DNA of 64,000 nt, taken from Ulota crispa (lineage: Eukaryota; Streptophyta; Bryopsida; Orthotrichales; Orthotrichaceae). The first letter of the stretch is position 1. Each line of letters starts with the position of its first letter. The position numbers and the translations under genes were made by a program. Positions 1 to 64,000 of this stretch are shown one piece after another. The notes beneath the pieces are model-generated. The model worked only from the letters and a program-made list of their open reading frames with translations, was not told the origin of the DNA and ran no database searches. The DNA lies in assembly GCA_963920765.1 (NCBI GenBank), contig OY987252.1, forward strand, positions 4,325,966-4,389,965. Direction: 5' to 3'.

Positions 1-640
1 TGGAGGTGATGCTGCTGGAGATGAGAAACATCCTGACAGGTATTAAAGCCCAATAAGGTGCAGGTGGAGGATCCGAGCAAGGCAAGGATGCTACACCCAC
101 CCGGAAGTCTCCTATTGTGCAATCACCAAAGCCAACTACTTCAAAGGAAAAGGAGGAGGTGACGACCCCAACGTTTGGTTGTCTATCCAGCAAGATCGAC
201 TTAGGTGCCAAAGAGGAGAAGTCGCACCCGGATCCCAGGATCAAAGCTAGGATCCCACTACATCGGAGGATCAAGGTTTGGAATAGGTGCCTAGTCTAGT
301 GAAGAGAAAGATGACAGTCAAGCGAGCCCGGGAGTTCTTTTCTCCGGACAAGAGTGAGGGGTCTCCAATCAAGATTGACATTCCAAATGACTTTCCTGTT
401 GAGGCAACAGCAAGTGATGGAGAGACATCAGAGTCCTTGAATGATTTGGAGAGTTCAAATTCATCTGATGACTCTGATCCAGAAGCAATCAGGCTTGCAA
501 CTCAAGGTACCCGGAGGAGGAAAGGTAAGATTCTTGCCAAGGGTAAGGGCGCAAACAAAAGCTTAAAGTTGCCAATGCGGAAGGTGAACAGGCGGTATCC
601 ATCGCTCAAAAGAAGAAGAGAAAGACCGCCTAGTTACTAA
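1..640 (+). pseudogene. Unrecognised repeat-borne ORF, C-terminal half
   Basis: I do not recognise a named family. Two open stretches in different frames (117-299 and 287-640) read as one protein with a frameshift near 290. The first is Lys/Thr/Ser-rich; the second has an acidic Ser/Asp/Glu segment (around 400-490) followed by a strongly basic tail ending in RYPSLKRRRERPPSY, a layout common in nucleic-acid-binding gag-like proteins. The window cuts off the N-terminus. The DNA downstream (1541-1880) matches the 3' end of the element at 62107-63660, whose ORF would then be the N-terminal half of the same protein; that link is inference from the shared 3' end. Alternative: a host nuclear protein captured by the repeat. 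Confidence 0.35.
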
Positions 641-1540
641 GAGGTAGTAATAACTAAAGTAACTATGATAAATAGAATAAAGTTTGCTAAACACTAGGAG
701 TAAACAGTAGTTACTTCCTAGTTTAGTGTATGCAAACATTCAGATTTGGGATTATAGGATCTTAGATCCACTAATTTTGGAACTTTGTGGCTATGGGGGC
801 GGGACCACTATTTTTTGGAAAAGGAATTACACTTGTCATTCCTGGGATCACAGCTTTTTAGAGAGGAACCTTTTAGTTTCCTAAAGATTAGCTATTAGAG
901 GCATGATTGTGATTAGTGCCTGAATTCAATTTTGTATCTCTGATTCCCCTAATGCAAGCAAAGTTTTCTTATCTTAGGACTCTATATTGATCACTTTGGA
1001 CATTGTGTATGGGAATGTGAGTGTTGGAGGAAGAGGAGAGAGAAGTGACCTCCGGATTTTGACTGATCTGGTTTTTGGAACCAGTAGGGAGGTGGTTGGA
1101 AAACTATGTGTATTAAGGGGCAATTTTTGTTTGGGTTTATGATCTGGATACTCTTGTGAAGGATAGCTAGCCTTAGATTAGGTGCAATCCAAACAGCAGT
1201 CCCAATGCATGCTAGTTGACAATTGACAGGTTCCACTACCACCAAGAGTGATTGTGGGCAAAGGAGCAAGGATCCTTTAATTATCCGGTTACCATTTCAG
1301 CACCAAGAATTATGTCAAGAATGGTTTGTCATTGTAGTAATTTGGGTTTGTAGGGGTTTCATGAGTGACTTGTCGATTTGGGATAGATCTTCTAGACTGG
1401 TTGTGAAGGAATACTTGCACCCTTTGTCTTGTTGTTTTGTGTGTATTGTGTTTAGTGCTACTTCAGATACTTTAAAGTCTTGAAGGGTAGGATTTCACGT
1501 GGCCTTCTTTAATCTCCAATCACAGAACCCTCTGATATGG
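641..1540. other. Noncoding, 3' region of the preceding repeat
   Basis: No supportable gene. Short open frames here lack recognisable motifs. The stretch lies between the ORF remnant at 1-640 and the repeated 3' end at 1541-1880, so it is probably untranslated sequence of the same element. Confidence 0.3.
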
Positions 1541-1880
1541 AGGCTAAACTTCTATTAATTGTTATGTGTTTGACGTTCGGATCTGGAAGAGGTATAGGGA
1601 TTGCCTACTCCTTCCTGGAGTCTGGAACATTGGTGCGGAAAGGAGGATAAGATAAGGGGTTCCTATCAATTGACTAAGAGATCTCTTGGTTACTTTTCCT
1701 TTGTGTGTGTGCTTTGTATCTGTTTGCAAATTACCTACAGGATTTTTTCATCCTGTTTCGGACAACCTTGAGGATCTATAAACCAAATCCTTGTGGAACA
1801 AAAACAAGGCATCTACTTGGTGTTTTAAGCCTATTTTAACGCCAACGGCAAGATAAGTACTTTCTTGTGCTATCACAACA
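1541..1880 (+). repeat. 3' end of a repeat also present at 63.3-63.66 kb
   Basis: The stretch from about 1605 through the TGTGTGTGTGC tract, the string GTTTCGGACAACCTTGAGGA and the end TGCTATCACA matches 63380-63654 nearly base for base, with small differences. Both copies are in plus orientation and lose similarity just after CTATCACA, which marks the element's 3' boundary. Its class (LTR, MULE-like or other) is not settled from sequence alone. Confidence 0.7.
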
Positions 1881-2424
1881 ATGTCAAGCCCACACAATAC
1901 CTAATAGAAACTGAGGTACGTGCCTAAACCTTCTTTCTTTTTCATGTATGTTGAAGTTTTCTTATGCATGTGGTGGGATTTGAGAGTTGCTGTTAATATT
2001 GTTTCATCTTAAAACGTTGCCACAAACTTAGGTTAGCATTGTAATCTTTTCAAGGGAACATTATGACATTTTGTGGTACTCCACAAAAACAATTTGCCTT
2101 TACTAGTACATTGTGTGCTTTGAGGGAACTATACACCTTCAATGATGCTTTGTTGAAATATTAGATGGATTGAAGTCTAGTCCTAGGGAGCATTTTTCAC
2201 CTTCTAGACTTTTAGATGTGGGTTAATGGCTCACAGTTGGAAACTCTCGGTTACTATTCTCAAATCCAAGGTACTTTGGTAGAATTGGATGTAGATTTCT
2301 TTCCTTTGTGCTGAGGCTAAGGAAGTGTGGGTGTTATTACAGATTTAGAATAAAGAATCTTGTTACTACTAGGTTCATTGAGGCAGTCAAAGGTGTCTGG
2401 TTATGTTGAGATTCAACATTTAGG
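1881..2424. other. No gene seen
   Basis: AT-rich, no coding signal and no repeat structure that I could recognise. Confidence 0.4.
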
Positions 2425-2880
2425 GATGCAGGTGTTCACTTACGGTGTTCAGAGTGTTCAAGGTGTTCACTTACCTAATTTGGGGATATTTGACACTACC
2501 AGTGTTCATTGCAAGGGTGTTCATGGACATTAGGGTTAAACATTGGTTATAATTAGAGTTTGCATGTTCATCAAAGGTTCTTTATTAGGTGTTCATTGGG
2601 TCTTGGCACTCATTGAGGGTGTTCATGCACTTCAGTTTTTGAGTAATGCACGTTAGGGGGACTGAGTGTTCTTTGATGTAGTTTAGAGTGTTCAAGGTTT
2701 AATATGGTTGGACATTTGTGACTACAAATGTTTATGTTTAGGTCTTGGCGCTCATTGAGTGTGTTCATACACTTCAAAGTCTGAGTTCTGGACATGAAGC
2801 GCTTTGAGTGTTCTTTCATGTAGTTTGGTTTTTAGGATTTAACATGGTCGGACATTTGTGATTGCAATTTATGTATAGCA
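2425..2880 (+). repeat. GTGTTCA-rich tandem duplication
   Basis: The word GTGTTCA recurs about ten times. Within it two units of about 143 bp, 2598-2738 and 2739-2878, align over their full length: each starts near GGTCTTGGC[A/G]CTCATTGAG and ends with GGACATTTGTGA and TTTATG. The upstream part (2425-2597) holds degenerate fragments of the same words. Confidence 0.7.
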
Positions 2881-3281
2881 TAATTGGATATCCATGAGTG
2901 TGGAAGTTGGTGAAGGGACTTTAGGGTGCTAGAGAGCCTACATAGGAAGCAAGATTGTGTAAATCACTCTAATTCCAACAATTTTGTAAGTGTGCAAATG
3001 GAGTTCTATTTGTAATTTCAGAGGGCCCATCCTAAAGTCATTATTGGCAAGAGGTCCTTTGACTTGTTGCGGCCTTTTTGGGTGAAAAAGATGAAGGAAC
3101 AAAACACTTGTTGCTACATTTACCACGTCAAAATCATAGAACTACTTGAAGCGGTTAACAATATGCGAGTGAAGCCGGGGTTGCATGAAACTTGAACTTG
3201 TACGTGTCAATGTCAGGAGATTTGCCCCTCACTTCAAGTAAGTGGCAACGGCTACCAAGGTAAAGAGGCTGTTACACTAGG
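2881..3281. other. No gene seen
   Basis: No coding or repeat signal recognised. It immediately precedes the transposase-like remnant and could hold its decayed N-terminal end. Confidence 0.3.
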
Positions 3282-4919
3282 ACCACTAAACTTTGGAAAT
3301 CAATTATATGTCCAAAAAATGAGTTTGCAGAGTGGCATGCACGAGATTGTTTGTTTGGTTCATGTGATAACTGTGGTGTTGATTACTTGCATGTATGCCC
3401 TGTTGAGGAAGAGGAATCCTTTGCAATTAAAGTATCTTGGAAGAGACTTGAAATGAAAACAATTGTCACTAAAAGAAGGGATGAGAAACAAAAATTGCAT
3501 CTTACTTACAAATCCACTACATCTAATGAGTTGATAGACTATTTGAAGCCCAAATTGCAGTTTTTAGCATAACTTTGTTGCTAGATAGCAAGATCAACAA
3601 TTTAAGAAGAGTTTGGAAAATATCCCTATTGATGGAATTGTGTCTGTGATTGATTTTGCTGAAAACTACAGCTTTGAGATTCAGAATGAGGTGCAATCAA
3701 TGCATTGGCAGAACTATCAAGTCTCCATTTTGGTGCAAATATGTTGGAATCAAAACCCTAACCCTGATCCTACTGATCCTAGTACAAATGCATTGATGAA
3801 GTATCACTTTTGTGTCTCTAATGACAAAAAGCATTACTCTTACTTTGTGCAGAATTGCTTGAACTTGCATCGGAAAGACCTGTATCAATCGGGCTTTCAT
3901 CCAAAGCAACACTAGATTTGGTTTGATGGTTGTTCCTTGCAATTCAAAAGTAAAGTACCGTGGTACTATGTGAGCTGCTATCCTCATTTGACAAGTGGCT
4001 GCATTTGTTGGTGGAACTTTTTTGGCTCAAGGCACAGGAAGGGTCCACATGACGGAGCTGGAATTGTTGTAAAACGGTTTATTTGTCAAGCTCAGTTAGA
4101 TCAAGAAGGCCATGAACTTGCCAATGCTGCCCAAGTTGTGGAGATGCTGCGAGAGAAATTGTCTTCAAGACCTAAAACATGTTACACTGGGACAAATAGA
4201 AGAGCTGTGACTTAAGTGTTTTGGCACATCTCTAAGGAGACATTGGCTAAAGAGCGGGACACTTTTTATACTACCACACCTATTGTTAGAACTAGGGATT
4301 TGCACTCCACTTGGTTTGTAAATGCTTTTTCCACCAATAGGTTGCTCACAAAGAGTTTGGCTTGTTTTTGTTGCTTTTGCTTGGATTGTAAGTGGGATAG
4401 TTGTAAAAATTTGGCTTGGACACTTGGATGGAATGTAGAAGTACTAATTCCTGATAATGTAATGCATGTCTAGTTAGCTATTTCTGAAAACTTTGATGGC
4501 GGGTTGTGGGCAAATTTTGGTGGAGATGGAGAAGACCTGGTGGGTTGCATTGATTTAGGTGAGAACTTTGCAACAAATGAGAGGAAGATAATGACGAAAA
4601 TGTGGATTTTGAAGTCCTCATGTGCACCAAGCTAGCCTTTACGGTTCAAAAACCTTTCACATGCCTTTGGGGTCAAGAATTCTTGGTAGGAGATGTCTGC
4701 ATAAGTGGACTATATTATCAGAGGTTTGGTCAAGACATGCGCAACTACGTTTTTCTTCAAAAGTCAAAAGTTGCTCATTTACATGCTTGTCAAGTGCGGG
4801 CTCTCAAATTCCCCATGGAGGCTCAAGATCACCGAGTTTTAGGGAACAACATGGTCTACAGGCAAGGGTCTCATGTGGCTGCTAGAATTCAAAGTGCACT
4901 TGCAGTGCTGGAAACCTAA
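3282..4919 (+). pseudogene. DDE-transposase-like protein, broken
   Basis: One protein can be followed through four open segments: 3282-3572, then 3613-4473 in a single frame interrupted by stops at 3913, 4213 and 4471, then 4602-4919 in another frame. Ordered motifs are FGSCDNCGVDYLHVCP (possible Cys-rich metal site), VIDFAENYSFEIQNEVQS, WFDGCSLQFKSK, and FFGSRHRKGPHDGAGIVVKR. The conserved Asp of DFAEN and of DGC plus the later acidic positions look like an RNase H-fold transposase core; I recall this block from uncharacterised proteins of plants and animals but cannot name the superfamily. The gene is a relic: three nonsense codons and at least two frameshifts. Terminal inverted repeats were not found. 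It could instead be a domesticated protein now decayed. Confidence 0.6.
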
Positions 4920-4965
4920 TTTTTTAGTTTACGGTACTTCTGAATTCCTAGAAATTCACTTCTTC

Positions 4966-6033
4966 TTGAAGTATGTGGAGTTAGTTGAATGCTTGAGTTA
5001 GTGTGACTTTAGGTAGTAGTGCATGTATATATGTTAGAGTAGGCTAGAGTAGGACAGTCAATTGCAAGGGGCAGTTTCAAAGATTTAATTCCTCCATGAT
5101 TGCTATTTTAATTGAATATGCTTAAGGGTTGAACGTGCTTGATACAGAGTTTTGCGTGATTTGGGTTTATTAGACCTACGTTTTTGCTATTGTAACTAAA
5201 TGTGCTTAAGGATGAACGTGCCTAATATAGAGTTATGTGTGATTTGGGGAATATCAGAGGGTTCACCATGCAATGCACCTCACCAAAGAAGGAATCCCAG
5301 GAAGAATGAAAACTATCTAAACTGTTTAGGGGCCAGCAGGTTAACCAGAGGGAAGCCCCCAAAAATTTACAAATGTTTAGGTGAATTTTGGAGCCTGCGG
5401 GTTTTCAAGAGGGAACTCCTAGAAAAGAGAAAATTAGCAACGTTTGAGTAGTTATTGTCCTTATGCTCACAATAATGAATCTTCAAAAAAATTTGAAATG
5501 TTTGAGTGGTTGTTGTTGTCTTTGTGTTCACAATAGTGAATCCTCAAAAAAGTTAGAAATGTTTGAGTGGTTGTTGTTGTCTTTGTGTTCACAATAATAA
5601 ATCCTCAATAAAATTAGAAATATTTAAGTGGTCTTGTTGCCTCAATTTTTGCAAGGAACCATCAAGACAATTAGAAATGTTTAAGTGCTTTAGGGGAAGG
5701 AGGAGGGAAGAGTAAATATGATATGGATAGCTTCATGATTGTTTTGTTAAACCCTCTGTCCGTCTCCATGAATTTAGTCTAGGCCTCTAGGGTGTTCCAA
5801 TAGTAGCAATGGTGATTACATTTCCTAGAGTAAATAGGTGTCATGATTATTTTATATATAATTATTCACAAAATTCATTGGATTGAAGACCCCAACACTA
5901 TGCAATATGTAGTGGTATGAAATGAATTTGTTTTAGATGCAATTGTCATAAGGGTTAAAACAAAGAAACCACAAATGTGCTTCTTTCTCTATTTAGCAAC
6001 TAGTAGCAAAGGCATTGAAAAGTAAAAGAGTTG
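4966..6033. repeat. Left arm of a 2.1 kb inverted repeat
   Basis: Pairs with 6038-7083 around a 4-base centre (GGCA, 6034-6037). The inner 430 bases are almost identical to the reverse complement of the other arm; I found one mismatch near 5713. Outward the arms diverge slowly. This arm carries an extra internal duplication of about 80 bp (5101-5166 resembling 5187-5250) that the right arm lacks. An 83-codon open frame at 5200-5451 is mirrored in the other arm and has no recognisable motif, so I do not call it a gene. Confidence 0.92.
5456..5690. repeat. 61-bp tandem repeat inside left arm
   Basis: About three and a half units of a 61-bp sequence containing GTTTGAGTGGTTGTTGTTG and TTCACAATA. 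The matching segment of the other arm has one more unit, which accounts for the 61-base offset between outer and inner pairing of the arms. Confidence 0.8.
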
Positions 6034-6037
6034 GGCA

Positions 6038-7083
6038 CAACTCTTTTACTTTTCAATGCCTTTGCTACTAGTTGCTAAATAGAGAAAGAAGCACATTTGT
6101 GGTTTCTTTGTTTTAACCCTTATGACAATTGCATCTAAAACAAATTCATTTCATACCACTACATATTGCATAGTGTTGGGGTCTTCAATCCAATGAATTT
6201 TGTGAATAATTATATATAAAATAATCATGACACCTATTTACTCTAGGAAATGTAATCACCATTGCTACTATTGGAACACCCTAGAGGCCTAGACTAAATT
6301 CATGGAGACGGACAGAGGGTTTAACAAAACAATCATGAAGCTATCCATATCATATTTACCCTTCCCTCCTCCTTCCCCTAAAGCACTTAAACATTTCTAA
6401 TTGTCTTGATGGTTCCTTGCAAAAATTGAGGCAACAAGACCACTTAAATATTTCTAATTTTATTGAGGATTTATTATTGTGAACACAAAGACAACAACAA
6501 CCACTCAAACATTTCTAACTTTTTTGAGGATTCATTATTGTGAACACAAAGACAACAACAACCACTCAAACATTTCTAACTTTTTTGAGGATTCACTATT
6601 GTGAACATAAATACAACAACAACCACTCAAACATTTCTAATTTTTTAAAAGATTCATTATTGTGAGCATAAGGACAATAACTACTCAAACGTTGCTAATT
6701 TTCTCTTTTCTAGGAGTTCCCTCTTGAAAACCCGTAGGCTCCAAAATTCACTTAAACATTTGTAAATTTTTGGGAGCTTCCCTTTGGTTAACCTGCTGGC
6801 CCCTAAACGGTTTAGATAGTTTTCATTCTTCCTGGGATTCCTTCTTTGGTGAGGTGCATTGCATGGTGAACCCTCTGATATTCCCCAAATCACACATAAC
6901 TCTATATCAAGCACATTCACCCTTAAGCACATTTAGTTACAATAACAATCATGGAGGTATTGAACCTCTGCCCCTTGCAATGTGACTATATTATTGTAGC
7001 CTACACTAACATATTTGCATGCACTACTAACTAAAGTCATACTAATTCAAGCAATAGACTAACTTCAAACATTAACATACTAA
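6038..7083. repeat. Right arm of the 2.1 kb inverted repeat
   Basis: Reverse complement of 4966-6033. Pairing sums to 12071 near the centre and to 12132 in the outer part because of the extra 61-bp unit here. Outer sequence around 6990-7060 still matches the left arm with scattered substitutions. A transcript across both arms would fold into a hairpin of about 1 kb. Confidence 0.92.
6412..6680. repeat. 61-bp tandem repeat inside right arm
   Basis: Four to four and a half units, reverse complement of the array at 5456-5690 (CAACAACAACCACTCAAAC in each unit). Confidence 0.8.
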
Positions 7084-7422
7084 TTGAAATAATTTAATCC
7101 AATGCACATGAAGCTTTGAATCATACATCAACATCAGTGGAGGGAGAAACTAGATTTGACTAGCAATATTCTGCATAGTACATAAATAATGTAATAACCT
7201 CATCCAATGAAATAAAATCATCACTTACAAAGTCATTGTAGCGTTTGTCATCACAAAAGTAGAAGCCGCTTACTTGGATCTAAAAGTCCAGAGAAAAGAG
7301 ATCCTAAGGTTATCCTAATACTAATGAAAGGACACCTTGGAGGACACTACAAAAAAAACTGGTGAAGCATCTCCACCCAATAAAGGACAAAATGACAAAA
7401 TGCACAGGACCACATCCAATAA
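7084..7422. other. No gene seen
   Basis: AT-rich. CACTACAAAAAAAACTGG at about 7345 resembles a CACTA-element terminus but no partner end was found. Confidence 0.3.
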
Positions 7423-8090
7423 TCAAGCAAGGATTTCAACTAGAGGGGTGACCCTTCCGGATGCCGTGTCTTGTGGTTTGTGCCATTGAGACCTGCTCAT
7501 GCACAGGTGTTTTGGGCTTCTTTCTCTTTCCTGCAAACCTCTTGATGGACTTACCTTTCTTGACTCCAACTTGGACATCAGGTTGTGCATGGACTGTTGG
7601 TAAAATAGTGATTCTACCAACGGAGACAACCTTCTTGTGCAATGCAATGGCTTCACCGGATTTCTCCCCAAGCTCTAATCCTAATTCTAAACTAGATTGT
7701 GAACCCTCTTACGACCCCCTTCAAAGGCAATTTGCATACTACCTACTTGATTGGCAGGCTCTTTGATGGTGGGTGGTAGTACCTTCTTCACCAAAATGCG
7801 CTTGCGCTTGTACTTAACATCTGCTTGAAAAAGACTGCCACCCTTCTTTACAACCTCAGTTTCTTTCCGGTTCTACACGATGCCATCTGAAATGAACAAT
7901 TGCTTCATTGGCTTCTGCATCCCGTTACCTTTGTTTCCAACATAAGGGCTAATTGTACCAGATCTGGAAGTTGAAAGGACATCTTCAAATGAGATAGGAA
8001 TCCAAATTGTATGCTCTAATTTGAGAGAAAAGAAGAAGGGAACAAAAATTAGTGGATTCTTACACATAAGAGTGAATATCATCAACACCT
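7423..8090 (-). pseudogene. Basic C-terminal region, possible exon of the 9.4-10.8 kb gene
   Basis: Reading on the minus strand, open segments with one stop (after ISDGIV, near 7874) and a frameshift near 7690 give a Lys-rich protein: KYKRKRILVKKVLPP, then GKSIKRFAGKRKKPKTPVHE and an end at RKGHPSS. No named domain. It lies downstream, on the same strand, of the coiled-coil/RING-like remnant at 9365-10755 and could be its last exon, with noncoding sequence between; this linkage is inference. It could equally be an independent gag-like tail. Confidence 0.35.
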
Positions 8091-9364
8091 CTAAATACAA
8101 AAAAATGTAAACTAAGAGACTTTTACAACAATAAGGTTCCCAAAATGTGATAAATCATGATTTGAATACTCTACTTATCAATAGATTATATGCAGAAATG
8201 TAATTGACCTTGAAATTCTACTAGAAGGTTCAAGCAGATTTCTAAAACTAACCACCATTAAATTGGATTCTTTAAATAAAGTGTTAAAGATGCTTCACAT
8301 ACTAACAAAAAGATCAAGCAGTCATAAACATCCTTTAAATCCAAATACAACAATTGATCCAGAAATAAATACCCCTAAATTACCAAAGATTAAATGATAT
8401 GATAACCTAAATCCTCATAGTTCAATAATATGTGATCACATAAGTTTTTAATTACTCCAACTAACCACAAATGTAAACAAAAGGCATAAACAACCCTGAA
8501 GTTTGAAATTGTGCCTTCAAAAGAGGCTTCAATAGCTGAACCACCCTCAATCTGTGAACTTTTTGCAATTGGAAGCAGAGTGAAGATGCTCAAAGTATCG
8601 AAAGAAGAAGTTTAACTCCCTTGCTAGACCCTCAAATCAAAAAACAAAGATCAATCAAGTATTTAGTACCTTCAATTATTACAGATGTAATCAAACACAA
8701 ACCTAGAAGCTATAAGATCAAAAATGTTAGAGAAAACCAAATTTAAGTACCTCAAAGTACCTACACATGTACTTAGAAGTCCTAAACCACCTCAACCTTC
8801 AAAAATTTTGAAATTAAAAGAGAGCATAGTTCCTAATCAACCTTTAAGTTAAAAACACCAAAAGTAGAGTAGATTTTTGAACATGGAAAGACAAAGAACT
8901 GAAATCAAAGTGACCTAAATAGCCTAGTACTTCTAAACATCTGATGAGGTGGAAATTAAATACCTTCAAACCTTGAACATGTCAATATTAAGTCCTTTAG
9001 CGACCATGAAGTTCATAAAAAGATGACAATCCAAAAAAAAAGGCTCAAAGTACCCAAACACGTAAGCCCAAAGCTAGCAAAGAAACTAGAAGTTTGATAG
9101 TATATGCCTAAACCAAATTCAATTCCTAAACAATCCACATGTTTTGAAGTTCAATAATAAAAGCAGATTGTTGTAGCTTGAAGTACCTACAGGTAGATAG
9201 GAAGGCCACTCTTCAAATCTGCTTACAAAATAATTTCATCAAAGGGACCCTAATTCCTTCTTGAACCTAGAAAATGAGACCAAACAGAAGTCCTAAACCT
9301 TCAAGTACAATCATATGCAATGTAAGTTGCCAACACAACAAGGTTAGGTTTTCTAGAACTCACC
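8091..9364 (-). other. Intron-like AT-rich stretch with one small exon candidate
   Basis: No long frame. Around 8520-8590 (minus) a short open piece, SSQIEGGSAIEASFEGTISN, is bounded by AG before and GT after and could be a small exon. The phrase AAGTACCT recurs several times between 8740 and 9190 with no clear function. Confidence 0.3.
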
Positions 9365-10755
9365 TTCCTCATTGGATACGGTGGAAGGGATTTCTTCTTT
9401 TCTAGCCTTCCTTGGCTTATAACCAGATTGAATCCACCAATTAGAGTGCATTTCTAGGCCATAGTCCTTGAATCAGCATCTTGTAGAATTTGAAAAATGT
9501 GCATTGGCACACCAAAAATGATAACCATGCCTACAAGATGCTATCTTGCAATCCCCCTTAGGCCAAAATGATTTACCACAAAAAGCGCAAGGACTCTCAA
9601 TAAGACAGCAATCTATAATTTTGTCAATATTTCTATCAGCGGTACCAGAATGCTGTGGTTAGGGAAGCAGATTTTGCGGCTCACGGCTAGCCTTCAGCAC
9701 AAGAAGCTGGGTCTACGGGCTTCTCTTTGCCAACGTAAGATCTTGGATTTCTCTAAGGCAAAAGTTTCTTCACTTGCGGCAGTCACTGCTTTATTGCTCG
9801 CCTTTGCGTGGTCTACTTCATCGGCAGCTAGCATCTTAGCAAAAGTGTCAAGTACTCTTGCTTGAGCATCCATTCTTCTTGACAAATTACTAGCCTCAGG
9901 CATAGTCTCCTAGTTGGCCTAGGGATTGTTGTCCACGCTGCTCCTCATCAAGCTCATCTTAGCTTTTAAGCATTGAAGCTTTTTGGAGGCTGATTGAAGG
10001 AGCTCTCGGCAATCTGCCAATTGTGCTTCTGCATGCACAAGCTCCATGGCACTGTCCTCCTTCTTCTCCTTGAGCACTTCTAGCGTTAAGGACAAGGCCA
10101 TAACCTCTTTGTCCAATGGGGTCAAGAAAGTGGACCACTCTAGAATTAGAGTGGCAGAATCTTGTTGACTCACTTCAAAAAGAAGAGGCTGATCCACCAC
10201 TGTTTCCCACTCTCTAAGTACTTGCAATGGGAGTGTTCCATGTTGAGACTTGCGCTCTTGGGATCCTCCTTGTTAGACTCAAGATACACAGTTGCTGTGA
10301 AAGCCGACTAAGACCCCAGCCGGCAACTTGTTTCCTTGCAATTTTCTCCTCTCTTCGTATCTGATCCCTAATACATCACTCTCCAAAGACAGCCCAATTA
10401 ACAAATATTTGAGGATCTTTCTTCATGCAAGTGAAGCCTTGTGCCTTTGCCTTGTTAATGCAACATATCCCTGGAACCACAATCCTTTGGTGGCAAATCA
10501 TCCACAACCTCTCTATCTCTTTGCAAACACCCTCATCATTGTGATGACTGCAATGGTATTCATTTTTGCTATTAACTGGCCCAAACCATCTCTCAACCTT
10601 AGCCTTTGTACAATCTCTCTCAATTTTAAATTTTTTGGGAGACTTCCCCTTATTTGAGAGGCCATACATAGATTTGAATGTTTTCCTAGACATTGGTAGT
10701 TTTGTGTCAAAAATGAGCGTGGGCTCTTCAAAGTAGAGAGGCGGAACCTAAGCAC
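9365..10755 (-). pseudogene. Coiled-coil plus RING-like protein, family copy 1
   Basis: Minus-strand segments in order: a basic N-terminal region (10376-10693), a helical, charge-rich stretch rich in Leu, Glu and Lys (9919-10227, KEKKEDSAMELVHAEAQL) continuing through 9694-9903, then a Cys/His block at 9490-9610 reading CAFCGKSFWPKGDC, SCRHGYHFWC and STRC. The C-x2-C...C-x-H-x2-H-x2-C spacing resembles a RING or PHD-type zinc site. Stops and frameshifts break it. Two further copies at 27232-28790 and 32420-33902 share the PKG block and the coiled coil. The role is unknown; a RING would suggest a ubiquitin ligase, but the Cys set is incomplete. Confidence 0.5.
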
Positions 10756-11105
10756 TCACAGCATTCTCTATTTTTACCCTAATGCCATGCAACCCATGCT
10801 CCTCAACCTCAACCAGATCAAGATCTCCTCCCATCTCACCCTCACTGCCACTGTCATCAGACATTGAAACTTGCCTTAATACCTATAGCTCGGACTGTTG
10901 CACAACCCTTACAAACCTGCAAAAACACACAAATGCACCTTACAAAACCTGCATGCACGCACTCTAAAAACACACACAATCACACTAACTCCTGGCGCAA
11001 AGAAAATTTGGAATCGCACAAATTAAACTCAGAGTGTATAGCAAAGTAGTTGCTAATTTTGTCCTACCTTTGAACCCAAGAGTTCAGAACCAGAGCTCCA
11101 TGTGA
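10756..11105. other. No gene seen
   Basis: CA-rich sequence with CACACA-type words around 10920-10985; no coding signal. Confidence 0.3.
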
Positions 11106-11900
11106 CCTAGACCATCCCACCGCTCTTTGTTCCTGCATCAACAGCCACAATCAGCCAAGTCAATATAAACCTCTTGCGTTGCAATCCCACCACTTGTTGC
11201 CGTTGCGCGTTGACGGCCACAATTTGCCTAATTAAGCATGCCGCACCCAATGCTATCCCATTGCTCCTTGCCCTATGCATCAACGGCCACAATTAGCCCA
11301 ATTTAACCCAACCTCCCCAACAAGATCTTGCCACCCGTTGAAATTTTGCATCAACGGCCACGATCAGCCTAGTTAAACCCTTGCTTTTGATACAATCCCA
11401 CCGCTTATTGCTGTTGCCCATCGACGGTCAAGATTAGCCCAGTTCAAAATAGTCCCTTTTCCCCCCCCCACAGGATCCCACCGCTCGATTAACCTACACA
11501 TTGACGGCTACAACCAGACCAATTCAAAACAACCCGCCACATTACCCCTTATTAAACCCAACCCCCCTTCCAGCGCAATCCCACTACCTGTTGGCTTGAA
11601 GATCAACAGCCGCGATCAACCATGTCAGATCCGCTGCCCTTGATGCTATTCAACCGCTTCTTGAACCTGCACATCAAAGGCCACAATCAGCCCAAGATAA
11701 CCTAGCAACGCCTCAACGCAAGCCCATCGCTTGTTGCTCTTGGGAATCATTGGTCACAATCTGGTCAATAAACTTGCCGCTCTCAATGCAAGCCCACCGC
11801 TTGTTGCCATGCGCATTGCGGCCATAATCAACCCAATTAATTCCAGCCACCCTACAACACGATCTCACCGCTGATTGCTCTAGCGCACTATAGCTACAAT
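11106..11900. repeat. Degenerate GC-richer minisatellite, unit about 70-80 bp
   Basis: About ten units, each with CCCACCGCTTGTTG followed by a variant of GCATCAACGGCCACAATC and AGCCCAATT. Unit length varies because of indels. Base composition is clearly richer in C than the flanks. Several short open frames across it are by-products of the repeat. It lies immediately 3' of the transposase-like remnant at 11905-13200, as subterminal repeat arrays do in CACTA elements; that role is inference. Confidence 0.75.
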
Positions 11901-11904
11901 TTTC

Positions 11905-13200
11905 TCAGAGAATTGAGCGTCCTTGAGGAGACAAGCATTGAATGGGCCCATGAAAGCCACCACACGGCCTCTTAACAAACTTGTCACCTCCACCAGTAAT
12001 TGCTGAAACATGGGATGTACAATTATTCCATGTTCTTAAGCCCATAGAAGGAACTATTTGGACTTGGACTTTTGCCAAAATTGAGCCACTCAACCATGCA
12101 TCCACCCAGTCGCTTTGTGCTACTAGCATGACTGCGGCAAGGTTTGAAACTTGTCTCTCCATATTTGTCAATATAGTCCTCACATTATTCATGTCAATTC
12201 CAAAGTTCCTACAAGCTCTTGCTCGCTCCCCTTCCAAACGTTGCTCCTCTTTCTCAAGCTCTTCCTAAATTTGTGTCTCATAAGGCATCCGCTTGTGTTT
12301 CATGGACTAGAACACACACCATCATATAATGGTTAGAACATATTAGTGTTTTGACATTCAAAACAGCAAAGCCACGTTTAATAACCAAAAACAACTTCAA
12401 AATAAACACTAACATGAACACCTTCACAACACAACCCACATTAAACATGTTGAAACATACACATGATTGTTTTTTGTACATCAATATAAAGAAGCACAAA
12501 TACTTTCCTCACCAATTTGAAGGTGACTGCCTTCTCTAAAGCACTTTGCTTTGCCGCTTTAGCCCCTTTTCCTTTGGAGATCAACCTCATTTGTTCAAAC
12601 TTTACATGAGCGTGATCTATTCCATGCAATGATTGCAAAGTTTTCCATTGGTCTTTTGTGACCTTTTCTTAAGCTTTTGAGCATCAATCAAAGCGTTCAA
12701 CTTGAAACGCGTTTTGATCAAGATCTTAGTAATCTTTGACCCAAGCCACTTGTCACTAATTTTTCTATTCTTCCCCTTGACCTCCCACTTTGCAAATATG
12801 TCAAAACCAAATCAAATACCACAATAGCATTGGAAACATGTGAACAATATCATTAGTGATCATTAACAACAAGTGAAATAAACATGTGCCAAAACAAACT
12901 ATAACTTATCAAAGCTCAAACGTTTGAAGAAGCAATTTTTTGACTGAAGATGGATGTATCTCCCAGCTGCAAGTAAGGTCCAAATCTTTTGCAAGTAGCT
13001 TCACATCCCCCTCTAACGTTGGCACCATATTTCCATATGGAATGTTGCTCACATCCACATAAATGCGCTTCTTCTCCTTGCGCTCTAGGCGGTGTGGCCT
13101 CCATAGTGGCTCCTATATCCTATGCCTCTTGGAAGCTTGACAAGAGGATTAGGCAAGCGGCGGTTTGTCCTCTGACCCATCTGCAATGTTAGAATTATCC
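11905..13200 (-). pseudogene. Possible plant transposase of the Ptta/En/Spm type
   Basis: Minus-strand reading through several frames: IYVDVSNIPYGNMVP and SWEIHPSSVKK (12916-13090), KWEVKGKNRKISDKWLGSKI (around 12750-12790), then KVTKDQWKTLQSLHG with KFEQMRLISKGKGAKAAK (12530-12670), and a last open segment 11905-12237. The trio of a basic KISDKW block, a W-containing helix and a charged region before a Gly-Ala-Lys stretch recalls the plant transposase family Transposase_24 (Ptta/En/Spm), the second protein of CACTA elements. The match is from memory of the family pattern, not an alignment. Frameshifts near 12667 and several stops make it a relic. Confidence 0.4.
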
Positions 13201-13549
13201 TCGTCATCATACTCTAGCTCATAATCAAAGTCATCTTCACTATCTCTGAAAGGGCCTACAAAGCCAAAGAAATGCATGACATAAGGACCTTGAATAACCT
13301 AATTAGTAGTCACAAAAGATTTCCAAATAAACTATCACGTCCACACAGATGTCAATACAAGCAAATAAGAATGTTATCTTTGACGTTTATACCCAGCACA
13401 ATCATTTGCCAATGTCAACTCAAACATCCACTCCAACACTCATGACATCAATCAATTGACTCTAGTATTAAAACTAAATACATCACTTCAAGTAGATATA
13501 TGTAGACATCAACCTTAAAAAATAAATAACAACTCACGGCATGACATCA
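13201..13549. other. No gene seen
   Basis: AT-rich sequence leading into the tandem array; no coding signal. Confidence 0.3.
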
Positions 13550-14570
13550 AATCAAATATTGCTACTATATATCTAGCCTACACAAGTATCCACCTAAAAA
13601 AACAAGAGAATAAGCAAACCTCATAATATCAAAACACTAAGCTCACATCAAAAACTAATTATAAACTTTGAAAAATAAATTACCTCTAAATTTTGCCCCT
13701 AACTAGCCTTTCTAATGTCCATTAAAAAAATGACAATAACCATACCCGCAGATTTCAATACACTAAGTTTGCATGAAAAAATAATTACAAATTCTGACAT
13801 GCAAATTACCTCCAAAATTTGCCCCTAACCAAATCTTCCAAATACCCATTAAAAAACAAGAGAATAAATAAGCATCAAAATCTCAATACACTAAGCTCAT
13901 ATGAAAATCAAAATACAAACTTTGACATCCAAGTTACCTTCAAATACTGCTTGTAAACAACCCTTCAAATATCAATTACATCAACATGATGATAAACAAG
14001 CATCATTACTTCAATACACTAAGCTCACATGAAAAAAAAGAAATAACAAGCTTTGACATCCAAGTCACCTCCAAATATTGCCCCTAAATTGACCTTTAGA
14101 TGTCAATTACAAAAACATGAGGATAAATAAGCATTAGAATCTCACTATGCTAAGCTCACATGAAAAAATAAAAACAAACTCTAAAATAATTCTTACCTCT
14201 AAATACCACCCCTACTCAGCCCTTCTAATATCCATTAAAAAAACATGAGAAAAAGCAAACATCAAAATCTCACTACCCTAGGCTCACTTAAAACACTAAT
14301 TACTAGATCTGACCTCTAAATACTACCCCTAACTAGCCCTTCAAAGTTTGATGAAAAAAACAAAAGAATAAGCAAGCATCAAAACATCATTACACCAAGT
14401 TCACATGAACAAATAATTACAAACTATGACATCCAAATTTTCTCTTCAATCTTCCTATAACCAACCTTTCAAATTTCAATGAAAATCACAAGAGAAAAAG
14501 CAAGCATCAAAGTCTGAATATATTAAGCTCACATGAAATACTAATTACAAAATTTGACATAGATTTTGGG
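13550..14570. repeat. Tandem array, unit about 127 bp
   Basis: Unit starts recur at about 13637, 13769, 13899, 14027, 14150, 14278, 14395 and 14523, each with CTAAGCTCACATGAAA or a close variant, followed by AATTACAAACTTTGACATCC, then TGCCCCTAACTAGCC and AACATGAGAATAAGCAAGC. Seven full units and partial ends. Units differ at roughly one base in six, so the array is old. Confidence 0.88.
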
Positions 14571-14574
14571 CTAT

Positions 14575-17454
14575 AGCCAATTGCCATGTCAATCAGCTCA
14601 CATGTCTTTCCATTAGCATTGGCAATAGATTCCATCTGGAATTTGGTTGCTCCATTAACTTCATGGTTCCTTGTCTTCTAGTTTTCACTTTTAGTTCACC
14701 CACTTTTCTCTATCTTAGTTCTAAAGTTATTAATTGTGCAAGTCAATTCATTTAAAAGGAAAATTTGTCATCTATTTAATAAAAAATCATGCTTAAAAGG
14801 AAACACACGTTTCAATGGCAATAATCATCAAACACTGGTTCTTTACTTTATCAACTAAAACCTAAGATTATTGCCTTACCTATATGGACAAACCTATACA
14901 ATTTCTACAAATGTTCTTATTTATCTACCAATCTCACCTATAGCCTCAGCATTACTCTCTTCTGAGTCTCTCATCAAGCAATGGACTAATTGTTTCCAAT
15001 TCCTCTATTTGCTTTGGCAATAAACTCCACACATACAGCCAGTATTTTGTCTGTGGCCTGCTTATTCAGACACTAATCACTAATTAGCACTCGGCAATAG
15101 CCTAAATTTATAAGCACAAAATGTATTCCTCTTCAAAGTCAAGCATTTCTCACCTATTATAGGGTTTGTTATTGATTTATTTTATAATACTCATAAGATT
15201 TCTTTGTAGAATAAGGCTTATCTATTGTATAATAATCTTCTTGTTTTGTTCATTTAATTACCATTTTACTCTTCAAATTACAATCCTGCACTATCCCTTT
15301 GATTTCCTTATTCTTGAAGGATGTTTTACTTTCTCAATTCAGTCTATAGATTGAAGAAATTTCAAAACAGCAACAATGAACATTAACACTTTGGTTTTCA
15401 GTTGCTTCTTAATTCGAATAGCAATTAATTACTCTAATTACACTCACAGCTCTGGCAACAAACTCATAATCTTTGTCAATGTTATGTTAATTCCTCTTGC
15501 GGCAATAAGGTGATGGCAAGATCAGGGTACCTCCAAAAGGGCCTGCCGAACCTCCGGAAAGGACTCTTTTCTAAGGAGTTTGGTTTATTTTTGTTTAGGT
15601 AAAAGTTTGAACTTGCAAGTGATGAAATATTTTTCTTAAGCTTTCTTTACGTTAAGGCATTCATTTAGAAAGTGTTCCTTCCATCAAAAGGAATTTCTTG
15701 ATTTTTTTTCTCACCATAAAAGTGATTAGAACCCAAATGTCCTGATTCAGACATTTTTTGACTTGTAATTTGTAATGGCTCCCTAAAATGAAAGATTAAC
15801 ATTTTAATAATTTTGACCATATGTGCATCTAGAAACAAGTATATGTGCATGCTTTTGCCTCTTTAATAAAATAAAAAATTTTAATGTTCTTTATTGGACG
15901 TGGAAAAACTCTCATGAAAGTGTCCCTAAAAGAATTCATAACAACTAGTTTTAATAATGTATGGACTAATACACTTCAAATTCATGGACCATAGAAGCTT
16001 GCACAACTATAAATGCATTAACCTAATCCCTACTAACCAAACTTGTAGTCCAGATGAATCCTTTACTTCATTTTTATGAAATGAGACAGTTTTGGAACTT
16101 CTCACATAATCACTCATTTAGACAAGATAACATTCATCATTTGAAAAATTGTATTTTTTTCTATTGTTCTACAAGTATAAGCAACCTTCTGCCAAAAAAT
16201 AAATGGCAAAGCACTATCTAGTAAGACATAATAATTAGCAAAAATATCATGGGTATGGCCAATTCAAAGCTAAGCAGTCCTTTTTGGATACTCTGATCGT
16301 CCCATTGCCCAATACTCTTCATACTTGTTCACAAAACTCATTATAGAGGTTATTTGCCATTTATTTTTTTGTTTTTTAAATTATTCTCTACTATGATTTC
16401 ATTACTTAGAGTTTCAACGACAAAAACAAGCTCATTATAATTCCATTTTCTTCATTCAGATTTTTCAACTCTCAATCTCTCATGAAATTAGTTATGTTAA
16501 CCTAATCTTCTGAATATTGCCTTTGCTTATTGCAATCAAATGCCAATGCTGACAGTATCTTCTTCCAAAGCTCTTAATTTCAAATCAAAACATTGCCAAC
16601 TTAACTTCAACTGCTACAATTTGTTTTGGAATCAACAAAACTAACCACCAAAATATAGACTTCTGAAGTTGGTTTCTTGCACACTTCCACTCTCCAATCA
16701 CCACGCTTCTGTCTACTGCGCTAGTTTGCAACTTGCAACTCTTCACCAAATTGTTGAGACTTGAATCAGTCGATTGCCAACAAAAATTTCTCTCTTCCTC
16801 TCAGCAATCTCTTCAAACTAATTTTCTACTTTCAATCTTACCTACAGTCCTTGAAGAATATTGCTCTCGCTCTATGGTAATGAAGATTGCTCAACAATCA
16901 ATAACCACGCAGTCAATAGCCAATGCAACTATGTTTCTCTCAATTGAATTGCTTCAAGCGCTCACTATCTACACTCTCGAAACGCTCAAGCAATAGCCAA
17001 TTGCACAACTACAACAACAACAAAACAGAAAGAAAATGCAACGATTTAGTTTAGCAAAAGTGAAAAAACAAGAGGGGAAGGAGAGAGAAGAAGTGGTTAG
17101 GCTATTGCCAAGAAGTAACGGCTGCTTCTCCTCATTAGTTGGTCCATGTAATGATGAAATAATTGATCTCATAGTGCTCATGATTATACAATTTGACTTT
17201 TCACAAATGTTGTCTATAACCTCTCTAATTAGTCTATGGCCTTTGCATTGTATGTAACTTTTATGATTGCCATGGCCAACTTGATATGACTATAGCCTTT
17301 GGTTAATCATTTCCATTTCCAATCATTTGTTTCATTGGTTTGTTTTTGAAACTTTAAGTTGAAAATTTTAAGTTAATCTTATACATAAAAATTTCAATGT
17401 TGAATAAAAATATATAAAAATTACACAATTTACACATGAATTAAATAAATATAA
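14575..17454 (-). repeat. Probable 3' LTR region, limits uncertain
   Basis: Lies just beyond the polypurine tract, where the 3' LTR should be. It contains many variants of GGCTATAGCC, GGCAATAGCC and CCAATTGCC, as does the right flank at 25300-26850, which supports shared origin. The segment 15480-16500 lacks these words and may be an insertion. The terminus TGTAGTAATAA seen at 24962 was not found here, so this copy is truncated, rearranged or of another subfamily. Confidence 0.4.
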
Positions 17455-17464
17455 ATTTCTCCCC
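17455..17464 (-). other. Polypurine tract of the gypsy element
   Basis: AGGGGAGAAA on the minus strand, directly after the integrase region and before the presumed 3' LTR, the position of the plus-strand primer. Confidence 0.6.
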
Positions 17465-17479
17465 TAACTTTAAGTTGAA

Positions 17480-18750
17480 AACTTGTCCTCACGTTTCATC
17501 TAAATTTTTAACATTTAAGTGTGATATTATTTTAATCAGTTACCATTGTAACGAGTATTATGTATTTTGCCATGAAAATCTTGCAACTCAAAAGAACCAT
17601 TAGGATGAGTTTTTTAGATCTTATATGGTCCAAACCATCTTGTTTGGAATTTTTTAGGGAATTTTTGAAAACGACTATCATATGAAAGAAATAGATCATT
17701 ATCTTTTAACATTTTAAGTTTCATTTTACTATCATAAAACTTTTTTGACAATTCTAAATTGCAACCAAGTTTAAATATGCTGGTGCTCTATCTTCATCTA
17801 ATTTTTCTAGCGTATTTAATCTATGTTCAAGACTTTCTATATCGCTTAGTCTATGATCATTAGCTATTCTCAAAGTGGGTATTTCTAGCTCAATTGGTAG
17901 AATAGAATCTTGGCCATAGACTAGTTGAAAAGGGGTATATTTTGTGGTTACTTTATAGGCAATACGATAAGCCCATAATGCATCAAATACCCTCTCATCC
18001 CAATCTAAATTAGAACCTTGAATTGTCTTAGTAATAATTTTACATAAAATCCCATTTGTTTTTTTAGTTTGTCCATTGGTTCATAGGTGATATGGGGTAG
18101 ATTTTCTATGTTTTATAAAATACTTTTTTGTTAAATGTTCAATAGACAAATTTATAAAATGTGTACTTTGATCACTCGCTAATTCTTTGGACACCCAAAC
18201 CTTGTAATTATGTTTTCATAAAGGAATTTAGCCACTATATTAGCATCACCAGTTTTAGTAGCTTAGGCTTCCGCAAACTTTGTAACATATTCCATAGCCA
18301 CTAGAATGTATCTTTTATGACCTTTGCAACTTGGTGGATTAATGGGGCCAACAAAATCAATTCCCCATTTTTCAAAAGGGGTTTGGGCTAAAATTGGTGT
18401 TAATGGCATTGCCAAAGTGGAAGTAGGTTTATCCATTCTTTGGCATGGGTCACACCTTTTAACAAAATTAGCGGAATCCTCAAAAAGGTTTGGCCACCAA
18501 TAACCAGAATGTAATACTTTATTAGCTATTACAATTCCAGCAAAGTGACCTCCACAACTAGAATCATAACAAGATTTTAGTATGGTTGTTACTTCACTAA
18601 TGTTGATGCATCTGCGCAAAATCCCATCTAAACCTAATTTCAATAATACCCCATCTAATAAGGTATAAGGTCTAGATTTAAAAAGTAAACGTCTTTGTTG
18701 TTTAGGTGTAAAATCCATAGAAAATTCTCTTGTTAAGAGATAATTCATTA
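17480..18750 (-). pseudogene. Integrase domain of the gypsy element
   Basis: Integrates the cDNA copy. The zinc-binding region shows GGHFAG, then LHSGYWWP and FVKRCDPCQR (His-His-Cys-Cys). The core has WGIDFVGPINPPSCKGH with the first catalytic Asp, and ASDQSTHF with the second. The third position, normally Glu in an NGQ.E.TN context, reads NGQTKKTNG, so the catalytic Glu is lost. A stop (HL*TNG) and a frame break near 18240 add to the damage. Downstream, TPFQLVYGQDSILPIELEI is the C-terminal block typical of the Tat lineage. No chromodomain is seen. It is the last gene of the element. Confidence 0.85.
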
Positions 18751-19330
18751 TTTCTGCATATTCAAGTGATATTAAATCAACTTGAAAAAGATTTGCATCC
18801 GAAAAAATATCATCAATTGGTTCACTCCCTAATTCCTCATTAATTCAAAAAAGGTGATCTGCATTATTATGAATTTTCCCAGAGCAAACATTTATGGTAA
18901 GATTAAATTCTTGTAAAAGAAGAACCCACCTAGCAATTTGTCCACTTAATTGGGGTTTATTGACCATATATTTTAATGCATCATGAGCACCATGAAATGT
19001 AAGTTTATAACCCAATACATAATGCCTAAACTTTCAAACTGAAAATATCATACCTAGAGCTTCTCTCTCAGTTATTGAATAATTTTGTTCTACAACATTA
19101 ACCTGTTAACTAGCATAATAAATTAGATGATCTCTTTTTTTATTGTCCTTTTGACTTAAGATACTTCTAATTGCCAAATTGAAAGCATCTACATATATTT
19201 TAAAATTCTTAACCCAATTTGGAGCTACTAATACTAGAGCCTTTGTTAAATTAAGTTTTAAGATTTGAAAGGCCTTAGTACATTTTTTTGTCCAAAATGG
19301 AGGTTCTTCACTCTTTTTCAACAATTGTGT
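18751..19330 (-). pseudogene. RNase H domain of the gypsy element
   Basis: Degrades the RNA strand during reverse transcription. Segments read PFWTKKCTKAFQILK at the connection region, then FKIYVDAFNLAIRSILSQKD, TEREALGMIFSV, KFRHYVLGYKLTFHGAHDAL and GQIARWVLLLQEF, all in family order. Stops at about 19105, 19030 and 18845 interrupt it. It follows the polymerase domain and precedes the integrase zinc region without spacer. Confidence 0.8.
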
Positions 19331-19339
19331 TAAGGATAA

Positions 19340-20357
19340 GGCTATATTTGCATACTTATAAATAAATCAACAATAATAGCCAACATGTCCTAAAAAACCT
19401 TTTACTCTTGTCATTGTATTTAGAGTTGGTAAATCAATTATAAATAGCTACTTTGTCAGGGTCAATTGCTATACCTTCTAAAGAAACTACATGTCCTAAT
19501 AATTTCCCAAAAGGTACAACAAACTGAGATTTAGCTACATTAATTGAAATGCCAAAGTCTTGACACTGTACAAAACATTTTATAAAACAAGAAGCATGAT
19601 CTTTCTTAGAACTAAAAACACAAATCTCATCTAAAAATATTTCAATAAAATTTTCAAGGTGTTTTTGAAAAGTTACGGTCATTATCCTTTGGAATGTCGC
19701 TGGTGCGTTACAAAATTCAAATGGCATGACTCTATAGGCATAAGTTCTCAAATCCATGGTAAATGTAGTCAAGGATTGGTGATCTTTTGCTATTTGGACT
19801 TGATTATAGCTTGAAAATCCATTCCTAATAGAATAACACTCAAACCCAGCTACAGTGTCTAATAGTATATCAGCAAAAGGTAAAGGAAAGTAATCTTTCC
19901 TTGTTACACTACTTAATTTACAAAAATCTTGACAAATTCTTAATTTTCCTTTTTTCTTCAGTACTACCACTATTGGGGATACCCATTCAATATAAGGAAC
20001 AAAAAATATAAATCCACATTCTAATAATCTATCAATTTCTTCTTTAACCATTAAAGAATATTTAGGATTCATACAATCTTGTCTTTGACAAACCAATTTA
20101 GCATCATCTTCTAATATTATTCTATGTTCACAAACTTCAGGTGAAATTCCCTTTAAGTCCTTATAAGTCCAAGCAAAAGCTTCCTTGTTTTTATGAAAGA
20201 AATCTTTCCAATATTTCCATATAGATGGAGTCATTTTGGAAAAGACTTTTATATTTTTAGGATTCTTTTTGCTTCCTACATTCATATCTTGACAAATATC
20301 CCTTAAAGTCCTAATGTTTATAAGGGAAGAATTAGAATCTTCTAATAATTCTTCCAT
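19340..20357 (-). pseudogene. Reverse transcriptase domain of the gypsy element
   Basis: The longest open frame of the window (307 codons, 19434-20357). Motifs in order: WVSPIVVVLKKKGKLRICQD, FCKLSSVTRKDYFPLPFADI, FECYSIRNGFSSYNQVQIAK, TFTMDLRTYAYRVMPFEFCN APATFQRIM, IFLDEICVFSS, and FVVPFGKLLGHVV. Motif A normally has Asp where RNG is seen, and motif C normally has two Asp where DE is seen, so two catalytic aspartates are changed although the frame is open. The frame stops near 19434 and the thumb region continues with breaks. Clearly Ty3/gypsy type. Confidence 0.92.
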
Positions 20358-20799
20358 TTCTTTAATATTAGAATCTAACTAAGGTTCTGGTTCAAAATCT
20401 TCTTCCACTCCAATTGCCAAGACACTAGATTTTTGCCATCATAATATAGCTTCATCTAAGTCTTCACATTGTCTTAGAGGAGAGAAATATTCCCCTAAAT
20501 CTATACATTGGTAAGTCTTAGGATATTGGGATACAATTTAAATATTCTCCTCTTTGTTATCTTCATAATCCGTATCATAGGAATTATTAGAAGTAACTTC
20601 AGATTCTTCATCTTGAGTTTTTCCATGATAATTTATAGGGTACATAGGGAGGACAATTTTATGTTTTCCTCTTCCTACAGTAAGAGCCACTTTCCCCCAA
20701 TCATCTTGTACCTAAACCATATATAACCGAGGTCTATTTAGTAATATTGGATAAGTACAAATGACGTTGGTACTTTGGAATATTACATAGTCTACTTTA

Positions 20800-21325
20800 A
20801 ATTTTATCCCACAACATATGTCAATATTTGTGGCAACATTCCTAAAGATTTGACTCTACTTTGATTAGACATCCTTAAGATAATGGGAGTAAGAATTATG
20901 GTTGACAAACCTATTTCATCCATGGCTTCTTGGCTCATTAAATTGACACTCAATCCACCATCAATTTGGACTCCTTGGATTAAGGATCCATCTTTCATTA
21001 TATCTACAATTGGAGCTCTAGGATCTAAAGAAACGTCGTGAATTTCTAATTCTTTTCTTTGTTTTTGCACTAAGGAATGACTTAATTCATTTTGACATTT
21101 AGGTGCTAAAGCTAATAATTGCTTCATAGTAATTTGAGGTTGGATCTTATCTAAATTATCCAAAATATTATAAGGATCCATCCCTATTGCTAATATCATC
21201 ATCCTACTCCTTTGAGTTTGTGTAAAGACAAGTTTTTGGAGAGTGTGATCAATAGGTTTTTTTGTAGCTTTTAATTTCTTTCTAGGTTTTGAAATAATTA
21301 AATAAGATGGTAAAGGGTCTACCAA
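20800..21325 (-). pseudogene. Aspartic protease region of the gypsy element
   Basis: Cleaves the polyprotein. The frame 20804-21325 holds PIVDIMKDGSLIQGVQIDGG followed by LSVNLMSQEAMDEIGLS; the D-G-G replacing the usual D-S/T-G of the active site is common in plant gypsy elements. The upstream half is a linker rich in Lys and Gln. A region of stops separates it from the RT frame (20358-20800), where the acidic linker frames are broken. Confidence 0.75.
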
Positions 21326-21689
21326 TGATTATGGAACATCCAAAGGTATGTAATCAGGTAGAGTTGTAGGTAATGTCATTGGAGGGTTTGATGGATTTTC
21401 AATTCCTATCTCCTCCTCTTGACTATCTTTACCATCACTATCGTCACTTTGGGTGTCAATCTTGTAAAGTTAATTTATTTTGGGTAGCACTCCTAGTACC
21501 CACCGCATAAGAAGATTCCCTTAAATCCATTTCATTTAAATTTGGGAACCTACTTACATGATTATCATTTCCCTCTTTATTCTGGTCTTTAAAAGTAACT
21601 TGTTTATCTCTCTCTCAAGATGGAAATTAGAAAGATTTTCTCAACAATTATTTGCTACACAACCAGTTTTTCTACATCTACCATACATT

Positions 21690-23656
21690 GGTGTATAACC
21701 CTCTTCTTTCTAGGATTTGGGCATTCATTGGCATAATGCCCTATTTCACCACAATAATAACAAATGGGGTGTTTACCCCTTGATGGCGTTTGATATTGGT
21801 GTGTATTAGGATTATAAGGTGGACCGTTCCAGATGGGAGGAGCATTATACTCATCATTCTATCTAGAACATTTATCAGTAGGTTTATAAGGTGGATTAAC
21901 CCTTGGACAAGTATAAGGTCTTTTGTTTTGATTTCTAGGTTTATTAATCCATGGTCTACTGTTGGTATTGACATCAACTTGATTGACATTTTGTAAATGC
22001 CAACAAATACTCACATCATGCCTTCCTCTACAATAAGAACATTTTGGTCTTTGATTGGGTGGGGAAGGACATTCATTAACTAGGTGACCATGGCCTTTAC
22101 AATTTGCACACCAGACATTGGTTAGCACATTGGTTGGTCTTGGCTACTTAGGTCTACCTCCAGCTAATTTGACTTCTATATCCCTTAATTTTTGGATTAA
22201 ACTCTCAATTTGGTTCATTTGCACTTCCGCATTAGTACTAATTTTAGGTGGTACTGGCCTTTGAGGGCTAACTACTACCATAGGAGTTTGTGGTATCCCA
22301 TAGGGTTGTGGATACATAGTCTGATTATAGTCTACAATAGGTCTTGTTTGCCGTTGTAATTGAGATGGTATTACTCTTAGGATTGATTCGATGAGAGGGA
22401 ATATTCCAAGATCTACATATGGTAAATAGTCATCATCTATTCTAGATTCTTCCAAGTTTTGGCATGTTCATATGCACTTGGTACATTTTTTATACTTTTT
22501 TCTTAATATGAAGTTTTAATTTGTGGGGGTATAATCTTTCCACAAATAAACTTGTAAGAAAATCATCTAGCATATTATGATTATTCCATCTATTTAAAAG
22601 GTCTTCCATACGACCATAATATGAGTCAATACTCTCACCTATATCCATTTTTATACGTCTAAGTCTTTTCTTCAAACTTTCAATAAATCCAATTAGACAA
22701 ACGTGAATGAGAAAAGCATCTCTTAAAGCTTCTCAAGTATCAAATATTCCATTAGCTCGTCTTTGGTACCATGAGAAAGCACTTCCTTGCAAGGTAGCTA
22801 GAAAAATTCCTAAATAATCCACTACCAATATTTTATTAGCAGCACAGATTGTTAGGAATCTAAAAACATGTAGGTCTGGATCAGTTCCAACTATACCTAG
22901 GAAGGCTGGCATAGGTGCCAAATTTGATGGTTTAGCATGAGCCATGATTGGATCAACTATAATCTCTATGGGTTCAACTGGGTCGTCTTCTGGATCTGAA
23001 GGATATCTAGGTTCTAATAGTTGGACTTCCAATTCAAGAGATGATTGGAATCCACTACTAGTTCCTAAAAATTGACCAGAAGAATTCTCAAAATGTAGAG
23101 GGATTGTGTTTCCTTCTTATATGCTTGATGGTTCCCTTAGTTCTTCTTGTACAAAATTAAAGAATTGATTTACTCAATCTTGGACATTGATTCTAGTTTG
23201 GATTAGACTAAAATCAATAACCTATTGTTGAGAATATAAATACTCTATAGGAATAGAGGTTTGTCTTGGACTTGAATGGCTAGGTATAATTTGAAGAGAA
23301 GGATTAAAATCTACAAAATCAGAGTATTGAAAATTATGCAATTCTTGAACAATATCTTTGGAGACAATTCCTATATCCCTTAATTCAAAATTGGTTTCTT
23401 CATCCAATTCTGAATCGTCTATGTCTTTAGGTGTATCTCCAAGATTAATTGCAGATGTTATAAATCTTTGAAATTGCCCCAAAAGTGAATTTAAAAGAGT
23501 TGGTTCCGCAAGACTTGTATGATGTTTTGTAAGAGAAAAACAAGGATTTACATAATGAATTGTATTCCTCCTATCAATCCTTATTCTAGCCCTTTTGTCC
23601 CTTGCTAACTTTTGTACTGCCTCATGAAATGGATCCGTAGTTTGACCTTGAGACAT
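21690..23656 (-). pseudogene. Gag of the gypsy element with three zinc knuckles
   Basis: Forms the virus-like particle and binds RNA. The start is set by an ATG at 23656 (MSQGQTTDPFHEA). A retrotransposon-gag core follows at 22490-23032 (VVDYLGIFLATLQGSAFSWY and MKKRLRRIKMDIGESIDSYY). Three CCHC-like knuckles follow: CANCKGHGHLVNEC, CSYCRGRHDVSIC, which is one residue short between Cys and His, and CYYCGEIGHYANEC at about 21710-21760. Frames shift between segments (breaks near 23220, 22730, 22490 and 22140). Three knuckles is more than the single one of many gypsy elements. Confidence 0.85.
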
Positions 23657-23674
23657 TTAAGGTGGCCATTAAAA

Positions 23675-24219
23675 TCAATAATAAAGTGTACATTGTTTCT
23701 TTGTGTTGGAATAATGTTCCCAAGTTGTAGGGCACAATGTTCCAAATAAAAGATTCCTAGAAGACTTAGGTTCACTACAAATCCAATCAAGAATTATTGG
23801 AGTATAACTAGGGTTCATTGGTCCATAATTAAATTCATAGATTTGTTTACTCTATCTTCCACCATTCCATCCAGCATAAGCTTTTGGAATGTTGAGTTTG
23901 GTTATATGTTTCAATTCTCCATACTGAACTAATAAATAATGTAAATTAAAGGTAAGAAGTAGTTTAGTCTTCTTAACTTTGATTTCATTAAATAATTTTC
24001 CATCTCCCCAAACTTTAGGATAAATTACTTGTTTTATATCTAAGGAAAGTGTGTCAATTTGTTTTTGTAGTTCAATTAATTGATTAATTTACCACTTAGA
24101 TAGAAACCTTGACCAATATAAGCGTCTTTGTATAATCTATGTAAAGCTAAAAATAGACAAGGTCCCAAGAAATAATCTTCTAATATTTCAAGTGCTTCCC
24201 ATGGAAACAAATCCTCCAT
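23675..24219 (-). pseudogene. Extra ORF upstream of gag in the gypsy element
   Basis: Starts at ATG 24219 (MEDLFPWEALEILEDYF) and ends at TGA 23675, only 18 bases before the gag ATG. One frameshift around 24080 and one TAG (WNGGR*SKQIYEF) interrupt about 180 codons. Conserved-looking parts are FLALHRLYKDAYIGQGFYLS, KTKLLLTFNLHYLLVQYGEL and NIPKAYAGWNGG. No named domain. Ogre elements of the Tat lineage are known for an additional ORF of unknown function before gag, and position, length and strand fit that. It could be an unrelated capture. Confidence 0.55.
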
Positions 24220-24374
24220 TTAATTTCATTTATAAATCAATTTAAAACTCAACCTTTCTTTATCTCTCTCCCATTTCTTTATTTTTCAAAAATGGATGGA
24301 AATAAAGCAAAGTATCCACAATAGTTTGGAGTTGCATCAACTCACTCACTACAAAAGATGGTCTTCTTAACAAT

Positions 24375-24792
24375 TTTAGAATCTTGCTATCTTCAAGAAA
24401 TTTGGTTCAAAGGATATAGAATTTTGCAATTTAGGTAATCTGTTTTCTACCGATGTTGCTTTAAGATTTGGACCATATGGGGCAATATGTCCCAACTTGC
24501 CGCACTTATGACAACAATAATGATGAAAATTTGGTTTACTAAATTTATTAAATGTTATTCCTTTGTTATTCCTAAATCTAAGAGGATGAGTAAATTGTAA
24601 TGGTAATCTCTATCTAGGTTGTTCTTTATTAACATATTTATTCTTAAATTTTCTATTAATTTTCACACTCTTCCCTTGGTGATGATTTTTTTCTTGTGAA
24701 ATTTCAAATATTTGCCACAACAAACCATCTAAGGTTGTATCAAATGGGGTCTCATGAGTCTCCATTGAATTGTCATGTGGGACGATGACCAT
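24375..24792 (-). pseudogene. Leader ORF with a zinc knuckle, upstream of gag
   Basis: A single frame from ATG 24792 with one TAG near 24610 and an end near 24375, about 135 codons. The N-terminal part is acidic (PFDTTLDGLLWQIFEIS); the middle is basic (KINRKFKNKYVNKEQPR). It then has HHYCCHKCGKLGHIAPYGP, a gag-type CX2CX4HX4 knuckle whose last Cys is Tyr. It starts 148 bases inside the primer site. A gag-like knuckle outside gag is unusual; it may be a remnant of a second gag, a split ORF1, or part of a spliced leader protein. Confidence 0.5.
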
Positions 24793-24940
24793 TTAAGAAT
24801 TCCAAGTTTTGATTTGAATTATTCTTAAAGATGTAACTCTCAAGTCCTCATTATATTTTTGCAAACTCAGCACTAATATTTCATTTCCTAAAAAATTTGA
24901 AATTATTTTCTTACACCTTAGTCACCTCTAACCGAGACTT

Positions 24941-24958
24941 TTCCCAGCAGCGGCACCA
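24941..24958 (-). other. Primer binding site, tRNA-Asp-like
   Basis: TGGTGCCGCTGCTGGGAA on the minus strand, three bases after the presumed LTR end (CTACA). It is close to the TGGCGCCGTTGCCGGGGA type site used by plant Tat and Athila elements. Confidence 0.75.
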
Positions 24959-24961
24959 AAA

Positions 24962-26900
24962 TGTAGTAATAATTTTATGACTAGCTTTGCAAAACACAAG
25001 GACAAGCTAACTCCGAATTTGTTCAAGGAAAGTCTAAAATAGCTAAAGTGTGTAAACTAATGTCAAATATAAGGTAAATAACACTTGATTTAGGAAATGT
25101 AAGGATAAGGGTATGACAAGGATTTATCCATTTAGGAATTGGGTAAATAGATTTGTGCTTGTCCTCCCCATTTGTAAATTTCAGTAACTAATAATTAGTC
25201 CATTAAATATGAATGCAATCCCATGCAAATGCTGTAGTTCTATTAACAAATTGAAAATGGGATTAAGGTAATTCACATTTATTAATAACAAGCATTGACA
25301 ATAGTCTTTGGCAATAGTCATGCAATTGGTAACCAATGAAAACCTACGTTAATAAGCCGAGGCAATTATCATTGGTTTAATGTTGCATCATTACAACAAG
25401 CAATAGTTTAGTAGTGAATCGGCTGTCAAAAACCATGCGTTTGTACAATAATTTAGTTTATAACATCGAGTATCCACATATAAGCCAATATGATTAATGT
25501 CCAAACCAAACCGATTCTGTTTCAGCACGTCTATGGCCTATCCAGAAAGGATTTAGATAAAGGGTTAATCAATCCAGCATTCTTCATTTCATTTGATCAT
25601 AGCCATTTGTTTGATCACACATGACGTATAACTACTCTATCATTTCTGATGTCTGTGGTATAATTCTATTCTAAATCTATTAGTCAATAATCATTCCAAT
25701 CTGTAAATAGCCAATTCAAATCTATCTTAGAATATTGAATCTGTATACTATTGCCTCAATTTCTATCACTATCCTGTAATCACTACAAGGATAAACAACA
25801 TTATATGTCAATTGCCATCTGCTTCTCCTTGCAGTATCTTGCAAAATCTAGGAACTTGTACTTAGCTATAATCTCCTGCTTCATGCTCCAGGCTATAGCT
25901 TTTTTCCTTGTTCCAATTATAAAAGGCACATGCAAAGTATCCTCCTCAGATCATGGCCATCATCTTTTTACTTGAGCATCACATTAATTCATCTCCATCA
26001 TCACAATCAGGTTATAGCCTTACTCTCAAGTTTGACAACCCGGGCTATATCTTCACAAGCTTCAATTATAATTAATAACCATTCTAGTATGATCCATACT
26101 ATTTCTCTCAGAAGCATTTCACTTCTTTAATTTATTTTATGCATTGAGTTCGCAATTACCATTTCGTCAATTGCCTTGAGCATTCTCTCTATGAATATAC
26201 TTGCATGATCTCTGTTGATTATCTAGCAATGATCTGGATTACTCCTCTCAAGTATGTCCTTTTTGGTCTATTGCCTTGGCTATAATAAATTCAAGATTGC
26301 ATCCTACTACACTAAGGCATTCATTTACAAACAAACAATTGGCTATTGCTTTAAGCTCTCAATCACTGAGTTGCTCTCACTGGCCATAGTCTCTATTCTA
26401 TGAACAAAGATGTTTACTTCAGTCCCTTGCCTTACCTCTCTCAGGCTGTAACTAAACAATTACACTTAGGCTATAGATTGGTATACTCACTCGCTGAGTC
26501 ACAATTGGCCATCGCCTCAATTACAGTTCCATAAGTCAAATCAAATCACATCAACTGAATCAAATCATTCAAACAACATTGGTCTTGCTATCTACAAGCC
26601 AAAATAATCAAACACAAAGAGAATATTGCCTTCCACAATCAAAACAGATTGGACGCATACATATTAGTAACATAAAACTAGATACAAAAACAAATTCACA
26701 AGGGTAGTTATACTACAATCTCTGCTCCATCTAACAATGAGAAGTCAATAGCCATATATGCTTTCCAAAAAAAGCTGAATTCCCGCATCAATTTCTCAAC
26801 TATATTAACTACTTAACCGTTTATAGCCTAGTGTCTATTCATAAGACAATTGACTATACATTCACATTATACTTCAAAATTGGTCTACACGTTACTTCCA
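24962..26900 (-). repeat. Probable 5' LTR of the gypsy element
   Basis: Begins on the plus strand with TGTAGTAATAATTTTATGAC next to the primer site, as expected for the inner end of the 5' LTR of a minus-strand element. It contains many GGCTATAGC, GGCAATAG and CAATTGCC words, shared with the left flank. The outer end is not defined; about 26.9 kb is where those words stop. Confidence 0.5.
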
Positions 26901-27231
26901 TTTACACTTCAAAATTCAAACGCAAAAACCAAAAAAAAGAAAATGTCAATCACAGTGCCCCACCATGGAGTGGCCGCGCCTCAACATCAAGTGTCTGCTC
27001 CCATAGGGGGTCGCACCTATTGCCAGCGCCCCTAAAACAGCGCAATGTAGGCGCTTCCCTTACTTAAGGGGAGATTTGCGCCCTAACCTCATTACCTCAC
27101 TTGTCCCTTCGTCCTCCACCTCTCACAAGTTGGTTAGTTGGGAATGAGTGGGGTCTACAGATTTGCACCTACACTCACCACTTCCTCCTATTTTTTGCAC
27201 AACTTAAACTTGTTTTTACTAGCACTTTTGC
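26901..27231. other. No gene seen
   Basis: Transition from LTR-like sequence to the next remnant. Local GC-richer patch at 26960-27060; nothing recognisable. Confidence 0.3.
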
Positions 27232-28790
27232 AATGTCAACACCTAGGGCTCAAAGGAAGGTAGAGAAAGACAAAGGCAGACACAGAAGAAGGGACATACA
27301 ACATAAGCGACTACATGTTCTATGTAATCCTTTGAAGATTGCATTTTGAGGATACGAGGAAATTCTAGATCTGGGGACCAAAAAAATTTGCAACGACTAC
27401 ATCAACTAGTGCCACATTTCTAAAGTATTCTCCAAAGATCAATACAACCACAATTGACAATTAAACAAGGCCAATTTGCAATACTGCACAGACAAAGCTT
27501 TTAAGGACCAATGTATAGAAATTTATCAATTTCTATACAACACTCCATTTGTGAGCAGCAATGAAGTGCCAATGTATCTTTGCGGAGGCGTATGGCAGAG
27601 TTGAAGCTGCAAAAACAAATGGATTTTTCAATAGTGAAGAGCATTGGGGACAAAATGCATGTACCTCTCCCTCAAGATGGTTTTATAACAAGGGGGGTTA
27701 AGAAGTTTCCAAATGGAGGGTTGAAAGAAAGTCAACCATGCACGCAAAATCCTAAAACACATGTGGAGGTGGACTCCCCATCAAATGATGACTTAGATGG
27801 GACTCACACTCCACCGCGTGCCAAGAGCAAGAGAACCATAAATTGAACCAAAAAACAAAGGATTGCAAAAGTGGAGTTGCATGCAGCATTATACAGTCTA
27901 CTACCGCAGAATGCAATTACTAGCACAAACACAATTCACGCTACAAACGACGTAGATGTGGAAATGGAGTAAGAATTAAGCAGCAAAGATGGTGACCCAC
28001 ACAGAGAAGACATTGACATGGCCGCCGCAGCAATTAGATTCTTTGAGGCTTATAATAATGAGAAAGAGGTGCGCACCTTGCGCAAGGAAAATACCAAACT
28101 GCATAGAGTTCATGAAGAGAAGAGCAATACAATTTTGAGCCTCCAAGGTCTAATTGCAAACCTCCAAATTCAATTAGAAGAGGCTACCACCATGATTGAA
28201 GCTCAACAACTATCACAACATAGTGGATTCCCTCCAGATGGACTTGTAGAAGAGGTGGCAAAAAAAACAAAGGAGTTGGCTGAAGAGCAAACCAAGAATA
28301 TCAACTTGCAGGCCAAGTACAAAGCGCTAGAAGATTGTGCCAGTGAAGATATGCCAATTGTGGTGCGCCAATATTTCTATTGCAAATTGGCATGCCTTCT
28401 ATATGTGGATAGCCATTGCTAAATTGCTACCAAAATCCAAAGTTTTTGCAAAGAGTACATGAAGACTATGAAACCACACAGCCTTTTATTGACCTCTTGG
28501 CCTAGAGTAGAGGAGATGTTCAACAAGGGCAAATTGCCTACAATGGAAGTGGATCCTGTCGGTGGCAGTGTCATGGTTGTAGATTGGAAGAAGTATGGCT
28601 GGGATTATAAAAAAGCAATGTTTGCCCACGTCGTATGAAAAGAGAAATTATGGCAAAATCCTCCACCCTTTGTTGAAGACGGAATAAGATAAGGTATTTG
28701 TTATATGCCATTTGGGCCAAAAGGCAGGATTGTCCCCGTCACGTCACGTTTGGACATTGGGATTCAACCTCAACGTCCGTCAAGATGAAA
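27232..28790 (+). pseudogene. Coiled-coil plus RING-like protein, family copy 2
   Basis: Starts plausibly at ATG 27232 (MSTPRAQRKVEKDKGRHRRR), a basic N-terminus. Further frames give MRRRMAELKLQKQMDF (27580) and a Ser/Pro acidic part. A long frame from 28018 continues to 28790 with stops at about 28420, 28636 and 28690: a coiled coil (EKEVRTLRKENTKLHRVHEE), then SWPRVEEMFNKGKLP, and finally FVEDGIR and GICYMPFGPKGRIVP. The SWPRVEEMF block matches LWPHIEEMI of copy 3 (minus, near 33300), and FVEDG/FGPKG matches FVKDG/FGPKG there. The zinc site after FGPKG is destroyed here. Same family as 9365-10755. Confidence 0.55.
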
Positions 28791-28975
28791 TCCATCGACA
28801 AAACTTTGAAAGTGGATGATAATAGGCACTAGACAGATGAATCCATCGGCAAAACTATCAACAGTGGATGCAAAATCCACCAGACAGATGTAGGGAGATG
28901 CAAGCTAATGGATCCCATTTGTGGCAAAAAAAGTCATTTTTTTAGTACAAAATGGAGTTTTTTTGTGTTTTTGAT
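28791..28975. other. Short stretch with related CATCGACAAAACT words
   Basis: ATCCATCG[A/G]CAAAACT occurs twice (28790 and 28840) with a shared downstream GTGGATG, a decayed duplication of about 60 bp. Confidence 0.4.
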
Positions 28976-29310
28976 GAGAATTCTCCCTCTTCTCAATGAG
29001 AGTTCCAAATTCCGAAAGTTGGCCACCCTAATTTATGCCATGCTAAGACACTTGAGAAAAGAAAAACACTAAAAAAAATTATTTAACTTGGAGAAATTAG
29101 TGTCCAAAATTTTTAGTCATTCAAGAGCACATTGTGTTCCCAATGAGAATTCTCCCTCTTTTCAATGAGAATTTCAAATTCCAAATGTTGACCACCCTAG
29201 TTTATGCTATTCTAAAACAATTAAGTAAAGAAAGACACTAAAAAAAATGATTTAACTTGGAGAAATCAATCCCCAAAATGGGCCAAAAATTGTAGTCATT
29301 GAGGAGCACA
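28976..29310. repeat. Tandem duplication, unit about 165 bp
   Basis: Two units beginning GAGAATTCTCCCTCTT (28978 and 29147), each followed by CAATGAGA, GGCCACCCTA or GACCACCCTA, CACTAAAAAAAATTATTTAA or variant, and ACTTGGAGAAAT. Confidence 0.8.
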
Positions 29311-29753
29311 TAAAAGTCCTTTCCTCCAAAATATAGATTACACTTATTAGAAATTCATTTCAAAATGTAATCATCCCAATCTTCCAATAATGATGCCAAA
29401 TGATTGTGCTCATATTATGAGTCTACATATCAATTCAAGAGTCCTTTTTAGCAAGAAAAAGCATTGTAGAAGTTTTAGGAGCTATGTTCAAAAGTCCTTT
29501 TCCCTTCTCACATTAGAAATATATACTTTATTTTGGTGGAAATTGGATCATCAACAAGTCTACTTTCTAAATATGAGTCCTTTCTCTCTTAAAGACTTCA
29601 TTTTTCAATGAAAATATATCCATTTGCTAAAAAGACCCTTCATTTTTACCCTTGTGACTTACATAGTAGTCACCCTTAGCTTGCATCCTCCCATGTTGCT
29701 TTGCTTGCGTTGGACAATTTCAGTTGACAATATACCTCGAGGGAAGGATGGGT
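29311..29753. other. No gene seen
   Basis: AT-rich; a 73-codon open frame (29390-29611) has no motif and I do not call it. Confidence 0.3.
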
Positions 29754-30063
29754 TGACGGTCCACAACTCCACTTTGACAATCAAGATGGACGGCTTGGTC
29801 TGACGGCCAGATGGACATATTGGTCGGACGGCTAGATGGATGGCCTTTTTGGACGGCGAGATGGACGCCTTGGTTGGATGGTCCGGATGGATGGTCAAAT
29901 AGATGATTGTGTTGGACGGCCAAATGGACATCTTGGTCAAACAGCTAGATGGACGGCCTTGTTTGACGGCCAGATGGACAGACTTGTTTGACGGCCAGAT
30001 GGACGGACTTGTTTGATGGCTAGATGGACGGACTCGTTTGACGACCTGGTTGGACGGCATGTC
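29754..30063. repeat. 25-bp minisatellite (GGACGG-rich)
   Basis: About twelve units of TTTGACGGCCAGATGGAC plus seven more bases, cleanest at 29960-30063 where successive units are TTTGACGGCCAGATGGACAG/ACTTG and near copies. The minus-strand open frame 29659-30060 is only a translation of this repeat. Similar GGACGG or GTCCG words occur at 37690-37960 and 57600-57650 near hAT sequences. Confidence 0.88.
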
Positions 30064-30731
30064 TCAACAGCCTAAAAAATTCATGCATAAGCTCAACTTC
30101 TTCAATAAATGTTTGACTGAACAAAAAATTAGATGTCCACACAAATCTTCAAATTCTCCCATCTTCCATCAATGTATAAAATAACCACACAAAATAGTTT
30201 AGTTTCAAGTACATGTCCAAAACCCCGTACGTCCACTCCAAGGGGTCATTGCTTGGTTGGTCTTTTATGGGTTAAGATTTGCTTTGCACTTGAGGCCATG
30301 AAAGCCAAGAAAATAGAAAAGATTGCCAATTGCGGCACTATTGGGTGGTTTTTAGCCCTTTTTTTTTGGCACCAAAGTGCTAGTTTCCATCACTTGAACT
30401 TTTGTCCCTCCAATTTTACTCCAATGTGGGAGGGACAATTGGCACTCTGGTGCTAGAAAAAAAAGAACTAGTGGTGCTGATGCGTTGGTTTTGGCAATTG
30501 CAATCAATGGGTTTAGGGTTTAGAGCAAGGCTGTGCCAATATAAGCAACATGCAAGTATCAACCTGCTCATTGTCTGCATTTGCACTTCACCACTACATG
30601 TATGTGAATGCAGACCATGAACGGCTGATACCAGGGAGCTGCTTATATTGGCACGATCTTGGCCACAACCACAATCGTTTGCCAATTTGTACTTGCAATT
30701 GTTAGGATTCACACCAGAATCTCTTGTAAGT
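30064..30731. other. No gene seen; one short inverted repeat
   Basis: Contains GTGCCAATATAAGCA at 30533 and its reverse complement at 30640, about 100 bases apart. No coding signal. Confidence 0.35.
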
Positions 30732-31332
30732 TGTAAGGAATTGCAAGGGCAAGGAATTGAACCCAAAACCTCATGGGTACCACCCAATGGGCCGTAACCA
30801 ATACACCACATTCTAGCCTTGATGTCCAACGGAGAATTAAAATTGTATTTGTAATGTAAATGATAGTATTGTCATTATTTTGCAAGTTTGAAGGCTATGT
30901 CAGCTTATTAAAGTATTTGTTCTAAAGAAATACAAAATCAATAAAATTTGGCTACTATAGTTTAGTTTCACCTCCAACATTCTTTTTCAAATTTTAGTTC
31001 TTTATGTAAAAGTTATAAGCAAAAATAACAAGTTATAAAGAATTGCAAGGTCAAGGACTTGAACCCACAACCTTGTGGTAGTGTGGTACCACCTAATGGG
31101 CCTTAACCAATACACCACATACTAGCACAAATGTCCAAGAGAGAACTAATATTGTATTTGTGTTTTAAATGACAATATTGTCAATATTTTCCTAGTTTAG
31201 AGGCCACTTCAGCATACTAAAGTATTTGTCTTTAAGAAACACTAAACCAAAAAACTTGGCTGTTATAGTTCATTAACACCTTTAGTTATTTTGCCAAACT
31301 TCAATCCTTTATTTAGAAGTTATGAGCAAAAA
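30732..31332 (-). repeat. 300-bp tandem duplication with a tRNA-like pol III promoter
   Basis: Two units (30732-31029 and 31030-31332) align throughout. On the minus strand each contains TGGTGTATTGGTTA (box A-like), then GGTGGTACC, then a box B: GGGTTCAATTCC in one, GGGTTCAAGTCC in the other. The spacing resembles a tRNA-derived SINE head. A functional tRNA is excluded by the lack of a full cloverleaf. Whether the whole unit is a SINE or a duplicated SINE-bearing segment is open. Confidence 0.65.
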
Positions 31333-32419
31333 CAAAGAGGGTGTTCATGAAGTCCATGAAAGGAAAAAAAATCACTTTAATTTCTGTAAACAATTTATTA
31401 TTGGAACACACAAATCTTGCAAGGATTGTTGGAATTCAAGATTCACTTCATTTCTAAATATCTTTTTGTTCCAACATCTGCATCTATTTTAAAACTCTTA
31501 TTAGGTTAAAAGATCCTTTAGACTTAGTTAGTTTAAAAAAAATTAAACTATGAGCAGTTCTGGAGAGAAAAATTTGCAATCAAAAAATACCAATATGCTA
31601 AATCTATTGCAAATGGACTTAGTTTTTTTGAGAGTTTCTCAATAGTGCATATTGTTGTTAGTATTGAAAGCATTTCCATGCATAAAGACATTTTATTTGG
31701 GTATTAAGATTTAGGTTTAAAGTCCTTGGAGCTTGAAGTCCTATGTAATGTGCAATTTAATGTTGAATTCTACAATTTTTACATTTGGGCAACAAAAACT
31801 ATGGTTTGTGCACATGTAAGTCAATGTGAAACCAAAGTGTCTATATGTTGGCCCCTATTTTAATAATCAAATTATTGTATTTTGCGTTTGTGGGAAAGTA
31901 GTAAAAATGTGTCTTTTACCATATTGTATTAGTTGCATTTGTGAAAAAGTAGGGAAAAAGTGGTGGTTCACCATGTTACATTTTATTTAGTTAGGAAGAA
32001 AGTAGTAAAACTAGTTTATTTACCATGTTGTGTAGTAAAATGCTTCAAATACATGTTGTAATTCCAAATCACCTCATGCTGTTGTTTTACAGAGTGGTTA
32101 TTTTGATGGTTTTACTACATTGGTATGTAGTCAAGTGAAATACTCTCCTTGTGTTACTCAAGCAACAATAATAGAAATGTACAATACAAAATATAGAGAA
32201 GACATAGTAAACTGGAAATGCTTCATTTCATACAAAATTTTACAAGTGCAACAACAACCGAATAAGCCTTCTCAAATCCTTGTTTTGATCAAATTCCAAT
32301 ATAGAATTTCATCCGTGTAGACTCGTTGCACACATTTCCAACAAAACCTATTTACTCATCTCCTTGTCTTACAATGCCTTGTGCTATGGTATATATCAAA
32401 AACATTTAAATAAAAAAAC
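31333..32419. other. No gene seen
   Basis: AT-rich. Variants of TACCATGTTG and GTAGTAAAA recur between 31890 and 32040, an indistinct short tandem pattern. No coding signal. Confidence 0.35.
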
Positions 32420-33902
32420 CTAGGCATATTCTAGATCTATAATGTCTTGCGCTACTTTTATGTCATTTCTCAAAAACCTTTGCAACTTGTTGTTAGATTG
32501 CAAAGTGGTCAACAATGCAATTGTTTCTACATTGTACTCATTGTGCATGTATGTATATATAGCATTTAATATTTGAGCCTCCTGGAATGTATTGTCTTCA
32601 ATCAAGGCTATTTCTTCCTCAAAAGTCATTTGACAGGCAAATGCCATATGGTGACCTTGGTTGTCATACACTATGCCCTCTACGTGGTGTTCACATGAAA
32701 AGACGTCTCGATGTATGTCCCAATGTCCACCTGCAAGTTGAGCTGCATATAATTGACTCTCATGATTGCCATCTTTGATCACCTCCTTGATGATGAGCGT
32801 GATGTTGGCCACATTTTGCCATCGGAAAGCAACCTCAAGGGCTTGTGTTTGTAGATATTGGAGGTCAAGGGACCACTTCCAAAGCCACACCAAATCCTTC
32901 CTCCACCGAGACCTATTAGCAGGCCCCGGTAAATTATCTTTGTCATGTTTGTAATGAATTGGCATGTGGCATTCAAGGCCAAACATTTTGTAAAGTCGTG
33001 CATGAAAGAGGGCCCTGCAACTAAAGCATCTATTTTTGGTCACCATGTAGGCAATGAGACACCCATGATGGTACATATGCGGACACGTACCAAGGCTCCA
33101 TCCACCCTTGGGGCCAAAAGGTTTTTGACTCATAATGCATACTGTACCGTCCTTTACAAACGCCCAAACTTCAGGCTACAGCAATGAGGGTTTGCCTATT
33201 TGGCCTTCACACAAGTACCTACTTCATGCAGTGTCATATTGGAACTGCAAAGTTAGGTCCACATTCCAATCAACGCTTTGGTTTAGGCGACTTTGTTGGC
33301 AACGTGTCACGGATCATCTCTTCAATGTGAGGCCACAAGGTCAAGTCAAAATAACGATGACCTTGATCATTGAATTTTGCAACTACTCTCTTCACTTCTT
33401 GCTACATTTCTAGGGCTTTGTTCTCTGCTATGTTGCAAGCCAAATTCATGTTGCACAATGATAGTAGCATCCCCTTCTTTTGAGGGCTTTAGACCAACCT
33501 TGTGTTCAAGGCCTTCAAGACGTCCAATCTTTGTTGCAACTCTGTATTTGATGTGGCAAGAACCACAACAATTTCCTCTGCTGCCTCAGAGCAAAGTTCT
33601 AAAGTGCGCATGGAGTTTGTTAGTTCTTCCATGTTTGCTTTTGTACTTGCCACCTCTGCTTCTGCTTGCTCCGCACGTGCACGCATGGCATTGACATTAT
33701 TGGTGGATCCCCCTAGGTTTTGCACCCCTTGGATTGCTTCAGCATGCTCTGCATTTGAACTTTCACCTCGGAAAGTTTGAGGCAAGAATGACAAACAGGT
33801 TTGCACCAGAAATTCTTTTGTATGAATGGGGCCTACAGGGCTATCATCCGCTGCATATATTGCGCTTGCCACAACATCATCTAGTGGTGGAATGTTGTCA
33901 AT
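32420..33902 (-). pseudogene. Coiled-coil plus RING-like protein, family copy 3
   Basis: Best preserved copy. A helical N-terminal part (33489-33905) has ARAEQAEAEVASTKANMEEL and ends ELQQRLDVLKALNTRLV. A middle block LTLWPHIEEMIRDTLP lies near 33300. Then a 237-codon frame (32420-33133) starts with the Cys/His block: TVCIMS, PFGPKGGWSLGTCPHMYHHG C, and NRCFSCRALFHARLYKMFGL. The C-x-H-x2-H-x2-C ... C-x2-C spacing is RING-like, with the first metal-ligand pair reduced to one Cys. The remaining 150 residues contain LWKWSLDLQYLQTQALEVAF and an acidic, helical C-terminus. Stops between the two frames make it a probable pseudogene. Function unknown; family shared with 9365-10755 and 27232-28790. 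Confidence 0.55.
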
Positions 33903-34100
33903 CACTAGAAGAAAACTATACTAGAATTCACTAAAAATTGTAAGGTAATTTATGTTGAGTTCCATGTTTCCAACGCAAAATTTTCCTAAATAGCTCAAAA
34001 TTTTGTGAAGTTTAGTAAAATCTTGCATTGGAAACATGGAATTCAACATAAACTACCTTACACTTTATAAGGGGTTCCAACGCAGTTTTCTACTATAGGT
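33903..34100. mobile_element. CACTA-type miniature element, older copy
   Basis: Starts CACTAGAAGAAAACT and ends AGTTTTCTACTATAGG. Inside, TTATGTTGAGTTCCATGTTT (33950) faces its reverse complement near 34050, giving inner arms of about 40 bp. The inner sequence matches the element at 58785-59001 (TGTTGAGTTCC.TGTTTC.AA). Target duplication no longer clear. Confidence 0.7.
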
Positions 34101-34429
34101 AGTTGTTTGATTGTTGCCAAGTCTAGGTATTGGAATTTGACGTGGCATTTTGTAATCACTATCTCCTAGAACCTCACTTGAGTCACCTGAATTACCACCA
34201 ACGGATTTAGATTTTTCACCATTGTTGGATCTAGCACTACCACTTTGACTCAAATCATTAGGATGGGGGACAAGGTTAGGGGTAGGACAAGGACAAACAA
34301 TAGAGGACACTGTCCAAATAAGCCTTTGCCTTGTTGCATCCATAACTCCATCTGTATTGGGCATCTTTGCAATATCAAATGGTTGGGCTGCCGCGTGTTC
34401 ACTATGCATTCTTCACTATCCCCTTTTAC
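34101..34429. other. Between hAT tail and miniature element
   Basis: No firm gene. Open frames on both strands are short; probably 3' untranslated sequence of the hAT element. Confidence 0.3.
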
Positions 34430-37400
34430 TGACATGTTCACTAGTAGTACTTTGTTGATGTGGACGTTTAGATGGATTGTTGGGACGTTCACCTAAGCAT
34501 GATGAAGTCCGGTTTGAAGTCCTATGCTTTTACATATTCAAAGTTGGTGAGAGATTAGTCAAGCGTGTGCCTATTGACAAAGTTGGTGTAGCAAGATGAA
34601 CCTCAGAAGAAGATGGCCCTGACAAATTTTGAATTGGTGGATTGTCCAATACTGGCTTTTGACATTGCACTCTAATTGAGTCTTGATGTGGAGAGGGCCT
34701 ATCTAGCTCAAGAGTATAAGGGGGCCCTTCAATAGGAGTATTTTCAACAAGTAGTGTTGGTGTTACCACCTCATCATGTTTGCGTCCTCTTTGAACATGT
34801 GTACCATCTGGAACTATTGTGGTGGCCACATCCTCATCAATAGGGTCTAGACTTGGCAAAGTTTGTGCTCCAACGTCCTCAAATTTATTTCCACCACTTG
34901 GTCCAGCAGCCCATGTATTTGGCATCTGTGGTGGCATTCCATTGTGACCGTCGTGGCCTTTGCCATTATTATCTCCTTCATCAAAGTCAAATATGGACTT
35001 GTCAATTACAATACGCCTTTCTCGCCTCCCACCATCTTAAGGAAATGGATCACCATCTTCATTGGAGTCGTCATTATTGGGGTTAGAGAGAACAAACCCA
35101 CGGTCCAGACCATTAGATTCTTTTGTCATGGAGTCTTCTGATACCATGTTTTTGGTATACCACCTTGTTGGATTTGTTGCAACCCTTTCCCTCAAAGTCT
35201 TAGAATTGGCATACATGTAAATCAATTTGTTTGCACGCTCTGATGTCAATCTATTGCGGGCCTTGTTGTGAATGGAGGAGTTCATGCTCCAATTGTGTTC
35301 GCATGATGATGCATAGCACACTTGAGCGAGGATCATTTTGGCAATTGGTGCAAGATTACAAGCACCTGCTCCAAGAAGATCCCACCATTCATAGGGCTCC
35401 AAATTTAAAGTGTGAATGCGTGGGAGTCCACCAAATTGGCCTCGCCCCTCTCCAAAAGTTTGGTACTCAAACAAAACTAAGGCAAACGTTTGGTCTCCAA
35501 CTGACATTTTGCGCAATACTCTCAATATGGCATGTTTTGCTTCATCATGGCCCATTAGTGTGACTTCATCAAGTAAGAAGGGATTCAATAGAGCACTTGC
35601 GTAATGCAGATTTGTTCTCATCATATCCCACTTTGTGTAAAATTTGTCTTCAATGCGACCCGCATAATGTGCCGGTAACAAAAACGGTAAAACTGTCTTC
35701 TCCACGTTCTTCATTACAGGTCATGCCTTCCCCATACATAGATGTTTGCCATCAAACTCTCAAAGGGAAACCAAAACAAGCTCCACCATGCACACAAAGT
35801 TCAAACATGACTTCCAAAAGGCATCTAATTGCACATGTTGTTGAACGGAGTCCGCCCTTTTCCACATTTAACACCATATTCATTAAAATGGGAGATTTGG
35901 GACCTCTCAAAATAATCATGTTGATCTTGACTTAAATCAGCAATTTCCATTAAAATGAGAGTTTCAAGCTGAATTTAACTTGATTTGAGTTAAATTGACA
36001 TAAAACCTTTGAGACTTGCCCTAAAATTGAAAGGTTTTATGTCAAGTTAACTCAAATCAAGTTAAATTGACATAAAACTTTTCAATTTGAGCTAAATTGA
36101 CATTCAAAAAATTGTTGAATTTTCTTTATATTACCTCTCATTTCAAATGGAAAACCCTCATTTCAATGGAAAACTCTCATATTAATGAATATGGTCTTGT
36201 TTCATTTTTTGTCAATTTCCTCAAGTACTCATTCCATTGCGGATCATGGATAGTTGATTCCACAGCTTCCTTTACTTCCACCAACCGCTCAATCATGGGA
36301 AACGTAGTTGCAAAGCGCATCTCATTTGGATTTTTTAGCATGTGATTGGGAGAATGTCAACAAAAGATTGCAAGTGGCATGTGATGCCTACAAATGTAAT
36401 TTACAATGAGCCTTGTTTTCCCCACAATTCTTGTTATCCAATCTTGGTTTCTCCAATCCTCAAATAAATGGTCAAGCACATGCGTTGCACAACCTTGAAA
36501 GTAAATGAGTGGAAATTGTTTGATTATTCAAGCAAAGGTAGCACGCATGCTCTCTATGTTATTTGTGCAAATATATACTACATTAAGCCCCCTCCCCCCA
36601 CCTCTTTGATGAAATCAAGCATACAATTAGCCACATAAGTAGATTATTTGCTTTCACTTGTTGTATCTATCGATCTAAGAAATACCTCTCCACTAGTACA
36701 TGCCAACATGATATTGATCCAAGGCCAATGTGAGACATTGTCCCATCCATTCGAGCATATTGTAACACCATATATATGGATTGGTCCCCTCATCTTCTCT
36801 GCCACCATTGGTACCACTGTGTCCTTTACATATTTGAAGAGCTTTGTATGAAGTGCATGGTAAGCTAGAGGTTTGTACAGAACTCTCACCTTTGATGTTG
36901 CTCTCATTGCATCTACAAAAGCACGGTGCTTTGCTATAGTGAATGAGTTATTAGCTTCATAAAAAAACTTAACCCATTTTTTGTCTAGCATTTGTTTCTT
37001 TGAAGAGTTCATTCCTTCTTGTATAAATAATTGCCTCCAAGGTTGACTGAGGGTTAAACTAGGGCTAGATGCCTCTTACAATCTTATTTGGGAGCATTGT
37101 CTCTTGTAGTGTTTTGCATCTTCATTTGCTGAGATTAAAGCAGTACGCTATTGTTCCCTCTATACCGCAATTGCTGGAGATATTGAAGGCAATGTCACTT
37201 CCACATTATTTTTAGTTTCACCCCAAGAGACAGCAGGTACATGTCCTCCATAATTATAAAACATTGTTTTCACAGCTGCAGTAATTTTGATGCACAACCT
37301 CACGCTAGGGGGTTTATAATTTCCTTTGTACCCCAATTGGAAAAGCAAGCAATCTTCTCAATAACTTATCAAAGTCCCCCAGTAATTGCATGCACTTATC

Positions 37401-37480
37401 CCATCTGGTTGTTGCTTGTACCATAGGTCCCGTTGAGTCCTCCCCCCTTCCATTGCCACTACTTGTTCTTCTACCTAACC
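34430..37480 (-). pseudogene. hAT transposase, copy 1
   Basis: Cut-and-paste transposase of the hAT superfamily. On the minus strand: a decayed N-terminal region (37020-37480), a DUF659 domain (36644-37012, HIYGVTICSNGWDN and LACTSGEVFLRSID), a core segment with FQGCATHVLDHLFEDW (near 36440) and MRFATTFPMIERLVEVKEAV (near 36300), then DAFWKSCLNFVCMVE (near 35830), and the dimerisation domain (35037-35714) with MILAQVCYASSCEHNWSMNS followed by IHNKARNRLTSERANKLIY. The Cys-Glu-His-Asn-Trp motif replaces the usual C-E-R-N-W. A Ser/Pro-rich tail ends near 34430 in a basic stretch. Stops and an inserted foldback at 35872-36196 disable it. Confidence 0.88.
35872..36196. mobile_element. Foldback miniature element inside hAT copy 1
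   Basis: Terminal inverted repeats ACCATATTCATTAAAATGGG and, on the other strand, ACCATATTCATTAATATGAG. At its core a 38-bp arm at 35973-36010 pairs with 36030-36067 with one mismatch and a 19-base loop. It interrupts the hAT reading between LRKLTKNET and the DAFWKSC block. The target duplication is not clear. Confidence 0.75.
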
Positions 37481-38130
37481 CTGCAAAGAAGAGAGCAAAA
37501 TTAGTATTTTAAATGAAATGTGAAGAAGAAACCAAACTTGTTGTTCTCATAACAAGTGCTCCCCACACACACTCGTCTTGGACTTCCCTCCAGTGCAATG
37601 GTTGTATGCCAACCAAGTCATAGAAGCAAAGATCAACAAGGCAAAGTGAAATTGAATAGGAGGGAGTCCTTCCTATGGTCTTGAAACCCTAAAACTTTCA
37701 TGGACGGCTAGTCTTGCTCAACGAACTGGAAACGGCGGCGGTCCGTCAATTGGATGCAAGGTCTGTCTAGTGGATGGCCCAACCATCCAGTGGATAAATC
37801 GTGCGTCTAGTCAGCGGACTCGTCTTCCAGCCGACGGACTCATTGTCCAATCAATGAACTTCATCCACGACTTGGATGGTCCAACAATATTGCGGACAGA
37901 TCTTGCCGCGTTCGGACACGTCTTGACAGATGCGTCATGACATTTGGACTTGAAAAGCCAACTTCACTTTGGTTTAGACAACCCTGCCAAAAGGAGGATG
38001 GCATTTGGGAACATGCAACACGTGTACCATCCAACTTGTTTGATTGGTTTAATGGTGGCGAAGACAATATGTAATCTGCAAAGCGCCTTTTCATCATTGA
38101 CTATATCACATGTTTAATGTATATTAGTTT
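37481..38130. other. GTCCG-rich region, presumed 5' end of hAT copy 1
   Basis: Between 37690 and 37960 words such as GGACGG, GTCCGTC, GGATGG and CAGATG recur irregularly. Subterminal word clusters of this sort are typical binding regions for hAT transposases, so this is plausibly the 5' subterminal region of the element coding at 34430-37480. No gene seen. Confidence 0.4.
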
Positions 38131-38888
38131 ATGCCACCAAATTGGGAGTACAATGAACACATTGTTCCAAAGTCTCCATGTGTTTGGGGAACAAATGTAC
38201 TTTGGATTTGGCGCTTGAACAATTATTCAATGAAAAGAGGCATTAGGAGTGTGCAGCATGGATGGGAGCAAAATCCCAAAGAGATTGTCAAATTTGTGAG
38301 AAATTCATCCTAGCAACCAAAAAGAAGACAGATGAGAAAAGACAATTCGTTTATCAATGCTTTGGAGGCTTTTACAATTAGGAGGAGAGCCAGTCTAGGT
38401 TTGGGATTCCCCTCGGAAGGAAGTCATGCACACAAAAGGATGAGCTAGTGTTGAGACCTTGTACTAAAGAGGTTAGAATGGAAAATTACATAGATGAGTA
38501 TGGAGTTGAAGTCTTGTGTTATTTTTTACATTTATCACTACACATGGATGAATGGGGGGAGGAATACCAAAAATCAGCCATTGACATATTGATGGAGGAG
38601 CAGTTACCATACATTGTAGAAGAAATGAAAATGATATTTTACTCCAATTATTTGATGGATGTGGTTTTTGAGGGGAGATCGCTGCGAGCTGATCAAGAAT
38701 GGAATGAAAGATTATTCCATTCTCCAAGAAACAAAGTGGACAGAGACCCCTCAAAGGGCCTAAACAACAATGCAGCAAGTCCAAGTGGTACATTGAATAT
38801 TCCAAGGGAAACTAATGACAATGAAGCAGGTCCAAGTGGTACAGCAGATCTGCCATTGTTTCTTACCTACAGCTTTGATGAGGATTAG
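38131..38888 (+). pseudogene. Unrecognised protein remnant with acidic C-terminus
   Basis: Two open segments: 38131-38313 (WIWRLNNYSMKRGIRSVQHG) and 38448-38888, a 146-codon frame containing LHMDEWGEEYQKSAIDILME and ending in two similar repeats, SPSGTLNIPRETNDNEA and GPSGTADLPLFL, before FDED. I do not recognise a family. The acidic, Pro/Ser/Gly tail resembles tails of transposase-like proteins. Stops between the segments suggest decay. Confidence 0.35.
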
Positions 38889-39880
38889 CATTTTGAAGAC
38901 CACTGCTACTCTGCTAGTGCTTCATTCATGCAAGTACCTTAGGAGAGTCAATATCATAGGTATTTCAAAAAAATAGAGGGAATTTGATATTTCTTTTGAA
39001 ATACTGTGATCAATTTTTTGTAAATTTTGAGAACATAGTATGTTGACTATTTCAATTACCAATTTACCGTGCAATGTTTGTCATTCAAAACATTATGCAA
39101 ATTTCTAAAATACATATTGCAATATATATTTTGGAAGTGCAAGTTGCAACTCACTAAACTTTTTTGTTTTCTACATTGTTGTTCTACTAGAGATATTGTA
39201 ATTTGTACAAAATCTCCCAAGTGAAATAACCCAAGAAATTCCTAAGTAGGGGACGGTTCTTTTGGGGAAGGTTAGAATTGTCTAAAGTTTTGCAACTAAG
39301 GTCACTTGTGAGGGGATTGTTTTGGTAACATTAGGAACAAGAGATTAAGAAACTCATAGATATCCAAGTCAATAGACATGTAGACTCTTGTTCTTTAAGC
39401 ACTCTCACTGAATAGGTCAATTGGACAAAACTTCAAATCTAAGTTATAACAAATGACAAAAGTATTAAGAGTAGCACTTATTAGAAGCAATTCTCTTGAC
39501 AATCTTGTCCGCTTTCCTTCATGCTCTGGTCTTAAACCTTTGCCATTTACTTTATGTTCATTTTTTTGTAATCATCCTACACATTAGTACAATCTACAAG
39601 GGTGATTGCAAGAAAGACTTCACGTTTTTGTCTCAAAATGCCTCTTTTTGGATGTCATTCTAGCAATACTACTAGTACTACAAGTACTATAAAGCATCCT
39701 TGCAGTGGGAATCTGAACCGTCCCTCCCATCCCAAATATACTGGGAACAAGGCACGTGGCATGTCATTTAGGAAGGCTAATTATCAATGATGGCAATTCA
39801 ACAAATGTATGAAAAAAAATCACATCCTTAGATGATATCAATGGTCAGTGGTACTACATAGTGTTAGCTAATGGAGAGGA
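38889..39880. other. No gene seen
   Basis: AT-rich. A short frame at 39602-39790 has no motif. Confidence 0.3.
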
Positions 39881-40437
39881 GTACTACGCAAGCATGTGGA
39901 GCAAAAATTACTAGAATTTCTAGGCTGCCATGTTTCCAATTTGAGTAATTACAAAAAAAACCCAAAAAACAAAACAAAAAATGGCCATTTTTTCTCTATT
40001 CAAGACACTTGAATTGATGAAATTGCATTTTTGGGGAAGTTTGTTTTCTTTCTCCAATGCTTGACCAAAGGATGCCCACTTTGAGAGCATGTGGAGGCAT
40101 AGAATTCACAATTTCCTAGAACCCTTGTACTCATCCATGTAATGCTCTATGATGAACAACTTCATTGATTTGTGGCATGAGATTTGTTTTTTTGGACCCA
40201 AAAAAGTATTGAAACCCCTCAAAATGGTCAAGGTAAACACCTATTTGGGGGCTATTTAAAAATAGTAAAGTAATTTAAAAAAACCCTCAAAAATTACAAA
40301 AGGTCTATAACTATGACATGTACCTTCTTCTGAAATTTCAACTCAAAAGAACTTGCTAAGCAAAAGTTGCAAGCCACAAAGCACCTCCAAAAAGGCAAGG
40401 AGACACAAAATAGTACAAGTGTTTCTTGCAATCACCC
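39881..40437 (-). mobile_element. GGGTGATTGCAAGAA element, copy A (truncated)
   Basis: Reverse orientation. Starts at about 40437 with GGGTGATTGCAAGAA and follows the order of copies B-D: CTCATGCCACAAATCAA, GTTGTTCAT, GCATTACATGGAT, AAAATGGCCATTTTTT. The far end is missing. Noncoding. Confidence 0.7.
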
Positions 40438-41419
40438 ACAACGACCATAAGTATCATAGAAACACATAAAGACTAACATTTAATTATATTTAGAAGTAAT
40501 TTTGTTCTAAGGGTGATCAATCCTATAAAAGAACTTTCATACTTCTTTTTCAACTATGTAGCTTTATCTCTAGTTCCCTATTAAAATCATTTCTTACTAA
40601 GTCCAATTGATTTGATTAGAAAAGTTTTTTTCACTTTCCTTCTTTACAATCATTTAATACAACCACATGTGCATGTTTTGTATATAATCCAACTTTGGAT
40701 TCACATAACCACTTTTAACAATGATGCAAACTCACTTGTAATTCATTGTCAAATTTCCTTGTCTAATCTCCTAGGTCAATCTATACCTTAACTTTCACTC
40801 ATCCAAACTCAATAATGGATAGTACTAAATTAATCTTCATAATCCAGTTGACTATGTTTACCTTCAATCACATTTGATTCTCTTAAGTTATTTTTACAAT
40901 TTACTAATTTATACCACAATCATTATTCAACATTTATTCTACATTCTTTTTATTTAATTTTTATCATGTTCAAATTTATATATTTTTACTATAGATGTCT
41001 TGTCAACTAGACTTTAATGTGGTTCTTTCTTATACATGTCTACAGTCTATTTGACAATGCTTATGTTTCACTATTCTAGGATTGATTTTAAAGAATTACC
41101 AACTTCGTTAAAATCAGTTTTTTAGATTCAATTATATTTATTATAATCTGTTTCATTTTATCATGCTTCCAAAAAGATTTCTATTCTTGTGTTTTTACTT
41201 ATTTGTTCTATCAACTAGACATTTCAAATAGTAGAATTTGTTACATAAACAACAAACAATCAATTCAATACTTCAATTCATACATACAAAGAACAACTAA
41301 AATTAATATCTTTCACTTTGATTCAAAGTTTGCAATTTTACTGGACAAGGTTTGAGAATTTATAACTCATACATTCCTAATAATGTAGTCCATTTGACAT
41401 TGTTCCTTTCTTCTTTATG
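40438..41419. other. No gene seen
   Basis: AT-rich, featureless to inspection. Confidence 0.3.
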
Positions 41420-41570
41420 CACTACAAGAAATTGTGTCCTAATTCACATGTCCAAATTGACTAAATGTGTCCAAAATGATAAAAAGACTGCCAATTTGGA
41501 CAATTTCTATAGATATAGCCATGTTGATCTGGACATATTTTTGTCATTTTGGACGGTTTCCCTTGTAGTG
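41420..41570. mobile_element. CACTA-type miniature element with ATG duplication
   Basis: 151 bp. Left end CACTACAAGAAATTGTGTCC; right end reads CACTACAAGGGAAACCGTCC on the other strand. Both are flanked by ATG (41417-41419 and 41571-41573), the 3-bp target duplication expected of CACTA (En/Spm) transposition. Inner sequence also has GTCCAAATTG and CCAATTTGGAC pairs. Confidence 0.88.
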
Positions 41571-42383
41571 ATGTCTCTTATATCTCTTCTTCTAAAGGCA
41601 CAACTTTTTATATCTAAGCCAATTAGACCATTTTAAATCTGATCTAAATTATGGTGATCTTCTTAATGTCTTTTCAATGTATTAGCAAAACAAATTGCAT
41701 TCATACTAGGAAACATTTCTAAAATGAAAAATTATTTTTTTCACACAACAAATATCGAAATGCCAAATTTCAACCAGTAAAGCTAAAATAAATTCTGACC
41801 ACTAGATATGATTATCTGTAACTAGGAAATGGCCGTTTCATATGACAGCAAGTGCAATTACTATAGAAACGTAGCTCTGGGAATTGGATTATTGAATTCA
41901 CCATCTTAGTTTCCAACTAGCACTTGCTTCCATATTATTGTAGTCATAGTTGCATGTTTGGCATAATTGCACATTCTCTACTTTCTTTTTGTTGTTCAAG
42001 AGTAGCATTAAGTACGTGCACATAAGTATAGAGCTGAATTTTGATTAAACTTATAATAGATTTGCTGAATCACTAGAATATTAGTATAATTTGTAATTTA
42101 TAATTTAGCCATTGACTTTGTGAGTTATGAGATTCTATGTGGAAAAATTTTTGTTAACTAATTACTGGAGAATTTAAACACTTGCCACGTATAGCAAAGG
42201 AGGTATTACGACAAAACTATTACTTTAAAAACTATTCTCTAAATAGTGTTTATTTTGTCATTTGTCAGTTACCAAAATCCAAGTTCTTGTAGTCAATGTT
42301 CAAAGACTAGCCTAAATAATTTGGGCAATAACCATGTGGTCAATAAAGTTTGGGCTCAGATAACGTGGTGCTTAGGGCATAAT
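41571..42383. other. No gene seen
   Basis: AT-rich, no coding or repeat signal. Confidence 0.3.
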
Positions 42384-42767
42384 ACAATATTCATTAAATT
42401 GGGAAAAAAAAATTGCCAAATTGTATTTCACCTAAAACCTCTCAAGTCAACTTAAATGTTTAAGGAGGTTAACTTGAACGTAATTAATGAGCTTTGTGTC
42501 CAAAATCTCAGAATATTGTTATTTTGTGGAACAAATAGATCTTGATTTTGGCTTTTTGGATAATAAAGAGCAAATTTATGAAAGATTCTCAGCATTTTGG
42601 GTAGTAAAGAGCATTTTTCTAACAGATTCTTAGCTTTTTGGGTAACACAGATAGTATTTTTGGAAGATATATATCTCATTTCATTGGAAAATAGTCAAGT
42701 GCACACCTAACAAAAAAGGGCTAGAATTCCCAAAATATCTGTTTTTTCCCAATTTAATGAATATTGT
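42384..42767. mobile_element. Foldback-like element with 26-bp inverted repeat
   Basis: ACAATATTCATTAAATTGGG plus AAAAAA (42384-42409) is exactly reversed at 42742-42767. Between them about three units of a 55-60 bp sequence (GATTTTGGCTTTTTGGAT..., AGCATTTTGGGTAGTAAAGA..., AGCTTTTTGGGTAACAC...) at 42536-42660. Outer limits and target duplication not determined. Confidence 0.6.
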
Positions 42768-43439
42768 GTTGCATGGAGTTGGAGTATGTATACATAAAAA
42801 GAGAGGCAAACATGCCTATTTGTTTAGCATTATTAAAATGTATTGCTGATATTAGAGTGCTATGGATAAAGACATTTTTGAACTTATAGAACACATGTTA
42901 CAATAACCTAGTAGTACATAAATTCTCAATGTCTAAGTATATAATTATATAAAACTAAGCATTAATAATTCTTTTAAAAGATAGTTCTTTCAAACTCAAG
43001 GTATTCATTGTTATAAGTTCATTACTTCCACTTAGTTTAAGTCAATGTTGCAAACTTTGTTGCATTCATTGGGCAATGTCAGTGCATTCCTTTTACTTTT
43101 TAATTAGAGCTATTATTTCTCATAAAAAACATGGCATGTACTATAATGGATTTTGAGGGGTACAAGTACATTTGGGAAATATCATAGAATGATATGTTTA
43201 CATAAGAATCTTGAACCTAAAAAATTAATGAACTTTGTAGGTAATTGTTGCTGTAATTGCTTAGCACTATTACCACAACAACCAGTTTAAGAGACCATGT
43301 ACCTACATGATATTGTCACTGCAATCATTGATATGTAATTCATTTCTATGTAATGTGTTTAATTTCAGCTGGTTGTTGAAATTGAATTGACAATAGCACA
43401 TGATTATGATGCAAGATTTGCCTATACAACACACCCTTG
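42768..43439. other. No gene seen
   Basis: AT-rich, no signal. Confidence 0.3.
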
Positions 43440-44625
43440 ATATAATGCATTACTAAAAGAAGGTATGCAAGAATTTGTTGAGAAATCTATTTGGAGAAAA
43501 TGATGACCAATGTGAAATCAAGGGAGGATATGGGTACCCACAAAATTTGTGACTGTCTTCATTTACAACAAAATTTTGGTGAAGACATGTATTGTATGCC
43601 AAATCCACCAAATATTTTATCCAAGGATTACCAACAACAATTTTTTACAACTCTAAAGGCAATTAAATTCCTATCAAATTATGCTAGCACTTTGAGCCAA
43701 CAAGTTCAAGATGGTAAGCTCAAGGGCTTAAAAACCCATGACTTTCATATAAATACAATAGATTTTGCCAGGATGTATAAGGACCATTGGTGATTTATTA
43801 GTTCTAGAAGCCATAATGCGAGTAAGTAGATTTTTTTGCAAATTGCGTGCAAAGATGATAGATGTTGACCAAAAAGAACAATTCACCTTAGATGTGGCAA
43901 AAAGGTATGTTCTTTTAGAAAAAGAACTGCCACTTAACTTCTATTTTTGTTATAATGATACACTTACAAGCATGGTTGTCTTTCTTGACATGGCAACAGT
44001 TTGATAAACTTGACGTCATAGATAGACAAGGTATCCTCCATCTATCTAGTAGAGTCAATTTTAAGGTTGACTTTTAAATTATGCACTTTCTTTTTCCAAT
44101 CTTGACATATTAATTTTTCATTTTTTGAAAGTATCTCAATTCAATATACACTTATTAGATTCTATTTTTTGGGTCATATTTAAAATAGATTTTCAAATCA
44201 TATTAGCTATTAAATAAGGCCTTACTAGACAAGATTGTCACTCATACTTGACACTTGTCATGCACAACATCAGACGTCAAACAAATAACATGACAACCAA
44301 ACCCCAAAAACTGTCCAACAAGACAACTATGCTTACAAGTGCATCTTATAAGGGAAGTGTTCATCTATAGTCATGTTCACAGTTGATGGATGTACCAACT
44401 TTTGAGCATTCCATGAAGATGCTTAAACAATTAGTAAAAAATAAAGCCAAATTAGAAGGTGGAATGGCTTACCATTACTTGAGAGATGAAAGCATTGGTT
44501 TTTTAATGAATATTTATCCAACTACACCCCCACAATCAAGCGAGCGTGAGACAATAATGAAGAACCAACTATGTGCAACAAAGAACCTTAAAAAAGCATG
44601 CAAGATTGAAAAATGGATTTAGATT
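43440..44625 (+). pseudogene. CACTA (En/Spm) transposase, C-terminal part
   Basis: Matches the DUF4218-type region of CACTA transposases. Segment 43491-43793 has PPNILSKDYQQQFFTTLKAI, then FLSNYASTLSQQVQDG and LKGLKTHDFHI; a frameshift leads to 43765-44004 with CIRTIGDLLVLEAIMRVSRF FCKLRAKMID and VLLEKELPLNFY. The segment 44383-44622 carries FEHSMKMLKQLVKNKAKLEG GMAYHYLRDESIGFL, the block that in relatives reads as a long-conserved Phe-Glu-Arg, Lys, Asn-Arg, Glu-Gly motif. About 370 bases of unrelated sequence (44010-44380) lie between. The catalytic N-terminal half is absent. A relic, possible source family for the miniature CACTA-type elements. Confidence 0.75.
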
Positions 44626-45515
44626 TCTAGAAGCTAATTCATGATTTTGTTTTGGATAGTACGGTACATATGGAGACTTATAGACAATACATTACAACTC
44701 TTTTAAACCTAATCTAATGAGTGTGTCTCCATTATGATAGATTGAGAATAGGTTCACAAAGATGCTATGCCATATTTAACTACTTCTGGACTATAAGGGA
44801 AATTTTGGACTAGACCAAATTACAACTCATGGAGAGATCTTTGTTGATTATGCAATAAAAAGGTGTCGGGCTATTAGAAATGCAAGAAATGTTAAGAATA
44901 GGGGGTTTGGTCATTGGGGGATTTTTTGATGTAGTGTGAAGATAGACCGTGGAGAGATAGATGTATACAATTGGATGTAGTAAAACATTTACTTCTTTGA
45001 TAAGAAATAATTGGTTTCACATGTCAAAAGATCCAATTTGTATTGGGAGATCCCCTAATGACGATGTACTGAAAAATTTACTTGTTTGAGAAAAGGCAAT
45101 CAGATTCCTTTGTTGTCATATCCAATATATATTGGAAGATCCCCCAATGATGATAACCCATTATATAGCTGATCATGTAAGAGGACATCCCCCGAAGTAG
45201 CAATATCAATTAAGTGAACGTAATGAAAAATGTTCTATTGCTAGAACCCAAAATGCCGTGATCCCAATAATACAAGAAAACCAAATTCTATCTAGCTACT
45301 TGCTGGCAAAGATGATTACCTTATTAAAGTGAACCTAAGCAACCTTTACAACAAGATTAAAAGCAAATGCAAATGAATACAATGGAGAAGGTGGAACAAT
45401 TCATGTATATCAACAAAGGATAGTCTACAATTTATTCATTTGGAAAAAGGAACCAAACAAGTGCCTTTTTGAAACATGAAGGCAATGCACAATGAACGTA
45501 TCATAACTACATGTT
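44626..45515. repeat. Noncoding with tandem GATC palindromes
   Basis: Two palindromes, ATTGGGAGATCCCCTAAT (45042-45059) and ATTGGAAGATCCCCCAAT (45131-45148), lie in a degenerate tandem unit of about 90 bp that also repeats TTACTTGTTTGAGAAAAGGC-like words. No coding signal in the rest. Confidence 0.5.
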
Positions 45516-45929
45516 TCCGGCATCTGTAACAGGTATGGTCCTATTTTTCCAATGTAAGTCATGGCAATTGAGAGGATCTACACTAAGCATCAAAATTCTC
45601 CTATCTAGAAAAAGCTCACTTGTGCAAGGATTGTCTGAGAGAACCCTAACAATATGAGTAGGATTTGGAATTGCAATGGTCCTGTCAAAAAAGTCAATTC
45701 CTCCAACATAATGAAACTTAAAAAGAATCTACTCTTGAAGAATTTGTCAAAGAAGCTCTTGCAATGTCTGTGGACGCGTTGACAACCACAAAGCACGTCG
45801 TAGATGGTTAGCAAAATATTGCATTAGGTTGACAAAGAGGAGTTGTATTTGAAAATTCCGCGGAAAATCTTCAACACCACCCTCAACGCACAAAGCCTCG
45901 CAAAGTACAACAAGCAACGCCTTTTGCAA
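45516..45929 (-). pseudogene. Unrecognised coding remnant
   Basis: One minus-strand frame of about 138 codons with two stops: GGVEDFPRNFQIQLLFVNLM, then HYVGGIDFFDRTIAIPNPTH IVRVLSDNPC and FLDRRILMLSVDPLNCHDLH. It reads like real protein but I cannot assign a family. It lies downstream, on the same strand, of the phosphatase remnant and may be another exon or a separate element. Confidence 0.3.
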
Positions 45930-46599
45930 AGTGCAACCTCACAAATCAATCAAGCATGTAGTACAAAACAGCAAGCTAGTATCAAGGGATCCTTGGATAT
46001 ATGGAGAACAACAAACACAAGGACATCCAAAAAAATTGTTACTATATGTCACATATAAAGGAGAAATCATAATGATAGACTGACAATGTTATCGGGTGAC
46101 ATAAAAAAAAGAACAAAAGAGATGAAAAGAGGAAATGACATCATGTATAAGGAAAAAAGTTGCAGAAGTAAATTATAGTAAATACAAGGAAACCACTAAC
46201 TAACTTGTAGTACCAACCAATGAATCAAAGACGCTGCTATACAATCCAAAAATTCATAATTTTGAAGCGTAATAGAAAATTTGACCTAGAGATGCAGCGA
46301 CTTCAAAAAAAGTGCCAATTCTAGTGCAATAGGATACTCATCCAAGCAAAGTAGTAACAGTAGTACAAAGATTTGTTGAAACATTGCAAGAGACTACTGC
46401 TTGGTTTACACTCAATTTTTAAAGAAAACAAAGATGGTACATCCATGATTATTCCAAATATTGAATAAAACAAAATTGTATGGTCACATGAAAAATCATC
46501 ATTTACAATATGAACAAAGTGTCTCAACATTTACAATAATGTCTAGTCAAATGTTCTTGAACTCTAAACAACATTTCAAAAATTAGAGTACCATATGAG
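45930..46599. other. No gene seen
   Basis: Contains palindromes at 45981-45998 and near 46594-46610 centred on GGATCC; otherwise no signal. Confidence 0.35.
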
Positions 46600-47765
46600 G
46601 ATCCCTCGATATATATTGAACAAATTGATCTTCTAAATAGACGGAAGTCCCTGCGAAATGCCTTGAGCAATTTGCAATGACATGTCTATTGAAGGCTGGC
46701 ACCTTGAAAGAAGATTCATCTTGACATAATTTACCACCATGGTTGTCACATTGGGCCGCCTATCCGCTTGCCTGCATGTATGCCCAAAGTGCCCAATTGA
46801 GGTCATGGTTCGTTCAATGAAGTCAATTAATGGTTGACTTTAAAAAATATACAAATTGATAATAAAAACTTATTTTGTGAATGCTAGTAACGCTCATTGT
46901 TGCCAACATGACGTCAAAACGTGGATTCAAAGCCATATCACGTCTTAAAATTGAAAAATGATAATTTGATTCTTATATTTTTAGGTCAAAAACCCTAAAA
47001 ATGGCCTGAAAAACACAATAGGGCGGACTTGTTTGTTTGTGCTGTCCTTTTTGTCCATCTGCCTATGCTGTCCAATAGCCACAACTTGCCCAAAGTAACA
47101 ACCATGTTTACCATAGCTTCATTTGAATTGAGTAGATTCTCAAGCCAGGGACGCAATTCATCGTTGAGAAAACTGTCACTTTTATCACCACCCCATGAGG
47201 TAGGGTGAAGCGTGCTAAACTTATTGTTCAAAATGTTCTTGACTGGATTGTCATCAACTAATAGGACATTCTCTACTCAGTCCAAACCGCGGATTTCTTT
47301 GTACACATGAAGGCTCGTCACGAAAAAAGGTTTTCTTGGTCTATCTTATGTCCTATATTGGAACTCTCTACAAATTGAATGAGAGAGGCAAATAACATCG
47401 TTTTGATTGAATGAACAATCATCTAGCACAAATTCTATCACATTGTACAAATTAGTGTTGCTAACACAACTCTAGAACCCGACATCATCTTTGCTATGCA
47501 ACCAGTCAATGAATTCTTTAACCCGCAGCTTCCAATGCATAACTATTTGCCCATTAAGCCAAATGCTTTGAATTAGAACTTTGTTTGGGTCAATAACCAC
47601 GGAGTACTGTCAAAGAGGTACATCATCAATGATCAACTATAGCTTGGGATCTACCATTGATAAATCTGTGGGGCAAATGAATCTAAAAAAGTTAGAGTTA
47701 GCAAAATGAAGTCTTGCAGCCGCAATGTTGATGCCAATTTCAAAATAAGGTGTTGACTCTATGCA
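46600..47765 (-). pseudogene. NIF/FCP1-like HAD phosphatase domain, broken by an inserted element
   Basis: On the minus strand a single frame runs from about 47755 to 46610 with five stops but no frameshift apart from the inserted element at 46738-47106. Recognisable blocks of the plant NLI-interacting-factor (FCP1/Scp-like) phosphatase family: LIIDDVPL (expected position of the first Asp motif), LRVKEFIDWLHSKDDVGF followed by a stop where the family has Trp, RPRKPFFVTSLHVYKEIRGL, VENVLLVDDNPVKNILNN (third Asp motif), and LRPWLENLLNSNEAMV. After removing the insertion and one target copy the frame continues NYVKMNLLSRCQPSIDMS to a stop near 46645. The canonical DxDx motif is degraded. It is probably the C-terminal domain of the exons further upstream. 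Confidence 0.72.
46738..47106 (-). mobile_element. Small non-autonomous hAT element, copy 1
   Basis: 369 bp. Termini read CATGGTTGTTACTTTGGG and, on the other strand, CATGGTTGTCACATTGGG. Flanks TTTACCAC (46730-46737) and TTTACCAT (47107-47114) form an 8-bp target duplication with one mismatch, as expected for hAT. It sits inside the phosphatase frame; excising it with one duplication joins EAMV to NYVKMN in frame. Related copies at 49857 and 57562. Confidence 0.9.
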
Positions 47766-47799
47766 CTTGAGACTTCATCTCCCATGTCCCTCTTTTCTT

Positions 47800-48060
47800 C
47801 TACTTTGTCAATATTCCCCTCAAAGTTGATTCTCCTCCCAACTTATCTTGCTCTTCCAACACTGCCTCTTGTCTAATTGCAAGGTTAAAAATATTATTGT
47901 AAGTGAACCTGTGCGCTTGTTGTACAGCTTTTGTATACTTGGATTGTTTTGAGTCTAATTTGCAATTTGGGTCATGACTGAAAAAAGGAAACCAACAATG
48001 CTTTTCAAACATATCCTTGATATGGACCTTTTCACTTTGGAATGTGTCTGTTGCAACCAC
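47800..48060 (-). pseudogene. Candidate exon upstream of the phosphatase domain
   Basis: An 86-codon frame: CWFPFFSHDPNCKLDSKQSK, then AHRFTYNNIFNLAIRQEAVL and EEQDKLGG. It is in a different frame from the phosphatase segment, so either a short intron or a frameshift near 47780 separates them. No domain recognised by itself. Confidence 0.4.
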
Positions 48061-48584
48061 TTTGGGATTGGGCTATCTTCTAGGTGAGCAAGTAGGCCTA
48101 AGAGGTACTAAATTGTACAACGCATCTAGACAAACTTCCTAAGTAGAGCAACCACTGTGACCTGTTTGAGACTTAGTCATAGTTGCATCAAAGGGATCCG
48201 CTGGCAAGATAAAACTCATCAAGGGCTTCCTTGATGCAATAGTTTTGTTATCTCCTTCTACCTCATGCTCGACCACAATGGAGAAAGACAGAACATCAGT
48301 TGCTACTATTGCAGGATAGTAGTGTCTAGCAATTGGGCTTCACTACAGAGATCTTGTCCCAATTCAGCAACTTGAAACACAGTTGTTGCTGCCTCAACCA
48401 AGTCCTTAGCTTTTTTGCTAGGCTTTATAAATTGTGAGCTGCTTTGCAATGATAGGTGCAGGGGAGGAACAATTGTGTTTGGCTCCTCCTGAGAAAATTA
48501 GTTGTCAAGTGCTTGAGGTCCCCTTCTTGAGCCTTATTAGTTTGATCTATTTCCATACCCTTGAGATTTTGCATTGTGGGTACT
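48061..48584. other. No firm gene
   Basis: Probably intron or decayed exon of the same minus-strand gene; frames are short and broken. Confidence 0.3.
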
Positions 48585-49682
48585 CTATTTTTCTTCAATC
48601 TTGTTACTCTCATTGTCACTAGGTTGATGGCCTTTTGTAAAGGCTTTATGGTGAGTTTCTTTGACGCACAGTTTTAAATGGGTGCTTTCTTGCTCTTGGC
48701 AAAAGCTGTTGCAAACATCTCCTTCACAAATTTGACAGTCAACTAAGCCTCCAACTTTGCTAGTCATTTGTCCTTTAAATTTCTGGTTTGTTGAAGAGCC
48801 TTCTCCTGCACATTTTGCAAGTGTACTCAAGATTTAGCAATCAAAAAACCATCATTCTTATTCCAAAGTAACAAAGACAGGCATACAAGGATCCCTCAAT
48901 GAGAGGGACAATGAACAAACCTCAATAGATAGTGGACCGTCCTTAGCCTCAGCATCGGACTTTGACTTCTAAGGTTCACAATGCTTTCTCCACTTCGTCA
49001 AAATTTGTTACAAATGTTCCCTTTGTAATTTTCTCAAACTGCTAACAACTCCCTCTTTGTATGCTTGACCCTTGTTCTTTGCTTTCCTAGTCTGCCAAAA
49101 AGTCCATTCATGCTTCCTGCAAGTATACCAATGTGTTAGCAATCAAAATAACCATCACCCATGATTCAAAATAATTGTAACACACATATGGGGATCCCCC
49201 AATAGAAGTCACTATGAACAAACCATGTAAGAGCGTGGAGAATCCTTTGCCTTGTCCTTGGACTCAGACACATTGACAGGCAGGTCTCTAGCAAGTTTGT
49301 CAAAGTGCTCCCCACTTATCAACTTCTTTTCCAAACTTGTATGTTTCAATGCTTTTGGCAATAGAGGCACATCCCTAACGGATGTTTGCAAGTTTATTGT
49401 GTTGTGAGCAGCAGGACATCCAATGTTGTGATAGTAGATGGACAGCAACAATCATCGGGGATTTTTGGATGCTTCCAATAGGGGGATCTCCAATTAGAGA
49501 CATCCAAGCATTCCCAATGGGATGAGGAGCAAACTTACTTTGTCATCCTCTGAAGAGTCTCTTGTATCGGCGCTTGACTCCAAAGAATGACCTGAGTGAT
49601 CATACTCCATATTGTTGGATTTTTTATCTTCTATTGGCTTGCCAAGAGTTAAAGGGATGTGTGGCAGTTGGACAACGTCCAA
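48585..49682 (-). pseudogene. Four exon candidates with duplicated exon-intron modules
   Basis: Minus-strand exons about 49682-49497, 49451-49224, 49116-48921 and 48805-48585. The donor after SSEDDK is GTAAGTTT. The introns 49117-49223 (107 nt) and 48806-48920 (115 nt) both start GTTTGTTCAT, contain a GGATCC-centred palindrome, share TTTGATTGCTAA and end in GCAG, so they are copies of one another. Exon ends also look duplicated: FDKLARDL...SKDKAKDSP, LRKLQREH...SDAEAKDGP, and ADTRDSSEDDK. The protein is Lys/Ser/Glu-rich; the fourth exon has DCQICEGDVCNSFC, a possible metal site. Stops occur in the third exon. No named domain; likely the middle of the gene that ends in the phosphatase. Confidence 0.5.
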
Positions 49683-49856
49683 ATAATCCTAAGTGTAATT
49701 GACTGCCAGGAGTCTGGCCTCCTCAAAGGAAAGTAATTGTGGCACCTTACATTGCGCACTCTACAATATTCCAAACCAAGAGTACTTCAGTAAGCCTCGA
49801 TTATGGTAACAAGGGAAATCAACTAGGAAATGACGTTGGAAGTAAGGAGAAGTAAC

Positions 49857-50181
49857 CAACGTTGTTACTTTAGGCAAGTTGAGGCTGTCGGACACCATAG
49901 ACAGGCAGATGAATTGGACCAAACATGCAATTTAGGGCATTTTTAGGGTTTTGAACTAAAAATGGAAGAATTAAATAATATATTTTCATTTTTATTACAT
50001 GATATGGCTTTGAATCCTCATTTTGACTTCATATTGGCAACAATGAGAGTTTTTTTTATCATTTTGCATCATTTTTAAACGTCAACTATGAGTTGACTTC
50101 ACCGGACGGACCATGATCTCAATCAGGCACTTTGGGCATATAAGCAAGCAGGTGGACAAGTGGCCCAATGTGACAACTATG
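49857..50181 (+). mobile_element. Small non-autonomous hAT element, copy 2
   Basis: 325 bp, opposite orientation to copy 1. Termini CAACGTTGTTACTTTAGG and, reversed, CATAGTTGTCACATTGG. Shared interior: TTTTTAGGGTTTT, ATGGCTTTGAATCC, TTGGCAACAATGAG, GGCACTTTGGGCATA. Flanks GAAGTAAC and GATGTGAC give an 8-bp duplication with two mismatches. Confidence 0.82.
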
Positions 50182-50647
50182 GATGTGACATTCCATTCCC
50201 ATACTAGTGAACTCCAGACCACCATTGATATTGACTATGCACATGTCCTTGGTCATGTGCTAAAAAAACATATCCATTGGTGTTTGCATTTGCAGCCAAG
50301 GAAGATCCTTTTGCATCCAAAAAGTTTGGCAATCCTCCTCTCTATTTGGATGGTAGAATGGTTTCATAGGCTGCGGTCCCATGAAGTAAACGGATAATCT
50401 ACTCGGCTTGGGTATGTCTCTGTCATATCCAAACATGAAGACAACGTGATAGTTGTATCTAGTCCCAGTCTCCTATTTAGGGAACCTATCGGACAATAGA
50501 GGATAATACTTGATCAAGTGGTGGTTCCAAACCTTCCCGCAAGTTTCTTTTTTCCGCTTCTGAAGGTGGTTACATATGGCCACCAATCCTTTATCATTTG
50601 TCATAATAACGGCTAGTATTCGAGCAATTGTCTACGGAGGACTGCTA
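50182..50647. other. No gene seen
   Basis: No coding or repeat signal recognised. Confidence 0.3.
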
Positions 50648-51376
50648 GGTGATTGTAAGAATGGCATGTACTACATTCTGTCCCCCTCACCTTTTGCAAC
50701 TTGTTTTTTGCTTGTAACTTTTACAAAAGAATTCATATTGATTTGTCCTTTTAAAGTAACGTGAAAATGCAAGTTATTGACATTTCGTGATTTTTTGTTG
50801 TTTTTTAAAATTATTTTGCTATTTTTAAGCATCCCCAAATGGGTGTCTATCTTTGCCATTTTGGGAGTTTTTAGTACTATTTTGGGTCCAAATAAGCTTT
50901 TCTAGGGCTATAAATCAGGGATGTTGTTTAGAGAGCATGCTTACGTGCATTTCTAGAAGGGTTTTGCAAAATTATAAATTTCATGGCATCTACATTGTCT
51001 CAAAGTGGGCATCCTATCTCCCTTCATTAGCAAAATACAAAGAAATTCCTTAGCAAAGCAATTGTACCATGTGAATGTGTTTAATGGGTTCTCAAATGGC
51101 TAGTTTTTATTTTATTTTTTTGAATTATTTTACTATTTTCTAAAAAGCAAGAAAGAAATTGGCTTTATATTGGTGAATTTGTTTTGTGCATAACTTTTAG
51201 AATAAAAAGTTTCTAGGTCTAAATTTTGTATGAATATGCTATTTTAAGTGCTTTACAAATTGTTTGGATTTTATTTTATTAAAAAAAAATTATTCCAAAA
51301 GCTCATAGTACTATATAGTGCTACCAATTTTAAGGGTGTTTGAGACAAAATTGGCAAGTCTTTTTTGCAACTACCC
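50648..51376 (+). mobile_element. GGGTGATTGCAAGAA element, copy B
   Basis: 729 bp, noncoding. Starts GGTGATTGTAAGAATGG and ends TTTTTTGCAACTACCC, so the ends form short inverted repeats. The interior follows copies C and D: TTATTGACATTTCGTGAT, TGTCTCAAAGTGGGCAT, AATGGCTAGTTTTTATTTTA, GCATAACTTTTAGAATAAAA, GGGTGTTTGAGACAAAAT. Confidence 0.82.
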
Positions 51377-51467
51377 TTCTACCGGCTTCTACCATCTCTA
51401 GTGTGTTAAAAAACTTCTTGGATTGACTGTCCTTCAAATTCATTGTGCGCGCCACTTTCCTTGCTTT

Positions 51468-52210
51468 CTATGATTTCTCAAACATGAAACAAAAGTACAT
51501 GTAAAACTTGGACCCTGCTTGCCATCCAGCAATGTTTGTGTTTGCCATGAGATCACTCATGTTCCAAGCATTGTAGTCCATGGTGACGCTGAAGTACATC
51601 TCCTCAAACTTCGTTTGCCTGTAAAACGCAATGCAACTTTCATTGGGTGTCTCAATTGAGACAAACCACATATCCTTTACCCATGTTGAACAGTCATTGG
51701 AATTGCTATTCTTTGCCAAGAGTTTCAAGCGGCCTTCTAGATGTTTCTTTTTTGCCGGATTATTGAGGATCCTAGATGTCCAAAGAGCAACGTCCTTCTT
51801 GGTAATGTAATGGACCTCCACTAAAGCATTCCATTTGAGTGATGCGTACCTAATGTATTCCATCTTCTTGGCTAGAAGAAGATATCCACCATAGTGGTTC
51901 ATTAACTCATTCTTCAATATTTGCTCAATCCAAACACAAGAGGCAGCATTTTTAAGTGAAACAATGGCGTTTCCTTTAACTAGGTGCTTTGACCTAATGT
52001 CTTTCATGCATACCTTCTTTGTTTCAACTTGAGACGCCAAATAATTGATGCCCTCCAGGCAAACTCCATATAGCGGCTTGTAATTGAACTCAATTAGCGA
52101 TCTGCAATTTGCATTTTTAGTAAGCACAATTGTCTTGACACCAGTGGGAAGGTATCCTTCAACAAATTGTTCTTTAATCATGATCTAGCGCTCATCATTG
52201 GTGTCATCCT
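51468..52210 (-). pseudogene. Unrecognised 238-codon open frame
   Basis: Second-longest class of open frame in the window. Reading EQFVEGYLPTGVKTIVLTKN, KPLYGVCLEGINYLASQVET, VKGNAIVSLKNAASCVWIEQ, DVALWTSRILNNPAKKKHLE, WVKDMWFVSIETPNESCIAF, and a C-terminal GWQAGSKFYMYFCFMFEKS. Upstream in the same frame DDTNDER is followed by TAG where Trp is likely, so the real start is further 5' and the gene is broken. Balanced composition and Trp/Tyr content look like folded globular protein. No family recognised. It lies on the strand of the 46.6-53.7 kb exon series and may belong to it. Confidence 0.45.
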
Positions 52211-52479
52211 GTAGGAACAATAGTGAAACAAGGGGATCAACCTTCTTCTTATCATTGCTTGCCTTACTTGCAAAAATTGTGATCAAAGACAGCAAGAAAC
52301 TTTGTCCAAACAAACAAACTAGTTAGATCTTTGAACAATCACAAAATGGGACTTGTGTAGGCCCGTAGTGGGTGATCCTTGCATGGAGAAGACATATGCT
52401 TTTATTTCAGAGCGTTTGATGCATACCTTGTACTCTTTAGAATGTTTTCTTCCCTCAATAGATGGCTAAGGACTTCCCA

Positions 52480-53690
52480 TTATCCTCCATTTTTTCCTAG
52501 CAATTTGTAGCTGCTTTGTGAAGCAGTGCTCCTTTTGGCTTCCCGCAAAATTCTAATTGAGGGACTTAGACAATAAAAAGAGTGTATTGTTTTGGCTTTC
52601 AAGAGTCCAACACAAAATAATATTGAAGGTTGAAACCTTGGATATGTGCTCAAGTTTAATAAGTCCTCTTTATATAAGGATTTTGTGAGCTTTGACTTTA
52701 TTTTATCTACCAATTATATAATAAAATCTCTTGACCATGATATCTGTTTTTTTAGCTCCTATTCAAAGAACTTGATTGCCTTGCTCGTATTGGTTGGACC
52801 TCATTTGAGTGGTAGGACATAGATGTTTTGATCATCAAGGTCAAATTTTTTGTGAATATGGACCATTCTTATCATCTTGTCCAGCCTATCTTTTTCAATG
52901 CCTCTATACACCTCTTTTCTTGGTGTAGCTTTGAGCAACTTATCAAAGTGTACTAGCAAGGGCTCCTTGCTGTGTCATCAACAAATCTTTTCTCCCCCCA
53001 TAAGTACAGGACATCAAAATTTTGCTTGTACATGTCGTGGATTTTTGTCATTTTGTCCTTCATGAGCTTCTAGATGTCTGCTTCCGCCATATTCATGCAT
53101 CTATATAGCTCAAGTTGAGGTTTTTGTTTCTTGGCGCTCTTTGTCAGCTTGGCAATGTCAACAGGGTCGCCTAGATCTCTAACAATGGATTTTCTTTTTT
53201 TGTTCTTTTTCTGTGGGGACATCTGCGTAGTTGATGGCACAATTGCAATTGTCTTGAGAATGTTGGCTACACAGGTTGTTGAAATCAGGGCCCATGGAGT
53301 TCTCAGTTCATCCTTAGAGAACTCTAGGCAATTGTTGTCACTGTTCAAGAGGCCAATCGCAAACATTGTTTAGCACATTTCTTTGTTGAGCGTGTTGTAG
53401 TTGAGGATGAGCCCGTAGGTCTATTTGTCGTCAGTATTGGGGACCTCCTCCTAGACAACTACAAGGGCTGAATGTGAGTCTAGTTCTCGCATTTCTAGCA
53501 CAATTAGCCTTGATGTCAGATGGTCTCTCAGGTTGCTCTTCAAGTACGGATGAATGAGTGTCTGCTTGTTTGGAACTGATTGCCACTCAATCCCCATGCC
53601 TTGACCTTCTTTAGATAGCAAAAATTTGCATTTGACGAGTGTTTCCCAATGTACAAAAATGTGGGGCCCACAAATCTATAAATCTTGCAA
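52480..53690 (-). pseudogene. Exons of an unrecognised minus-strand gene
   Basis: A frame from about 53690 to 53070 with stops reads VHWETLVKCKFLLSKEGQGM, LIHPYLKSNLRDHLTSRLIV and LGDPVDIAKLTKSAKKQKPQ; it continues KLMKDKMTKIHDMYKQNFDV LYLWGEKRF, then after a frameshift near 52930 HFDKLLKATPRKEVYRGIEK and a segment to about 52445 whose end AGAGTACAAG meets a possible GTATGC donor. An acceptor TTGCAAG precedes the first part near 53690, and a donor GAAAAG/GTACC lies at about 53903, upstream. No domain recognised. It is a Lys-rich, probably intracellular protein, likely the N-terminal part of the same gene as 48.6-52.2 kb. Confidence 0.4.
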
Positions 53691-54209
53691 GCCTTAGAGA
53701 CTTAAGCTAGGCAAGTGCTTTATGTCTTGCTTCAAATATGTAGACATTTACAAGCAAAATTTAAAACACACTCTGATATTTTCATTGGTTACAATTTGAT
53801 GATTCCATTTTGAGTTAGGCTCTGGCACTTTAGAAATGAACAACGCATGCAAGGATAGGGTATTGCCATCAAAGGATCCCTTGATAGATGGTACCTTTTC
53901 AACCAACAAGAGTCCTAGTTGTTACTAACATGCAAAACGAAGAGCTCAATGCTAGTTATGCTCATTAGGAGATCCCTAAATTCAGTCATATGTCCTACGC
54001 CAACCACGGTCAGCCCATTGCTTTAGCCCATAGTATTATGAAAGTAGTGATGGTAGGATGACACAAAACCATACCAAGAACATAATTTAGTTGCACAAAT
54101 ATAGGTCTACCCATTGAAGGATCCTCCAATGGCCAATTCAATTTTGGCGGATCTAAGATCCAGTTGTATGTTTTCTATAGATTGTCTAAAACTACTTCAA
54201 CTTTTTTAT
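53691..54209. other. Intron-like, with two GGATCC palindromes
   Basis: Palindromes ATCAAAGGATCCCTTGAT (53867-53884) and CATTGAAGGATCCTCCAATG (54112-54131). No gene seen. Confidence 0.45.
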
Positions 54210-54951
54210 GGGTGATTGCAAAAATGACCTATCCTGCATGCTTTCTATCCCTTTCACCTCTTGCAGGTGGTTTTTGGGTCCTATCTTTTACAGTTTTAGT
54301 CATTTTGACCTACAATTTTAGAGTAAGGTGAACATGAATGTTATTGACATTCCGTAATGTTTTTGTTTTTTTATTATTTTACTATTTTTAAGTGGACCCC
54401 AATTGCATGTCTACCTTAGCAATTTTGGTGGTTTTTAATACTATTTTGGATTGGAAAAAGCAAATCTCATGCCACAAATCAAGGAAGTTGTTCATTAAGA
54501 AGCATTACATGGATTTATAGATCTATTTTACAAAACTAAATTTTTTTTTGCCCTACACATTGTCTCAAAGAGGGCATTGTTTCTCCCTCCATTGGTGAAA
54601 GACAAAAACCTTCCTCCAAAAAGAACTTGCATCAGTTCAAGCTAATGAAAGAGATAAAAATTGGCCATTTTTTATTTTATTTTTTTGATTTTTTTTACTA
54701 TTTTCTAAAAAGCAAAAAGGAAATTGTCTTTTTATTGATAATTTTTGTCCCTCTCTTTTTGTGCATAACTTTTAGAATAAAAAATTTCTAGGTTTGAATA
54801 TTTACAAGTATGCTATTTTAAGTGCTTTACAAATTGTCTGTATTTTAATTTATTTGAAAAAAAATTATTTTAAAAGCTCATAGTACTACCTAGTACTACG
54901 AGTTTTAAGGGTGTTTGAGACAAAACTAGCAGGTCATTCTTGCAACTACCC
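54210..54951 (+). mobile_element. GGGTGATTGCAAGAA element, copy C (left limb)
   Basis: 742 bp, starts GGGTGATTGCAAAAATGACC and ends GGTCATTCTTGCAACTACCC, an imperfect terminal inverted repeat. Flanked by TTAT on both sides (54206-54209 and 54952-54955), a candidate 4-bp target duplication. Its first 690 bases are nearly identical to the reverse complement of 55520-56196. Confidence 0.85.
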
Positions 54952-55032
54952 TTATCTGGAGATCCTGTGATGATGAAATCCAATCTAAGCGTTCCCAATA
55001 TGCCTCTATGGAGGGATACCCCGATGAATAAA

Positions 55033-56196
55033 TGCAAGAATGACCTGCTGGTTTTGTCTCAAACACCCTTAAAATTGGTAATACTAGGTATAGTGCGTGC
55101 CACCATAAACCAACAAACATTTGGTCACAAAATGTCAAATAGTGGTCAACTTTGGGTGATATCACCATCTTTTTGACAAATGATAATTCCAATTTGTGTT
55201 TGTAACTTTTTTCTTAAAATCTCCTTGTTTGAAGTTATGAATAGTTTTAGGTTATAAAGAGACTTAAATTACAAGAAGCTTCAACCTATTGAAGGCTATT
55301 ATAGCAAAAAACAAGAAATATCTAAAAGCCATATGAACTATTCATAACAACCCTCAATAATTTGAAACTCTTCATAACTTCAAGCAAGGAGATCTTAGGA
55401 AAAAAGTTACAAAAACAAATTGGAATTATCAATTGTCAAAAAGATGGTGATATCACCTAAACTTGACCACTATTTGACATTTTGTGGCCAAATGTTTGTT
55501 GGTTTATGGTGGCACACACTACAGTACTATGAGCTTTTAAAATAATTTTTTTTCAAATAAATTAAAATACAGACAATTTGTAAAGCACTTAAAATAGCAT
55601 ACTTGTAAATATTCAAACCTAGAAATTTTTTATTCTAAAAGTTATGCACAAAAAGAGAGGGACAAAAATTATCAATAAAAAGACAATTTCCTTTTTGCTT
55701 TTTAGAAAATAGTAAAAAAAATCAAAAAAATAAAATAAAAAATGGCCAATTTTTATCTCTTTCATTAGCTTGAACTGATGCAAGTTCTTTTTGGAGGAAG
55801 GTTTTTGTCTTTCACCAATGGAGGGAGAAACAATGCCCTCTTTGAGACAATGTGTAGGGCAAAAAAAAATTTAGTTTTGTAAAATAGATCTGTAAATCCA
55901 TGTAATGCTTCTTAATGAACAACTTCCTTGATTTGTGGCATGAGATTTGCTTTTTCCAATCCAAAATAGTATTAAAAACCACCAAAATTGCTAAGGTAGA
56001 CATGCAATTGGGGTCCACTTAAAAATAGTAAAATAATAAAAAAACAAAAACATTACGGAATGTCAATAACATTCATGTTCACCTTACTCTAAAATTGTAG
56101 GTCAAAATGACTAAAACCGCAAAAGATAGGATCCAAAACCACCCGTAAGAGGTGAAGGGGACAAAAAGCATGACAGTTCTTTCTTGCAATCACCCC
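55033..56196 (-). mobile_element. GGGTGATTGCAAGAA element, copy D (right limb), with an insertion
   Basis: Reverse-oriented copy, starting at 56196 with GGGTGATTGCAAGAA and ending at 55033 with GGTCATTCTTGCA; the last few bases of the terminus are missing. Interrupted at 55091-55521 by another foldback element. Together with copy C it makes a large inverted repeat around 54952-55032. Confidence 0.85.
55091..55521. mobile_element. 431-bp foldback element nested in copy D
   Basis: Begins TAGTGCGTGCCACCATAAAC and, on the other strand, TAGTGTGTGCCACCATAAAC. Arms of about 160 bp (to ~55250 and from ~55364) pair almost perfectly, through CATTTTGTGACCAAATGTTT-like and GGTGATATCACC sequence, with a loop of about 113 bases. 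Inserted at AGTACT in copy D. Class unknown. Confidence 0.85.
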
Positions 56197-56544
56197 AATG
56201 GTTTACACAAAATATGTCTAAATAGCTGCTATACTAAATGGCAATTACAAAGCACTTGTTGGCATATTGGACCGTGCATCAAGAGATCCCTGGATGGACA
56301 GTTTGCTTTGTTAGTTGACCCAATCGACTATTATTGACAATTCTAAACATCTATACAAGGATAAATAAATGATCCATCAATCAAGGATCCCTAGATAGAC
56401 ACTTAAATTCCTTCTTGACCCGAAATAGTTCATAGTCTACATCTAACTACAATTAGGTAACCAAAGATCCCCTCATGGTCTAGAAAAAATTAGCCTAGCC
56501 AATTGAATCCATTGAGGGATCTCCCAATAGCAATCATTCACTTT
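56197..56544. repeat. Noncoding with clustered GATC palindromes
   Basis: Palindromes at 56278-56295 (ATCAAGAGATCCCTGGAT), 56381-56395 and 56511-56528 (ATTGAGGGATCTCCCAAT), with a weaker one near 56463. Spacing about 80-130 bases. No gene. Confidence 0.55.
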
Positions 56545-56920
56545 CTAATCCATTGTGCTTTGCAAGTTTGGTTCATTGCATTGTATATTTAAATTGAGAC
56601 TATACATGTAGATTTTGTATGGCACTAATGCAAGGTTAACTTGCGGCAAATCCCAATTAGGAATTGTCTTGCTTGGTAATGCCAATGATCCTGCCATTAT
56701 CAAAAAGTTGACTACAGCACCCCTTGAAATGTGGAAATCCCGTAGCAACTTTGTGGGTTTAGTATAGTTCTGCACATCACACCTTACACGGTACTCAAAA
56801 TTGTTGTGTACAATTCGAGGTTCTTCACTTGTACTTGGAGTCAACCTCACCTTTGCTCCATTTGGGATGAACAAAGACAATGTCATATGGATCAATGCAA
56901 TTCTACTATTCAAAACCCAA
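56545..56920 (-). pseudogene. Unrecognised exon-like open frame
   Basis: A 122-codon frame: ALIHMTLSLFIPNGAKVRLT, NNFEYRVRCDVQNYTKPTKL, RDFHISRGAVVNFLIMAGSL and ALPSKTIPNWDLPQVNLALV. It looks like genuine beta-rich protein but I do not recognise a family. AG precedes it near 56918 and a GATC palindrome follows it directly, as with other exons of this region. Probably the most upstream exon of the minus-strand gene series in the window. Confidence 0.4.
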
Positions 56921-57561
56921 TCCCTAATTATAAACTCTTTTTAGTTGAGAATGACAATTATAGAGCAGCAAATTTATTCAAAGTCATTGTAATAGCTGGC
57001 TAAAATAATGATACATTTGATTGAACAAAATTGATCAAATATAATGAATGAAACTATTGAATTAAGCAATCACTCTATCACTGGGAATGTAGAAATTACG
57101 CAAAATTGCACCTAATATGCAATTCTAGCAATTAAACTCTGCGATGCACAACTCCAAGCGGCCTCTTGCCTTGGATACAACTTTGTTATCTATTAGTTGT
57201 TGACTAATAGCCCAAGTGCATTGTTTGTGTTCACTTGCAATGCCTTGCAACTGGTTTAGGAGATACCAGCCCTATATGAGCTAAGCAGAACTAAAGGTTA
57301 GTGAGTCGCTCCTTTGCAATACAAAGGGTGCCGCAACAAACTTGTGGACCCAAAACAAGTCCCCTCAAAAACATTCAATTTTTGCATGTTCTCATTATCA
57401 ACAACATCAAAAACAATTCTAAGTGTAACTGCTGCAAACATCAAAACTTCAATACGGCATTGGGAAATCGATTCATCATTGAAAACTGAGGAATCTAAAC
57501 TGACAATGCAAAGTCAATTCTGCAAATGTATATGTACCTCCTACAAAAGCTTGGTGCCGGC
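56921..57561. other. No gene seen
   Basis: AT-rich; overlapping short frames at 57300-57630 lack motifs. Confidence 0.3.
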
Positions 57562-58260
57562 CAGGGTTGTTACTTTGGGGGAGTTCAGGCTATTGAACAA
57601 GCCGGACGGATGTACGAATCGGATTGGATAGACGGATACATCCGTCCGCTCAAGCATTTTAGGGTTTTGGACTCTGAAAATTAAGGTTGATCTTACCTTG
57701 TTTTACCATTGTTTTTTGACGTCGCTGGTGATCTAGCAGCGACACAGTCCTTGCTGGCAGCTGGTCGCAGACATATGGGCGGTGACGCTTGGTGTGGATG
57801 CAGACACAGGAGAAGAGCAATTTCAATGGGGCGCAAATGCTCAACATGGAGCAGTGAGGTAGGCGCAGACATTTGGTTTAGGGTTACACTGAACCTTGTT
57901 GCGCAGGCTAGTTGTGAACGTATCCATGTGGTTTTAGGGGCTTTTGTTGTTTTTGTCATGGTGCAACCAATGGGGTTTTGTGCAAATGCCAGGGCGTGGA
58001 TGGGGGCCAAGCATAGACTAGTGTACTTCACATGTTTTGCAAAGCGCTTACATTCATGCGCGGATGGGGGTGGTATGCGCAAACAACAATGCGTGGATAC
58101 AAGCAAAGCGTAGACTCTAGAGCAATGATAAAGGGGGTGTTAGGCGCCAATGCTTGGGCGGCTACATAGAAATTTGGTACAATGTTTCCGCAGTTTTGGT
58201 CGTGGCGTAGACACACTATGCGGATTAGGATGGGCCAAGTTTTGGATACTAATACATTAT
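57562..58260 (+). mobile_element. hAT-type end, copy 3, far end not found
   Basis: CAGGGTTGTTACTTTGGGGG at 57562 has the CAGGGTTG start typical of hAT termini and matches copies 1 and 2. It continues with GGACGG-rich sequence (GGATACATCCGTCCGC) and TTTTAGGGTTTTGGAC. From about 57720 the DNA is GC-richer with recurring GCGCAAA, GCGTAGA and GCAGACA words. The partner terminus was not seen, so the right limit is a guess. Open frames 57693-58113 on both strands are not called as genes. Confidence 0.5.
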
Positions 58261-58784
58261 ATTTGTTAAGCTTAACCCCTAAATGCCTAGGGCACCCAAT
58301 TTGTGTGCTTGCAAAACTTTGAAGACAAATAAAATATTATCAAATCACTATTTCTAGTAATTTTTTTAATAGAAGTTTGGTTTGAAGACTGTTTTTAGTA
58401 TGAAAGATCAGATTTTGAAAATGAATGTTCATGATTTTTCTATTGAAGATTTTGTACAAGGGTGTCCACCGCAATCTTGAGTTCTTTAGTGTTGGAAGAT
58501 CTTGAAAATGAGCCTCAAATATAATAGAGCTTGTACAAAAATCCCATTAGATATCCAAAAAATAAAAATACCAAGAGTACATTTTGAAAGCCTTAAATTG
58601 GTTTAGGTTAGGGTTGTAATGACATGAAGCCTCATATTTTTAGGGTGGCCAACTTTTTAGATTGGACATGTGAAATGAGGATTAGTAAACTTCAAGACAC
58701 TTTTGCAAATTCAACGCCTTCATGTTCAAACGTTATAATCTTTCAGACTATAAGGGATGTGGTTCTATTTTCTCTTTTTCCATG
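58261..58784. other. No gene seen
   Basis: AT-rich, no signal. Confidence 0.3.
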
Positions 58785-59001
58785 GACTAGTAGAAAATTG
58801 CGTTGAAACATACTAAATTATGTCCAGATATTTTTGTTGAGTTCCTTGTTTCTAATGCAAAATTCAGCAAAAAAACGCAAAATTTTGCAAAATTTCAACA
58901 CAAAATCTTATTCCAACTCAAAAAATTGCGTTGGAAACAAGGAACTCAACAAAAACAACTAGACATAATTTAGTGGGTTTCAATGCAATTTTCTACTAGT
59001 G
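58785..59001. mobile_element. CACTA-type miniature element with ATG duplication
   Basis: 217 bp. Right end reads CACTAGTAGAAAATTGCATT on the other strand; left end GACTAGTAGAAAATTGCGTT, first base changed. Flanked by ATG at 58782-58784 and 59002-59004. Arms pair for about 85 bp through AACATACTAAATTATGTC and TGTTGAGTTCCTTGTTTC. Same family as 33903-34100. Confidence 0.9.
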
Positions 59002-60056
59002 ATGTAATGTTTAACATGACAAGTTCAAATTTGAACAATTACAATTTAAAAAAACTAGATGAGATTTATGAAAAGGGATGTTCACTAGTTTCTTTCCTAA
59101 AAATGCCAAGAAGTTTTGAAAGTCCTTGGGCATTCAAGGGTTCATGGTGCATTTTTGTTATGATTTAATCCTTGCACATTAGAAGCTTCACTTGTTGCCA
59201 AAAGTTATATTGAGAGAAATTAGGAGAATCCCATTATTTATAATTTTACATAGAAGAAACTAGATTATATTCAAAGTACAATGAGAGAATGTTTGAAAGT
59301 GGCTAAAAAACGGAATGCACATACACATACATGAACAAAGAGTGAATTCCCATAAAACACCTTCATATATAAAGACATGGCTATATACAAGCATGTACCT
59401 ATACTATTTCATGTTGTACAGCTCAAAAGGTTTATCAACATATGTTATAGAATTTATATTGTTTACTATGTTGCCACGCAAGAAAATGTCCTCTTAGTTT
59501 TCTATACCTAGATTCATTTCAATAGCAAATTTCATACTTGGCAAGCTAACTGAGTGATGTTTACACTTTAAGTCCATGTTGTCTACAACAATGCCAATCA
59601 TAGGGGTGTTTTGGGTTTTTCTTCAGTACTTTTGCCGGCTTATGAACTCTTGATACATGATAACACTTAGAAGTAACATTTTTGATTTCAAGGTTAGAAT
59701 GTTGCTATTACAAACTACCAAGCGCTTTTGGGTTATAGCGCATTGACATTCTAAGTCCATCTACTGCTTGTACTAGCCATGTTTTAAAAATAACCCTTCT
59801 TCAATCATTTTTTTTAAGCTTCATTGTCTTCAAACTCCAATGTTGTTTGGCTCGAGGGATTAAAACTACTAGATCTTCAAACCCCAGAATGAGAGGGACC
59901 TCCACAATCAAGATCTAGAATGCGTACGTCATCGTCAGCAAGTGCTTCATTGCAACCAGAGTTCTCTTCATCTTTCCAACCCATTGATTCATCTTCATTG
60001 TCCTCTCTAGATGTCTCACGAGTATCCTTGTTTGAGTTCAAATTGTGAAGTTTAAG
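59002..60056. other. No gene seen
   Basis: AT-rich; probably 3' flank of the hAT copy that follows on the minus strand. Confidence 0.3.
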
Positions 60057-62095
60057 CTATTCTATCCTTTGTCTATTAGTGATAATCCTCTTATGGCGCT
60101 TTGCTCTTGGGTCTTGCAAATCTGAATCCACAAGAGGATTGGTGGGAATTCTTCTACCTCCAATTCTTGCAAATGCTTGCGTAGAGTTGGTATTATCTAC
60201 AAGGTCATTGTCAAGAAATGGAAGCACCTCCTCTGCTGGCCATAGTCCTCCAATTCCCCAATTGGAACGTGTGTTACTTCTACTTGACAAAGGGAGCCTA
60301 GCATTTCTTCTTCTTCCTCTAGTATGGTTTGCACCATATTCTCCCATAGCAAAAGTTGGTTGGATTGGAGGGGTAAAAATCTCCACATTGTTTCCCAATG
60401 CCACCAAAGCATGGCCTATTGTCCTGACACTGCGATTAACAGTTGTTACCGATTGCCTAAATGTTGTTGTAGGAGCATTAGGTATTACATCCACGGATTG
60501 AGATGCACTAGCGTGACCATGACCTCCAACTGCAGGTATATCAAGTCTTGTTATGTTACCAGGTATTGGTGATTGGGAAACGATTGGGTCTCTACTTGTT
60601 TGGGTGGTGGAGTGCCATGTACCTTCAAGTTGTTGTTGTACAGATGGAGTGACATTTCCTCCTCTTGTGGTTGTAGTACATGTACTACCACAGGCTATTA
60701 GTCGCCATATTTGGAGGATGTGATCCAGGAGGGCTTGGCACTTGAGATCCACCACATTCTAGAACAGCAATTTCAATGTTTTGGAGTGTTGCTACTTCCA
60801 TATTCCCATGTTGTACATTAATCTCTTAAACTTTGCCACTGTCAGAATTGAAATTCCCATGTGTAAATTGATTTATTGTATTGGCGCTGTCATTATTCCT
60901 AGGCTCTTGAATTGCAGGCACAGCTGATCCACTAGGATTGTTGACAGCATCACAGTCGTCGTTGTCATCAATCATTGAACCATGGCTTGGAGCAAGACTC
61001 CAACAATCAAGATCAATTTCTCCATTGCTACTATCAAAGTCATATTCATTTGTTCCATTCTTGTAATATAATTGTGTTTATCAAAAATCATCACCATCTT
61101 CCTGTCATAAATTGCAATGATTAAATGGGTGTGGCAAATTTGTGTCAAGATTGTCATCTAATGCATTTTGCTCAAAGACTTCGTCATTGTGAACAATGTC
61201 AACAATTGGTGCCCTCACAAATGGTGCTGGAGTTGGACCTACTTTGTCATCTTTCGAATCCTTTGATTGAATATTCTTCTCATACCATACAGCTAGATTT
61301 GCCCCAGGTTTCTGACAAAGCATTTTGCTATTGGTATAAATGTATACTAAATCTTCTGCTTTCTCCACTGTGAGGTGGTTGCAAGATCTATTATGAACAA
61401 ATGAGTACATACTCCAATTTTGTTCACAAAAGGATGCAGAGCACGTTAGGGACAACACACACTTTGCAACTTTTGACAGGGCCACATCTGCAATTTGATG
61501 CCACCATAACTGAGGCTGCATTTTGTTGCCTTCTATTTTTGGTGTCATCTGAGCATAATATGGACCACTTTGTTCTTCATACTGTGTCAATTCAAATAAT
61601 ACGGTATCATATTGTATACCTAACACTCCTTCCATTTTGCAAACTACTCCATACAAGGCGACAAGGGCGATATTTTGTTCTCTATTGGTAGCGACGTCTT
61701 TCAAGTACGGATTTAAATATGCTGCAGCATAATGCAAATCTTCAAACATCATACTCCACCTGATATTAAAACCATCCTCTAACATAGATGCAATGCGATT
61801 AGGGAGTCGGAAAGGAGAATCCCTCAAAGAGAACTCATGTCTTTTAAGATTTTTTATTGTCAACCACGCTTTGCCCATGGTTGGCTCTCTTCCATCAAAA
61901 ACTTATAGCGCTCTTAGAACGTCCTCTACAATGTGAACAAAATTATGGCAACAATTCCAAAAGCTTTGATCTTCAATGGCATCTTGCACAAGCATTATTG
62001 TAGTAGGTGGCCTTGTTTGGCTATGCCTAGGCGCTCTACTCTTGCTAGCAAAGAATTGTATGACATTTTGGCGCATTAACAAGAATTAAACTTTT
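60057..62095 (-). pseudogene. hAT transposase, copy 2, C-terminal part
   Basis: Minus-strand reading from about 62085: TTIMLVQDAIEDQSFWNCCH with NFVHIVEDVLRAL, a stop, then an open frame 61105-61878 with GKAWLTIKNLKRHEFSLRDS, EDLHYAAAYLNPYLKDVATN, LWWHQIADVALSKVAKCVLS, and the dimerisation motif LTCSASFCEQNWSMYSFVHN RSCNHLTVEKAEDLVYIYTN. A Thr/Ser/Pro-rich tail follows (60057-60755, with RTIGHALVALGNN and a basic end PRAKRHKRIITNRQ). Cys-Glu-Gln-Asn-Trp replaces the usual C-E-R-N-W. The N-terminal part lies beyond an inserted element at 63672 and onward. Distant relative of copy 1. Confidence 0.88.
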
Positions 62096-62106
62096 GGTTG
62101 TAAGAG

Positions 62107-63660
62107 ATGTGACAACCTAAAATTCAGGAAAAGAGAGCTATTCCCTTATTATATATATACTAACCTCTTTTGTTAAATCTTTTTGTTCACTTGAGCTAAA
62201 AACAAGAAATTTAATAAATAAATAAGGATAGTATGTTATGGCCATTACGGATTAGATAAACAAGTTAAGAATGAACCTTTTGGTTCCGGTCTTAACCGGA
62301 TTGTCAACCGGAACTGAATGCCAGAAACCAGAGTTAAAAGTTTTTGGACAATGTGAATAGTACCGGGGGTGGTTAAAGGTACACCAAGCACTACTTACAC
62401 GCATTGGAACCTTTGGAGGGATTTTTAAAACAGTTTAATGCCCTCATGATTAGGCGCAATGGTTTGTAATAGCACTAATCATGGCCCGAGACCGTTATTA
62501 TGCTAGGGTAGGCCGGAACAATCTTATCTTTCCCCTTCCTATCTTATTCTTCTCTCTCACTTTTCTCCTACGCTGTTCTTGTTCTTCTTTCCCCTCTTGA
62601 GAGCTTGTGTGAGTTTGGCTTTGTAGTAGACCAGGTTGTAGCTATTCTTCAACATCCAAAGTGTCAAGAACAATGGGGAGGATTGTACAGGACAAGGTTC
62701 CAACAACAAAAGCCCTTAAGTTGATCCGTTCAGGCATATCCCAAGATCCTACAGAGAGGGAGCACTTAGAGTAGGATTTGAAGAAGATGGGGTGCCACAG
62801 ATTGATCCAGGTACCCTGGAATCTTAGGGATGAGGAGATTGTGAGGGAGTTGATGAAGAAACCATCTAGCGAGTGGCACAATACCCTTAGGGCTAAATTG
62901 GAGAGTTGGACTCCCAAAGTTTGGAGTGAGGTTTACGGGTTCAGCCGGAAGGGCAACGGATTAGCTACCCGGAATGACAAGTACGCTGAGGGGAAATTCT
63001 TTCATGCAACCCATTCTAAGAACGGTCACTCAGTCTTGAATTGCAAAATCCAAAGAGAGAGGAGAGTCCTAAAGTTCCTGATTTCGATCCTGCTGCCCAA
63101 GCGTCCTACCTATCTCTCACTCACTTTTGCCAACCCCATCTTTGGTGTACTGTCAAGAGAATTTTTGGTGAACTGAGGGGTAGTGATTGAGAAACTTGTG
63201 GATAGACTAGTCAAGGGCTTAGGGAACACCATACCTTCCGGACTTTCTCCTTTTCTCTTCCATCTCTACTCTTACCATGAATTGCTAAGAGACCAAAAGA
63301 GACTTGAGTAGAAGAAGGCGGAGGTGATGAGGCTGAACAACATCACTCCTGATCCAGAATTGGAAAAGGTACAAGGATTGGCCACTCCTTCTTAGAGTTT
63401 GGAATGTTAGTGAGGAAAGGAAGGATAGTTAGGAGTCATGTCGATTGACTAAAGATCTTCTACTTACCTTTTCTCTTTGTGTGTGTGTTTTGTGTCTAGT
63501 TGCAAATTACCTATAGGATTTCTTCATCATGTTTCGGACAACCTTGAGGATCTACAAACCAAATCTCTGTGGAACAAATACAAGTCATCTACATGGTGTT
63601 TTAGTTGTTTTTAATGCCAACAAGAGGATAAGTACTTTCCTGTGCTATCACAAAAGAACT
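62107..63660 (+). mobile_element. 1.55 kb element inserted in hAT copy 2, with an ORF
   Basis: Splits the hAT gene. The flanks GGTTGTAAGAG (62096-62106) and GGTTGTGAAAG (63661-63671) agree at 9 of 11 positions and may be a target duplication. Sequence starts near TGTGACAACC and ends near GCTATCACA, giving TG...CA and TGTGA/TCACA ends as in an LTR. Inside, minus a stop at 62773, an ORF at 62640-63350 reads MGCHRLIQVPWNLRDEEIVR, WHNTLRAKLESWTPKVWSEV YGFSRKGNG and GVVIEKLVDRLVKGLGNTIP. The family is unrecognised. The 3' 280 bp match 1605-1880. A solo LTR with captured coding sequence, or a MULE-like element, are both possible. Confidence 0.6.
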
Positions 63661-63671
63661 GGTTGTGAAAG

Positions 63672-64000
63672 CATCAAAAAGCTAGTTGCAAAACGGGTTT
63701 TTGTTGGGGTGAGAAGTTGCATATTTGGACTGACTTCCCTTATAGCTGCCATAGTAACATGATGACCTTTTATGAAGGTGCATATAGTCCGTGCTCTAGC
63801 TATTAGGTTTTTGAAGTCCAATACCTTGGCCCAATCTTCCAACATGAGATCCATACAATGTGCAATACATCCTTGTTTGAAAATGTGTGGGTATGTGGCA
63901 ACAATATCATACATTGCTCTAAGCATGTTAGCTGCATTGCTGATGTAGACTTGAACTACATTCTTGGGTCCAACCATCTCAATGATCTTTTTCAACTGTG
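63672..64000 (-). pseudogene. hAT transposase, copy 2, N-terminal part, runs off window
   Basis: Open frame 63648-63995 on the minus strand with MVGPKNVVQVYISNAANMLR, GCIAHCMDLMLEDWAKVLDF, ARTICTFIKGHHVTMAAIRE and TKTRFATSFLMLSQ. These are the hAT core blocks that in copy 1 occur near 36300-36450 (GCATHVLDHLFEDW and MRFATTF). Coding similarity stops at LMLSQ, where the inserted element begins. The rest of the gene lies beyond base 64000. Confidence 0.88.

Follow-up and report, generated by a model that had tools for sequence, protein, structure and literature searches.

Probable gene conversion between two old, inverted transposon insertions at a nested foldback element

Results

Architecture and predicted fold of the locus

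The locus at 54210-56196 lies within a window of 64,000 nucleotides (the whole stretch of DNA that was analysed; G000:C11:4325966-4389965), taken from a 274.8-Mb assembly of 157 contigs in which contig C11 measures 6.3 Mb. Two copies of a single 742-bp element, termed C (54210-54951, plus strand) and D (56195-55033, minus strand), are arranged there in opposite orientation with 81 bp between them. As a preliminary description of this DNA had proposed, a third element is nested in one of the two, namely D, which it interrupts at a TA. The following features were assigned.

54206-54209, no strand: left target-site duplication of C, TTAT (read from the sequence)
54210-54951, plus: copy C, assigned as a 742-bp non-autonomous TIR transposon with intact ends GGGTGATTGC...GCAACTACCC (alignment to 39 other genomic copies)
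54293-54886, plus: putative 594-bp conversion tract of C, with a single mismatch to D (sequence comparison)
54952-54955, no strand: right target-site duplication of C, TTAT (read from the sequence)
54956-55032, no strand: 77-bp spacer from the duplication of C to D, host sequence that lacks symmetry and is matched by the paralogous stretch on contig C6
55033-55090, minus: inner piece of copy D, apparently unconverted, differing from C at 4 of 58 sites (alignment)
55089-55090, no strand: TA target duplication of the foldback element, inner side
55091-55521, no strand: foldback element of 431 bp, arms of 165 bp that are 92% complementary, TA-duplicating, many copies
55522-55523, no strand: target duplication of the foldback element, outer side, now CA rather than TA (read from the sequence)
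55522-56195, minus: outer piece of copy D, comprising the tract and an apparently unconverted outer end (alignment)
55524-56117, minus: putative 594-bp conversion tract of D, with a single mismatch to C (sequence comparison)

In a BLAST comparison of this region with the whole window, the outer arms (54210-54887 with 56195-55523 on the minus strand) aligned at 97.3% identity over 678 columns, and the ungapped arms, 54272-54887 and 55523-56138, extend over 616 nt at 99%. The near identity previously claimed for outer arms of about 690 bp is therefore correct overall but is not uniform, since the differences sit at the ends of the element. Between the outer arms, a first inner hairpin is formed by 54887-54944 and 55033-55090 (58 nt, 93%), close to the position of about 54897-55085 that had been expected for it. 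The arms of the second, 55091-55255 and 55357-55521 (165 nt, 92%), belong to the foldback element, the boundaries of which had been placed exactly. When all 1987 nt were folded with DNA parameters, the outer stem was predicted to comprise 15 + 646 bp and to meet two inner stems (55 and 151 bp) at a single junction, such that the strand would adopt the three-way "T" with a long stem that was originally suggested. For the inner 636 nt, a folding energy of -216.5 kcal/mol was obtained, compared with -56.8 (sd 4.6) in 20 shuffles (z = -34.8). Two further copies of the same family, A (50648-51378, plus strand) and B (39953-40441, minus strand), are present in the window, and the identities of 75.0% (A-C), 71.5% (B-D) and 68.6% (A-B) bear out the earlier remark that copies A and B are far less alike than the arms.

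The 742-bp element family

A first search for the family yielded 2379 candidates, 40 of which were scored. Allowing for up to one mismatch, the right-end motif was found at 443 genomic places, compared with 0 for the reversed control. Target duplications of 4 bp were identical in 20 of the 37 copies that could be delimited (among 39), where 0.98 would be expected with shuffled partners. Judged by its inverted ends, 4-bp duplications and many copies, the family is assigned as a MITE-like, non-autonomous TIR transposon. No open frame of apparent importance was found for the element, on the basis that the two nearest ORFs (51468-52184 and 56545-56940) gave no Pfam match at E 0.01 in a scan that took in 10 of the 32 listed ORFs of the window.

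At 54235-54241, C reads TGC-A-TGC, with four additional bases that are absent from the 39 aligned copies. One of the other copies, L052, has a CACTA-like insert of 210 bp flanked by TGC on either side at this point, and the sequence in C looks like an excision footprint.

Step in divergence along C and D

C and D, aligned together with 39 further copies, were found to differ at 13 of 87 sites over element positions 1-92, at 1 of 585 over positions 93-677 and at 4 of 58 over positions 678-735; at its inner end, D stops 7 bp short of the element terminus. Within the tract, C is on average 12.5% from the other copies (minimum 10.6%), and among 820 pairs the C-D distance (1/585) was the lowest, the next being 6.9%. 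By contrast, the ends taken on their own differ at 17 of 143 sites (11.9%), compared with a mean of 11.3% for 780 pairs, 57% of which are closer than C and D. This distance is ordinary for the family and resembles that between random members. The longest difference-free run was 368 for C and D, and 103 for the next of the 820 pairs. When 21 differences were placed randomly, none of 100,000 trials reached a 594-long run with one difference or fewer (longest, 427). Eleven states in the tract are common to C and D and absent from the 39 other copies, and no such state occurs in the ends. The pair thus displays an internal tract of low divergence between ends of family-typical distance, the pattern by which gene conversion is recognised.

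Phylogenetic analysis of the tract placed C and D as sisters (100/100). With the ends (144 columns), C and D stood apart in the free tree, a tree holding them together scored a likelihood 2.35 above the free tree, and sisterhood was not rejected by an AU test (p = 0.555). Given that 144 columns hold little signal, the AU test is undecisive here, and because it left sisterhood of C and D standing, the ends are taken to show just a family-typical distance. The argument for conversion rests on the step in divergence, the empty paralogous stretch described below and the target duplications, rather than on the tree of the ends.

An empty paralogous stretch

A query that combined both flanks with the spacer was searched in the genome and, besides itself, gave one match, on contig C6. 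This paralogous stretch is identical to the query at 619 of 956 columns (65%) and crosses both insertion points with neither copy present. At the insertion point of C, the alignment contains TAT once; at that of D, there is an 11-base gap, and the exact target of D is thus not fixed by the comparison. Given that C retains TTAT on its two sides, the flanks of C and D appear not to have been exchanged. The inner terminus of D and its duplication have been lost, and its outer side ends at the element's own terminus, with flanks that differ from those of C. Taken together, the empty stretch and the TTAT duplications of C argue that the two copies are of independent origin.

The foldback element nested in D

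The search for the foldback family produced 680 candidates, 40 of which were scored. Of the 11 relatives examined, 10 have TA on either side; the window copy has TA on one side and CA on the other. The TA target suggests a Tc1/mariner-like family, TA alone being no proof of membership. Compared with a consensus of the 11 relatives, the window copy differs at 32 of 429 sites (the relatives at 16-27 of 423-430), and 14 of its states are found in none of them. Set against the single difference in the 594 bp of the tract, these values suggest that the foldback insertion probably long predates the conversion, unless the element came from an unsampled divergent source. The CA at 55522-55523 is the first difference from C on that side of the tract, and the inner end of the tract in D (55524) directly adjoins this target duplication.

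Other close pairs of the family

Pairs were surveyed by eye from the right-end motif matches (100 of the 443 places) and from two further patterns (100 of 103 and 100 of 151 matches). Copies that lack an exact right end, D among them, escape this approach, and the pairs are too few for a rate. Among the matches listed, at least four pairs are closer than 5 kb, two inverted (L073 and L074) and two direct (L075 and L076). In L074 (contig C2, 36869700-36874300), with ∼2.65 kb between the copies, a difference-free run of 142 bp was observed, compared with a maximum of 87 among 20 other pairs sampled from its subfamily, and 0 of 75 sites differ where those 20 pairs show 7-16 differences, which suggests that L074 holds a shorter conversion tract. 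No long tract was seen in L073, with copies ∼4.2 kb apart (longest run with one difference or fewer, 87), and none in L076, composed of two different subfamilies at 73.9% identity (longest run, 34). L075 (contig C2, 16189800-16192200) is an exact tandem duplication of 983 bp that includes an element copy and flanks.

Discussion

The data are best accounted for by gene conversion, without crossover, between two old insertions of independent origin, with a tract that the foldback insert would have bounded or started; we put the probability of this reading at roughly 0.9. A duplicated stretch of host DNA would have received C and D as separate insertions that face opposite ways with 81 bp between them, and the foldback element would later have entered D at a TA. 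A much later, non-crossover event of homology-directed copying (non-allelic gene conversion), whether within a chromatid, between sisters or via fork template switching, would have overwritten ∼594 bp of one copy with the sequence of the other and thereby made an imperfect inverted repeat of roughly 88% identity nearly perfect. The tract would have halted at the foldback insert on the inner side and ∼80 bp within the outer terminus. The sequences themselves show the separate insertion sites, the step in divergence, the matching duplications of C and the position of the tract edge at the insert. The mechanism and the order of these events are what we infer, as is the function of the insert as boundary or initiator, given that the tract stops at the target duplication of an old-looking foldback element. 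Copying that stopped at the 431-bp heterology would be the simplest view of the inner edge. If change has been clock-like, the distances of 0.17% in the tract and 11.9% at the ends would place the conversion in about the final 1-2% of the period over which the copies have been separate.

Candidate clues to donor and recipient did not discriminate between the copies. Distances from the consensus were 48 (C) and 49 (D) of 583 in the tract, 7/88 (C) and 6/87 (D) at the left end, and 3/65 (C) and 5/58 (D) at the right end. L052 was likewise set aside as a clue to direction, its tract (64/581 from C) being no closer than others.

Two explanations had been offered in the preliminary description, of which gene conversion is supported by the present data. 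The other, a recent inverted duplication of one copy with arms identical by origin, would explain inverted arms that are 97.3% identical overall, and the AU test on the ends leaves C-D sisterhood standing; however, identity is limited to 594 bp, with 13/87 differences at the outer ends and 4/58 at the inner ends, the flanks show no duplication, C carries TTAT of its own and the empty paralog spans both sites, so this origin can hardly be entertained. Long inverted repeats are hard to assemble, and the arms might in principle have been made alike by an assembly or polishing artefact, but this is most improbable for a locus with unique outer flanks and middle, private differences at both ends of each copy and a 431-bp insert in D alone. 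A foreign copy is not likely to have been pasted in, because the nearest other copies are at least 10.6% away in the tract, and a simple foldback artefact is a misfit, given unlike outer flanks, an asymmetric 81-bp middle and differences that lie only at the ends.

A more specific proposal is that the foldback element was extruded as a hairpin, leading to a break or fork stall and to one-sided conversion outward into D (or of D into C). The tract begins exactly beside 55522-55523 and leaves out the 58 bp beyond the foldback, and part of one report describes how inverted Alu repeats in yeast yield hairpin-capped breaks that are opened by Mre11 and Sae2 (PMC3855049). Against this, a large heterology would equally halt a tract begun elsewhere, the foldback element was not found in L074, the other apparently converted pair, within the stretch searched, and a single case does not separate a boundary role from a starter role; initiation by the foldback is considered possible but rather unlikely. 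Doubtful, too, is its extension, in which nested foldbacks would start conversion and so periodically restore neighbouring inverted transposon pairs to long near-perfect hairpins. As a putative functional hairpin locus, transcribed and diced to small RNAs that silence the family, with conversion kept by selection, the pair would give a transcript with a predicted stem of ∼646 bp (DNA parameters), and, of the 574 21-mers in the tract, 218 have an exact match in one or more of the 39 other copies; yet the average other copy has only ∼50 of the 574, and the window matched no conserved RNA family in Rfam at the gathering threshold, making such a function a very distant prospect.

We regard the C-D pair, read as the product of conversion, as an outcome of a known repair process and not as an element of a new type. 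Neighbouring transposon copies are already known to undergo conversion, and the present case is unusually clean, with a suggestive junction. According to portions of two reports, neighbouring Alu copies undergo more conversion when they lie within about 10 kb of each other, and there, as here, a tract between neighbouring dispersed copies is far closer than the family norm (PMC6598467; PMC8230782); unlike those cases, the copies described here belong to a plant DNA transposon, are inverted and only 81 bp apart, and have a tract edge at a nested foldback. Inverted arms are also homogenised, mostly without crossover, in human Y palindromes, where part of one study gives 56 arm-to-arm conversions versus 3 inversions, in arms of many kb that are >99.9% alike and derive from large inverted repeats, with a mean tract of 2068 bp (PMC3723533). 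Here, by contrast, there are two 742-bp transposon insertions and one ∼594-bp tract. Closely spaced inverted repeats able to extrude hairpins are common to this locus and to the inverted Alu pairs, as that report in part presents them, but in yeast breakage was measured, and what exists here is a sequence trace of copying (PMC3855049). A literature search that covered few subscription journals found, among the titles listed, none on inverted MITE-type copies of a plant converting one another. In maize, Mu killer is an inverted transposon duplication, the hairpin RNA of which silences its own family. The inverted transposon arms of C and D could similarly give hairpin RNA, although Mu killer silences its family whereas the C-D unit, derived from two insertions, is known from its sequence alone.

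One consequence is that divergence between transposon copies need not date insertion: the arms of C and D mislead on age, because they look very young though both insertions would be old. The pair would provide a clean, step-dated example, from a plant, of conversion acting on inverted transposon copies, and it gives a concrete hypothesis, that nested foldback elements bound or start conversion tracts. Transcription of the repaired arms, if it occurs, would make them an efficient source of double-stranded RNA.

Other features of the window and genome

No tRNA was found in the window with bacterial settings. A degenerate tandem array with a period of ∼128 bp and 7.6 copies occupies 13597-14560, and 18263-20378 contains retroelement pieces with Pfam RVT_1 and Integrase_H2C2, which we take to be Ty3-like. 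hAT C-terminal dimerisation domains were detected at 35037-35720, above the Pfam cut-off, and at 61105-61902, below it. Elsewhere in the genome, 56 matches to light-harvesting proteins were obtained, including a gene cluster at G000:C4:21391382-21499621 with several tied best scores; the best solved-structure matches of one such protein include 8htu and 7xqp, which are moss structures. The light-harvesting matches mark the genome as that of a photosynthetic plant, probably a moss. Finally, a near-perfect palindrome of ∼2.1 kb, almost without a spacer, is located at 4976-7067 with its centre near 6036. Its inner part is nearly identical and its outer ends have diverged, and related inverted structures occur on contigs C1, C9 and C11.
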